Shown piece by piece: positions 1-64,000 of a DNA stretch of 64,000 nt (position 1 is its first letter; each line of letters opens with the position of its first letter). Below the pieces are notes generated by a model. It saw only the letters and a program-made list of their open reading frames with translations, was not told where the DNA came from and ran no database searches. The stretch is from Odiellus spinosus. Lineage: Eukaryota > Arthropoda > Arachnida > Opiliones > Phalangiidae. The DNA is taken from assembly GCA_963920705.1 (NCBI GenBank), contig OY987234.1:19859794-19923793 (forward strand), in the 5' to 3' direction. The position numbers and the translations under genes were made by a program.

Positions 1-191
1 TTTGAAAATGACTGAACGATATTAAATTAATATTGCGTTTGTTACGTGGTTATTTTCGTGTTGAAGAGCATATATAAATATATAATTAATCTGTTTTGAA
101 AAAGAAAAGTTTATTTTCTATTGGTTGTGTCCATATGAAAGGCAACTTTCAATTGGCCAACGGAGCTCTTAGCTTTATGGTAAATTATTAT

Positions 192-529
192 CAGAAGCCG
201 ATGAAACCCTCCTTTGAAGTCTACTACTCTAATGTTCGATATAGCGCTCCTCTCTGTATGGGTAAAATTCACAATTTTACGAGATCGGAGGGGTCCTACT
301 TCATACCCCCCTGTCTACGGAAAATTGGAAATTCTCTCTGGTCACAAACGACGACGTTTTTTGACGAACTTCAAGGCTGCTAGAGATATTCGCTCGACGA
401 ATTCCCGCTCCGAAAATATCTACCGTTAGGAGGCGTACGAATCGCGCTTTTTGAAACTAACCCATACAGAGAGGGGTAGACAAGACCCGGGGAGTAATAG
501 ACTTCAAAGGAGGGTTTCATCGGCTTCTG
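192..529 (+). mobile_element. CAGAAG-family MITE, copy 1 (subfamily A)
   Basis: This is a non-autonomous fold-back DNA transposon of 338 bp. It starts CAGAAGCCGATGAAACCCTC and ends with the inverted complement, followed inward by a second inverted pair (CTCTGTATGGGT / ACCCATACAGAG). The direct repeat TTATTAT flanks it at 185-191 and 530-536. It carries the subfamily A marks: ATCGGAGGGG in the left half and TTTTTGAAACTAACCC in the right half. The short reading frames inside it are by-products of the palindrome and recur in every copy, so I do not call them genes. Confidence 0.93.
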
Positions 530-1274
530 TTATTATGTATATGATTAAACCTCATGTTTAATTAAATATCATTTTTCGATGGTCTTTTCAAAGAATGTTA
601 GTGTATATATACCGTAAAAAAGTCACGAACAACATCGAATAAAAGTCCAAATAGAAAAAAAAACCCGAAATATTTTGAATTTTACAGAAAGAATCGAGCG
701 GAAAAAATTGGGGAGGCAGCTATATTGCTTCTACAATATTACGCTCCTAAAATCCCGAATGACGATGGAAGAAAAAAAAAAAAAAAGAAAAAAGGAGAAA
801 AGATACGCGTTGTGTGTGTATGTCTGTGGAAATCCTATTATCCACGGATACGGGATGCATGATATAAAAAAATAAATTCCTCGGGGAAATGGGCTAGAAA
901 TCTCCCTTTTCTTCTAGCTGTCTACAGGTATCAGCGCCTTTATAGCCAGCGAAAGGTGCCTTTTTTTTTAGAAACAAGTTGGTATGGTTGCGAAAATAGG
1001 TTTACAATTAATTTTAAAGATCTGAGATAATCGAATTTGGTTGAGTTTAGCTCTAATGAGACATATTTCAATAATTTATTCGCGCAAAAGACGTATTTTT
1101 GTTAAATAATTTCATTTGAAATATTTTTCAAATTAGCTTAAAAGGATTTTGATTAAAAACGAGTAAAATTTAATTACAACCGTTTTAAATGATTCAAATT
1201 TAAATTATATAATTAAAAATAATTGTCTATTATTTATGATGATTCAATTTATCCAACTTTAAAATAAGTTGGAC

Positions 1275-1608
1275 CAGAAGCCGATGAAACCCTCCTTTGA
1301 AGTCTACTACTCCAATGTTCCATATAGCGCTCCTCTCTGTATGGGTAAAATTCCCAATTTTACGAGTTAGAAGTGGTCCTACTTCATCCCCTCTGTCTAC
1401 GGAAAATTGGAAATTCTCTCTCCACAAACGACGACGTTTTTGGACGAACTCCAAGGCTGCTAGAGATATCCGCTCGACGAACTCCCGCTCCGAAAACATC
1501 TACCGTTAGGAGGCGTACGAATCGCGCCTTTTGAGAATAACCCATACAGAGAGGGGTAGACAAGACCCGGGAGTAATAGACTTCAAAGGAGGGTTTCATC
1601 GGCTTCTG
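1275..1608 (+). mobile_element. CAGAAG-family MITE, copy 2 (subfamily B)
   Basis: Complete copy with intact inverted ends. The 7-bp direct repeat GTTGGAC lies at 1268-1274 and 1609-1615. It carries the subfamily B marks TTAGAAG (left half) and TTTTGAGAATAACCC (right half). It lies only 0.75 kb from copy 1. Confidence 0.93.
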
Positions 1609-1813
1609 GTTGGACGAAACTCGACAACAAGTCTAGTGAAATCGTTTGAACAGGTCTTTAATCTCTTATCTATAAACCAAAACTTTCCCCATTTCCCCAT
1701 TTACACGGTGGTTCTATTATAGTAGCTCTAAAATTTTATACAACAGATAAAAAACACTAAATCAAAGAACAGGTTAATATCGAAAGCATGAACACAATCG
1801 CGGACGGAACTAG

Positions 1814-1837
1814 AAAAAAAAAAAAAAAAAAAAAAAA
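1814..1837 (+). repeat. Poly(A) run of 24
   Basis: Uninterrupted A24. No retroposed body or target duplication was recognised around it, so it is treated as a simple repeat. Confidence 0.9.
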
Positions 1838-2380
1838 TGAATGAAAAGCTTTTAAAATCGTTAATGGAAAATAGATAGGCGACTAAGTGCAACGTTTTTT
1901 TAAGATAACGTTGGAATATCCCCAATACTTCGATTTAACTACAGAGTATAACCTGCAAAAATAAAATGTTTTCAAGAGCTATAATTATACTTTAGAAGAG
2001 GAAAAAGATGCGGGCCTCCTATGATAAAAATAATATCTAAGTTAAATTCTTGAAACTTGATAAGACCTATTTCATTTTCTTAAAAACTGTTTCTCAAAAC
2101 CGTGAAATTATTTAAAGGGGGATAATTATTAAAAACTTAAAGATTTTTGATAATATGAACATTTGGTTTTAAGTTATATTAATCCAGGAATTAATTTACT
2201 TTAATAGTTATATAATTCTGACGTCAAAATGATAGAATAGTAGATAACTTTAACGAGCTGTTATGAATATTTAAAAACATAGAAGAATGAAAAAGGATAA
2301 AATTAGATTTTAGGGTTTAAAATAAGACTTGTTTGTGTAGTAAAAATATCCAGGAAATTTCTCTTAAACTAAAAAAGTAA

Positions 2381-2557
2381 GATTATGGCAAGGACTTAAG
2401 ACCAAGAAGGAAAGAGTCTTGTGAATGGAAGGAATGATAGACTAATTAACCTTTGACCCAATGCATTAGATTATGGCAAGGACTTTATTAAGACCAAGAA
2501 GGAAAGAGTCTTGCGATTAGAGGGGATGATAAACTAATTAACCTTTGACCCAATGCA
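2381..2557. repeat. Tandem duplication, two 88-bp units
   Basis: Two adjacent units both begin GATTATGGCAAGGACTT and both end CCTTTGACCCAATGCA (2381-2468 and 2469-2557). They share most positions but differ by small substitutions and a short indel, so the duplication is local and not brand new. No reading frame spans it. Confidence 0.85.
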
Positions 2558-3229
2558 GGTACACTTTCGGAATAGGTTTTACTATAATAAGAATACAATT
2601 CGTCATTGATAAAAAATGTTTCGGGCTTCATGTAGTAGTTTCTTTAGACCTGTTTTGACTTTTTAGGTTCATGGACACCAACAACACTTACAATTACACT
2701 ACTTTCCCAACTTAAGAGTGAGATCCAAACCTTAACGGTCGGTAATTACGAATATGACATTCGCCTGAAAAGAAATTTTACAAAAAAGTTTCTAAAGAAA
2801 AAAAAAATAACTTTCATTGAAGAGTTAAACCACGCGTCGAGTTTATTAAAGACAGTGATTAAGATGTCTTTAAATAAAAAAAAGGAAAAGGAAACCTTTA
2901 ATATAGCTAGGGAAAGGTTGACAATGAAAGGCTAGACCACCGAGCGAATTTTCTCTTCAAAAAGGGTCGCCGACATCACCACGTCGGGCGCAAATTGTCG
3001 ATCAAAACCTCGCCATTGTTCTATAACGTGACCCCTTAAATCTAAGTAAAAACAGCCTGGTTGATTTTTTTTAAAGGGAATGTAAAAAAAGTATTTTCCA
3101 ATTATTTATTCTCAAAAATTATTCCCAAATTCAAGTTCTATATAGCATCCGTTGAAGAACCTTCCGCCAATCAGAACGGTTTATCAGTTCAAGCTCAGCT
3201 AACCCTATCTTATTTCGGGTTTATTAGAG

Positions 3230-3647
3230 CAGAGGTATATAATAACCCCCTTCGGGGGGAAGTATGAAAGGCAGGCAAAATCGACGAACAACGAGTGCCC
3301 GGCGTAAATCGCGGCGGATCGACACACCGCTTTACTCCCAAAAGATAGTTACACCATTTTGAACCTCACTAAATTTTCCCTACGCACACTTCCGGAACTC
3401 GCGAGCTGAAGTCAACCTTCGACTCCATTTTAACAGACAGCCTGACTCCCGAGACAGGAAGTTCTAAACACAAATCAAGCCGTCTTGTTTATACAAAGAC
3501 CATTTACTAGAGTAGCGACATTCAGAAGTCCAGCGCGAGTTAGTGGCCTAGATAGTCAGCAGCGGGCTCTTGTTGTTCGTGATTCTTAGCATTGGTAGTA
3601 TAGGGGCTTTCATACTTCCCCCCGAAGGGGGTTATTATATACCTCTG
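3230..3647 (+). mobile_element. CAGAGG-family MITE, copy 1
   Basis: A 418-bp element whose ends are CAGAGGTATATAATAACC and its complement, continuing into an inverted CCCCTTCGGGGG-type hairpin and GAAGTATGAAAG. The 7-bp direct repeat ATTAGAG lies at 3223-3229 and 3648-3654. The interior is richer in GC than the host DNA and holds no long frame. It is in the opposite orientation to the copies near 46.8 and 52.5 kb. The CAGAGGT start resembles hAT ends, but hAT elements usually duplicate 8 bp, so the superfamily is left open. Confidence 0.93.
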
Positions 3648-4615
3648 ATTAGAGGTAATGGGTCATCAGACGCAGCGGTCAAGGAAGGGCCCTAGGTCGT
3701 TAGGGCATCCTTTTAATTTTGGGGAATACATATGAAGAGACCCGTGACAGCGTCTTGCTATTGGAAGGATTGTTTAACCCACTGCCTAATTTTAAAACAA
3801 AAATATTTTATATTCACTCTCCCTTTAAAAATCTAGCGTCAAATTAATGCTTTCTTCTAATATTTGACAAGGGGTGTTTTTCTAAATACGCCCTGCTTTT
3901 AAATGAAACTATAGAAAATTGCATAGTAGCCGGTTATGAGCTTAATCTATTATAATCTTAATCGAGATTTGATAAATTGATTGGGAGTTTGGTGTTTGAA
4001 TTTTAAAAGGGTGGAGGGATATTTATTTTAAAGTAAGAAAAAAAAAAAGGATTATCTTTTGTGACAATTTCTACATTTTAATTAGGTCAAGATCTGAAGA
4101 ACTAAAGTTGACACGTGGTTAAATTAATAAATCTGGATTCTGTAGACATATTTGCGAATACAATATGGTTGAACTAGAACTATCATGGAGCAAATTAATT
4201 ATTTATGGTATATTTAATTCATCTTATCGATCTAAATTCATTAAAATTCATTAAAATAGTTAACTACCACGCTCCTGCGTTCAAGGAAAAGCTAACATCT
4301 AAGATAAGGCAAATTAATTTCTACAAATTAAGTTGCAGAGTTTATAAAATTAAGATTAATTAAAAAAGAGAGAATAAAGACGATTTTTCGGTTTTCCTAT
4401 AATCTCTAAGCCTAGTTTGAAGCGTTTTAATAGAATGGCCCGAGATTTAAAAAACCTTTCCATGTATCTATGCTATTAGGGCTACTTTCTGAGTAAGTTT
4501 AAAATTAATTCCTAGTTTAATTATTATTTCTAATTTAATTTAATAGTAAATTAAAGCTACTTCAACTATACAAAATCGATAGATAATTGCTTGTCCGATT
4601 TTATTCTTCCTTTAA

Positions 4616-5049
4616 AGGGAGAATGCAACCTAATTACAAGTGATTTTTTATCGATTCCTTATCGTTTAAATAGGCCTAATCCATCGATAAAAAGTTTACA
4701 ATACAAATATTAAACTAGAAATAAATTTAAAACTTACCCTGAAAATAGGCTTAGCGGGATTCATGGAGATCCTGAATCGCGTCCGTGTAAGGTCTAGCGA
4801 CCAATGAGCAAAGGCCCGTCGTTCACGCGAGATCTCCACGAGACTTACGTCGCGCGCGATTGGTCGCTAGACCTTACACGCGAGGAAAACAGGACCTCCA
4901 TGAATCCCACTAAGCCTATTTTCAGGGTAAGTTTTAAATTTATTTCTAGTTTAATATTTGTTTGTAAATATTTTCAGTAGTGGATTAGGCCTATTTAAAC
5001 AATAAGGAATCGATAAAAAAATCACTTGTTGTTAGGTTGCATTCTCCCT
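4616..5049 (+). mobile_element. Kolobok T2-like MITE, copy 1
   Basis: A 434-bp element with ends AGGGAGAATGCAACCTAATT and complement. The left flank is TTAA (4612-4615); the right flank is TTAT (5050-5053), apparently a decayed TTAA. TTAAAGGGA fits the TTAAAGGRR terminal signature of the T2 MITEs of the Kolobok superfamily. A second, internal inverted repeat (GTGTAAGGTCTAGCGACCAA and its complement) sits in the GC-rich middle. The nearly identical copy at 26,457 confirms both ends. Confidence 0.88.
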
Positions 5050-5768
5050 TTATAAAGAACGTAATTTTCTGTTTCACTATCCTTTTAAAACAAAGTAACC
5101 CATATAGTTGTAATTTAAGAGTATACCAATAATGGTAAAAGTGAAACGAAGCGAGAAAATGAATTATTGGGCCTTAAGTTTTAAAGATTGGGCACCGGGT
5201 CGTCCCTTAAGTCGTCGTCGATACTTATATAGAAGAGACAAACTATATATACGAAGATTATTTCGCTTATAGAGTTTTCGCTGGCGCTTTTAATCGCTGG
5301 ACAAACAGCCTATATAAAGGTTAAAACAAACGAAGCGAGAAAATTTTTGAAGTTTATTATACCGTAAGGAATCGTCGGCCCGAAAGACAATGTAACACCC
5401 TACTTCCTCCTTTTATCTCTAATAACCACCGAAAGATTCCCCTATAATGCCCGAATGAGGATTAGAAGCGTGACCCAATGGGCCCCAAATAACCCTTTAT
5501 CACTTTTAGAACAACGAACAGCGAAGTGTACAAAGTCAATATGTAACCGAAAATTTTATACTCATCTTAATTCTTCGGATTTGCTTACGAATTGTTTCTT
5601 GAATCTTTGAACAATTTCTTCAAGATTCAAATAATTTCTTAAAAGTGGTATTTGTGTCACCAATATTTAGGATACTTTCCAATGTTTTATTTGCGAAAGA
5701 ATCCCAAAATTTTAGGGGTCCATAATACATAGGGCAAAAGAAAAATTAATCCCTCTTTTCTTTCATTG

Positions 5769-5880
5769 TAGGGTTGCCAGGAGCTTGTGAGCGCAGTTCA
5801 GAGTAGATCAGTTCTAAAACAGAACTGCTATGGCCTTTATTTCTGCTTCATTTTGAGATCACAACTAACTGGCAACACTG
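5769..5880 (+). mobile_element. Possible hAT-like MITE relic
   Basis: About 112 bp bounded by TAGGGTTGCCAG and CTGGCAACACTG, which are imperfect inverted repeats of the kind found at hAT-type MITE ends. No target duplication is visible, so this is a weak call. Confidence 0.35.
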
Positions 5881-6055
5881 GGGAAAGGAATTTACACCCT
5901 TTAGTGAAAACTATGCATTCCCAGCTCTAAAATTTGAAGAGACATTTGAACCTTATTGGGCGTAAGAAAACTCGGGAGTTCTATTATTGGCTTAACAAAT
6001 ACGACTTTTAACAAATTAAGTTTCAATGAGTTAATGTATACTTATTGGACTTAAT

Positions 6056-6392
6056 CAGAAGCCGATGAAACCCTCCTTTGAAGTCTACTACTCCAATGTT
6101 CCATATAGCGCTCCTCTCTGTATGGGTAAAATTCCCAATTTTACGAGATCGGAGGGGCCTACTTCATACCCCCCTGTCTAAGGAAAATTGGAAATTCTCT
6201 CTCTCCACAAACGGCGACGTTTTTTGGACGAACTCCAAGGCTGCTAGAGATATTCGCTCGACGAGCTCCCGCTCCGAAAACATCTACCGTTAGGAGGCGT
6301 ACGAATCGCGCCTTTTGAGAATAACCCATACAGAGAGGGGTAGACAAGACCCGGGAGTAATAGACTTCAAAGGAGGGTTTCATCGGCTTCTG
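6056..6392 (+). mobile_element. CAGAAG-family MITE, copy 3 (mosaic A/B)
   Basis: Complete copy with the direct repeat ACTTAAT at 6049-6055 and 6393-6399. The left half carries the subfamily A block ATCGGAGGGG, but the right half carries the subfamily B block TTTTGAGAATAACCC. It shares a GAGCTCC variant with copies 4 and 14. Confidence 0.93.
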
Positions 6393-7769
6393 ACTTAATG
6401 GATAACATGTGAACTTTAAGAAAATGATAGTCGCTTTTAAATCTTACGAACCAATATTTGGTGGGCCATTAAAAGTATCCAACCTTAATTGCGTATAAAA
6501 TAAACGAATCTTAGGAAAACCAATTTTCGTAGCAATTAACCCGAAATTTACCATATTAAATCGGTCGTAAGGGAATTAATGCAAAAAAGAGAAAATTATA
6601 CTACTCAAAATCAATATAGTATTTTCCTACTATCTCGTTGATAAAATTCTTTAAGAGATAAAGATAGGCTACTATATTTTATATCTATAAGTACTACAAC
6701 CGACAAATTCGGAATGATTACGACTACAATAATTGGCAGGAAATTAAGAAAATTACTGCCTCCTGAGAAATAAAAAGATCAAAAGATATTAAACAATTAT
6801 ATGATTCGTATACAAGAGAATGAGGTAACAGCTTTCACACAAATATATATAGACCAATTAAATATAGACGGTATAGGAGCCTTCAGCGCACGCGTATATC
6901 ATAAATGGCCTTCATTTATTAGTTCTGTCGAAGTAAAGGGTAATTTAGCACTTAACTCGTACCGAAAAAGACCAATTAATAGGGAGTCTACCGCCCAAAT
7001 GCGAAATTTTAGCGCAACTTTCTCTTTTGGATACCAAAATATTATTCACAAATTTGGGGAAAGAAAATTGTGTTCGCGCGTAAAAACCGAATGAAGGCGA
7101 TAGAAATTACGATACATTTTGGTTATTACAGCCGGGAAAACTCTAACCCAAGTGCCTTTGACTAAAATCACAATTCCTGGACGAATATTAAGAAAACTTT
7201 GAAGGAATTGAGAAGCCAAGGCTTAAGACGGAAAAAAGGTGCTAGGACCTAATTCGTTTTAATTGGCGATGAAAGAACGAATGAAAATAAGGCTGAAAAG
7301 CGTGGAAATCAATTTTGTTCCGGCCCCTATTCTAATCCATTCGTCTCTTGACCGCGAACAACTTTAATAGGAAACTTTTTGGATAATTGAATTTGGTTTC
7401 GGATAAACAGAGATGATGCCTTAATTAGTACCGAGTTATATAACAGAAGCGAACATTGAGGGGCGGAAAGACTAGCTAGTAATCAAGACGCGCTTCACGG
7501 GTAAAGGGGAAGAATATTCCATTAACGGTTCTAGGGAAAACGGCAAAGGCCTAGCTAAACCATAAGGCCCGATTCTCTATACTTGGGAAATCTTCGCGCC
7601 AAGAGATATATAAATTGGAAAAGGAAAATGAGGTCATTTCCCCGAGACCGGATTTGAATTCGGCCCGGAATATTTTCACATCCCGAGCAGCGTCTTTCCG
7701 TCTTCGTTGGTTAGAGTAATAATCTTACAAAGACTATAGAAAAAGCTAACCCTATGGGCTTCGTCAATT

Positions 7770-8060
7770 CAAGAAGGATCAGATAAGGAGAGGAAAAGTG
7801 GGGCTGCGTTGAGTTAGAGAGAGAAGAGCCAACCTCCCACTCGGGTGGAAAGGGGGATAGGAAATTCTCGAGGTAAACTGTTGTCACGTGGTCGCTAGCT
7901 AGCGCGTCTCATAAAGGATTCGTTTTACCCACGTGACAACAATTTACCACGAAGCATCTCTACCCCCGTCTGTCCCCCGTTCTCCCAGAGTGGGAGTTTA
8001 GGCCGACGCAGTAGGAGCCGCGCCGTTCCCACTTTTCCTCTCCTTATCTGATCCTTCTTG
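7770..8060 (+). mobile_element. CAAGAAGG-family MITE, copy 1
   Basis: A 291-bp element with inverted ends CAAGAAGGATCAGATAAGG and about 32 bp of terminal complementarity. The 7-bp direct repeat GTCAATT lies at 7763-7769 and 8061-8067. An inner inverted pair, TTGTCACGTGG / CCCACGTGACAA, contains E-box cores (CACGTG). By eye it differs from the copy at 23,357 at about three positions, so both are recent insertions. Confidence 0.93.
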
Positions 8061-8736
8061 GTCAATTACACCATTGCCGTATCGCTGATTTTCTATTAGA
8101 CTGGTTGAGAAATTGTACAAGAAAACACATAAAACGAGTTCGTATTTCGTACGATTTGTCAATCTATTGTATCTTGCGCCAGAAGACAAACTTATAAGAA
8201 GCCAGTCTTTTTAGCGTTAGCTATTTATGTAGTCTTTGTACAATATAACAAGACAATATTTCGTTTGCTTTCTCGAAACAAACAAGCGTTAAGGAGCTTT
8301 GACTCTCGAAACTATATCTCCGTTCGCTATCCTCCTTATAAAAATAATCCGACAAAAGTCGATGCACGAAACAAAACCGAATAAGAGTTAAGTATACAAA
8401 TGCATGGGAGGAAATATAAGCTGCTATAATGACGTTTAAATTACGCGTTCACATCTGAGATTCTAAAAATATAAGGGGGTTAACAATTATACCAAATGAA
8501 ATACATAAGTGAGAAGATTTCGCGGCAAAACGTCTTAATCCAGTGTGGAGAGAAGAGCTGGGAGGAAAAAAAAAACTTAATCCAGTGGCTAGAGTCACTT
8601 CAAAACACTACATCTAATATTATGGTTTATTCCCAGGTTCGGAACCATAACTGCGTCCGATTTCCAATTAAACTTATATTATTTCGAGTTTCCAAGTATG
8701 AACTGAACTTTAAATCCACCCCCTTTAAATACATAG

Positions 8737-9073
8737 CAGAAGCCGATGAAACCCTCCTTTGAAGTCTATTACTCCCGGGTCTTGTCTACCCCTCTCTGTA
8801 TGGGTTATTCTCAAAAGGCGCGATCCGTACGCCTCCTAACGGTAGATGTTTTCGGAGCGGGAGCTCGTCGAGCGAATATCTCTAGCAGCCTTGGAGTTCG
8901 TCCAAAAAACGTCGTCGTTTGTGGAGAGAGAGAATTTCCAATTTTCCGTAGACAGGGGGGATGAAGTAGGACCCCTTCTAACTCGTAAAATTGGGAATTT
9001 TACCCATACAGAGAGGAGCGCTATATGGAACATTGGAGAAATAGACTTCAAAGGAGGGTTTCATCGGCTTCTG
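8737..9073 (-). mobile_element. CAGAAG-family MITE, copy 4 (subfamily B)
   Basis: Complete copy in the opposite orientation to copies 1-3. The flanking repeat is ATACATAG (8729-8736 and 9074-9081), 8 bp instead of the usual 7. It shares the rare variants GAGCTC and GATCCGTAC with copy 14. Confidence 0.92.
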
Positions 9074-9081
9074 ATACATAG

Positions 9082-10481
9082 CAAAATTAAACTACACACC
9101 ATGAATAACATGTAAAGGATAATTTCAACCGACCCATTTTCGCAGCGATACAAATTTTCGGTTTTTCCAACGCAACGAATTACTTAGCGGAAAAGATTGA
9201 AGGGAAAATTTATTTTTTGTTTCGTAAGTGAAAATTAGCCATAAGACATTGAGTCTATGTTCATGGTGCGAGTATTTCCACGTATAAATAAGGCAGTGTG
9301 TCATGATATCGGCGGTATAACTAAAGTCGAATATCTATAAATATATGTATATTTTTGAAGAGTTTGAAGCGTGCAAAAGGGCGGAATAATACGGGGCGTA
9401 TAGAGGATTTGGTAGAAAAAACTTTTGGAAAAACAAGCGCCAGCTTAAGAGAGATATACTCTCTCGTTTCTAGCGATGTTTTGAAAATTGTCAAGCGTAG
9501 AACAGAAACGTAATCAGCTTTACAGCCAACGCTCTAAGGATCTATATATACATATATTTGAATCGCAAAATACGTTTGTTTTGCTGGAAAAAAGGAGCTT
9601 AACAGTGATTCGGAGGAAAGCTAAAGTATCACCACACCCTCGTTAAAAATATTCTAAAATATAGGGCGAGACGTCGAGACATACAGTGTGTGAGTGGAAA
9701 TAATTGGAGGATGGGTTGCTATCTATGTTTTCCTATTATTGTGTATATTCAATTCGGAAATGCTTGGACGTAAGAGGTGAATTCTCTAAGTGGATTACAC
9801 ATTCACATATTTGAAACAATCTTCCATTGGGGGTCTGATAGTGCCTTACTGACCATCATACATGTACCAAATAATATCAATGAATATAACTGTCAGATAA
9901 TGTTAAGCCTAAAACTTCAACTAAAAATTAAAACAACGCCCTTAGACCTATAAACATCCTCGAATCGTCTACACAGTTTTACACCTTTAAAAAAAACAAA
10001 TACGCCCGAACATAATACAGTTTGAATATAATAGAATAAAAAAAGAAATAAAAGCACCTTCAATAAATAGTGTCGACAAGATTTTTTTTTTTATTCCGTC
10101 TTTCTCGATCTCATCCTCAATCCCTTTTCTTCCGCGAAAAACCTCTCTAGCGCAGCGTGGAAGTTAAAAAAGATAAATGTCCCACTGATAATAAACGATC
10201 AGCTAGGATTAAGGCTTAAGCGTTGCGCGCCAATAAAAAAAATCCGCCCAGAGTCTAGACGGATCGAGTAGAACATCCCAACATTTATTGTCGCCCTGCC
10301 GCGTACTAAAAAAAAATAAAGCCCCTTTCACAATATATTTTTCTATGAATAATAATTATTATCCGGTGCATCTAGCGCTTTTACTTATTTGGATTTCTAA
10401 TGATTTCAACTTTGGAGTCTAAGTATTCTAAGTGCCCACCTCACTGGAAAAAAATGGAAGCTAGTAATGACTTCATCAAGC
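9082..10481. other. Non-coding stretch
   Basis: AT-rich DNA with short homopolymers. No gene, RNA or complete mobile element was recognised. Confidence 0.5.
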
Positions 10482-10820
10482 CAGAAGCCGATGAAACCCT
10501 CCTTTGAAGTCTACTACTCTAATGTTCCATATAGCGCTCCTCTCTGTATGGGTAAAATTCACAATTTTACGAGATCGGAGGGGTCCTACTTCATACCCCC
10601 CTGTCTACGCAAAATTGGGAATTCTCTCTCTCCACAAACGACGACGTTTTTTTGACGAACTCCAAGGCTGCTAGAGATATTCGCTCGACGAACTCCCGCT
10701 CCGAAAATATCTACCGTTAGGAGGCGTACGAATCGCGCTTTTTGAAACTAACCCATACAGAGAGGGTATAGACAAGACCCGGGAGTAATAGACTTCAAAG
10801 GAGGGTTTCATCGGCTTCTG
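10482..10820 (+). mobile_element. CAGAAG-family MITE, copy 5 (subfamily A)
   Basis: Both inverted ends are intact, but the flanks (CATCAAGC on the left, ATTCAACT on the right) do not match, so no target duplication remains. Recombination with another copy or a flanking deletion is likely. Confidence 0.9.
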
Positions 10821-11969
10821 ATTCAACTCATGTCGAAATTTTGAAGATAGTTTTGTTTAAAGATGTATTAAAGGATGGCGTGTGAAAGTATCTTAAAAAA
10901 TAAGAATCTCGGCCATGGAAGTTGATTTTGCCTTTCTCTTTTTCACCTACAATATATTTAGCTACCACCTTAGAGAAATATGACTCTAAACGTGATAAAT
11001 CCCAAGTTTGTATTTTTCTATCCTCGAAGAGTAAAAGGCCTACTTTCTCCCGAAGATCAGTTTTAAAAAGACAAATTATTATTTTTACCTCGTACTCAAA
11101 ACTAAAATAATAATAATAATAAAGTCGTCCTTGAGACACCCGCTCGTCTTTAGTTTACGAGTGCTGAAAAGGGAAACGCGTATAGGTGATGAAGTTTATA
11201 GGTATCAACATTACCCTACGTGGGGTGGATCATTTTCAGTTCGTTCAACTAAATTGAGACAATGAAATAATATTCTAGGAGAAAGAGTTTAACTGGTAGT
11301 AGGGTGTCTTGAAATTCACCTTATACAAGCTTTGTCTTAAATATTTAAGTAGAACTAACCTGTAGACCGTGTAGAGAGGTTTCTAGACTTAGACATAGCG
11401 TGGGTTTTAATAGAGTAAGCTATAGGGGAAACTCGGACGTAATCGTTACTGATATCTTTAAAATTATCTAAGGGGCGCATTCAACCAGCACGATGCTATC
11501 TTTGGTGTATATGTATAAAGAAGATTTTACACCCTATAATTACGAGAGGTTACCGTTTTGGGCAAACAATGGAATGAAAAGGTGTGGGCTCAAATTAAAG
11601 TCCATCTTCTTGTGGATAAGAGACATTTTAACTTGGGTGTATATGGTCTTGGATTATGCAAATGTAGAATAATAAGGTATATGCTTTTTAAAAGAAAAGG
11701 TCTCAAAAGGTCTCGAGGACGTGTTTTGGGCTTAAAACAGATTGGTACTACTATGGAACTAAAAGTTAGACCATTTCCATCAAACTTAATTGTCGAAGTT
11801 TTAAAGTGTTATAAAATATGCTAGTCTCGAAACCCAAGAGACTAACAAATATCATGTATTGACAACTTAATATTTGAAGGGAAATTTAAAAAAACATTTA
11901 AAATAAAATAGAGGAAACACCTGTCGTTTACAAAGGGTGCAGCGCACTTCCCGCGGCTACCCAAGTCTC

Positions 11970-12306
11970 CAGAAGCCGATGAAACCCTCCTTTGAAGTCT
12001 ATTACTCCCGGGTCTTGTCTACCCCTCTCTGTATGGGTTATTCTCAAAAGGCGCGATTCGTACGCCTCCTAACGGTAGATGTTTTCGGAGCGGGAGTTCG
12101 TCCACCGAATATCTCTAGCAGCCTTGGAGTTCGTCAAAAAAACGTCGTCGTTTGTGGAGAGAGAGAATTTCCAATTTTCCGTAGACAGGGGGGATGAAGT
12201 AGGACCCCTTCTAACTCGTAAAATTGGGAATTTTACCCATACAGAGAGGAGCGCTATATGGAACATTGGAGTAGTAGACTTCAAAGGAGGGTTTCATCGG
12301 CTTCTG
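11970..12306 (-). mobile_element. CAGAAG-family MITE, copy 6 (subfamily B)
   Basis: Complete copy with the direct repeat AAGTCTC at 11,963-11,969 and 12,307-12,313. It carries subfamily B marks in both halves. Confidence 0.93.
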
Positions 12307-12313
12307 AAGTCTC

Positions 12314-13832
12314 TAACCATTTCACTTGTCCTTCTGATTAAATTTTCTTTCATCAGAGTTTAGGGAAATATCTAAAATGGTACACACTTTTATCACTCTG
12401 TCAAATGATTCTAATTAATTCTATGATTCACTTAAGGTGCGATAAGTTTTAGCAGCTTCGAACTAATCAAACGTTATAACCATTAAAACAGAATCAAGAT
12501 AAGCCATCTAAGGTCATAAATAGATCATATTTTTTTTCGAAATGATACGTCTCTCGCCAACGGACATTAACAGATAACCCTCAAAAAAAGTTATACTCAC
12601 AAGCGGGCCTCTTAGAGTCACCGAACTCTCAACCGCTCATTTTTCAACCAACTAAATAAGTGGAGAACCCAAATGTCCAAGTTAAAAAAAAAAAATATAT
12701 ATCTTTGCAAAAGCGTCCGGGGTCCTGGTTTCCATTAGAGATAAATTGACAGAATCTAAAAGGTGCCTTTAAGGTGTTGACAGCCGAGATACAGAGACAC
12801 GGTCGGTCTCCAACCATGAATACGGGATATCCAATAACTCGCTTGAATTACGAGGCAAAAATAATATACATAAAGAATATCTAGAGGAAAGTCTTAAGTC
12901 TTTCTAAGGCAAAGTCTCGCAAAAAAACATAATCTTAAGAATTTTAAAACACGATTAAAACTAGAAATGAGATGATAGACAAGTTTCCTGGTCCATTACA
13001 ACAAATTATTAAAAACCAAAGAGTTTGGATCACATTCGAATCTTCGAATCTCTTTCGAGCGAGTGGTCAGACACTTGGAGAACTCTGGTGTACAAAATGT
13101 TGGAACTCTTAGCCCAACTAGAGTTCACAAGAGTTCAAACTCTTTGCACAGTCAAAGCTGAATCACATGAACTAAGGTGAACAACAAAAACTCGCTTTCG
13201 AGTTCCAAAATTTTATACACCCTAGTTTCCAGATTTCAGTGCCATTTAAGTTCGCCTCTTTGGCATAAACCGGAAATACGTCAAGCGTGTGAAGTGATTC
13301 AAAACATATTTAAGTAATTATTGCAAATTTACAATTACCGTTCGTATTAAGCATTTTAAACTAGGCTCATTATGAAGCTCTATATTAATCTGTATATTTA
13401 AAAGAATACAAATTTTCAGGAGACTTGTTCTTCGAGGACCAAAAAGTTTAAATAGTCTCGGGGACTTAAGCGGGGCTTATCAAGGAAACCTTGTTTACGA
13501 CTTCCGTCGCGCGAGAGATTCCCTTTCGCGAATTTTCAGTTTTAAGATTTTTTTTTTACCATTTATTACATACGCTTGGACGGATAAATAAAAAAAAAAA
13601 TCATGAAAAGCTAGCTGAAAGGACGTTTGGTAATATTTCAGGGATATTCGAGGGCGTATACATCTAGCTAGCACCACGCGGTTTGAAAGATTTCCCTTGT
13701 TCTATCGAAAAGGGGTCGCCGGGGACACTAACAGCTGTTCTCGTACGCACGCGGGATGGTTAAGACTTAAGAACCAACTTTATATACTGCTAAAAAGGAA
13801 AAAAAAACCGAGCAAGGTTAAAAACCTCTTAG
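12314..13832. other. Non-coding stretch
   Basis: No gene or complete mobile element was recognised. Short purine runs and AT-rich sequence throughout. Confidence 0.5.
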
Positions 13833-13859
13833 TGATGATGATGATGATGATGAGGATGA
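13833..13859 (+). repeat. GAT trinucleotide microsatellite
   Basis: About seven uninterrupted GAT units followed by degenerate GAGGATGAG. It is not inside a recognisable coding region. Confidence 0.85.
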
Positions 13860-13956
13860 GAAACTATTACTATACTTTTAAATTAAAAGAGAGGGTGAAA
13901 TATGGATGATGTTAAAAATAGACTCGAGGAAAGATGGAACTCATGTTTTCATGATA

Positions 13957-14236
13957 GTCCTGGTCGATTTCCAAAACCGGAAGTCTAGAGAACCTCGCGA
14001 AAATTTTGGCGGGGAAAACTTTTTGTCACGTGATCGTCCGCCATCTTTTTGTAGTGTGAAAATAGCTACAGACTAACCAACGCCTCCTATACTTTATCAT
14101 ATAGGAAGCGTTGGACTAACAGCTTGAATTTGGTTTGTGGAAAATAAAATTATAAATAGTCTGGCAGCTTGCTACTACAAAAAGATGGCGGCACGGCTAT
14201 GAGACAAGGGCCCATTTCCGGCAAATCGACCAGGAC
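13957..14236 (+). mobile_element. Tc1/mariner-like MITE (TA target)
   Basis: A 280-bp segment with inverted ends GTCCTGGTCGATTT / AAATCGACCAGGAC, bounded by TA on both sides. Two nested inverted pairs lie inside: CCGCCATCTTTTTGTAGT with its complement, and a hairpin around CCAACGC...GCGTTGG. The TA boundary suggests Tc1/mariner but is only 2 bp, so the superfamily is provisional. A sequence resembling one end (TAGTCCTGGTTGATTTT) occurs alone near 58,350. Confidence 0.65.
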
Positions 14237-14472
14237 TATTGGGGCGAAATTATACTGGGTGCTCCAGAGCAATAGAAATCACTCTGAGAGCAATTGTAGT
14301 CAGAGAATTGTAGAAAAACGTATCTATTCCAGCTAATGGATATCTTTAAGTTGACACGTTCTTAAGAAATGAAAACGTTAAAAATATATTTCGGTTGTTA
14401 CACGATTTTTTATCGCCAAGATGGAATTGTACCTCTCTTTTCCATATATCCCTTTCAATGACTTTGTAATAT

Positions 14473-14809
14473 CAGAAGCCGATGAAACCCTCCTTTGAAG
14501 TCTACTACTCTAATGTTCCATATAGCGCTCCTCTCTGTATGGGTAAAACTCACAATTTTACGAGATCGGAGGGGTCCTACTTTATACCCCCTGTCTACGC
14601 AAAATTGGAAATTCTCTCTCTCCACAAACGACGACGTTTTTTTGACGAACTCCAAGGCTGCTAGAGATATTCGCTCGACGAAATCCTGCTCCGAAAAGAT
14701 CTATCGTTAGGAGGCGTACGAATCGCGCTTTTTGAAACTAACCCATACAGAGAGGGGTTGACAAGACCAGGGAGTAATAGACTTCAAAGGAGGGTTTCAT
14801 CGGCTTCTG
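14473..14809 (+). mobile_element. CAGAAG-family MITE, copy 7 (subfamily A)
   Basis: Complete copy with the direct repeat GTAATAT at 14,466-14,472 and 14,810-14,816. It carries subfamily A marks in both halves. Confidence 0.93.
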
Positions 14810-14816
14810 GTAATAT

Positions 14817-16622
14817 ATATAAACATGTTATTGGTCAACCAATATTTGATCTCCAAACCAACATCCGATGACTGTTGGCGATTAAAATATTATCATATTA
14901 ATTTAAGAGACTGCTACTTCAACTAAACTATGTCAGGTCAAAATTATAAATGAAAGCTCTTGCTGAATTTAATATATTCTTGGGAAAATTTTACATCTCA
15001 ATTTATTAAAGGTTTCAAATAATATAAAGTCCGTTCGCTGAGAAACATCTGGCAGCGGTCTAATTATAATTATAATGAAGGGGGCCATTCAATGTTCCTT
15101 TTCAAAATCAAAAAAACAGTCGATTTAAGGGATGAGAGACAGGACCAGTCCCGTGAAAGAGGAAGCATACTACACCCGAAAAAGAGTAGAGATTAAAACG
15201 TCGCCCGTGATAAGACATCTTAAATAACACGAACCCACGGGGGGAGATGTACTCAGTGCCTACTGCGGGTACCCAACACTCTTCTCTTCCTTTACTTGGA
15301 CTATAAAGCCCTTTAATCCTCTAAAGAGATTGGGTTGACTCCGGAACTAACTACTTCCAGGATGCCTAGCTTCAAAAGCGATATAGTGCCGTTGCAAAAT
15401 TACGAAGAAAGCCTAAAACAACTGGAGGAATTGACGAGGGGAAAGAGGAGTGTGTACAGTCCATTTAACGTATTACAAGCAACGAAATAATAACCAATAA
15501 AATCTGGAAAAGATGGTACAGTCGGGAGAGAAGAAACCCACCAACATTTCACCTTCGTACGAATTGCTTCAATCAATTCGGATAATCTGGCGAAAGAAAG
15601 CGAGAGTTTGATGGTTTTCGACATCCGAGAACTAGCGGGGAGACATTAGTTTGTTTAAATAACTCGAGGTAATAACGTCATGACGTGGGAAGTAAGGAAA
15701 AAGGTTATATTGACGCTAACGATGTTTCGAACATCCGAAGCTCGGTAAGCCTTGGCTCAATTATAGTTAACGAACTCCTGGATGGCTGGCTTTCTCTATA
15801 TGAAAAGAGACCGTTCAGGAATTACGTCGAGTTCCGGAATCTATCCTCGAAATCAGTTTCACGTTTCAGCGTGTACAAATCTATCGGTACTTTCGACATG
15901 GCAAGGTTTTATCGAGTTTGAAGGAAACTCGGGTTCGGAATGTTGCGAATTCTTCATCTGACTCAGAAATCTACTAATGACTACCGCCTTGACTCCGAGA
16001 GTCAGTCAAAGATTCTTCTCACAGCCAGATCGAGCAATATATATAGAGGAAAGGGTTTGTTGGAGGTAAGGGATATAAGTGCGTGTCGATGTAAACGTAT
16101 ATAAAGCGTTAATAGCGATGAAAAGCTCTAGGGTCATCAAGTACTAAATAGTGGCCTGGTACTACCGAGGAATCAGCGGGGAATGAAAAATTACGACTAC
16201 TTCGCTGTTAATTGTAAATTTAACGCCGATATACTAACCGCTGGAAAGAAACCCAAAACGTAGTCTTGGTTAGAAGTCGAGATTAAAACAGGATTTTATG
16301 ATAACAATTATCGAATAAGGCGAGTTTAACGCCTTGTATTGAATACATATATGAATATTTAAAAGTAGTAAATAAGTATATTATGAATTAAAAAAATGCA
16401 TTATATATGGATTAATAAATATTGTATATCTTAAGTATTCGTAAGAAACTTATCTAACCAAATTAATGGGGTGGTTAGGACCCGATAGACGTTACAATTC
16501 CCCCAACCCATAAGAAAGATATTGAATCAAAGGCAGGATTTTTTGGTAATATACTTCTGTTGGAGATGAGTTGGATAATGAAAAAACCTGAGATGGATGG
16601 TGATAAAACGTTGAATCTCATA
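14817..16622. other. Non-coding stretch
   Basis: Includes slightly GC-richer DNA at about 15,130-16,000 with frames of 74-78 codons. None matches a family, and they lack convincing splice contexts, so I leave them uncalled. Confidence 0.45.
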
Positions 16623-16952
16623 GAGAAGAACCCACCTTTGAAGTCTATTACTCCCGGGTCTTGTTTACCCCTCTCTGTATGGGTTAGTTTCAAAAAGCGC
16701 GATTCGTACGCCTCCTAACGGTAGATATTTTCGGAGCGGGAGTTCGTCGAGCGAATATCTCTAGCAGCCTTGGAGTTCGTCAAAAAAACGTCGTCGTTTG
16801 TGGAGAGAGAGAATTTCCAATTTTCCGTATAAAGGGGGGTATGAAGTAGGACCCCTCCGATCTCGTAAAATTGTGAATTTACCCATACAGAGAGGAGCGC
16901 TATATCGAACATTAGAGTAGTAGACTTCAAAGGAGGGTTTCATCTACTTCTG
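16623..16952 (-). mobile_element. CAGAAG-family MITE, copy 8 (damaged left end)
   Basis: Subfamily A copy whose left end has decayed: GAGAAG is followed directly by AACCCACCTTTG, so about seven bases of the inverted repeat are missing. The right end reads CATCTACTTCTG instead of CATCGGCTTCTG, the same variant as copy 15. No target duplication is seen. Confidence 0.88.
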
Positions 16953-17774
16953 ATCAGGCCCACATACTACTAGAAAGGGTTAACAAGGAGGATGTCAAGC
17001 TTATCCCGGTGTACGTGTGTCTTTAGTACAGCGTCAAACTCTTTATCGTTATGTTTAATATTTTCCGACGGTTGTTGGACATCATATAGAGTCCAATATC
17101 GTTTACTAACGAGTAACATCTGCCCTCGGTTGATAAATGGAAAACATTAGTCGTTGAGAGAAGACGGGCACCCGTGATTAATGACGACAATACAGAGTTA
17201 AATAGAGGATTGAATTTCAAATTTAAATTCGTATTAAACCGCGGCAGACTGCTGACAGCGTGCAAGGACGCTTTTAAACGAAGATCCTGCAACAAGGCGG
17301 CGCGCGTTTATTTTAGAGATGCTAAAAAGCAGATTTCCTGATCGATAAATCAAAATGGAGGTCTAATGACGTACTAAAGAACATTTGTGGCTATGTTATA
17401 GCAAAGGAAAGGTGAAAATAAAAAATGGCGCTTCAAACCGCAGACAAAGTACTTGACAGTACTGGAATCCACTTCAGCTTTCCTTTAAAATCATTTTTAA
17501 AACCAAACCCCCTTCAACAGCGGTTAAAAAAAAAATTAAAAGTACGTATATTTATCATATCACGAAACATCATGTTTCTACCCACCTAATTTTGGATGAA
17601 AAAAGTTAAATGAAGCAAAGGGGTCAAGAGCGAGGGTCAAAGCAATAACATCACGTATTTAGAGTAAAATATCCAACCCCTCCTTTATCCGTTGTCTGTT
17701 CAAGGAACGAACGTGAATAAAATATAACGCAAGAAATGGTTAGTGGCTTTCTAACGATTATTTTTAAGCGTGTT

Positions 17775-18111
17775 CAGAAGCCGATGAAACCCTCCTTTGA
17801 AGTCTATTACTCCCGGGTCTTGTCTACCCCTCTCTGTATGGGCTATTCTCAAAAGGCGCGATTCGTACGCCTCCTAACGGCAGATATTTTCGGAGCGGGA
17901 GTTCGTCGAGCGAATATCTCTAGCAGCCTTGGAGTTTGTCCAAAAAACGTCGTCGTTTGTGGAGAGAGAGAATTTCCAATTTTCCGTAGACAGGGGGGAT
18001 GAAGTAGGACCCCTTCTAACTCGTAAAATTGGGAATTTTACCCATACAGAGAGGAGCGCTATATGGAACATTGGAGTAGTAGACTTCAAAGGAGGGTTTC
18101 ATCGGCTTCTG
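17775..18111 (-). mobile_element. CAGAAG-family MITE, copy 9 (subfamily B)
   Basis: Complete copy with the direct repeat GCGTGTT at 17,768-17,774 and 18,112-18,118. Its interior is almost the same as copies 6 and 13. Confidence 0.93.
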
Positions 18112-18118
18112 GCGTGTT

Positions 18119-20098
18119 CGAGATAATTTGACAAAGACTACTTTTTTATAGAGAAGGATCGGACTTCCTAAAGGTTTCGCCAATATTCGGCCTTATAAGG
18201 TGGAAAATTCTACACACTCATCTCTCTAAAAGAAGTTATTACATAGTAATTATTATTTCAACGATATTTAAGAACACTTGGGAGATAGAAAAGTAGGTAA
18301 AAATGCACCAGAATAAAAGCGATTTAGCCGATTTGGGCAAACACATGATGATGAATGCTCTATTATACAGATAACTTATTTTAAAAGAAACTACGCGGAG
18401 ATAAAGCGATGGTACCTCTTAAATATGGGGGTTGAACTCTGATGAAAATATATATACACCCAATCTTCACGATTATATAGCCATAATATAAAAAATAAGA
18501 ATCATACTAATTTCGTAGGGGTTAGAACATTTTGTTTATTTTAGTTTCGCCACCACGCAATTCGGAAAACGTGCCCGGCTTCTTTCAATGAATTCTACCA
18601 AAAATACTTAAGTTTTTTGAGGGTAGAGTTATTCATTTTAAAAATTTGTCTTTTTACATCCGGTTCATCCACCATTGACTGGTTTTCAACCAATCAGAGC
18701 CTCTATGATGTCATAGAAAACTTCGCGCGCATACCGGAAGTTGAGATGTAAATTTTCAAGCGAGAAACCTCCAAGCCAAGCCTTCACGCCACTCAAGGAC
18801 TCGATACACCTGGTGATGTTTCTAGACTCAAATTATAACTCAACCCAAAAGAACTAATCACGCCTCTTTCGATAATAAACTAGAAATTAGAATCCTTATC
18901 ATCTTGTTTTAATAAAAATTCATTAATTCAAAGAAGCAACATAAACAAAAAAATTATGGTTTTTAGTTACGTAAGACCTTTGGAAATTAGAAAGAAAAAA
19001 AAAAACATCCAGGGTTAAAGTGTTGAGTAACTGTATAAATGTGGGGGATATAAAGAAAAACACCCGTACTTTTGAGAATATTATAAACTTCTATTCCGGG
19101 GTCATTATACGCTATTCACTTTTGATGCCCATTAAGTTAACGTATCCTTCCTTAAGCCTTTTTCACTACAAGACCGTGTCAAGAGAAGAATGCAACGAAA
19201 GATTACGTTTAATTAAGGTTCATCTTGTGTCGAAAAAAACAAACCAGAGAACAATATAAGATCTGTTGTAAACGCTTAATGAAACGGATGGACATGGTGG
19301 GTATAGAAAAATTAAAAGAATGCGCGCCAATATGGAGAACTCAGACTGGATAGGAGACGCGAGTAACACCCCCTCTCCCTTTTTTTCCCGCCATTTAAAA
19401 GTCTTCTGGCAAGAGGCTCGCGCCAATTATTAGGCGGGCGCGTGGCTAATTCCTAAAGTAAACAAAAGCGGACAAGGAGTTTCCGGTAGCAGCGCCGTTA
19501 AGCGCTATAAAACGCCGCCGGGAAAGTCAAGTGCAGAAACTGAAATTCGGTCCATCCAATTACTATAGAACAATGAAGTTACGGATAGGGAAAGTAGAAA
19601 ACTTGGTTAGAAACTTCGCGGCTCGCGAAAGGCTAAGTATATACCCGTTGACTCGAATAAATGGGACGAACGTGATGTAACGAAGACTTTAATTTGGGGA
19701 AGAGCGTATCCCTATCCTCAGTTTTTGCCCATTTACGTAATGAAAGTGAAAACTTCCAAGGGTAAAAATATGTTAAGAGATCTATGGATAGAAGCCGCGT
19801 TCGCGTTACAAATAACATTTCGTACGAAGTTAAGCTCAATCAATATCTTTGAAACAAAAAATAGAGACAATAGCTACCCGTATTTCTTTTAGTGCGCTGA
19901 ACTAATTGCGAGGTCAAAACATAAAAATAGATTCAATTCTGTAGTTTTCACACCTTCCACAGTTTTGTAAGTACAAATGAAGGGGGTCGACACTCTTGAG
20001 CTTCTAAGTACAATTGAGTTCAGCTTTGGTATAGTGTACACATGATTTCTCAATTATCTGCACACTTTGCACAAACAACTTAATCTATATAAATTAAA
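18119..20098. other. Non-coding stretch
   Basis: No gene was recognised. A short CG-rich patch at about 19,420-19,530 and a weak inverted pair around 18,655-18,765 (ACATCCGG ... CCGGAAGTTGAGATGT) are the only structure seen. Confidence 0.45.
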
Positions 20099-20100
20099 TA

Positions 20101-20375
20101 GATGATATTATAAAAGAAGTAGTGGTTGCGACGTCTTGTTCGAATGTTGCTAACTACGTCACGAAATCACGTGAGCAGAGAAAATTTCAGCCCCACTTCT
20201 CGTATCGGCTTAGACGTTGAGAACAGGGGCTGAAATTCGCGCACCTGGATGAAGAAAAAGAAGCTTAAGAAATGCTCGATGCTCACGAGCGCTAGAGCTT
20301 TACGAGCTATTACGTAGCTGATGACGTCGACGGCAACATGCCATAAGTAAGCTCCTCCTCTTTTATAATATCATC
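20101..20375 (+). mobile_element. TA-flanked MITE
   Basis: A 275-bp segment with perfect 17-bp inverted ends GATGATATTATAAAAGA and TA on both sides. The inner arms are partly complementary and contain GACGTC and CACGTGA motifs. No second copy was found in the window, so the call rests on structure alone. Confidence 0.6.
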
Positions 20376-20852
20376 TATTCTCTACATAAGGTTTCCATAC
20401 GTCATGTTTTTAGCTCCTCCCCAGAGACAAAAAACCTGATTTTTAATAGCCTGGCTTATGAGGGACGTTTATCACCACTCCTAGATTGGATCAGGTGATA
20501 AAACTGAAGGTATATGATTGGAAAAAATTATATCTTTCCATAAAATGTTAATTAGAAAATGGGCCCATTTCAAAACGGGTTTTAATTTGGTAATGCGAAC
20601 GAGCCAACCTCGAAAAGAACTCTAGAGGGAGGAGAAGTTACGCCACGCTAACACTTAACGGTCATCAACATTAAGAAACGAGTCCATGCAGACTTTTAGG
20701 GTTAAGTTTATGGGAAGTTTAGAAGGAACGCGAGACTTTTAGATCTCGGTTTATAGTGTTTATGGGCAAGATTTATTAATTATATACTTGTTCAGATAAA
20801 GTCTTCGTGCGCGTATGAAGTTCACGAATCATAAAGAATTATTAGATTTTAT

Positions 20853-21188
20853 CAGAAGCCGATGAAACCCTCCATTGAAGTCTACTACTTCAATGTTCCA
20901 TATAGCGCTCCTCTCTGTATGGGTAAAATTCACAATTTTACGAGTTAGAAGGGGTCCTACTTCATCCCCCTGTCTACGGAAAATTGGAAATTCTCTCTCT
21001 CCACAAACGACGACGTTTTTTGGACGAACTCCAAGGCTGCTAGAGATATTCGCTCGACGAACTCCCGCTCCGAAAACATCTACCGTTAGGAGGCGTACGA
21101 ATCGCGTCTTTTTAGAATAACCCATATAGAGAGGGGTAGACAAGACCGGGGAGTAATAGACTTCAAAGGAGGGTTTCATCGGCTTCTG
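20853..21188 (+). mobile_element. CAGAAG-family MITE, copy 10 (subfamily B)
   Basis: Complete copy with the direct repeat ATTTTAT at 20,846-20,852 and 21,189-21,195. It carries several private substitutions, so it is older than copies 6, 9 and 13. Confidence 0.93.
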
Positions 21189-21195
21189 ATTTTAT

Positions 21196-22523
21196 AGACA
21201 TAGATCTGATCAAAATGAGCACCGAGTGAAAATCTCGTCTCCTAGATAATTAATTTTAAATAATAGATAAAAATGATATAAATCTAATCAGGTCTCAAAA
21301 ATTAATAAATTATTGTTTATACGAGCACTCTTAATTTATTTCATTATATTAAGATATCCTTTTATTTATTCTGAACCCATTTACAAACATTAATATTAAA
21401 ATTAAGTTTAATAAAACATTCTGAAGTAGTGTTTCAATATTGACACTACATAAAGGATAGACTAACGAGATTAAAATCCCCAGTAGTTTCGATATTATAT
21501 ATAACAAATGTCGAAAAGTCAAGATTGGAATCGTGGAAATCTTCCGGGAATCGAACAACAGTACAAGTGGTCCTATGGTATAGAAATACCAATCGAAAAT
21601 GTCAAAGAGAGTCTTCCCTTCCTTCCCTCTCCTCTCATTTTGATACTAGCCAACAATATCTTCACCCAAGAGGCAAGGCAATAGTCTTCAAAACTTTGAG
21701 GTCGATATCAACCTCCAAACAGAACTTACACGCTCTCTTATCTTAGTACGACGTATATTACTCGTATCACGCGTGTACCAATTCAATAAACAGGAAAAAT
21801 GAAACAAAAATATCCAAAGGCAGCTCGGATGTGTAATTTTTCACAAATACCTTTCCATTTGTTACTTCTAATATATCAAACCCCCATGTAGAAGAGTGTC
21901 TAAGGTACCATGGGACATAACCCCTTTTCAAAAACCATAAATTCAAAATGAGTTTAAGCCCATTCGCGAGGGAATTATCAATGTACACGTAGTTTATCAT
22001 CTGCACTAAGAATACAAAGAATTTATTTTAACACCGAGTTAATATAGGAAATGGGTTTTCCTACACGAAGGGTACAAGTAAATTATATACTTTTGTTCGA
22101 AAGAAGTTCACTCAAAGTCAATATGATTAGGGATAAAAAAATAACGATAACAGTACTCGTAACTCATTCTCCTTGCATTTTGCGTTATTGCTTTTAATTC
22201 AGTGGATAAACTAGGGGTGCGTTTAGTAACTTCATCGATTAGTCATATCTGACACCAATTTCTATTAAACGATTTTCGCGTCTCAAGTTACGAGGTCATG
22301 ATGTTGATCTAAGGTCATCCAAAACATGTTTGAGGATGACATGAACATCGGATTCATTGGTATAAAATACGAATTTCTGAAATAAAACCCTGTTTTCCAA
22401 ACATCAATATTTTGTCTAATATGATACGGATGATTTACCAATCAAAGAAGGACATACTAGTATAATAAGAGTCCGAATTTAATTTCTATAACTACTACTT
22501 ATAATAATTAAGCTTCGAATTAT
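21196..22523. other. Non-coding stretch
   Basis: AT-rich; small frames of 69-79 codons without any family signature. No repeats were recognised. Confidence 0.5.
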
Positions 22524-22530
22524 ATTGTAC

Positions 22531-22869
22531 CAGAAGCCGATGAAACCCTCCTTTGAAGTCTATTACTCCCTGGTCTTGTCTACCCCTCTCTGTATGAGTT
22601 AGTTTCAAAAAGCGCGATTCGTACGCCTCCTAAAGATAGATATTTTCGGAGCGGGAGTTCGTCGAGCGAATATCTCTAGCAGCCTTGGAGTTCGTCAAAA
22701 AAAACGTCGTCGTTTGTGGAGAGAGAGAATTTCCAATTTTGCGTAGACAAGGGGGTATAAAGTAGGACCCCTCCGATCTCGTAAAATTGTGAGTTTTACC
22801 CATACAGAGAAGAGCGCTATATGGAACATTAGAGTAGTAGACTTCAAAGGAGGGTTTCATCGGCTTCTG
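22531..22869 (-). mobile_element. CAGAAG-family MITE, copy 11 (subfamily A)
   Basis: Complete copy with the direct repeat ATTGTAC at 22,524-22,530 and 22,870-22,876. It carries subfamily A marks throughout. Confidence 0.93.
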
Positions 22870-23356
22870 ATTGTACCAATGTCCTAAACAAGGCTTCATA
22901 CACCCTTTAATCGTGTATGTACCGAATAGATGCGTAAACCAGAATGAAATAGGCTTTCCAGCTCATGGATATATGTTTACCCAGAAAGATCCAAATACTA
23001 GAGATTTACTAGTAGTAGTAGTAAATCAATAGTCCAACTTCGGTGTCTGGTCAAGGTTTTAGCATCATCTAATATATATACTGAATAGTCCAAAGTTCCC
23101 AAACCGGGACGTTACCAAGCTTTTCTCTCTCTCTTTCGAGGAATCCCCTGGGTCTCGAGAACTCCATAACGGATGGATATTTTTCGTTATTAATCATTTT
23201 TGTTTTATTATACATGGAACCGGCAAATGTACCGGAACGAAACTAACTGAGCTCGTATAGCGTATCTAGGTGAACATTCTCGGGGGACTAAGACAAGAAC
23301 AGCTTTCCCGTTGTATTTACCATTATTACAACAAGTAATTTTACAAAAGCTTCCAT

Positions 23357-23647
23357 CAAGAAGGATCAGATAAGGAGAGGAAAAGTGGGGCTGCGTTGAG
23401 TTAGAGAGAGAAGAGCCAATCTCCCACTCGGGTGGAAAGGGGGATAGGAAATTCTCGAGGTAAACTGTTGTCACGTGGTCGCTAGCTAGCGCGTCTCATA
23501 AAGGATTCGTTTTGCCCACGTGACAACAATTTACCACGAAGCATCTCTACCCCCGTCTGTCCCCCGTTCTCCCAGAGTGGGAGTTTAGGCCGACGCAGTA
23601 GGAGCCGCGCCGTTCCCACTTTTCCTCTCCTTATCTGATCTTTCTTG
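23357..23647 (+). mobile_element. CAAGAAGG-family MITE, copy 2
   Basis: 291 bp, the same length as the copy at 7770. The direct repeat CTTCCAT lies at 23,350-23,356 and 23,648-23,654. By eye only about three bases differ between the two copies. Confidence 0.93.
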
Positions 23648-24664
23648 CTTCCATTAATACTAAGTCTATATAATTTGGTGAGAAGAACTTTATGGCTAGA
23701 ACTTAAACTTTGGTTTAATTAACTATGGGGTTCGTGTAAAACCAATATATACATATTTAATTACTAGGATATGGGCTTTAAATTTACCCCCAAACCAGCA
23801 GTTGACACACTCATTGGCCTGTAACAAGGTATTTAAATTTAATTTTAGCATTTACCAGCATATATCAACAATAATATTTTAAATTTAATTTTCTCAAACC
23901 CACGTCTAAAATATTGTTAATTTATGAACTATGGGATACGATAAAAGAAAGACATCTGCCTAAATACACATAATTACCATAGACTAAGCATAAAATTAAT
24001 AATTTCCATTCATAATTAATAAAAATGAAAGTTAGTCCTAGCTGCTTTCATCGCTACTTGAAGATACAGCCACGACACGAACCGTTTCATACCGTAAAAT
24101 ATTTTAAAATGAGAAGACAATGCTTTCAGACTGATATACATTCGTATTTCGTTAAATTTAAAACCCACGTTCCCACACTTTAAACTTTAGTACCATCTCT
24201 CGTGGGGAAAAAAACGCAAATATCAGGGATGAGAGAGAAGCAGGTGGATGAGGATGATTTCTCTTCCTCCGTCTCTCATCACTGGCGCAGCATCCTCACG
24301 AACATTATATCATCTCGTTCCAGCGAGGGATTCCTATCCGCGTGACTCAAAGCACGCTTTACGTTTAAAGACGAGCATTATCACGATTCCCTTCCTACTT
24401 TCGTTTCCTTAAAAAGGAGAGAGAGAATAGTTTGAAACCCCCAAAAGGTTACGTTCACATCAACGTATACACCAAAGAATGCCGACAAACGAGAATAATT
24501 ATTTTTCTTAAAAAGCTTACCGCTTCCTTGCCAATTACGAAACTTTTTTATACGTCGCGGTAAACTTTTAAGGGTTTATTTTATGTATATTATGTCTGTG
24601 TAGTAATAAAGATGGTTACGTAATGAGCAATTGATCAGAATTTATGGCTTTTTTTACGTTTTTG

Positions 24665-24996
24665 CAGAAGCCGATGAAACCCTCCTTTGAAGTCTATTAC
24701 TCCCGGGTCTTGTCTACCCCTCTCTGTATGGGTTAGTTTCAAAAAGCGCGATTCGTACGCCTCCTAACGGTAGATATTTTTGGAGCGGGAGTTCGTCGAG
24801 CGAATATCTCTAGCAGCCTTGGAGTTCGTCAAAAAAAAACGTCGTCGTTTGTGGAGAGAGAGAATTCCCAATTTTGCGTAGACAGGGGGTATGAAGTAGG
24901 ACCCCTCCGATCTCGTAAAATTGAGAATTTTACCCATACAGAGAGGAGCGCTATATGGAACATTAGAGTAGTAGACTTCAAAGGAGGGTTTCATCG
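24665..24996 (-). mobile_element. CAGAAG-family MITE, copy 12 (clipped right end)
   Basis: Subfamily A copy. The left end is complete. On the right the sequence stops at CATCG and is followed directly by GTTTTTG, which matches the seven bases before the left end (24,658-24,664 and 24,997-25,003). The last seven bases of the element (GCTTCTG) are therefore missing while the target duplication is kept. The alternative is two C-to-T changes in CTTCTG, which would leave no duplication. Confidence 0.88.
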
Positions 24997-25660
24997 GTTT
25001 TTGACGAATTAAGTTATTTATCGATTTAAGACATAGGCATACAAACTTTATCAAAACTCGCAAACAAAGGTTTAGCAGTAATTCGCAATTAATTATCAAA
25101 GTCGCAAACTTAAATCGGGTTGTCAATCACGATTTTTTGAAGCTTAAAATCAAGCTTTTTTGACATTTTCTTATCAGCGAAACCTTCGAATTAGTTTTGA
25201 TAACGTTTTTAAGCATATTTTAAGTCAAAATCAATTAAAAAACTTCATTATCAAAGTCTAGTATCCCTTTAAGTATTGGAGTAGAAGGTCAACTAACTTT
25301 CTGATTAGTTATAACAAATTCTTTTCAATTTAACATTTTAACCTTAACGTAATTTAATTTGTATCTAATTTGATATGATATAAACGAGTTCTAAAGGTAT
25401 AGTAACCCCGTGATTAATTTTTTATTCCTTATAAAACATTTACAAACCAATATGAAGCTAAAAATCAATTTTTAACTAATCAAAAAATCAGGCTTAACAA
25501 TAATTCATCGAGTTTTTGATATCTGGTAGTTAATTGATCGTGAGTCACGTGAGAGGTGATTTTATTCCGATAGTAATACGTTTCAAAGAGGCGAGAGTTT
25601 CGCTCGTTCGTCGGGGCCCGAAATTTGATTACAATATAAACTCTCCGTGGATTATTGTTA

Positions 25661-25783
25661 AGCCTACTTTCAGGGCAAGTTAATTCAATTAGACTAGCTT
25701 AATATCGGGCTGTAAATTTTCTCTACAACTGGATTAGACCTATAAAAACAATAAGGGATAAAGAAAATTGTCGCATTCTACCT
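25661..25783 (+). mobile_element. Kolobok T2-like MITE, right-half relic
   Basis: Matches only the right half of the family seen at 4616 and 26,457: AAGCCTACTTTCAGGGCAAG through GGATTAGACCTATAAAAACA to GCATTCTACCT, then TTAA at 25,784-25,787. The left half is gone and many substitutions are present, so this is an old copy. Confidence 0.7.
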
Positions 25784-26456
25784 TTAATAAACATTAAATA
25801 CTAAAATTCATTTGATTTGCTCGGAGAAATTGGGATTAGCGTCACTTTAACTAAATGTTATCGAGAACCGCGTAGTTAATCTAAAATTAATGAAATTTCT
25901 AATGGCACGTAATCCTTAAAACTTCAAAAGTTAAATCCGAACTTCAACCGTATTTTAATGAATGAATAACTAACTCCAATAGTAAAAAGAAAAAAAGATT
26001 AACCTCGCTCTAACGTAAGAAATGTGGGCGAATTTTTAAAGAACCTTGGGAAAGGAGAAATGATAAGGAAAACTAGCTAGGGAAAATAAACCGAGAGACT
26101 TATCGAAGCTGGTTAAAAAAAAAAAAAAGGGGAAAAGTGTATAAGATTTGCAAAATTAATTTCCCAAGATCACGCCAACATTTCTCCGAACTTATATTTC
26201 GAGAAAATATTTCTCCAAAAACAACTTTTATTTTTTGATCCCGTGACTCCGTATTCCTAAGTAAGAGTCAAGTCCTTTTCCACTGACACTAAGTAAAGTA
26301 ACTAAGTACTTTTTTCTTTCGCTCTACTGGGAAATGGAAGGTACATTTTATCTAAAAAGGAGAAAGTTCTAACCCTAAGGCGTCTCAGTACGATAATACA
26401 GCGACAGCGCGAACATAAACTCTCCAAAACATTGAAGCTGGCTTTCATTCGGTTAA

Positions 26457-26889
26457 AGGGAGAATGCAACCTAATTACAAGTGATTTTTTATCGATTCCT
26501 TATCGTTTAAATAGGCCTAATCCATCGATAAAAAATTTACAATACAAATATTAAACTAGAAATAAATTTAAAACTTACGCTGAAAATAGGCTTAGCGGGA
26601 TTGATGGAGATCCTGAATCGCGTCCGTGTAAGGTCTAGCGACCAATGAGCAAAGGCCAGTCGTTCACGCGAGATCTCCACGAGACTTACGTCGGGCGCGA
26701 TTGGTCGTGAGACCTTACACGCGAGGAAAACAGGATCTAAATGAATCCCGCTAAGCCTATTTTCAGGGTAAGTTTTAAATTTATTTCTAGTTTAATATTT
26801 GTTTGTAATTTTTTCGCTAGTGGATTAGGCCTATTTAAACAATAAGGAATCGATAAAAAAATCACTTGTAGTTAGGTTGCATTCTCCCT
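26457..26889 (+). mobile_element. Kolobok T2-like MITE, copy 2
   Basis: A 433-bp element with TTAA on both sides (26,453-26,456 and 26,890-26,893). The ends are AGGGAGAATGCAACC and complement. It is close to identical with the copy at 4616, and the perfect TTAA pair shows it is a clean insertion. Confidence 0.92.
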
Positions 26890-27260
26890 TTAATGGGTGG
26901 ATTAAAAAGGACTGATTATATAACTAAGTATTTAGAATTACCAAAGAATAAGGGCTTAAACTCGCTTTACTTCGACATGGCGAATTCAAGTTAATTGCAC
27001 ATATAGCCCCTTTTTCGATCTTAAAATATAATCCGCCATCTTTATTCCGATGTTTACTCCAAGATCCTCCAAAAACCGAGTCACTTCTCATAATTAAAGA
27101 GAAACTACCACTAAATAAGCGTATTCAATCAATCCGGCTTAAAGATCCAATTAAAAATTAATTAACAAATTCACCCTCCCTTTATTTATTGTCCCAAAAT
27201 TCATCTTCCAAGATTGCTTGTTCAAAAATCACTTCCCAAAACTACTTTAATCCCTATGAA

Positions 27261-27597
27261 CAGAAGCCGATGAAACCCTCCTTAGAAGTCTATTACTCCC
27301 TGGTCTTATCGACCCCTCTCTGTATGGGATATTCTCAAATGGCGCGATTCGTACGCCTCCTAACGGTAGATGTTTTAGGAGCGGGAGTTCGTCGAGCGAA
27401 TATCTCTAGCAGCCTTGGAGTTCGTCCAAAAAACGTCGTCGTTTGTGGAGAGAGAGAATTTCCAATTTTCCGTAGACAGGGGGGATGAAGTAGGACCCCT
27501 TCTAACTCGTAAAATTGGGAATTTTACCCATACAGAGAGGAGCGCTATATGGAACATTGGAGTAGTAGACTTCAAAGGAGGGTTTCATCGGCTTCTG
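27261..27597 (-). mobile_element. CAGAAG-family MITE, copy 13 (subfamily B)
   Basis: Complete copy with the direct repeat CTATGAA at 27,254-27,260 and 27,598-27,604. Confidence 0.93.
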
Positions 27598-27604
27598 CTA
27601 TGAA

Positions 27605-29154
27605 TCAAAACATAATCGTATTAATCCGAACCAGTTTTTGCTAACAGTTCGAAAACTTGAATATATTACGTCCTACAAACAGAAATCTAGGATTGAATCC
27701 GACATTCCGACTTCATAGTCACCTGCTAAGATTTTCTAGGTTCTATAGCGCCTTTTTGGCACGAAAATAGTGTTGATATTGAAACGTTGGCGGCGCGTGA
27801 ACGAATGACAGGAAAAAAGAGATAGAGAGAGAGAGAGAGAGAGAGAGTGCCGGAGAGAGTCGAGTTAGTGTTTGCGCAAGAAGTTTAGGGGAGAAAGTTT
27901 GTTCAAACTAAAGGTATCCCAAAAAGGAGTTAGGGGAAGATCTTGTGTATCCAACGCGACCACTTGACTAAGATAAACAAAGACGCTAGTATAGTGGCGC
28001 CCTGGAAAGAAAACTAAATTTGCAAGTCCGAATGCCTTTTATACAAATGCTACCGAACTTATCAAAATAATCAAATCACCTTATGTTGAGACTGGAGGAT
28101 TTATATTTTTAAGAAACATTAACTCGCTTCATTTATCTATTTCAACGCTTCCCAGAGAAAACTCCGTGAAATCAAGCTAGTTCTCAAATAGAGAAGAGTC
28201 GAAGACTTGTTTTGAGATTTTTCCAATCTACTTCCGGTTTGTTAATAGTCTTTATCGGCGTTGGAAGAGAAAATTCTCAAAGCGAGACAACCAATTCTCC
28301 GCAACTCTCAGTAAATTTTGGATTCAAATTTTTGGCCTTTGGATGATTTTCTTCTTGTTCATTATCAATTTAAAATTATAGCTTTAGATATTTACGAGTT
28401 TTAAAAATAATTAACTAGTTGTAATTAAGGAATTTATAAGATTATTATCACTTTGTTGAAAATTAAGACTACACCACAAATTAATGGAATAAAATTAATA
28501 TTCATGTAATAAAATTATAATCAAAGAAAATTCCCCGAAATTCTCTAATGATTAAAAAATAAAAATGCAAAGACTAATCTTTAAAAACCAGAACCCAATT
28601 TTTCAGGAGCGAAAATTTAATAAACAGGTCATTTTAAATTTTCTGTGTAATACTTTAAACTAGAAATAACATGAGCCTATATTTGCACAAGCAAAACGCA
28701 AACCAGCGTTTGCAAAATAAAATTTTGTTAATAAAGATCATGACCCGGAGTTTAAAACCATATTTAAATATATTTAGCACGCTGTTTTAGGTGAAAAACC
28801 TTTAAGAGACACCCTACACCTTCAAAAAAATTTGAATAATGTATTCTTACATGATAAAGTATGCTAGCAAAATTTCGCGTAGGTTTGAAGTTCAAAAAAA
28901 AATGTTTTAAAAAAATTCTAATCGAGTCTTAACACATCCTTCAAGTACTAGACTAAATTTTGTTTTTAAAGTTTTTGATAATACGATTTAATTACCAGTC
29001 GAGACTTTAACTTTTAAAGGAAGGCTGAAATGGATTCTTATTAATCCATTCAATTTAGAACGGTACGTTTAACAAATTGTATGATTAATTAAAAAACCAA
29101 TGACATTGATCGATGGCTCGTATATGGGGAATGCTGGATCTCCATGATCAATGG
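27605..29154. other. Non-coding stretch
   Basis: Apart from the GA microsatellite, only AT-rich DNA without recognisable genes or elements. Confidence 0.5.
27824..27847 (+). repeat. GA dinucleotide microsatellite
   Basis: About twelve uninterrupted GA units, extended by purine-rich sequence on both sides. Confidence 0.85.
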
Positions 29155-29312
29155 TCCTTATAAAAGGGTGAGTTCATGATATCTCCATGAACCCAGTTAA
29201 GTCAATTTTGATGGTAAGTTTTAAATTTATTTCTAGTTAAATATTTGTTGGCAATTTGTTTACTGTTGGAATAGGACTATTTAAACAATAAGGAATCGAT
29301 AAAAAGTCACTA
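29155..29312 (+). mobile_element. Kolobok T2-like MITE, right-half relic 2
   Basis: Degenerate match to the right half of the T2-like family, including GGTAAGTTTTAAATTTATTT, AATATTTGTT and AACAATAAGGAATCGATAAA. The terminal TTAA end is not preserved. Confidence 0.6.
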
Positions 29313-29959
29313 AAACTTGTGAAAACAATGATATATTCAAGAGTAATTAACCAATTAACTCAAAATTTTTAAAAACATCAAAGAAATGTCGCGACGCATC
29401 GCTTTTTTCGAAGAATAAAATTCAATAAAAATTTATTTTCTTTTCGGCACTCCCTTTATTATAATATAATTCGGGAAAAGGGCTGAAAAAAACCCACGCT
29501 TAAATAAGTTCTACGTCGAAATTCGAGTAAAATCAATTAACCGGGTTAAATTATTAAGTAGAAATAATAATTAGCGGCGCATGCCCGCCGAGTTCATTCC
29601 TCGAGTTTATATTATAGGCTTTTATTATTAAGTAAAAGCATTAAGCTCGGGCGATTAGGAATCGAGGGCTTTCGCGCCTACGCGATTGTCTGCGCAACTT
29701 ATAATACGCAATTAATTTAAATTCGACATTGTGTTATACACGGCGAGTTTAAAAACATTAGGAGCGCAATTTTACCAAATAAGGCAGACTCCCTCTAGCG
29801 TTTGTTCGTTTATAATTACTGCCTTTGGCTTCCGAAATTATTTAATGACTGCTATAACTATGCCACCCAGATTAAAGTCCTTTTAATTTTAATTACAAAT
29901 TTTACCGATTGACCATGGGGACGTCGTAAATTACTGTAATTCTATTCTAAGGCTTCGAA

Positions 29960-30590
29960 TTTTTTAGAGGAGAGGATTGGGAATCCAAAAAGAAGGCATT
30001 TGTCTTTTGGATTAACAATAATGGATTGAGGATATACAAGGAGGCACTACATGTTGATTATTTCATATTTAAGGGCACTTTTGTGGATTCAATAACACTG
30101 CTTCGAGCACTTCTTGATAGATTGGGGGTCCGCAAGAAGACTTACAGTGATATAGTTATAATGGGCCATTCTTATTGAATAGGAGGCCCAAAAAAAGGTC
30201 ACTAGAATTTGGGACAATGAGTAATAACACTTTGCGCACTTCTTGTTGGATTGGGAATCCTTAGGACATTGTATTTTGGGGTTTGTTTGGCACTTAATAA
30301 TTCACAATGAGGTAATATGGTTTAATTTGTAATGGCACTTCTTGTTAGACTTGTGGGAATCCAAAAGAAGGCACTAGATCTTAAGGGTTTCATTATTATT
30401 AAACTAAAAGGTCATTTAACTGTGGGCAGAGTTGTAGATTTTGGGAAATTCTCAATGAGGTGCTAATAATGGAATATGGTTTAATTTATGTCACTTCTTG
30501 TTAGACTTGGGAATCTAAAAGAAGGCGCTAGAATTAAAAATTTGATTATTATTAAACTAAAAGGTTATTTAACTGTGGGCTAATTTTCAC
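29960..30590 (+). repeat. Diverged tandem repeat, irregular units of about 130-160 bp
   Basis: A phrase close to CACTTCTTGTTAGATTGGGA followed by ATCCAAAAGAAGGCACTAG recurs near 29,967, 30,106, 30,236, 30,337 and 30,493. The last two units also share TTATTATTAAACTAAAAGG and ATTTAACTGTGGGC. Unit length varies, so the array is old and rearranged. Confidence 0.7.
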
Positions 30591-31606
30591 TAATGAATAT
30601 TCGCGGCAAAACCAAAAATAGAAAAAAATTCCGTCAAGGTTGTGGTAAATATTGGCGTCGCTATGGTTCTAAATTTGAGGATTAAACTGGGCAAACTTTA
30701 TCAAGGTTATTACAATTAAATTGTGTATATATATTTATTTAATTGGCGTTTATTTAAAGTTTTAAATAAATTTAACTATCCGGTTAATATAATCTTTCAT
30801 TCAATATTACTTATATTTAAAATGAAGCCAAGAAATCCATGGGTTTTAAGGAATATCTTGGGATGGGGATGGGGCTAATCTAAAGACTCTTCTGGTGGTA
30901 AAATTTTCCACAGAAAAAAACCAAATATTTAATTTCCCCAATGCTGTAAAAATTGATTGACGGAAATAATAAATAAAGCTAAATTTTGTTTCTCCTATCG
31001 TTGTAATTCTTAAGCCTTTGCGAAGGCACTTATTCAAATACGATCGATCACAATAGGGCCGAAAATTGATTAAAACGAACCCTTATATCAAAGGGATAAA
31101 GCACCAATTGTTAGTCAACAAAACGGCATATAATATGACCAATTACATATACCAAAATCCCTTCGCGTGACATTTCTATAGCTATTTAGAGACAGATATT
31201 GGTTGGTTATATATATATCCATTAAGAGCAACTGTTTCCAATAAGCGTTTTGATGAGGAGACAATTACAGAAGGGAAAGGTTTAGCGGGAAATCCCTTCA
31301 ATATCCTCTGGGGGGGCATTGCAAGAGCAAATATCTTTGGGGAAAAGCGGGATTATATTATTCGGAATCCAATTAGAGAAAAGACCAGAGTCTTGGCTAC
31401 GTCTATAGCTTCAATTATTATACACTTCAAGGGTTATAAACACGATATTTTATAATCTAGGATTTATCCCTGCGAGATTCAACGGGTCGTGAATTAATCC
31501 GCTTCATAGCTTTTACTAATTTGTAAACCTCCTTCAATATATAAGATTTATATCATTAATTAAAACATGCCATTAATGTTTCCAAGAACTAAATTCGATC
31601 AGAAGA
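30591..31606. other. Non-coding left flank of the palindromic element
   Basis: AT-rich DNA with no gene. Its sequence is not mirrored beyond 43,974, so the large palindrome ends exactly at the element boundary. Confidence 0.6.
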
Positions 31607-31612
31607 ACTGTA
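31607..31612. repeat. Target-site duplication, left (ACTGTA)
   Basis: ACTGTA directly precedes the first base of the palindromic element. The same six bases follow its last base at 43,969-43,974. Confidence 0.9.
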
Positions 31613-31716
31613 AGTAGGGGGAAAATGAGCGTACTGCCCCACTTGGGAGCCGATGGAGCCGATGGAGCCGGGAGCTCAAAATGGCGCCCATTTTTTTATT
31701 TTTATTTTTATTATTC

Positions 31717-31747
<31 letters not shown>

Positions 31748-31812
31748 CATCCGGGTTTCGAACCTGGTACCCAATGTATGTGAGGTAAGTGCATTAGCAG
31801 ACTACGCCGTCT
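31748..31812 (-). other. tRNA-like sequence with poly(A) run, left arm
   Basis: Read on the minus strand, this stretch holds an A-box-like GGCGTAGTCTGCTAATGCAC and a B-box GGTTCGAAACC at the spacing of a tRNA gene, followed by a 27-base A run (31,721-31,747). The acceptor strands do not pair and the T stem has a mismatch, so it is not a functional tRNA. It looks like the head of a tRNA-derived SINE or a retroposed tRNA. Confidence 0.55.
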
Positions 31813-31847
31813 TCTCATATCAACTTTAAAAATATTTTCCATCCTTA

Positions 31848-32205
31848 TCTATATTCTCGGTTCTTATCTCTGTGTACATTTATCACTGAAAGTTTAAATG
31901 ATAAGGCGCCAAATCAAATGCGATTCTATAACCTATACTGAAACCTCTTTAAGCCTTTATCGTTTTCGAATTCCGCGCGGGTTTCCTATCGTATTATCAC
32001 CTATGCCAGATCTTATCTTAAAACTCATTGGAAAAATAAATATATTTTTATATTCTTGTTTCTTATCTCTATGTTCATATATCACATGATTGAAAGTTTA
32101 AATGATAAGGCGCTAAATCAAATGTGAATCTATAACCTATACTGAAACCTCTTAAAGCCTTTATCGTTTTCGAATTTCGCGCGGTTCTCCTATCAGTAGT
32201 ATCAT
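31848..32205. repeat. Tandem duplication, period 204 bp, left arm
   Basis: GAAAGTTTAAATGATAAGG starts at 31,888 and again at 32,092, and the following ~110 bases are nearly the same (through CCTTTATCGTTTTCGAATT). It is mirrored in the right arm at about 43,376-43,733. Confidence 0.8.
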
Positions 32206-32489
32206 GTTATCGACAAAAGTCTTTGCGTGTCCTATCTCAAATCACACCAGATAAATTGATGGATTTTCAAATATCTTAACAAATAACTACAAGAATTTCC
32301 CCAAGTAAACATAACTATAAATTTTAACTACAAATATACAATTATTTGTCTTAAACATTATAATAAATGCGGAAAAATACTCAAACAAGCTGACGAACAC
32401 CACGATATCAAATTAAAATTGGAAAGTTAGGCCTAATTACAACGTGTATGAAAATTGAAATACACTAATGATATATACAATTAAAGCCC

Positions 32490-32760
32490 GTGGTTAAACC
32501 CTACGCGGCATTGGTAAAACGTACTTCCAAAGTTCAAGTACTGATATGTCGCTTGGTAAAAACCTACGCGTCATTGGTAAAACCTATTTCACAACTCAAG
32601 TACTGATTTGACGCTGAATCGCTTGGTAAAACCCTACGCGTCATTGGTAAAACCTATTTCACAACTTATATGACTCATATTTCTAGGTTTAAAAGCGGGT
32701 TTTATCGGGGAAATACGTTGAAACTCGTGGTAAAACCCAACACTTCTTCGAGAAAACCAA
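32490..32760 (+). promoter_or_regulatory. Iterated TGGTAAAAC promoter repeats, left arm
   Basis: About four degenerate units of 60-100 bp, each containing two copies of TGGTAAAAC(C) or a close variant; the middle units read GGTAAAACCTACGCGTCATT then GGTAAAACCTATTTCACAAC. They stop some 30 bp before a TATA box (TATAAAA, 32,792-32,798) that precedes the PC4-like frame. The position and repetition suggest an enhancer-like array. Mirror: 42,821-43,091. Confidence 0.6.
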
Positions 32761-32791
32761 TTTCTCAACTGATATGACACCTATTTTAGAG

Positions 32792-32798
32792 TATAAAA
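32792..32798 (+). promoter_or_regulatory. TATA box of the PC4-like gene, left arm
   Basis: TATAAAA, about 80 bp upstream of a consensus splice donor (GTAAGT at 32,875) and 276 bp upstream of the acceptor before the PC4-like frame. Mirror: 42,783-42,789. Confidence 0.6.
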
Positions 32799-33067
32799 GC
32801 TAGGATATATTTTAGATAAGTCATTTAAAGCTGCCATCAACCGTATTCAAGTCATCCACAAGAACACTAAAAATGTAAGTAGCATTTTACTCTAAAATTA
32901 ACTTATAAATTATTTGTGCCACCCTAAATAACTTGGAAATTATTAACCTAACCCTAAATAACTTTGAAATTTTCACTGTCCTCTTAAATAACTTAGTAAT
33001 TTTTATTCCTGACATCTTATTATTAGTATAAAACCTCAATTAACTTAGCCGTTTCTATCATTTACAG

Positions 33068-33746
33068 GGACAACACGAACGTATTCGAAATCTCATCGAG
33101 AAAATCGGTCACAGTTACTCCCGAATGTGAAATTAGACTTGGATTTACTGATGGATCCACTGGAATTAATCTCAGCGAGGATGAGTACTTTCAAATATAC
33201 CGAATGAGGGAAGAAATCACGCAATACTTCCAAAACGAGGGTGCAAGTCCTTCGTCAGTTTTCTTGGAAGGGTCAAACAATAAACGGGTGGAACTCAAGT
33301 CATACCAGGACCGGAAGATGCTTAATATCCGTGAAATGACGACGGGAAACGGGAAGAACTATGGGATGTTATTTCCCACTAAAAATGGATTCGCCATCGG
33401 AGGAGTTCTATGGGAGAAACTCTTGGAAAAGCATCAACAAGTTGAAATCATGCTTAACGAAACTAAGAAAGTCTACCAAGCTATAAAGGACATAGTAGTT
33501 TCACAGCTAACGGAACTTATTAAAAACTCGTGTAACGGGTGTCTCATTGACCATCCATCGCAATTACAGCACGATTGTTTAACCTATGATTGGGCTGAGC
33601 GTGTAGAAATGAATTTTTCAACTGCGATTAATAATTTAAATATCCAATTAATTACTGAAATTTTTAATAATTCAACTTTTTTAAGTTTCGAATTTTGTAA
33701 GCAAATGGTGACTAGAATTATTTGCATTTCGAAACAATATTTGTAA
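33068..33746 (+). CDS. PC4-like DNA-binding protein frame, left arm
   Basis: An open frame in the palindromic element; the first ATG inside it is at 33,204 (180 residues from there). Counting from that ATG, residues 37-80 have the pattern of the PC4/p15 transcriptional coactivator C-terminal fold: RKMLNIREM, then PTKNGFAIGGVLWEKLLEKH, like the RxVDIR and PxxKGIxLxxxxWxxL signature. A weaker second match (TGINLSEDEYFQIYRM) lies in the open sequence before the ATG. PC4-like proteins bind single-stranded DNA and act in transcription or replication. The frame is open up to 33,068, where a TTTACAG acceptor stands, and a GTAAGT donor lies at 32,875, so a 193-bp 5' intron is likely. AATAAA follows the stop. 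The function is inferred from pattern only. Confidence 0.6.
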
Positions 33747-33900
33747 ATACAAAATAAAATTCCGAATTTCAAACTGTTAAATATGACATTTCTTAATATT
33801 GATATCAAAAGTAGGCAAATAAAACTTTCATATTCTGTTCATATCAAATGGGTAAGGATAATTTCCCCAGAGTGGAAAGGGTGAGAAAAAGGACTTAGAA

Positions 33901-33925
33901 TTAATCAGTGACTCATTGTTTAATT
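33901..33925 (+). promoter_or_regulatory. AP-1-like promoter module, left arm, site 1
   Basis: Contains ATCAGTGACTCATTGTTTAA, with the AP-1/Maf core TGACTCA, about 100 bp upstream of the zinc-finger frame. A near-identical 20-mer recurs at 35,388 in front of another TATA box. Mirror: 41,656-41,680. Confidence 0.55.
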
Positions 33926-34003
33926 ATCAAAGTTTAAGTTCTCACCAAGCATCATCATCTCTTCCGGTAATACTAAAAGTCTTTAACTTAAGTTAGTTAC
34001 ATT

Positions 34004-34675
34004 ATGGTCATCTGTCGCAATTGTGGGGCTAAGTTTTCCCAAGTTGGAAGATTACTTCAACATGCTCGAGAAAAACACGAGTATGAAGAATTCCCGTGTA
34101 AATTTTGCAACGTATACTTCACAAAGAAGGAGCACCTCACCATCCATAGTCTATCCCGCCATAAGGAAGAAACGAGTCGTGAATCCATCCTGAAACGAGC
34201 TCGATCCATGGAATCTATCGAGAACGTTAAGAAGACGAAGATGAACGAGACTACATCCCAGACTATCGCCATAATCGCATCTATCAACGATGTCCCGTCA
34301 TCCTCCAGCGATGTCCCGTCCACTTCTACCGATGGTCCATCATCACCCAACGATGTCTTATCACCTTCCAACGATGTCCCGATCACTTCAGCTGATGGTC
34401 CGTCCGTCCCCAACGTAGCTCCAGACGTTTCATTTACCACATCATCAAACATCCAACCCACTGAGAACCTTAACAACGACAGGAAGAATTTACATCAACC
34501 CTTCCGGCTATATGTATGTGCGAAGAACGAAATTTATTCGATGTCGGGTCGTGAATTATCACTCCACGATATATATAAAAATACTGTCAACATTCATCGT
34601 CCAAGACTTGGAAGAAATATTCGTAAAAAGTACAGTGGAGTATTACGAAGATTTTATAGATGTATACGAGGATGA
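34004..34675 (+). CDS. Two-finger C2H2 zinc-finger protein frame, left arm
   Basis: A 223-residue frame. Two C2H2 fingers stand at the N-terminus: C4, C7, H20, H25 and C32, C35, H48, H53, both with the C-x2-C-x12-H-x4-H spacing. A basic stretch follows (about 60-80), then a low-complexity region (about 95-150) of repeated Asp-Val-Pro/Asp-Gly-Pro and Ser/Thr units. Such a layout suits a sequence-specific DNA-binding regulator with a flexible linker. The start ATG is 27 bp from an upstream in-frame-neutral AT-rich leader and lies downstream of the AP-1-like module. The end overlaps the next frame by 164 bp in another reading frame. No close relative is recognised. Confidence 0.65.
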   Translation: MVICRNCGAKFSQVGRLLQHAREKHEYEEFPCKFCNVYFTKKEHLTIHSLSRHKEETSRESILKRARSMESIENVKKTKMNETTSQTIAIIASINDVPSSSSDVPSTSTDGPSSPNDVLSPSNDVPITSADGPSVPNVAPDVSFTTSSNIQPTENLNNDRKNLHQPFRLYVCAKNEIYSMSGRELSLHDIYKNTVNIHRPRLGRNIRKKYSGVLRRFYRCIRG

Positions 34676-35153
34676 TGAGGACGAGTGGGATGACGTGCTG
34701 AATGATTCCTTAAACATAATTATAGATCCGAGCGTCAAGTTATCATGGTTTCAATACAATAGAGTGTTGAACACAGAATACAGTGACCCACCCCCATACT
34801 TCATAACAGGTAATCACATTATCACATCGTACTATTCGGTGCGTAGGAAATATTTCGAGAAGTATCGAAGATTACGTATGTGTAGCGATTGCTTCCAGCT
34901 TGAAGGCGTTATATCTTCCGAAGACGACGTTGATCACATTCAATACCACGGATACATAAACCCCGAAAACGTAGGAGAAATAGTCACCAACGTGTTTGCT
35001 ACATGGTGTAACAATTGTTTACGTACGCCCTTATTTAAATTTTTGGATGATGTACGTTGTAAAGTATTAACTAAGTTTCATGTTGATAAAATTAATTTAT
35101 TTACTACCGAAGAGAATGACGACGTACGAACGGTTATAAAACGTAGCAAATAA
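34512..35153 (+). CDS. Acidic, Cys-rich protein frame, left arm
   Basis: A 213-residue frame that overlaps the zinc-finger frame. It has an acidic patch (EDDEDEWDD, about residues 53-61), a hydrophobic-aromatic middle, and a possible zinc-binding cluster: CSDC at 124-127, H142 and H146, and CNNC at 166-169. AATAAA motifs follow the stop at about 35,147 and 35,209. I do not recognise the family. The overlap of about 160 bp with the previous frame may mean that the two are expressed by alternative transcripts, which the sequence alone does not settle. Confidence 0.5.
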   Translation: MYVRRTKFIRCRVVNYHSTIYIKILSTFIVQDLEEIFVKSTVEYYEDFIDVYEDDEDEWDDVLNDSLNIIIDPSVKLSWFQYNRVLNTEYSDPPPYFITGNHIITSYYSVRRKYFEKYRRLRMCSDCFQLEGVISSEDDVDHIQYHGYINPENVGEIVTNVFATWCNNCLRTPLFKFLDDVRCKVLTKFHVDKINLFTTEENDDVRTVIKRSK

Positions 35154-35384
35154 ATTTGCCATTTTCATGTATAATTTTCATATGTATAATCAATAATAGT
35201 GTTTAATTCAATAAAATGGGATATATTAATCTTTCTACTGAAAATCTCTTATTTTTTTCTAACTTCACCATCCTACGAACATTATCACGTTTATCTCTAC
35301 AAATATTTACTTATAACGAGAAAAGTTTCTTTCCTTTCATCATTTAAAAATAAACAAGATTCAACTCAAACGTTGTTTCCCCAT

Positions 35385-35430
35385 CTTAATCGGTGACTCA
35401 TGGTTTAAGGTAATAGGAGGGTATAAATAG
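35385..35430 (+). promoter_or_regulatory. AP-1-like module plus TATA box, left arm, site 2
   Basis: ATCGGTGACTCATGGTTTAA (from about 35,388) is followed within 20 bp by GTATAAATAG (35,421-35,430). About 100 bp further on is a consensus donor GTAAGC (35,531), so a spliced transcript running towards the palindrome centre is possible. No protein frame was found for it. Mirror: 40,151-40,196. Confidence 0.55.
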
Positions 35431-35544
35431 TGAATTTTTCAAATCCTAATCATCACAACCTACAACCCCATCCTCGTCAAAAGGAAGAGAAAAAATAAAT
35501 CTTCACCTCCATCTCCAGAAAATTTCTATCGGTAAGCATGAAAT

Positions 35545-35795
35545 ATATTTTAACGCTGTTAAAATAGGTATTTACGTTAACTCTTAGTTGAAATATAAAA
35601 TAGCTTTCTACACTAAACTTTAGTTTAAATATAAAACAATATATTTTAACGTAGTATTTAAAGTAGTTATCTTCGCTAACCTTTAGTTTAAATTTAAAAT
35701 AGTTTTCCACGCTAAACTCTAGTTTAAATATACAATAGTCTTCTACGTTAACCTATAGTTTAAATATAAAATAGATATCTACGTTAATCTTTAGA
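35545..35795. repeat. AT-rich minisatellite, period about 37 bp, left arm
   Basis: About six to seven degenerate units close to TTTAGTTTAAATATAAAATA followed by GTTTTCTACGCTAAAC. The reading frame of 77 codons that crosses it is an artefact of the repeat. Mirror: 39,786-40,036. Confidence 0.8.
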
Positions 35796-35855
35796 TAGGG
35801 TATAGAAATTGATTCATAGTATTCCCAAGTCAATCCATATTTAGTTGAGAATTCA

Positions 35856-36263
35856 TTATTGGGCATCAATTAGAGCGTATAGTTCAACTTTTTCAAAATC
35901 GTTATTTATCTCCAAAGTGATCATATATTTTGTCTTTAGATCAATCAACAATAGCCGAATGATGTGAAGTACCCCGCAATTATCAACTCTCTTGCCCGAG
36001 ATGTGATAACGATCTCGCGTCAGTTCCAGCTCTCGGGAAACTGCTACACTTTTACATGTCCCGTGATTGCTTTCAACATAGGAAGTGTGTATTGATTCAA
36101 CAAAAGAAGTATTACCGTCCGTCATTATCGAGTGAACAGGCAGTAATGCCTGATGAGCGTTGTTCTGCCGGTGGTGTTCAGAGTTTAAAATATACGATAA
36201 AAAATATTTGTGATTGCATAAAAATAAATTGTTAATTAAAATTTTTATAGTAAATGAATCCAA
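35856..36263 (-). CDS. Small unknown protein frame, left arm
   Basis: Minus-strand frame of 135 residues. An internal ATG at residue 47 would give an 89-residue product beginning MTDGNTSFVES, and the part before it looks like AT-rich leader, so the shorter product is more likely. A TATAAATA motif lies just upstream (mirror position about 39,300). It is transcribed away from the palindrome centre, opposite to the other genes of the arm. There is no recognisable domain and no membrane segment in the shorter form. Confidence 0.4.
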   Translation of the reverse strand: MDSFTIKILINNLFLCNHKYFLSYILNSEHHRQNNAHQALLPVHSIMTDGNTSFVESIHTSYVESNHGTCKSVAVSRELELTRDRYHISGKRVDNCGVLHIIRLLLIDLKTKYMITLEINNDFEKVELYALIDAQ

Positions 36264-36419
36264 TCTCTGAAATTATTTATACTTAAGCCTACTATATTTA
36301 GTAAAGCCTACAAATAACGTCGGATATCTAAGTTAGCCTATACCAATCTAGGATATATATATATATGACAATATTCAAGCTAATCGAAATAGAATAATAA
36401 AGGGGTATTATGAAATTGT

Positions 36420-37700
36420 TCGAGATAAATGAGTAAAAATGACTAAACACCGTCATAAAATGTCCAATCGTCGAGAAAAAATCGTGTGAAAAAGACGAAA
36501 AATCTCAATCTTTAAGCGTGACACAAATTAAAGGCGCAAGAAACGTCTAAGTATCGGGAGAGTCTAACTAACTAGATTAAGTAACAAAGACGGAAGTGTA
36601 AGCGTCGAACGAATTGATAAAAATTGTAAATAGAAAATATGATAAATCAAACTGAAAAAAAGTACGTTGAAATTGATTAGCGGTGGGACAAATTAATTAA
36701 ACCGTGAAAAACGTCTAAATATCGATAGAAGATAATAAGGTTGTGAAAGAAAATTGTTAATGTAATGAAAACATCAAAGACGCAGATAATTGATTGAAAC
36801 CGGTGTAATATATTAAAAAGACGGGAGTAAAATTGTCTAAAGACGCAGATAAATAATTGAAACCGGTGTAATATATTAAAAAGACGGGAGTAAAATTGTC
36901 TAAGAGCCGTCATAAAATGTATAAGCGTCGAACAAAGTGATCTAAAATTAGGGAAAACGATAAAAATGTTTAAGTAGTGAAATAGTTTAACAAAGTTGGA
37001 AGATAAAACGTCCAAGTGTCGGGAAAATAACGAAGATGCGGATATTAATGTCGGAGACTCAAAACTAAATAGGAAAGGAGAGGGATTTTAATATTGAAAT
37101 ACCGAAAGAAGTTAACACTTGATTCGTAAAAATACAATGTTTCTGTAAAATAACAGATACTCGACAAAAGCATTATTACTCTTTGGGTTAGTTTCTTGTA
37201 CGTATTTTCTACGAATACTATGCCGCGACGTGATGATAATTTAACCGCGCGTGTTTAAAATTTGAATCGCACACGTGAACCGCTTAACATAGAGATAAGC
37301 AAAAACACGACTACAGTTTCTGGAACGTTTTTAGCAAGGCTCAATCGTAAAAAGAAGCAAAATCCGCTTTCAACCTTTTCACCAGTATACGATAAAACGA
37401 CGAAAAATTTGTTTATTCGGTAAAACAAATTAACATAACCGTGAAAAAAGTCTAAATATTGGAGAAGTTAATATAAAGCGGAATGAAACGTCTAAGTTTC
37501 GGCATAAACAACAGCAATGTCGAAGAAGCGAAACAAAATAACAGGTCTAAATCAAGGGAGAAATTAACAAAGACGTAAGAAAAACATCTAATTAACGCGA
37601 TAAGGAAGCAAAGACGGGAATGAAAATGTGAAGGTACGTCATAAAATATCCAAGTGTCGATTCAAATTAACAAAATCGTGGGTAAAATTGTATTTGTCAC
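36420..37700. repeat. Degenerate iterons converging on the palindrome centre, left arm
   Basis: A phrase close to AAAACGTCTAAGTGTCGG, spaced by about 30-45 bp of AATTAACAAAGACGGGAG-like sequence, recurs many times (for example near 36,545, 36,705, 37,006, 37,480 and 37,650). A 69-bp unit is duplicated exactly at about 36,770-36,905. The mirror array fills 37,881-39,161. Frames of up to 112 codons here are repeat artefacts. Confidence 0.7.
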
Positions 37701-37771
37701 CATCCTCATCGTCGACGATTCTAACCTAACCTAACTTCGCGAAATTACATCAGGATGAATGGCGGGGCGCC

Positions 37772-37809
37772 TCTTTTCAATCTCCTTGGCGGATCGCCAA
37801 GGAGTTGAC
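37772..37809. repeat. Asymmetric spacer hairpin at the palindrome centre
   Basis: 38 bp not shared by the arms. It holds its own hairpin, CTCCTTGGCG-GAT-CGCCAAGGAG (37,782-37,804), whose centre is about 2.5 bp off the axis of the large palindrome. It is flanked by GC-rich arm ends (GGCGGGGCGCC). Confidence 0.9.
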
Positions 37810-37880
37810 GGCGCCCCGCCATTCATCCTGATGTAATTTCGCGAAGTTAGGTTAGGTTAGAATCGTCGACGATGAGGATG

Positions 37881-39161
37881 GTGACAAATACAATTTTACC
37901 CACGATTTTGTTAATTTGAATCGACACTTGGATATTTTATGACGTACCTTCACATTTTCATTCCCGTCTTTGCTTCCTTATCGCGTTAATTAGATGTTTT
38001 TCTTACGTCTTTGTTAATTTCTCCCTTGATTTAGACCTGTTATTTTGTTTCGCTTCTTCGACATTGCTGTTGTTTATGCCGAAACTTAGACGTTTCATTC
38101 CGCTTTATATTAACTTCTCCAATATTTAGACTTTTTTCACGGTTATGTTAATTTGTTTTACCGAATAAACAAATTTTTCGTCGTTTTATCGTATACTGGT
38201 GAAAAGGTTGAAAGCGGATTTTGCTTCTTTTTACGATTGAGCCTTGCTAAAAACGTTCCAGAAACTGTAGTCGTGTTTTTGCTTATCTCTATGTTAAGCG
38301 GTTCACGTGTGCGATTCAAATTTTAAACACGCGCGGTTAAATTATCATCACGTCGCGGCATAGTATTCGTAGAAAATACGTACAAGAAACTAACCCAAAG
38401 AGTAATAATGCTTTTGTCGAGTATCTGTTATTTTACAGAAACATTGTATTTTTACGAATCAAGTGTTAACTTCTTTCGGTATTTCAATATTAAAATCCCT
38501 CTCCTTTCCTATTTAGTTTTGAGTCTCCGACATTAATATCCGCATCTTCGTTATTTTCCCGACACTTGGACGTTTTATCTTCCAACTTTGTTAAACTATT
38601 TCACTACTTAAACATTTTTATCGTTTTCCCTAATTTTAGATCACTTTGTTCGACGCTTATACATTTTATGACGGCTCTTAGACAATTTTACTCCCGTCTT
38701 TTTAATATATTACACCGGTTTCAATTATTTATCTGCGTCTTTAGACAATTTTACTCCCGTCTTTTTAATATATTACACCGGTTTCAATCAATTATCTGCG
38801 TCTTTGATGTTTTCATTACATTAACAATTTTCTTTCACAACCTTATTATCTTCTATCGATATTTAGACGTTTTTCACGGTTTAATTAATTTGTCCCACCG
38901 CTAATCAATTTCAACGTACTTTTTTTCAGTTTGATTTATCATATTTTCTATTTACAATTTTTATCAATTCGTTCGACGCTTACACTTCCGTCTTTGTTAC
39001 TTAATCTAGTTAGTTAGACTCTCCCGATACTTAGACGTTTCTTGCGCCTTTAATTTGTGTCACGCTTAAAGATTGAGATTTTTCGTCTTTTTCACACGAT
39101 TTTTTCTCGACGATTGGACATTTTATGACGGTGTTTAGTCATTTTTACTCATTTATCTCGA
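37881..39161. repeat. Degenerate iterons, right arm
   Basis: Mirror image of the array at 36,420-37,700. Together they make a roughly 2.7-kb repeat domain around the centre of the element. Confidence 0.7.
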
Positions 39162-39317
39162 ACAATTTCATAATACCCCTTTATTATTCTATTTCGATTA
39201 GCTTGAATATTGTCATATATATATATATCCTAGATTGGTATAGGCTAACTTAGATATCCGACGTTATTTGTAGGCTTTACTAAATATAGTAGGCTTAAGT
39301 ATAAATAATTTCAGAGA

Positions 39318-39725
39318 TTGGATTCATTTACTATAAAAATTTTAATTAACAATTTATTTTTATGCAATCACAAATATTTTTTATCGTATATTTTAAACTC
39401 TGAACACCACCGGCAGAACAACGCTCATCAGGCATTACTGCCTGTTCACTCGATAATGACGGACGGTAATACTTCTTTTGTTGAATCAATACACACTTCC
39501 TATGTTGAAAGCAATCACGGGACATGTAAAAGTGTAGCAGTTTCCCGAGAGCTGGAACTGACGCGAGATCGTTATCACATCTCGGGCAAGAGAGTTGATA
39601 ATTGCGGGGTACTTCACATCATTCGGCTATTGTTGATTGATCTAAAGACAAAATATATGATCACTTTGGAGATAAATAACGATTTTGAAAAAGTTGAACT
39701 ATACGCTCTAATTGATGCCCAATAA
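39318..39725 (+). CDS. Small unknown protein frame, right arm
   Basis: Identical mirror copy of the frame at 35,856-36,263. Here TATAAATA at about 39,300 can be read directly upstream. Confidence 0.4.
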   Translation: MDSFTIKILINNLFLCNHKYFLSYILNSEHHRQNNAHQALLPVHSIMTDGNTSFVESIHTSYVESNHGTCKSVAVSRELELTRDRYHISGKRVDNCGVLHIIRLLLIDLKTKYMITLEINNDFEKVELYALIDAQ

Positions 39726-39785
39726 TGAATTCTCAACTAAATATGGATTGACTTGGGAATACTATGAATCAATTTCTATACCCTA

Positions 39786-40036
39786 TCTAAAGATTAACGT
39801 AGATATCTATTTTATATTTAAACTATAGGTTAACGTAGAAGACTATTGTATATTTAAACTAGAGTTTAGCGTGGAAAACTATTTTAAATTTAAACTAAAG
39901 GTTAGCGAAGATAACTACTTTAAATACTACGTTAAAATATATTGTTTTATATTTAAACTAAAGTTTAGTGTAGAAAGCTATTTTATATTTCAACTAAGAG
40001 TTAACGTAAATACCTATTTTAACAGCGTTAAAATAT
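39786..40036. repeat. AT-rich minisatellite, right arm
   Basis: Mirror copy of the 37-bp repeat at 35,545-35,795. Confidence 0.8.
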
Positions 40037-40150
40037 ATTTCATGCTTACCGATAGAAATTTTCTGGAGATGGAGGTGAAGATTTATTTTTTCTCTTCCTT
40101 TTGACGAGGATGGGGTTGTAGGTTGTGATGATTAGGATTTGAAAAATTCA

Positions 40151-40196
40151 CTATTTATACCCTCCTATTACCTTAAACCATGAGTCACCGATTAAG
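40151..40196 (-). promoter_or_regulatory. AP-1-like module plus TATA box, right arm, site 2
   Basis: Mirror copy of 35,385-35,430. Confidence 0.55.
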
Positions 40197-40427
40197 ATGG
40201 GGAAACAACGTTTGAGTTGAATCTTGTTTATTTTTAAATGATGAAAGGAAAGAAACTTTTCTCGTTATAAGTAAATATTTGTAGAGATAAACGTGATAAT
40301 GTTCGTAGGATGGTGAAGTTAGAAAAAAATAAGAGATTTTCAGTAGAAAGATTAATATATCCCATTTTATTGAATTAAACACTATTATTGATTATACATA
40401 TGAAAATTATACATGAAAATGGCAAAT

Positions 40428-41069
40428 TTATTTGCTACGTTTTATAACCGTTCGTACGTCGTCATTCTCTTCGGTAGTAAATAAATTAATTTTATCAACA
40501 TGAAACTTAGTTAATACTTTACAACGTACATCATCCAAAAATTTAAATAAGGGCGTACGTAAACAATTGTTACACCATGTAGCAAACACGTTGGTGACTA
40601 TTTCTCCTACGTTTTCGGGGTTTATGTATCCGTGGTATTGAATGTGATCAACGTCGTCTTCGGAAGATATAACGCCTTCAAGCTGGAAGCAATCGCTACA
40701 CATACGTAATCTTCGATACTTCTCGAAATATTTCCTACGCACCGAATAGTACGATGTGATAATGTGATTACCTGTTATGAAGTATGGGGGTGGGTCACTG
40801 TATTCTGTGTTCAACACTCTATTGTATTGAAACCATGATAACTTGACGCTCGGATCTATAATTATGTTTAAGGAATCATTCAGCACGTCATCCCACTCGT
40901 CCTCATCATCCTCGTATACATCTATAAAATCTTCGTAATACTCCACTGTACTTTTTACGAATATTTCTTCCAAGTCTTGGACGATGAATGTTGACAGTAT
41001 TTTTATATATATCGTGGAGTGATAATTCACGACCCGACATCGAATAAATTTCGTTCTTCGCACATACAT
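40428..41069 (-). CDS. Acidic, Cys-rich protein frame, right arm
   Basis: Identical mirror copy of the 213-residue frame at 34,512-35,153, with the same acidic patch and CxxC pairs. Confidence 0.5.
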   Translation of the reverse strand: MYVRRTKFIRCRVVNYHSTIYIKILSTFIVQDLEEIFVKSTVEYYEDFIDVYEDDEDEWDDVLNDSLNIIIDPSVKLSWFQYNRVLNTEYSDPPPYFITGNHIITSYYSVRRKYFEKYRRLRMCSDCFQLEGVISSEDDVDHIQYHGYINPENVGEIVTNVFATWCNNCLRTPLFKFLDDVRCKVLTKFHVDKINLFTTEENDDVRTVIKRSK

Positions 41070-41577
41070 ATAGCCGGAAGGGTTGATGTAAATTCTTCCT
41101 GTCGTTGTTAAGGTTCTCAGTGGGTTGGATGTTTGATGATGTGGTAAATGAAACGTCTGGAGCTACGTTGGGGACGGACGGACCATCAGCTGAAGTGATC
41201 GGGACATCGTTGGAAGGTGATAAGACATCGTTGGGTGATGATGGACCATCGGTAGAAGTGGACGGGACATCGCTGGAGGATGACGGGACATCGTTGATAG
41301 ATGCGATTATGGCGATAGTCTGGGATGTAGTCTCGTTCATCTTCGTCTTCTTAACGTTCTCGATAGATTCCATGGATCGAGCTCGTTTCAGGATGGATTC
41401 ACGACTCGTTTCTTCCTTATGGCGGGATAGACTATGGATGGTGAGGTGCTCCTTCTTTGTGAAGTATACGTTGCAAAATTTACACGGGAATTCTTCATAC
41501 TCGTGTTTTTCTCGAGCATGTTGAAGTAATCTTCCAACTTGGGAAAACTTAGCCCCACAATTGCGACAGATGACCAT
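40906..41577 (-). CDS. Two-finger C2H2 zinc-finger protein frame, right arm
   Basis: Identical mirror copy of the 223-residue frame at 34,004-34,675. Both C2H2 fingers are present. Confidence 0.65.
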   Translation of the reverse strand: MVICRNCGAKFSQVGRLLQHAREKHEYEEFPCKFCNVYFTKKEHLTIHSLSRHKEETSRESILKRARSMESIENVKKTKMNETTSQTIAIIASINDVPSSSSDVPSTSTDGPSSPNDVLSPSNDVPITSADGPSVPNVAPDVSFTTSSNIQPTENLNNDRKNLHQPFRLYVCAKNEIYSMSGRELSLHDIYKNTVNIHRPRLGRNIRKKYSGVLRRFYRCIRG

Positions 41578-41655
41578 AATGTAACTAACTTAAGTTAAAG
41601 ACTTTTAGTATTACCGGAAGAGATGATGATGCTTGGTGAGAACTTAAACTTTGAT

Positions 41656-41680
41656 AATTAAACAATGAGTCACTGATTAA
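41656..41680 (-). promoter_or_regulatory. AP-1-like promoter module, right arm, site 1
   Basis: Mirror copy of 33,901-33,925. Confidence 0.55.
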
Positions 41681-41834
41681 TTCTAAGTCCTTTTTCTCAC
41701 CCTTTCCACTCTGGGGAAATTATCCTTACCCATTTGATATGAACAGAATATGAAAGTTTTATTTGCCTACTTTTGATATCAATATTAAGAAATGTCATAT
41801 TTAACAGTTTGAAATTCGGAATTTTATTTTGTAT

Positions 41835-42513
41835 TTACAAATATTGTTTCGAAATGCAAATAATTCTAGTCACCATTTGCTTACAAAATTCGAAACTTAA
41901 AAAAGTTGAATTATTAAAAATTTCAGTAATTAATTGGATATTTAAATTATTAATCGCAGTTGAAAAATTCATTTCTACACGCTCAGCCCAATCATAGGTT
42001 AAACAATCGTGCTGTAATTGCGATGGATGGTCAATGAGACACCCGTTACACGAGTTTTTAATAAGTTCCGTTAGCTGTGAAACTACTATGTCCTTTATAG
42101 CTTGGTAGACTTTCTTAGTTTCGTTAAGCATGATTTCAACTTGTTGATGCTTTTCCAAGAGTTTCTCCCATAGAACTCCTCCGATGGCGAATCCATTTTT
42201 AGTGGGAAATAACATCCCATAGTTCTTCCCGTTTCCCGTCGTCATTTCACGGATATTAAGCATCTTCCGGTCCTGGTATGACTTGAGTTCCACCCGTTTA
42301 TTGTTTGACCCTTCCAAGAAAACTGACGAAGGACTTGCACCCTCGTTTTGGAAGTATTGCGTGATTTCTTCCCTCATTCGGTATATTTGAAAGTACTCAT
42401 CCTCGCTGAGATTAATTCCAGTGGATCCATCAGTAAATCCAAGTCTAATTTCACATTCGGGAGTAACTGTGACCGATTTTCTCGATGAGATTTCGAATAC
42501 GTTCGTGTTGTCC
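41835..42513 (-). CDS. PC4-like DNA-binding protein frame, right arm
   Basis: Identical mirror copy of 33,068-33,746, with the same likely 5' intron (42,514-42,706) and PC4-like pattern. Confidence 0.6.
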
Positions 42514-42782
42514 CTGTAAATGATAGAAACGGCTAAGTTAATTGAGGTTTTATACTAATAATAAGATGTCAGGAATAAAAATTACTAAGTTATTTAAGAG
42601 GACAGTGAAAATTTCAAAGTTATTTAGGGTTAGGTTAATAATTTCCAAGTTATTTAGGGTGGCACAAATAATTTATAAGTTAATTTTAGAGTAAAATGCT
42701 ACTTACATTTTTAGTGTTCTTGTGGATGACTTGAATACGGTTGATGGCAGCTTTAAATGACTTATCTAAAATATATCCTAGC

Positions 42783-42789
42783 TTTTATA
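42783..42789 (-). promoter_or_regulatory. TATA box of the PC4-like gene, right arm
   Basis: Mirror copy of the TATAAAA at 32,792-32,798. Confidence 0.6.
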
Positions 42790-42820
42790 CTCTAAAATAG
42801 GTGTCATATCAGTTGAGAAA

Positions 42821-43091
42821 TTGGTTTTCTCGAAGAAGTGTTGGGTTTTACCACGAGTTTCAACGTATTTCCCCGATAAAACCCGCTTTTAAACCTAGAA
42901 ATATGAGTCATATAAGTTGTGAAATAGGTTTTACCAATGACGCGTAGGGTTTTACCAAGCGATTCAGCGTCAAATCAGTACTTGAGTTGTGAAATAGGTT
43001 TTACCAATGACGCGTAGGTTTTTACCAAGCGACATATCAGTACTTGAACTTTGGAAGTACGTTTTACCAATGCCGCGTAGGGTTTAACCAC
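42821..43091 (-). promoter_or_regulatory. Iterated TGGTAAAAC promoter repeats, right arm
   Basis: Mirror copy of the array at 32,490-32,760. Confidence 0.6.
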
Positions 43092-43375
43092 GGGCTTTAA
43101 TTGTATATATCATTAGTGTATTTCAATTTTCATACACGTTGTAATTAGGCCTAACTTTCCAATTTTAATTTGATATCGTGGTGTTCGTCAGCTTGTTTGA
43201 GTATTTTTCCGCATTTATTATAATGTTTAAGACAAATAATTGTATATTTGTAGTTAAAATTTATAGTTATGTTTACTTGGGGAAATTCTTGTAGTTATTT
43301 GTTAAGATATTTGAAAATCCATCAATTTATCTGGTGTGATTTGAGATAGGACACGCAAAGACTTTTGTCGATAAC

Positions 43376-43733
43376 ATGATACTACTGATAGGAGAACCGC
43401 GCGAAATTCGAAAACGATAAAGGCTTTAAGAGGTTTCAGTATAGGTTATAGATTCACATTTGATTTAGCGCCTTATCATTTAAACTTTCAATCATGTGAT
43501 ATATGAACATAGAGATAAGAAACAAGAATATAAAAATATATTTATTTTTCCAATGAGTTTTAAGATAAGATCTGGCATAGGTGATAATACGATAGGAAAC
43601 CCGCGCGGAATTCGAAAACGATAAAGGCTTAAAGAGGTTTCAGTATAGGTTATAGAATCGCATTTGATTTGGCGCCTTATCATTTAAACTTTCAGTGATA
43701 AATGTACACAGAGATAAGAACCGAGAATATAGA
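43376..43733. repeat. Tandem duplication, period 204 bp, right arm
   Basis: Mirror copy of 31,848-32,205. Confidence 0.8.
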
Positions 43734-43768
43734 TAAGGATGGAAAATATTTTTAAAGTTGATATGAGA

Positions 43769-43833
43769 AGACGGCGTAGTCTGCTAATGCACTTACCTCA
43801 CATACATTGGGTACCAGGTTCGAAACCCGGATG
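43769..43833 (+). other. tRNA-like sequence with poly(A) run, right arm
   Basis: Mirror copy of the tRNA-like stretch, here on the plus strand: A-box-like part from about 43,773, B-box GGTTCGAAACC at about 43,817-43,827, then A27 at 43,834-43,860. Confidence 0.55.
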
Positions 43834-43864
<31 letters not shown>

Positions 43865-43968
43865 GAATAATAAAAATAAAAATAAAAAAATGGGCGCCAT
43901 TTTGAGCTCCCGGCTCCATCGGCTCCATCGGCTCCCAAGTGGGGCAGTACGCTCATTTTCCCCCTACT

Positions 43969-43974
43969 ACTGTA
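43969..43974. repeat. Target-site duplication, right (ACTGTA)
   Basis: Direct repeat of 31,607-31,612, immediately after the last base of the palindrome. Confidence 0.9.
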
Positions 43975-45280
43975 AGGTCAAGTTTTAAATCTATTTAGGC
44001 CCCACAGAGCATGTACAAGCTTTTTGAACACTTTGCACTAACAAAGATTAACTCAATACTTGATAAGTGTTAGAACTCAAGCAATCAGTAGAGAGGTAAA
44101 AAAAGGGCTTGTAAAACTAAATTTTGGCCTAATTATAAGTTTGGTAAAAAACATTTGACTGAATAAAGGACTTGTTACATACTTCAGGCTACTTTTAATA
44201 TTAAATTATTCAAAAACATATCTCGGATAAAAAAGATGGTGTAACTAACTATTTAAACGTGTTTATAATATATCCATGAATTAATATCCACGTGCCAGAC
44301 TTCAAAAACAATTTTCAAAACTATTATCTTAAGAAGAGACAATAGAACGAGACATATTTCGGAGGGGAAGATTCTTGGCAAGACATCTCTAATAGTTCGC
44401 TAGTAATTATTAATCAATTGGTTAGAGAATTAATGGAAAAGGAAACGGCGCTTGATCGTCCACGAAAGACAAAATATAATCAAGAGATTACTAATTAGAT
44501 ATTCAAATGACGTAATTGAATTCTAACAATTATTTAACAGAGCGTAAAATTTAAAACATCTCTTTTTAAAACACCAATAGTAGAACGTAATCTGGTCACG
44601 TGACTACTGCCCGTTTTCTATAGCAAGTGGATTGAATCCTTATCCCAGGTTAGGTTAATTATCGCCAAATTTTAATTAAATTAACGGTCGTTTTCTAAGT
44701 TTATTTAATATAATTAACACCAAATAATTTTAATCTTGGCTAAATTCCTACAAATTATTCCAAAAAAATTTAATTGATATTCAAATTAAAGGTCGATATA
44801 AAAGAAATTATTTTCTTTTTATGGGAGCGTTTTCAACACAGTATTAATTACTACGCACGATAATTAAAAAGGCAAGTCTGATTGGCACGAAAAAGAAAAT
44901 AAAAGACGTGTACCGCCAAATAAATATTTTCCGCCCAATTTGAATGAAGATTATTATATAGGTGAAGGTCTCTATTTCTTCGAAACACATTTTTTAAAAC
45001 AAAAAGACAGCTACAGAAAATGAATGACTTTGCGAAGCTTTTTATATACTTTTTTCTCTTTTTTTTTAAAGGAAGATTTGAATGAAATTCCTCTTTTAGA
45101 CTCTGTATATATGTTTTCGAATGTGGGATTCTCAATCAGAGACTTCGCCTAATTGTTGAAATACCTATCTAACTTTAAGCGCGTGATTCTCATGCCAATT
45201 TTTGTTAGAGAGAGTCTTAAAGAAATAGTCTCAAAATTAAGTAAGATATATTTCAAAAGCAAATCGAGTAAAGCCGATAA
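43975..45280. other. Non-coding stretch
   Basis: AT-rich DNA with no gene that I can support. A segment at about 44,595-44,655 (TCACGTGACTACTG ... AAGTGGATTGAATCC) resembles one at 59,526-59,600, so a small unclassified dispersed repeat may lie here. Confidence 0.5.
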
Positions 45281-45592
45281 AGGATGAATGTAATCTAATT
45301 ACAAGTAATTTTTTATCGATTACATATCGTAAATATTTACAAACAAATAGTAAACTAGAAATAAAATTAAAACTTATCGAGAAAAAAGGCTTAGAATGGA
45401 GATTTTCTTCACCTAGAAATTTTGAAAGATTATCGGCCAATGAGCAAAGGCCTATCGTTAAAGCGATATCTTCGTGAGATTTCCAAAGACATTCGACCAA
45501 TCGAAATTTATTTCTAGTTTAATATTTGTTTATTTTTTTAATTGATGGATAAGGAATCTATAAAAAATCACTTGTTACATTGAATTGTTCCT
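45281..45592 (+). mobile_element. Kolobok T2-like MITE, old full-length copy
   Basis: About 312 bp matching both ends of the T2-like family with many substitutions and internal losses: AGGATGAATGTAATCTAATT on the left, CTATAAAAAATCACTTGTTA on the right, then TTAA (45,593-45,596). The left TTAA has decayed to GATA. The central inverted repeat is still visible (CCAATGAGCAAAGGCC). Confidence 0.78.
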
Positions 45593-45642
45593 TTAAAGCT
45601 TAGGCATGTAACTTAATTTTAACGTGGCGCGAATTCCTAGAT

Positions 45643-45979
45643 CAGAAGCCGATGAAACCCTCCTTTGAAGTCTACTACTCCAATGTTCCATATAGCGCTC
45701 CTCTCTGTATGGGTAAAATTCCCAATTTTACGAGATCGGAGGGGTCCTACTTCATCCCCCCTGTCTACGGAAAATTGGAAATTCTCTCTCTCCACAAACG
45801 ACGACGTTTTTTGGACGAACTCCAAGGCTGCTAGAGATATTCGCTCGACGAGCTCCCGCTCCGAAAACATCTACCGTTAGGAGGCGTACGGATCGCGCCT
45901 TTTGAGAATAACCCATACAGAGAGGGATAGACAAGACCCGGGAGTAATAGACTTCAAAGGAGGGTTTCATCCTCTTCTG
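45643..45979 (+). mobile_element. CAGAAG-family MITE, copy 14 (mosaic A/B)
   Basis: Complete body. The left half has the A block ATCGGAGGGG; the right half has the B block TTTTGAGAATAACCC and the rare GGATCG and GAGCTC variants of copy 4. The flanks (CCTAGAT and ATTATTT) do not match, so the target duplication is absent. The right end reads CATCCTCTTCTG. Confidence 0.92.
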
Positions 45980-46802
45980 ATTATTTTACAATCAATTTTG
46001 AAATTTAAGCTTAAATCAACTCTAAATTTCGTAGCTGTAAACTATTTTTCATCAGACTTGTACTTTAACCAGTTAACAAGGTGACTAGTTTATTCATTTC
46101 ATCTTCGACTCCCTTAAATATCTAGTCAACTACCGAATAACTACGTAAATTAACTATTTTAGAATACTCTAAACATTCAGTACACGCAAAGTTACGCTCG
46201 GGCAAATTGTTTATCAGATAAAAAAGGAAGCTAGAGTTGGATGTGTTGAAAATGTCTAGTGATTTATTTCATGGGTGGGCATCTCTCGAACATATAATAA
46301 GAAGAAATTAAATTTTAAAGTCTAGTGGGATGGAAAACGAGGAATGAATCACAATACGGATTAATTGGCATAGAAAATATAGCTTTCCCCTTGACTTAAA
46401 AACTTTTAAGACAAATAAAACGTTTTTGAAGAAGACCCACACAAACATTTTCCTTAGTTTTAGGCGTCAACTTTCGGGTGAGACCACTTTGAAAAAGTTA
46501 TTACATTGAAAGTAAAAATGGATGTTAATTATTCTACGCGCTTTAATATTAAGTAGATATTCTACATAATCGTTATAAAAGCAGCTTTAATCCCTCCCCC
46601 TTCCCAATTCAAAATAGTCAATTCAAGAGACAAACCAAATTGTTAGAAAAACCCCAAGATGTAAAAATAATTCATTTTTAAAATCATTCCCAGTCCGATT
46701 AATATCTATAATCTGTAATGGACATATTTAAGTCCCTATCAACTAATCTGATTTTAAATTCAATATACATCGAGTTATTCTTTTATTGGTCTAAGATTCA
46801 AC

Positions 46803-47220
46803 CAGAGGTATATAATAACCCCCTTCGGAGGGAAGTATGAAAGCCCCTATACTACCAATGCTAAAAATCACGAACAACAAAAGCCCGCTGCTGACTATCT
46901 AGGCCACTAGCTCGCGCTGGACTTCTCAATGTCGCTACTCTAGTAAATGGTCTTTGTATAAACAAGACGGCTCGATTTGCGTTTAGAACTTCCTGTCTCG
47001 GGAGTCAGGCTGCCTGTTAAAATGGAGTCGAAGGTTGACTTCAGCTCGCGAGTTCCGGAAGTGTGCGTAGGGAAATTTTAGTGAGGTTCAAAATGGTGTA
47101 ACTATTTTTTGGGAGTAAAGCGGTGTGTCGATCCGCCGCGATTTACGCCGGGCACTTGTTGTTCGTCGATTTTGCCTACCTTTCATACTTCCCCCCGAAG
47201 GGGGTTATTATATACCTCTG
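46803..47220 (-). mobile_element. CAGAGG-family MITE, copy 2
   Basis: 418 bp, inverted relative to the copy at 3230. The direct repeat ATTCAAC lies at 46,796-46,802 and 47,221-47,227. Confidence 0.93.
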
Positions 47221-47227
47221 ATTCAAC

Positions 47228-48501
47228 TAAATCTTATACCTTAGAGTTATAAAATTAATTTGAATAGCGTGTATAAATATTCTCTTATCAATGGGGTATC
47301 TAATAATAAATTCAAAATATTTCCAATCAAATGGCCTCACACACAGCTGTGAAAACAAGTTATTCAAGAACCAATATTACAGAGCAATTTAGATCTTCCA
47401 ATAAGAATAAAAACGAAAATAAAGGGCCTCTTTGATTTAGTTACTTAAGTTCCAAAGACATCTTCGCTAGCGCTCCCAATCATTGGAATAACCGTTAATA
47501 TTCCAATCGCGCTAATAAATAACCATTTACCATTCGATCAAGGAATACAAATAGCTATTGCCTCATTGGAAGAACGCGTCAATATATTCAATTTGAACTT
47601 TCCCACTCCTATCCTCCTCACCCAATAAGTCGGTAAAAAGTCATAAAGAACAGATATATGTTAGAAGAATTCCGAATTTATCAGTTCTCTTTGTGGGTAG
47701 TTGAATTTAATTAGAAAATTTGCAACGAAAAAAGTAACGCTTTTCCAAACTGTAGGTGTCTCCGCTGGAAATCACCGCGGGAGTTATTGGCGCGAAAAAA
47801 TGCTCGCGCGTGAGAATCACTCGGAGATTTCAAAACTTTCCAACACTCGAGTTGAAGGACAGATTGCAAACTTAATCAAAACTGGGGCGGATTAATACAA
47901 TACGTTAAAATTCATCGGTATAAAAATAGTTTTTGCAAATTAATAGGGGAAGCTTAGGTTTACACTCGCTGTAAACTTAAAAAAACCGATCCAGAAAATA
48001 GAAAAGGAAAGTTAATTTACGCGCCAATTCTTCCCGCCAAAAATGTTCTTTAACTTCGTTTTTCTTCGAAGAAAAGAAAAGGGTATAATTAAGGGTAAAG
48101 ACAAAAGACCCGAATCCTTTTCATTAAATTTTCGGATACTTTTTCGTAACAAAAAGCGATAGAAAGAGAAAAGCATAGTTTTTTTTTAATTTATTAGGAA
48201 TTGAATGTCTATTGGGTTCAGCTTTAATTCGGTTAATTTGAAAAAGAAATAAGATGTTTCAATTACATCCGCCTTGGTGCTAGCTCAACGAAAAGAAAAT
48301 ACACGAATGAAGTTCTTATTTCCTTCCTAACACCGAGAACCAACTTAAATTGCCTCAAACCCCATTGAAGTAGCCCGAAAACTCATTCAAATAGCCCCAA
48401 AACTATAATAGAAATAGCTCCAAAGCCCCAGTTCATAAGGTTCTTAGACGAATTTCTGGATCCTCAATTTCTTTTAGTGACTAGGCTAACGCTAAGGAAA
48501 G
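47228..48501. other. Non-coding stretch
   Basis: No gene or mobile element was recognised. A 64-codon frame at 47,701-47,895 has no signature. Confidence 0.5.
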
Positions 48502-48508
48502 CCACAAC

Positions 48509-48826
48509 CAGAAGCAGATGAAACCCTCCTTTGAAGTCTATTACTCCCTGGTCTTGTCTACACCTCTCTGTATGGGTTAGTTTCAAAAAGCGCGATTCGT
48601 ACGCCTCCTAACGGTAGATATTTTCGGAGCGGGAGTTCGTCGAGCGAATATCTCTAGCAGCCTTGGAGTTCGTCAAAAAAACGTCGTCGTTTGTGGAGAG
48701 AGAGAATTTCCAATTTTCCGTAGACAGGGGGGTATGAAGTAGGACCCCTCCGATCTCGTAAAATTGGGAAGCGCTATATCGAACATTAGAGTCGTAGACT
48801 TCAAAGGAAGGTTTCATCTACTTCTG
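48509..48826 (-). mobile_element. CAGAAG-family MITE, copy 15 (internal deletion)
   Basis: 318 bp, subfamily A. The direct repeat CCACAAC lies at 48,502-48,508 and 48,827-48,833. Both ends carry the same variant (CAGAAGCAGATG / CATCTACTTCTG), and about 20 bp are missing beside the inner CCCATACAGAG arm. Symmetric change in both ends suggests a true variant subfamily shared with copy 8. Confidence 0.92.
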
Positions 48827-49811
48827 CCACAACGCATAACAAATAACCCACAACCGCCTTATTTGCAATTTTATTTCACCTTAGCGCTTGTAATAATAAT
48901 TATTAAGCGTGAAATAGTGAAAATTCGAGAGAATGATCGTGCCTTTAGGCCTAAAGGTTTCATTTTCACGCGTTCCAATAATTACTAGACCAGAGTTAAG
49001 CTACGAGGACAGTATCTGGCAACGTTAAAGAAAAAAAATAGCACGTTTCCTTTTTTAAAATCAGTTAACGTTTTCAGCACGTAACAGAACTATTGTTTAA
49101 TTTGGTTAATTAGAGAATGAAGCTTTGTATACGAGCGTTAGTACAGAAAACTTATTCTCATCGAGCGTGCCAAGATATATCTTAGTGGAAAGAGAGGATC
49201 TTGGGGCGCAAAACTTAAACCTTTGCCTTCTCTTTTACTCCTTAATTAATGATTTTCTTTATTAAATCATTTTACGGACCGTGATCCCGGCGCGAAAACT
49301 CAACGGAACTTCTCTCCTAATTAAGAGTTTATCAATTATTGGATGAGAAGATTTCGATGGAGGAATAGAAAGTTTTGGTACGAATCTTTCTGGCGTGAAG
49401 ACTATCGAGGTGTTACGAGGGTGTAGAAAAGGGTACTATAGGTCCTAACGGGACACTTATATTAGCCCTTGGGGAGAAAAACGAACCAATTTGGTTTTTA
49501 CCCTTTTTAAAATAAAGCGCGAATTGCGAATACTAAAGTGGCAATTAAGTAATTTAATCCAGCAAAATAGAGTATTAATTTCATTTTATATTTGCGTATG
49601 GTTGTAATTTTTATGGAAAACAGAATATGCTCTTTGTAATATATACAGTTATATACTAAGAAATAACTTTGTGAAGTCGATCATAAATTTTGCTAAAGTA
49701 AGGTCTATCCAAATTTGTTTTTAGAATTTTAGGAAATGAAGGTCACAATTTGTCTTAACTATATTGAATGTTATCATAAATAAAAGTTAGTGATGCTGTC
49801 ACCATTAATTT

Positions 49812-51689
49812 TTCTATTAGTGGCGGAATAATCTTTAACGAGTGGCTCATGTCAATTTTATTATTTTAAATTAATCTAAGGAATGTCTTCTTTCTAATGG
49901 TGCTATCGGTTTATGCCTCGGTGATAGTAGAGAAAAGTTATGGCCATTTTAAGATTGGGGTAATTTTTGGATTTTTGCTCGATTTCTATCACTGGCGGAA
50001 TAATCTTTAACGAGTGGCTCATGTCAATTTTATTATTTTAAATTAATCTAGGGAATGTCTTCTTTATAATGGTGCAATCGGTTTATGCCTAGGTGACAGT
50101 AGTGAAAAGTTATGGCCATTTTAAGATAGGGGTCATTTTTGGATTTTTGCTCATTTTCTATCAGTGGTGGAATAATCTTTAAAGAGTGGCTCATGTCAAT
50201 TTTATTATTTTAATATATCTAGGGAATGTCTTCTTTCTAATGGTGCTATCAGTTTATGCCTCGGTGAAAGCAGAGAAAAGTTACGGCCATTTCAAGATAG
50301 GGGTCATTTTTGGATTTTTGCTCGATTTCTATCAGTGGTGGAATAATCTTTAACGAGTGGCTCATGTCAATTTTGTTGTTTTAAATTAATCTAAGGAATG
50401 TCTTCTTTCTAATGGTGCTATCGGTTTATGCCTCGGTGATAGTAGTGAAAAGTTACGGCCATTTTAAGATAGGGGTAATTTTTGGATTTTTGCTCGATTT
50501 CTATCAGTGGCGGAATAATCTTTAAAGAGTGGCTCATGTCAATTTTATTATTTTAAATTAATCTAGGAAATGTCTTCTTTCTAATGGTGCTATCGGTTTA
50601 TGCCTCGGTGATAGTAGAGAAAAGTTACGGCCATTTCAAGAAAGGGGTCATTTTTGGATTTTTGCTCGATTTCTATCAGTGGTGTAATAATCTTTAACGA
50701 GTGGCTCATGTCAATTTTATTATTTTAAATTAATCTAGGGAATGTCTTCTTTCTAATGGTGCTATCGGTTTATGCCTCGGTGATAGCAGAGAAAAGTTAC
50801 GGCCATTTTAAGAAAGGGGTCATTTTTGGATTTTTGCTCGATTTCTATCAGTGGCGGAATAATCTTTAAAGAGTGGCTCATGTCAATTTTATTATTTTAA
50901 ATTAATCTAGGAAATGTCTTCTTTCTAATGGTGCTATCAGTTTATGCCTCGGTGAAAGCAGAGAAAAGTTACGGCCATTTCAAGATAGGGGTCATTTTTG
51001 GATTTTTGCTCGATTTCTATCAGTGGCGGAATCATCTTTAACGAGTAGCTCATGTCAATTTTATTATTTTAAATTAATCTAAGGAATGTCTTCTTTCTAA
51101 TGGTGCTATCGGTTTATGCCTGGGTGATAGCAGAGAAAAGTTACGGCCATTTCAAGATAGGGGTTATTTTTGGATTTTTGCTCGATATCTATCAGTGGTG
51201 GAATAATCTTTAACGAGTGGCTCATGTCAATTTTATTATTTTAAATTAATCTAGGGAATGTCTTCTTTCTAATGGTGCTATCGGTTTATGGCTCGGTGAT
51301 AGGAGAGAAAAGTTACGGCCATTTTAAGATAGGGGTCATTTTTGGATTTTTGCTCGATTTCTATTAGTGGTGTAATAATCTTTAACGAGTGGCTCATGTC
51401 AATTTTATTATTTTAAATTAATCTAGGGAATGTCTTCTTTCTAATGGTGCAAACGGTTTATGCATCGGTGATAGTAGAGAAAAGTTACGGCCATTTTAAG
51501 ATAGGGGTAATTTTTGGATTTTTGCTCGATTTCTATCAGTGGCGGAATAATCTTTAAAGAGTGGCTCATGTCAATTTTATTATTTTAAATTAATCTAGGA
51601 AATGTCTTCTTTCTAATGGTGCTATCGGTTTATGCCTCGGTGATAGTAGAGAAAAGTTACGGCCATTTCAAGATGGGGGTCATTTTTGA
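49812..51689. repeat. Satellite array, 11 units of about 172 bp
   Basis: The landmark GAATGTCTTCTTTCTAATGG or its variant recurs at 49,881, 50,053, 50,224, 50,396, 50,568, 50,740, 50,912, 51,084, 51,256, 51,428 and 51,600. The spacing is 172 bp, once 171. Two unit types are interspersed: units 5, 7 and 11 share AAAGAGTGG plus GGAAATG. No reading frame is conserved across the units. The family also occurs as a 178-bp form at 62,971. Confidence 0.95.
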
Positions 51690-52312
51690 ATACACGCATT
51701 TGGTATAATTTGCCAAACATAGATAAAAACCGTGATAATATAATTCAATGACTGGATTTTCTAGGTGTAACTTTAAAAATCCACAATTTATATTGATAAC
51801 ATTATCTAAATCACGCCCATCGGTGATAACTGAATATTTCAAGTTTTTCCTACAGCTAATAAAATTAATTGTCGGCATTGGTTTTTTACAAATTACAACT
51901 TAAGTCGAATAAAGTTAACATAAAAAAAAAACTCGGAAAAAACCCGAATGTTTCTTATTTTTTAAAAACCAGGAATGTGTACTAACGATATCGGAAACTT
52001 TTCTTTCGAAAGTTTTCTGGCTTGTAAAAATTAACAGTAGGTCAAGTGTAGCGAAAAACACATTGGCAACAAATCACCAAAAGTGTCAGAAAAACAAAGA
52101 AAAATTGAGGAAGAAAAACGGGTTGAAGATTGAAGTGCGCAATCCGTGCGAGTTGTAAAATAATAAGCGTCCTATTTTCTACTCTACGGAGTTAAACAAA
52201 TATATCCCTCCGCTGTAGCATTCTCAAGCGATATCATTTCATAATATTGAACTAAGAAATAAGAGCGAGTGAAACAGTAACAAGGAAGCGATCGAAATAA
52301 AAAGAATGACCA

Positions 52313-52339
52313 TTTTTTTTTTTTTTTTTTTTTTTTTTT
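52313..52339. repeat. Poly(T) run of 27
   Basis: Uninterrupted homopolymer. No retroposed body was recognised beside it. Confidence 0.9.
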
Positions 52340-52519
52340 GAGCTCTAGAAAAGATTGTTATATGGTATGAGAACAAAATGCTCGTATCTAAGAGGCTTCC
52401 AAGACAAGGTCCTATAGGAATATACCAGCCAAGTGGTGCTGTCGCTAATTCGAAATTTCCAAATTAAGGAAAGGCGCGTTTTCAACCAAAAAAGTAACTT
52501 TTTCGTCATTGAGTAGCAT

Positions 52520-52938
52520 CAGAGGTATATAATAACCCCCTTCGGGGGGGAAGTATGAAAGCCCCTATACTACCAATGCTAAAAATCACGAACAACAAGA
52601 GCCCGCTGCTGACTATCTAGGCCACTAGCTCGCGCTGGACTTCCCAATGTCGCTACTCTAGTAAATGGTCTTTGTATAAACAAGACGGCTCGATTTGCGT
52701 TTAGAACTTCCTGTCTCAGGAGTCAGGCTGTCTGTTAAAATGGAGTCGAAGGTTGACTTCAGCTCGCGAGTTCCGGAAGTGCGCGTAGGGAATATTTAGT
52801 GAGGTTCAAAATGGTGGAACTATTTTTTGGGAGTAAAGCGGTGTGTCGATCCGCCGCGATTTACGCCGGGCACTTGTTGTTCGTCGATTTTGCCTACCTT
52901 TCATACTTCCCCCCGAAGGGGGTTATTATATACCTCTG
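52520..52938 (-). mobile_element. CAGAGG-family MITE, copy 3
   Basis: 419 bp, same orientation as the copy at 46,803. The direct repeat GTAGCAT lies at 52,513-52,519 and 52,939-52,945. Confidence 0.93.
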
Positions 52939-52945
52939 GTAGCAT

Positions 52946-55900
52946 TTAATAAAACTTGTAGTCCATAAGCGTGGCAAGCAACTAACAAAACCACGTGAGC
53001 CGCTATTCTTTATGCAAGCGAGACGTTCAAGTTACTACTTTTAGCACCGTTTGCCGTTAGATCTGTGGGATCTGTTCGCTTTCGCGTGGTCGACAGCCTC
53101 ACTTTAAAAACAAGACGAAAACACAAACAAAAATGAACATCATTCATATTTCATAGACACTTTAAAAAGTCTAGACTCTTGCGGCATACTTGTTACTGTT
53201 ACATTTTAATCGCTACTTAAAAATTTGAACAAAAAAGGAGAAACAACCGAGATTATAAACTGTCTGCTGCAAATTAAGAAAAAAAAAACTTATTTTCTGA
53301 TTGGATAGATGGTTTTTTGCACCAAATTGGATTGATATAATATTAACTAGGAAACTTGACAAGTCTTTAAGATAAGAGATCTCCAAGTATTGCAGGATAT
53401 AAATGGAACTGAAACACTGAGAACAACTAACCATGGTTTAGTTTAAATAACATCCAAACTAATTTAAATCCACTTATTGACTTATCTCAAATAAATCATT
53501 TGACTGCAGTTTAAGTCAAGGGTCCTTAATCTAAAAATCATTGTATTCGCGATCCTAATACGTTTGTGGCGGCATTGATTGATCAAATATTATTAGTACA
53601 CGTTCGATACACAATTGTTTGATCAAAGATTGGTGTCTTATAAGTAACTTGACATAATATACGTTTGACAGATGATACGATGAAACCTAATTGCAATGTC
53701 GAGGGTTTAAGGATATTTACAGTTGAAGAACTGTATAGTTTAACTCAGAGCTCAACAAATACACGCTGAATAGTTAGGTTATGAATGATTCAATTGATAT
53801 TTAATTAAAACCTTTTTATAGACATGAGAATGGAGTTAAGTATGCCAGGAGTGCGTGTTAAAACCAGAGTAAATGGCTTAATTTAAAAGTTCTACAATTC
53901 TTTCGCGCCTTGGTTCGAAACTGCAGACATTTGACAACGTCGTATCCCATGTAGGGCAGCTTTTCGGCTTTGAATGTGGTGATTTAGAGCCCATTTCACG
54001 CTTAATGGCAACGCTCATATTTTGGCGCGAAAATGAGTTAATAGAGATTAGTGAGAGACCAAATGGATAAGGGGAAATGACACAGACATAGAAACATCTG
54101 ATGTTGCAAGTTCTGGATCGCTTACTACCTATTCCTAACGACTTTATAATCTCTACTACGTTTAATTTTGGATTTAAAAGATGTTGCCACTTTTTTATTG
54201 GAGTGAAAAATAATAAGGTACTAGGCATAAATTCATCTACAAGAAGCACATTAAACGGAATACTCCATCGTAAAGAACGCAATTCTAAAGTGAATTCAAA
54301 CTAGCCTCATTGCCTTGAAAGGCAACTTTCATCGCGGTAGACGATAACCGTAATAATAATTTTTAAAATCGCATTTTCTAAAATTGAAAATCGCAACCGC
54401 GCCATCACTTCAACCCATTAAACCATCAAAGTAGCGAAGATTGGCCGCCACCGAAGTGAGCGTTTATTGAAGTTTATTCAATTTAGTTCGCGGAGCTTAG
54501 CTAGGTCGCTAGGAGAGAGCACTCTGTCCTCTTTATAACACGCGGTGATGGTTAAGAAGAATAAAAATGAAAGGGGGGAAAAAAAAAACTACAACGACGG
54601 CTATGATGACTCGATAATAATAGTAATAATAAGTGAGAGGAAGGGGTTATTGTCTCATGAAGAGTTTCAACTGATGGCTTACACCAAAAAGAAGAAAAAA
54701 ATTTAAGCTACGCTTTCATGTCAATTTTGCTCGAAACTTGGAATGGCATCGATGTGGGAACGGGTTCAATGGTTCATGGTTCTTACAGACGTTTCAATTT
54801 AAAATTGGCTAAATTTCTCAAGTTTTTCCTAACCAAACACAATACTGAATGTACGTCATACTCATTACCCATTTTACAAGGACACAAAGACTATTTAGCA
54901 CAATTTTCAAGGTCCCCAACTACTTTGACCCAATTTACGAATTCTCTAAGGACCTTTAACTAATATTGCACCATAGGACAATGTCCATATAGGTATTAGA
55001 AAGGGAAGCACAAAGCTCTTTCGCAATTGGTGCAAAAAATTTACATCGAAATTAGAACAAAAGTAAATTTTCCACGATTCCACGAGGAATCTGTTTTCAA
55101 GACTCTATGAAGACGCGTCTTTATAGACGATACATTGCCGCGGTAAGAAATGGTCTACTCGATAACGTGAAAGATCAAAGGAGTAGCTATATAAGAAACC
55201 ACGGGTATCGCGCCAGCGTCCTACTTTCGCGAATAAATTCATATTGCATGTATTATTTATGGAGCTATAGGAGAATGAAGAAGTTTTAAAAACTAAGAGA
55301 AGTTGGGATGGCGGGAGGAAGCTGATAGCCGGTGTGGTTTGGCATCGTGTCGCGCACGTACAAGGGTACAAGGGTACGTATCGTCTGATGGGACTCAAGG
55401 ACGGATGAGAATGTCACGCGAGCGGCGTCATCTCAATCCATCATTGCCGAGACTACCGCCCGCGCGTCCCCATTATCTATATTTCTGGGTCCAAGAAAAA
55501 ACTTCTCAATATTTTTCGGAAGCTATCCGAGCTTCATTTTTTTCGCCTTCAATATAGATCTACCTCATTTTTACAAGTACTTGTAAGTACTGAAAAGTTT
55601 CTACTAGTTGGTACCGGGAGACTGGGTCCCCATTTTTAAGGATTGATGGTTTAGATTATAGCGCGTGGACCGTTTTGCAAATTTTAGGGCACAAAGGAAC
55701 CGATTTTGACAGAATGAACTATATGTTTTGTTATGATGAAAATTGTTTCTGTCACGCTTGTGCTAAAAGACAAATGGTTTGCGAGTTCAGAAAATGTAGG
55801 TAAAGTTTTGCTCGGAAATCTTGACCAGTTTTAGTCTCTTTTAGTGGATTCACAGGTAAAGTACGATTTATTTGTGGTAAATTGTATCGAATTTAAAAGT

Positions 55901-56275
55901 TAAAGTTGCTATTAAAACAAGTTTTAGTTGGATATTTCCTGCCTTGAATTTTATATCTTATCTACAACCCTAACCATCCCAAAAGAAAATGATATTTCAA
56001 GTTCTCCCAAGAATTTTAGTGGCGCTGTACTGGCCAGGGCCAATAAATAAGTCGTTTTACGATAAAGTTGTCGAGGACACCGACTAAAGGTCAGATCTTG
56101 AAGGTTCTTAGTACCTTCGATTCGTTATTGACTTAACCAGTTAAACTAAACTACAACACCCACGCGTTAAAAATTTTGGGCGAATTTATAAATTATTCCG
56201 TGGTCGTTTTGCAATCAATATTAAAACCCCTCCCCATGAAACAAGGTAAATAACATGACCATGTGAACAATAACA
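52946..56275. other. Non-coding stretch downstream of the ADAMTS exon
   Basis: Mostly AT-rich intron or intergenic DNA. A more GC- and CpG-rich patch lies at about 55,300-55,460, with a short GTACAAGG tandem. Frames of 60-134 codons occur, but none shows a family signature or matching splice sites. Confidence 0.5.
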
Positions 56276-56638
56276 CAGGGTTGCCACATTTTTATCAGAT
56301 TCAAATTCCCTGACTTTTCCAGGTTTTCCCTGACCTTTTCCAACGATTTTCCCTGACCGTTTGAGCTAACACTACCCAATTTTTAACCTTTTATCTTTTA
56401 TATTACTTAAAAATAAATATTTTAAATAACATGGTAATCATTTAGGTTGTTTTAAGCCTTTGCTTCAAATCAAGATAATGATTGTAATATCCTGGCTTCT
56501 TGACAGATCTTTAAATTCCCTGACTTTTCCCTGACCTTTTTGGTTCATTTTCAAATTCCCTGACTTTTCCATGACCTTTTTGGTTCATTTTCAAATTCCC
56601 TGACTTTTCCCTGTTTTCCCTGACCTGTGGCAACCCTG
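56276..56638 (+). mobile_element. hAT-like MITE with internal minisatellite
   Basis: A 363-bp element with inverted ends CAGGGTTGCCACA / TGTGGCAACCCTG. The 5-bp direct repeat TAACA lies at 56,271-56,275 and 56,639-56,643. The interior repeats AAATTCCCTGACTTTTCC and TGACCTTTTTGGTTCATTTT two to three times, a composition common in animal hAT-type MITEs. It lies in the intron 68 bp beyond the ADAMTS exon's donor site. Confidence 0.8.
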
Positions 56639-56706
56639 TAACATCATACGTAATACAACAAATCATCCCATCCAAAATTCGAATAAAAACCAATAGTTGG
56701 ACTTAC

Positions 56707-57113
56707 CAAGCCATGGCAGACGCCGAGAGAAACGTGGGACTCCGGATCTCCAACGACCATTCCAACGTAGAAGCAACTCCTTGGTTCCTTGAAAGTGTGG
56801 TCTCCATCGTTTCGATTGGTTGAATTAACGTGACTGGTATAATCATTCCAGGCAGATTCTCCTTTAAAACGGGGTGCCAAGAAACGGGCGTCGGGATGCA
56901 ACCTCAATAAAAATGTCTTGTTGAATGCCGTGAAACGATACAAGCGAACCGATGATAAAGGAGCATCCGGTATTTGAGGACGCCGACCAGGAACCCAATG
57001 GTCGTCCAGAGACGTTTTGAACAAGTTTGAAACGTTTCGTAGCAAGACGGGATAAACTGTTTGGCGACGTGGAAGTTTTGGTTCAAGGTGAAATTGGTCT
57101 TTCTCAAAATCGC
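56707..57113 (-). CDS. ADAMTS-type metalloprotease, propeptide exon
   Basis: A 407-bp internal exon of a host gene. It is bounded by an acceptor (TTTTTTCTCATTACAG, next to 57,113) and a consensus donor (CTTG then GTAAGT, from 56,706). The upstream junction falls after the first base of a codon and the downstream one between codons; 135 codons are open throughout. The product matches the N-terminal propeptide of secreted ADAMTS proteases: TVYPVLLRNVSNLF, a hydrophobic AFNKTFLLRLHPDARFLAPR strand region, then SCFYVGMVVGDPESHVSLGV and CHGL, with the two Cys of the CFYxGxV...C motif. The Asn of NVSN is a possible glycosylation site. The catalytic HExxH, disintegrin and thrombospondin parts must lie in other exons, which I could not find, so flanking introns are long. 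The subfamily cannot be decided. Confidence 0.87.
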
Positions 57114-60100
57114 CTGTAATGAGAAAAAAATAAATGGTTAAAAAAATTTATTCAGAGGCTCTATTTGTTTTCAAATTATTATAATTAATAGGCATAGTGA
57201 TTTAGAGCGATTAAATTTATTAAAAAAATTACGCTCCGCAGATGATGACGTCATTGTAAAAATTCGACATTCAGTTAAACAGGAAATTCGGTAGTTCCAA
57301 CAAGACATTTCCAGTTTACAGTATGAAGAATTTTCAAAAAGGAAGGATAATACAGGCTTAATTAACTCTTCTTACCCAATGCAATTCCCACTGGCAAAAT
57401 CTGATAATAATCTACGTTTTAAGATATTACTTCTACTCTTAAAAAATCACCTAAAAGATTGTCAAAACAAAAGGCAAATCGCTAATGTATATAGGAATAC
57501 CCAGAACCTAACAAAACTTAAAAATTATTTCAATTGAGCGATAAATAGCCAAAAACTATGACGTCTTGATGCAAGGCCTAAAAAAAAGTAGCTAGCGGTT
57601 ACGCGAGCCCGGTCTGCAGAGTCTTAAAAAAAATGACCAAGGCTTAGCCTCGTTGTGTTAAGAAAGATCGTTTCATAGATATACTTTAAATTATTTAGCG
57701 CGACGTACCTTGTTCGACGTATTTTTGTTCAATACTTCCAATTATCATTAGTTACTTGCAAAATAAAGCGATAGTACTCATCACAACTAAATAGTCTGCC
57801 CAAGCTTGTAAACCACGCTACTTATTCATCAGCTTTACTGCCTACATATACGAGGTATCGGCGGTTATTATTTTAGCCACTGTTGCCGCTAGAAGACGCT
57901 TATACTAACGTCATTTTGCCTCTCTCTAGTTATTACGTTTAGCCCTTTTTCCGCGCCAAAACGTGGGAGCCTCCCGTGAGGGGAGAAACAGTGGATTTTA
58001 AGGGGATTATAGTCTCGGCTGTATAAAGTCCATTTTCAATGGCAGCTTCCTGAGGGGGAGAATGGCCAATACGAAAAACGGTAAAAAAGCCGCTTAAAGG
58101 GACCAAAAAAAACTGGATTCTAAAAAAAAATTAATGCAACACCAACTTTGGTCTTAAATTAACTTAGGCCTACTGGGTGTCTAATAGTCATTTTGAAAAG
58201 CAATTTAATAGCCAATATCGGAACCGGTTAATTTCTAGACATTTATTTTATTATAAATACGCAATAATTATAATAAAATGACTTACCGAAGCGAAAATGA
58301 TATTATTCTAGCTATTACCGGTAAAATAATTCACTTTTACACTCGAAAAATATAGTCCTGGTTGATTTTACGCTAAGCCTAATTTTTAGACTAATTCCGT
58401 TTGAAACTTAAAAATGTTGGCTGCGCGAGCTTTTTGGCGCGAAACAGAAGAGGAGTAGAAGGCTAAGCCTTCTTGGGAACTTTCTATTTCCGGTTTTTGC
58501 ATTGTTTGTGTTTTAGCCAATGAGCACTTGTTAGGAATGTACAGGTTTTTATTATACCAACGTCTCGCGATTTTGTGAGCGTGGTGCAAGGCTTAATTTT
58601 TTAAACTATGGTGGCTTTAAACGCGGGTTAAAAACCAACTGCCTTTTTCAATTTTAAATAAAACCGGATTTTGGCCAACCCTGTTAATCATCAAACTTAT
58701 GAAAAACATTTAAACTCTTATGGTAAGGGTTATTTAAGTTCAGTATTGCTTCTTTAATTCACCTGTTTAAAAAAAAAAACCTAGAATTAATTAAAACAGG
58801 CCCTGAAACTAATAACGCAAGGTTACACAAGGTTATTATATATGTATACAAAATTAGTAATCTCACACGCGAGAACGCCATGAGGATAAATCTCCAAAAG
58901 TACCGCCGTCGTTTGAAATTTGATACATACATTAGGATTAAAAACCATTTCCGGCTATGAGAAGGGGAAAGCTAGGGGGAGAAAATAATACCGTTTCTAT
59001 AACTTCTTTTCAAGCTACGAATGACTCTAAATACCCCTATAAAAATCGGGTCTTTTTCTAGTAATTAAGTTAATTTTAACCGTGTAATTTAATAAAAAAA
59101 AGGTCGATTGGCAAAGTGATCAAAGTAGGAGTAATGATAAAAAATATTGATCGATAAAGACAAGAAATTAAGTAGAAAAAAATTGAATTGCCCTAAAGAT
59201 ATATAATTAGAACAAATTATATTCGTCGATAATAAGGATAGAATTCAACAATCGACCTCGGCCGATAATTAGCTAATAAAGAGTTGTTATAAAAAAAAAA
59301 TATTGGATTAAAGGAAAATTCCGAGCTATGTTTAATTTTATTATCTAAAATATGAATTAAATGTATTCTATTTTTATTTTTGTAGGATATTCCAATGTTT
59401 AAAGTGACGTTATGCGTTGTATTTTTAGATTTTCATACAACTAAAAACTCATATTCAAATTTTCACACCCTTGGGTAAACTCGTTTTTATTAATTTCAAA
59501 TTTAAAATGTCAAAAATACCACATGATTGGATCACGTGATCACTGACTGTTTTATTTCACCTGTTTTTCTCAAGGTGGATTGAATGTTTATCCAGGTAAA
59601 GCCCCCAAAAACCCAGAGTTTAGCCCATTCTGTGGTTTATTTCGAGAAATTTAACTTTTAGACCTTCATTTTTAGCTCGGAGTTCTCATTTTTAGCTCGG
59701 AGTTTACCTTTAAAAGATAAACGATATCATAGCACCCTATTCCCGACTACTGGGCATAAATTAATTTCAGATTTAAGATAATTTACTTCGATGATAATTT
59801 TAAATCCATTTATATTTAAGCAAAAACGATTAACGTACGTTATTTTTATATCAAATATAATTGAAGTTACTTGTTCGAGTTCGTTAAAAGCCTTTGGGGC
59901 ATCAGCTGGTTGCTACGTACGATTCAATCTAAAGATTAAGTTTTAATCATACCTTGTAACGATTAAATCTTAAGATTAAAGATTACAACCTTGACCTTTG
60001 ACATTCAATTAATTATTAAGTAAATAATTTCCTTGATTATCACCTAGGCCAATCCACCTTAACTCATCCAGTCATGTCACCATGGATCAAACAATTTTGT

Positions 60101-62175
60101 TTGTGCCATATATTTTAATAAGTTCCCATCTAATCATTATAGCTATATGAAAATTTGGTTTTTTACGTAAAATGATGTGCAAAATCTAGTGGTTGTGCCA
60201 AAATTATTCTCAAAATTCCCGTTTACATTTAAATAATGAAGTGAAAACGTACGCTTTTGGGGAGCCCTAGTAGGGAAATGAAGTAATTTCCATTTAAACA
60301 CTCAAAATTAAATTATATTAAATCAAGAACCTCGTAAACTAAATAGCCACTAAAATTTTGTGTCCTCCAAAAACTGGTTTTGATAAAAAAATCACCCATT
60401 TATCCTTAAATTTCAAGTACGCTCAAATATCGATAGATTCAATTATTGAAACAGATGTTTATCTTCCGTTCGACACGTGTTTACTGTAGCAAAATAATTT
60501 ATGCAAATTAATTTGTGGCGCCTTCTAACCAGGCTAATAAAAAAATAACGCTTCAAATTTTTTCCCATCTAACCATTTTTTTTAAAGGTTGAAGAAACCA
60601 ATATCAAGAGTGAAAAAAAAAAAAAAACGAGATATCGAAAAAATAAGAAAAAAAATTATGAAAGAAGATCGATTTCGATTTCCGGACGAATTCGATAAGA
60701 CGACAAGATTTTTATATATTTCTTTTTTTCCGGAGATTTATTTTCTTAGCGCCTTTTTTTTTGCGGCCAGGGCCGACCATGTTTATATAAGAAGACGATG
60801 GATAAAAGGCGCAAGAAAAAAAAAAATTAAAATCGTTTACAATAATATTCAAAAACACTTTGCAAAGACGCTATTATCAACTACGAAGGTTAACATTGTG
60901 TTTAATCCGCCACAGATTTATTTTAGGTTTGAAAACTGAGTTTGAATTGAAGTATATGTCACCGCGAAAACTAGTTTATCTATAATAGGCCAGAGATTGA
61001 CGAAATAGATGGAAGGACGACCTCTTTTTATAGCTTTTATATTCAGTTACAGTCTCAGATTGAACTGAAATCCCGATAGAAAAACCGGTTTTCGCTAAAA
61101 CTATACCCTTTTCAAGATTGTAACAACAAAGACCATCGTCTCAAGTAGATAAAAATATATAATAGACTTCGTCTTTCGACCAAGCACAAATGTTATCAAG
61201 AAATACACACCTCAATGGACATAAAACCCCTTTTGTTCGAGTTTAGAAGAATTCATGAAATTGTTTTAGTTTTATCAGAAGTAAATAGTTAGAAGTAGGT
61301 ATTGTTGGTTTATAAACACTACTTTTGTGTAGTAGAAATCCGCCTTAACTACCGGAATGCTTATTCCGAGGAACCAGATGTTTAATTCCTTCTGTCCTTG
61401 ATAGCTAATAGTATGACGTCACATCACGTGATTTATCTTCACAACTGGGTCTATATTGCTCTTTTGGAGGAGCGGATGTTGAGCAATAACTGCTGGAGAT
61501 ACAGGTGCCCACATTGTTTAAAATAGTTGTTCTAGAACATAAATCTAGGTGTTAGTATACTCTAAGTTCGCCAGGTTCGAACAAGACCCTAAATAAGCGC
61601 AACCTCGAAAAACATTAGACATTAATGAACACATCATAGAACGCTTATTAAATAAATTGCATTTGTCTTTTCATAGCTATTACGGAGAAACTATCACAGG
61701 GAGAACCAAAACGTGGCGACATTTTGCGGATCCTGGCTTTGAAAGAAGACCTGCGTTAGATCCTGCAGATTCCTGCTAACAATCTCCTGAGAGAGTCTCT
61801 GAGGTTTCAAGGTCACCCTGTTGAAGGGGGTCAAGCAATTTTGTAGCTTCCTAATCGCCCTATTTTCCAGCATTTGTGAAACTTTGGATCTCCATATGAT
61901 AGCTCCTCCGGGGTGAAATATTTTCCAATTATGAAGTGGGCCTTCATTTTTCGAGTGGAGACAACGAAATATGTTTGTTCTCATTATGAAAGACACGAAC
62001 GCCTATTTAATTTAGCAAGAAAACAAACGATGGGAAGAGACTATATATAAAAACAATCATCAAGCGAAAAAGAAGGTGATAAAACAAACATTAACCAATT
62101 ATATTCGAATACACACGGCCAAGATGATAAACGAAAAACGTAGGATAAGGTTATTTTCTTTTTGATATATTAGGC
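57114..62175. other. Non-coding stretch upstream of the ADAMTS exon
   Basis: Probably intron of the same gene. I see no second exon. Contents noted: a lone MITE-end-like TAGTCCTGGTTGATTTT near 58,350; a small unclassified repeat at 59,526-59,600 with a degenerate inverted partner near 60,035-60,090; and a GC-richer open segment on the minus strand at 61,694-61,996 of unknown nature. Confidence 0.5.
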
Positions 62176-62182
62176 CTACTAC

Positions 62183-62518
62183 CAGAAGCCGATGAAACCC
62201 TCCTTTAAAGTCTACTACTCTAATGTTCCATATAGCGCTCCTCTCTGTATGGGTAAAATTCACAATTTTACGAGTTAGAAGGGGTCCTACTTCATCCCCC
62301 CTGTCTACGGAAAATTGGAAGTTCTCTCTCTCCACAAACGACGACGTTTTTGGACGAACTCCGAGGCTGCTAGAGATATTCGCTCGACGAACTCCCCCTC
62401 CGAAAACATCTACCGTTAGGAGGCGTACGAATCGCGCCTTTTGAGAATAACCCATACAGAGAGGGGTAGACAAGACCCGGGAGTAATAGACTTCAAAGGA
62501 GGGTTTCATCGGCTTCTG
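62183..62518 (+). mobile_element. CAGAAG-family MITE, copy 16 (subfamily B)
   Basis: Complete copy with the direct repeat CTACTAC at 62,176-62,182 and 62,519-62,525. Confidence 0.93.
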
Positions 62519-62970
62519 CTACTACGTAAACACTAACAACAACAGTTTGCAATATAAATAAAACTTGAGACAGATTATTACTCATTGTTGAACCTCGTAC
62601 TATAGAAATAAAATAGATATTACAATCTCCTCTTGATGTTTCGGCAATTTGTAAGCCTACGCGAATAACGGATGATTTGTTTTTTTGGTCTTTGTATCAA
62701 GAGTAATTTACAAAATAGAATAAAGCTGGTGTGGATTAAGACACAATGTTAAACCCATATGGATTAAATGAATTTTTGCAATCTGGACTTGATTAATTAC
62801 TAATCGGTACACGTATAAAAAGCGGTTTTTAGTCCTTTAATCTTTATCTCCGAAACAAAATGAAGAAAAAAAGGGTTATAAGGAAGTCATAAAAAAGAAG
62901 AATCAAGGAGAAAATAATCTCTTTACAGTTATGTTTTAAAGGAAAAGTGAAAATAATAATATATCTGATT

Positions 62971-63755
62971 GGAGGTCGTACAGAAAAGTTCCTGTCATTT
63001 GCATTTTAGTTTTAGAGCTCATTTTTGGACTTTTGCTCGATTTCTATCGAGTGGCGAAACACATTTAATGAGTGGCGAAGCAATATTTTATGATCTTAAA
63101 ATAATATTCGGAATGTCTACTTTCTAATGGCGCAATCGGTTTATGCCTAGGAGGTCGCGGAAAAAAGTTACGACCATTTGCATTTTAATATAGGGCTCAT
63201 TTTTGGACTTTTGCTCGATTTCTATCGAGTGGCGAAACACATTTAATGAGTGGCGAAGCAATATTTTATGATCTTAAAATAATATTCGGAATGTCTACTT
63301 TCTAATGGCGCAATCGGTTTATGCCTAGGAGGTCGCGGAAAAAAGTTACGACCATTTGCATTTTAATATAGGGCTCATTTTTGGACTTTTGCTCGATTTC
63401 TATCGAGTGGCGAAACACATTTAATGAGTGGCGAAGCAATATTTTATGATCTTAAAATAATATTCGGAATGTCTACTTTCTAATGGCGCAATCGGTTTAT
63501 GCCTAGGAGGTCGCGGAGAAATGTTACAGCCATTTGCATTTTAATATAGGGCTCATTTTTGGACTTTTGCTCGATTTCTATCGAGTGGCGAAACACATTT
63601 AATGAGTGGCGAAGCAATATTTTATGATCTTAAAATAATATTCGGAATGTCTACTTTCTAATGGCGCAATCGGTTTATGCCTAGGAGGTCGCGGAGAAAT
63701 GTTACAGCCATTTGCATTTTAATATATGGCTCATTTTTGGACTTTTGCTCGATTT
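62971..63755. repeat. Satellite array, about 4.4 units of 178 bp
   Basis: GAATGTCTACTTTCTAATGG recurs at 63,111, 63,289, 63,467 and 63,645, exactly 178 bp apart. The units are nearly identical. The first two repeat junctions read GGAAAAAAGTTACGACC and the last two GGAGAAATGTTACAGCC. It is clearly related to the 172-bp array at 49,812 through the shared ATCGGTTTATGCC and TTTTGCTCGATTTCTATC blocks. Confidence 0.95.
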
Positions 63756-64000
63756 TAACTGCGTTAATTTTAAAGAAAGTGATAATTTAAGAGACGTTTA
63801 ATATTTTGTGGAAAGGTTTTTGGTTTTCAATACCGGTAAATCGTTATAAGAAAAGAATAGTAACGTTTCTTAATTTCATCTTGAGTGAAAGTGAGGAAGA
63901 GCTTTCTAGCCGGAAGGGGTAATCCGATATTATATGATAATTCCGAAAGAGATTTCGGAAAAAAAAATAAACAACCGCTTTATCAATGTCAAAAATAACT

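Follow-up and report, generated by a model that had tools for sequence, protein, structure and literature searches.

Linear plasmids of yeast that replicate by protein priming give rise to palindromic and hairpin derivatives, in which a replicon becomes a hairpin and an inverted dimer, as we propose below for a transposon. These plasmid derivatives do not integrate, unlike the palindromic Polintons described here. Protein-primed replication of Polintons (Mavericks) themselves has been inferred from their polymerase and, to our knowledge, has never been watched. Their published gene set includes an integrase, an ATPase, a protease and PolB (PMC4028283, PMC11071308).

Here, we describe a palindromic element at positions 31,607 to 43,974 of the window, i.e., the whole 64-kb stretch of DNA that was analysed. 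We consider it likely that this element is a non-autonomous Polinton derivative, in which one end region was mirrored through a snap-back, and which would be maintained through a hairpin and integrated by a supplied integrase.

Results

A perfect palindrome between 6-bp duplications

The element comprises 12,356 bp with an inverted repeat of 6,159 bp (Table 1). In the assembled sequence, the source of all figures on arm identity given here, the two arms show neither mismatches nor indels, including their 27-nt T/A runs, and the mirror symmetry stops precisely at ACTGTA on both sides, in agreement with an earlier sequence-only reading of this locus. Outside of the duplications, 200 nt of each flank show 27% identity when mirrored, which corresponds to the chance level. 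Folded as single-stranded DNA, the spacer at the turn forms a 14-bp stem closed by a GAT loop, with a z-score of -6.98 that none of 200 shuffles equalled. A scan of the 64-kb window yielded no Rfam match over the gathering score and no tRNA.

Table 1 Features of the palindromic element and its surroundings (window coordinates)
Feature	Position	Strand	Basis
Left target site duplication ACTGTA (6 bp)	31607..31612	.	sequence
Right target site duplication ACTGTA (6 bp)	43969..43974	.	sequence
Palindrome, left arm	31613..37771	+	0 mismatches vs right arm
Palindrome, right arm	37810..43968	-	0 mismatches vs left arm
Spacer at turn, 38 nt, imperfect hairpin	37772..37809	.	DNA fold
End region common to full-length Polinton terminal inverted repeats (AGTAGGGGGAAAATGAGCG...)	31613..31912	+	alignment
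Gene A, left arm, PC4-like protein	32873..33746	+	PF02229, E 1.3e-7
Gene A, right arm, mirror copy	41835..42708	-	mirror of left arm and homology match
Gene B, left arm, C2H2 fingers	34004..34675	+	blastp vs full-length Polinton PolB frame
Gene B, right arm, mirror copy	40906..41577	-	mirror of left arm
Gene C, left arm, protein without family assignment	34512..35153	+	best Pfam E 0.044, below cut-off
Gene C, right arm, mirror copy	40428..41069	-	mirror of left arm
PolB-protease intergenic remnant, near centre	37212..37283	+	82-84% to L083, L087, L035
172-bp satellite array outside element	49811..51688	.	matches rejoined C11-copy flanks

The element belongs to a family of mirrored copies

In the host genome (443 Mb), 15 loci strongly match a piece of the arm, and 12 of these are mirrored. 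Some of these copies are base-exact symmetric in their coordinates (e.g. C11:22278530-22290881). The earlier reading, which had proposed a single doubled-back element, is largely borne out; its part genome turned on itself stands, but the single event gives way to a family, with 12 mirrored copies of this type found, and the class of palindromic elements is larger than had been thought. The ends were checked at three loci (the window, C6 and C11), each of which lies in unrelated flanks and carries its own perfect 6-bp duplication (ACTGTA in the window; CCTCGG and AAGAAG in the C6 and C11 copies). As the duplications flank the complete palindrome at each of these three distinct sites, we rejected a palindrome made by the host after insertion. 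Moreover, when the flanks of the C11 copy are rejoined, a 114-nt stretch matches 11 monomers of the satellite array at 87.7-93.0% identity, ten of them gap-free and one with one gap. Judging from the sequence, these monomers are natural empty sites for the C11 copy.

Perfect symmetry is also the usual look of fold-back chimeras, and the palindrome is known from the assembly alone, so that an artefact of reads or assembly, i.e., such a chimera or a collapsed repeat, has to be considered. This explanation is scarcely credible, as the symmetry ends at three different duplication sequences with unrelated flanks, the 12 mirrored loci differ from each other by changes matched in both arms, and empty sites exist.

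Support for a Polinton origin of the palindrome

The same genome harbours full-length relatives, which could supply the proteins absent from the arm. One of them, a Polinton of 12.65 kb (C6:17517831-17530481), has its own 6-bp duplication CACGTA and an inverted repeat of ~295 bp, compared to 6,159 bp in the window element. The end of the window element is 90.5% identical to one end of this Polinton over 305 aligned columns and 99% identical to the other over 660 bp, and gene A is 91% identical to its counterpart. The full-length Polinton further shows an rve integrase match over the cut-off, adenovirus-like ATPase and protease matches that both fall just under it, and a PolB in broken frames, as read in this full-length member only. 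Common to both elements are their ends, gene A and the zinc-finger region with which the PolB frame begins; this supports the proposed Polinton descent.

Gene A probably has its start codon split by an intron (AT|GTAAG...CAG|G, predicted by eye), with exon 2 at 33068-33746. Gene B is homologous to the N-terminus of the full-length Polinton PolB frame (blastp E 3e-16, 45/169 identical), and at C5:0.68M genes B and C are joined in a single frame of 392 aa. An assignment of gene C to the terminal-protein domain of PolB was unsupported (profile comparison E 0.24, probability 0.25%). Genes A and C have no close relatives among IMG/VR contigs in a pattern search, gene A has no PDB sequence match up to E 1, and single-sequence structure predictions were too poor for use (mean pLDDT of 42 for gene A and 32 for gene C). 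An ORF near the centre matches COX14 at 9e-5, under the cut-off.

Comparison of the six arm ORFs to Pfam gave no rve match for a retroviral-type integrase, no DNA_pol_B_2 match for a PolB core, of which the N-terminal finger homologue is the only counterpart, and no match for a packaging ATPase, a protease or a capsid protein; capsid proteins often escape Pfam, which makes their negative a weak one. No polymerase core, integrase, ATPase or protease was thus found in the arm, where the earlier reading had already seen no polymerase or integrase gene. The PolB-protease intergenic remnant scores 73 bits against L083, while 200 shuffles reach at most 30. The arm is part of a genome, as the term "half-genome" had implied, but not a plain half, as PolB is mostly gone and the PolB-protease intergenic piece lies near the centre. 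Taken together, the window, C6 and C11 copies display the 6-bp duplication of Polintons, and the window element has terminal inverted repeats related to theirs and its ends, gene A (91%), the PolB N-terminus and the intergenic remnant in common with full-length elements, as a non-autonomous Polinton would.

Elements made of inverted repeats are also known as two-TIR copies of Galileo (PMC3573991), and a long-inverted-repeat transposon of the Foldback or Galileo kind, moving by cut and paste, could resemble the palindrome. However, Galileo has 7-bp duplications, compared to 6 bp here, the ends and gene A are common with a Polinton, the arm contains a PolB N-terminus, and the full-length relative has an rve integrase. 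Such an identity is contradicted by the Polinton ends and genes and is highly improbable.

The two arms evolve together

Summed over 12 copies and 7,828 sites, the two arms of a copy are set apart by 2 substitutions and one 21-nt indel, whereas comparisons between copies reveal as many as 15 substitutions and 50 gap columns. As the arms are alike within copies that differ from one another, one arm appears to be rewritten from the other during propagation. A young insertion alone would explain the similarity of the arms. Yet arm positions 778, 781 and 937 are altered in both arms of the C6 and C11 copies, and both arms of the window copy lack these changes. Youth alone fails to explain such changes common to both arms at two sites; they were therefore present in both arms prior to insertion. 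We thus infer that arm identity is kept through rewriting during propagation and not by youth alone.

Intrachromosomal gene conversion after insertion, in place of a replication intermediate, might likewise render the arms identical. It would fit arm position 449, which is altered in both arms of C11 only, and gene A at C149:3.64M and C5:2.88M, where each arm contains one TAG. It does not fit the changes at 778, 781 and 937, which two insertions at different sites share in both arms, nor the unmirrored changes that remain uncorrected in C6 (3 in 2,160) and C5:0.68M (10 in 3,645), and we consider gene conversion quite unlikely.

Turns of the palindromes and a proposed origin

The turn occupies different places in the palindromic lineages of this genome: inside PolB, upstream of it, close to the PolB-protease region or at an AT run. 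A snap-back origin would have left its best trace at C5:5.286M. Here, the turn lies within PolB sequence at a short stem, in which one mismatch is kept, and the rest of 372 paired positions besides the turn contains 2 differences; continuity across the turn, however, depends on 8 of 11 bases being identical to a distant relative. C5:2.88M is a re-centred copy with its turn at an (AT)n run, and at C3:6.38M the turn is shifted. Less favourably for a snap-back, the turn folds of three others were equalled by 16 (C7:4.27M), 30 (C17:4.92M) and 5 (C12:8.01M) of 200 shuffles.

Alternatively, two molecules might have been joined head to head, by end joining or recombination of replicating copies, and then propagated as a palindrome. 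Consistent with this, none of the three full-length-type loci examined contains a match to 488 bp close to the centre, barring an 18-nt telomere-like run, and the shifted turn at C3:6.38M points in the same direction. A progenitor whose native inverted repeat is intact where the window family turns was not found, which weighs against the snap-back origin. The PolB turn with its short stem at C5:5.286M argues against head-to-head joining, as do turns located at an AT run or in a short inverted repeat, which fold-back predicts. We regard joining as rather unlikely.

In the snap-back origin that we favour, the growing 3' end would have folded onto its own strand at a short, imperfect inverted repeat in the course of protein-primed strand-displacement copying, and then used this strand as template. 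The product would be a palindrome bearing two identical Polinton ends. For its maintenance, the displaced single strand, being self-complementary, may form a 6.2-kb hairpin with paired arms, in which arm differences would be corrected and which would be recopied as a whole through the loop; the arms would therefore evolve as one. Integration may employ the rve-type integrase of full-length Polintons, as suggested by the missing genes and the 6-bp duplication.

Some palindromes carry PolB in both arms, for example an open frame at C7:4269570-4281293; a foreign polymerase is therefore not needed by all of them. Tentatively, and with somewhat less than even confidence, palindromy might be a heritable Polinton genome plan: several lineages in this genome may have become palindromic independently, some (e.g. 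C7:4269570-4281293) may replicate themselves as hairpin genomes, and read-through hairpin RNA could silence full-length Polintons. If so, palindromes may act as inherited interfering particles, by means of long hairpin RNA against full-length Polintons. An equal genome size for packaging (12.36 vs 12.65 kb) was dropped as an idea, as the palindromes at C47, C17:4.92M and C12:8.01M are ~15 kb long, extrapolated from gene A positions.

Discussion

Our analysis suggests how a defective replication by-product can give rise to a lineage that is inherited and multiplies; what began as a copying accident of DNA seems to have turned into a transposon family's way of life. Turns at short inverted repeats together with co-evolving arms would form a record of Polinton self-copying, and the palindromes make hairpin-based copying testable.

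Compared to known systems, the palindrome resembles Polintons in its ends, 6-bp duplication, gene A and the N-terminal fingers of PolB, but differs from them in that integrase, ATPase, protease and polymerase core were not found in the arm. The integrase, ATPase, protease and PolB of the full-length member in the same genome fit the published Polinton set (PMC4028283, PMC11071308). Galileo and Foldback also form copies of long inverted repeats, but have a P-superfamily transposase and 7-bp duplications (PMC3573991). In yeast, ODIRA relies on switching templates where short inverted repeats occur, which yields hairpin-capped inverted DNA, much as proposed here; it amplifies segments of the host chromosome, whereas the palindrome is a transposon (PMC10766183). 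AAV snapback genomes are self-complementary part genomes with one type of end, replicated with the help of full virus, and in this the palindromes are alike; they occur in virus particles, whereas the palindromes are genomic copies that multiply as transposons (PMC8235507).

The window element is a perfect palindrome

The sequence-only reading had claimed a perfect palindrome, and comparison of the arms bears this out, with 0 mismatches, 0 indels and edges exactly at ACTGTA on both sides. Outside these duplications, the mirrored flank shows 27% identity over 200 nt. The 38 nt between the arms fold into a hairpin whose 14-bp stem carries a GAT loop, and none of 200 shuffles folds as well. Telomere-like CTAACC repeats adjoin the centre (window 37720-37737 and its mirror), possibly as part of the original turn; they also occur, in opposite orientation, beside the protease gene at full-length-type loci. 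Both arms carry 36-nt tandem repeats of ~7 units (window 35560-35794 and mirror).

Arms of the palindrome and satellite arrays in the window
Feature	Position (window)	Length or unit	Remark
Left arm	31613-37771	6,159 nt	No mismatch or indel vs right arm
Right arm	37810-43968	6,159 nt	No mismatch or indel vs left arm
Satellite array	49811-51688	172-bp units	Tandem; related to 178-bp units
Satellite array	62996-63755	178-bp units	Tandem; related to 172-bp units

The palindrome belongs to a family in the host genome

We searched the 443-Mb assembly (286 contigs; the window lies within C12) with an arm piece, window 34004-34650, taking ≥91% over ≥500 nt as a strong match. Such matches were found at at least 15 loci, and at at least 12 the piece is present twice and mirrored; both counts are lower bounds because 40 of 47 candidates were scored. 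The palindromic relatives that the earlier reading proposed to look for exist, and ends and flanks were read at three of these 12 loci (window, C6 and C11). The palindrome is real and more general than had been claimed. Three strong-match loci lack a mirrored second piece (C12:10.03M, C2:31.06M and C3:2.07M). End, middle and centre pieces are likewise mirrored in position at the copies where they were listed, and four piece pairs of the C11 copy each have a coordinate sum of 44569411. At C2:31.06M the interior of one arm is gone and the centre is joined to arm position 687; C3:6.38M has a shifted turn, and foreign DNA interrupts one arm of the C5:0.68M copy. The latter is flanked by an extra inverted pair (segments L031 1-1886 and L033 1-1882), 99.7% alike and without match to the window arm.

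The window, C6 and C11 copies are bounded by perfect 6-bp duplications (ACTGTA, CCTCGG and AAGAAG), and their mirrored flanks show 21-28% identity. The host site of the C11 palindrome is a satellite: its rejoined flanks match 11 monomers of the window 172-bp array over 114 nt at 87.7-93.0% (10 alignments gap-free, one with a single gap), and four units of the 62996-63755 array at 79.6%. These 11 monomers represent natural empty sites for the C11 insertion. On C1, two single ends lie 150 kb apart in opposite orientation with near-identical flank (8.97M, L028; 8.82M, L029), so segmental duplication is likelier than two separate insertions.

The two arms evolve together

The arms of a palindrome are rewritten together. 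Within the gene B piece (C2H2 fingers), comparing the two arms of each of the 12 copies gave a total of 2 substitutions over 7,828 sites, plus a 21-nt indel at C149:0.88M; differences between copies reach 15 substitutions and 50 gap columns. The C5:0.68M arms have 10 differences in 3,645 sites, despite 2-5% divergence from the window copy. Three changes absent from either window arm are common to the C6 and C11 copies, in both arms. As these copies occupy different insertion sites, the changes predate insertion in both arms. Gene A carries one TAG per arm at C149:3.64M and at C5:2.88M, which would fit the same rule.

Gene A encodes a PC4-like protein (PF02229, 1.3e-7), and the TAGs in each arm suggest that it is dispensable in cis. 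Among 150 listed gene A matches, 94 are without an inverted partner within 16 kb. At least 34 of these have same-strand PolB downstream (a lower bound, PolB positions being drawn from a listing of 150 PolB matches), 31 of them at 3.2-4.7 kb, which is the order of full-length elements. Against unpaired copies, window gene A gave dN/dS of 0.06-0.11 for 12 of 13, and 0.32 for C183:1.427M near a contig end; against the paired copies on C215 and C192 it gave 0.14-0.36. Among palindromes, values were 0.12-0.63 where defined; four pairs lacked synonymous changes but had 1-5 others, and three pairs had no change of either kind. Constraint on gene A looks relaxed, though the counts behind this are small. 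A branch of the gene A tree with support 82/70, recovered in 88% of 200 bootstrap trees, has all 14 palindrome-type rows (from 13 loci, including one-armed C12:10.03M) on one side. A single origin of the window palindrome family is therefore likely, though not firm.

The arm follows the gene order of a full-length Polinton

The search for full-length relatives, also proposed earlier, yielded C6:17517831-17530481, which shares the end, gene A and the zinc-finger start of PolB. This element spans 12,651 bp, with a CACGTA duplication and terminal repeats of ~295 bp that are 92% alike (276/299 columns). Its genes, read in pieces, include an rve integrase (1.8e-12, above cut-off), gene A, PolB in several broken frames, and two genes whose matches fall slightly short of cut-off: an adenovirus IVa2-like ATPase (1.7e-4) and an adenovirus-type protease (5e-4). 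Neither its 405-aa ORF nor the PolB palm piece, searched alone, gave a Pfam match. We name the frame PolB because the palm piece is 55% identical to the C7:4.27M frames, which match DNA_pol_B_2 at 5.6e-13, and because alignment of the N-terminal part to the same frames reaches 7e-62.

Compared with the window element, its right end is 99% identical over 660 bp and its gene A 91%, and its PolB frame begins with zinc fingers to which gene B of the palindrome aligns (E 3e-16). At three full-length-type loci, the interval separating PolB from protease has a match in window 37212-37283 (73 bits for L083, with shuffles reaching 30). From these matches, the arm order is that of a Polinton: end, gene A, PolB start, PolB-protease region and turn, with most of PolB lost. 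The 488 bp beside the turn have no counterpart at the three full-length-type loci, except an 18-nt telomere-like run; most of them (to arm position 6106) are found at 96% in C17:4.92M, a palindrome that keeps PolB. The terminal repeats of the C6 Polinton (segments L025/L040) differ by 8%, yet at one end identity to the window element is 99%, a pattern suggesting that Polintons and palindromes have recombined.

Further palindromes turn at other positions

Convergent inverted gene A pairs occur at at least 25 loci among the 150 matches listed; three (C5:2.26M, C9 and C73) have unlike partners, so palindromy is not implied there. Beyond these lie mirrored C5:0.68M, with wider spacing, and one divergent gene A pair. 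PolB is present in both arms at C12:8.01M, C17:4.92M and C47, and the first two were read and have palindromic centres. C192, C210, C215 and C183, among others, combine paired gene A with one PolB match among the 150 listed. The C5:5.286M palindrome turns within the PolB palm, where a short, imperfect stem retains one mismatch; outside the turn, 372 paired positions contain 2 further differences. At C5:2.88M the turn is a long AT run, not the family centre.

Divergent PolB pairs were found at at least 20 loci among 150 PolB matches listed, one of which, C4:1.53M, spans only 760 bp. Within this group C7:4269570-4281293 was read and the others were judged by coordinates. It measures 11,724 bp, with duplication AACTGT, ends AGTAGTAGG and, in each arm, an open PolB frame of 961 aa or more. 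The arms have one differing site in the inner 3.9 kb, spacer excluded; in the outer 1.9 kb they differ by 2 nt in a C run. In its open PolB frame, segment L082 (C7:4271501-4279400) has a recombination endonuclease VII match (3.8e-7, above cut-off) ahead of the polymerase domain.

Origin and relation to known systems

Taken together, our analysis shows palindromic insertions with 6-bp duplications whose ends are common to a full-length Polinton. They would have arisen by snap-back at short inverted repeats, passing through a hairpin stage in which the arms are paired and arm differences could be removed; integrase would be supplied in trans. Among the open-literature matches listed, judged by title and abstract start, none had palindromic Polintons as its subject, a weak absence since most subscription journals and Repbase reports lie outside that scope. 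Palindromic Polintons stand a fair chance of forming a separate class. Protein-primed copying by PolB relatives is described in PMC11071308, and the nearest observed parallel we met is the snapback genomes of AAV (PMC8235507).
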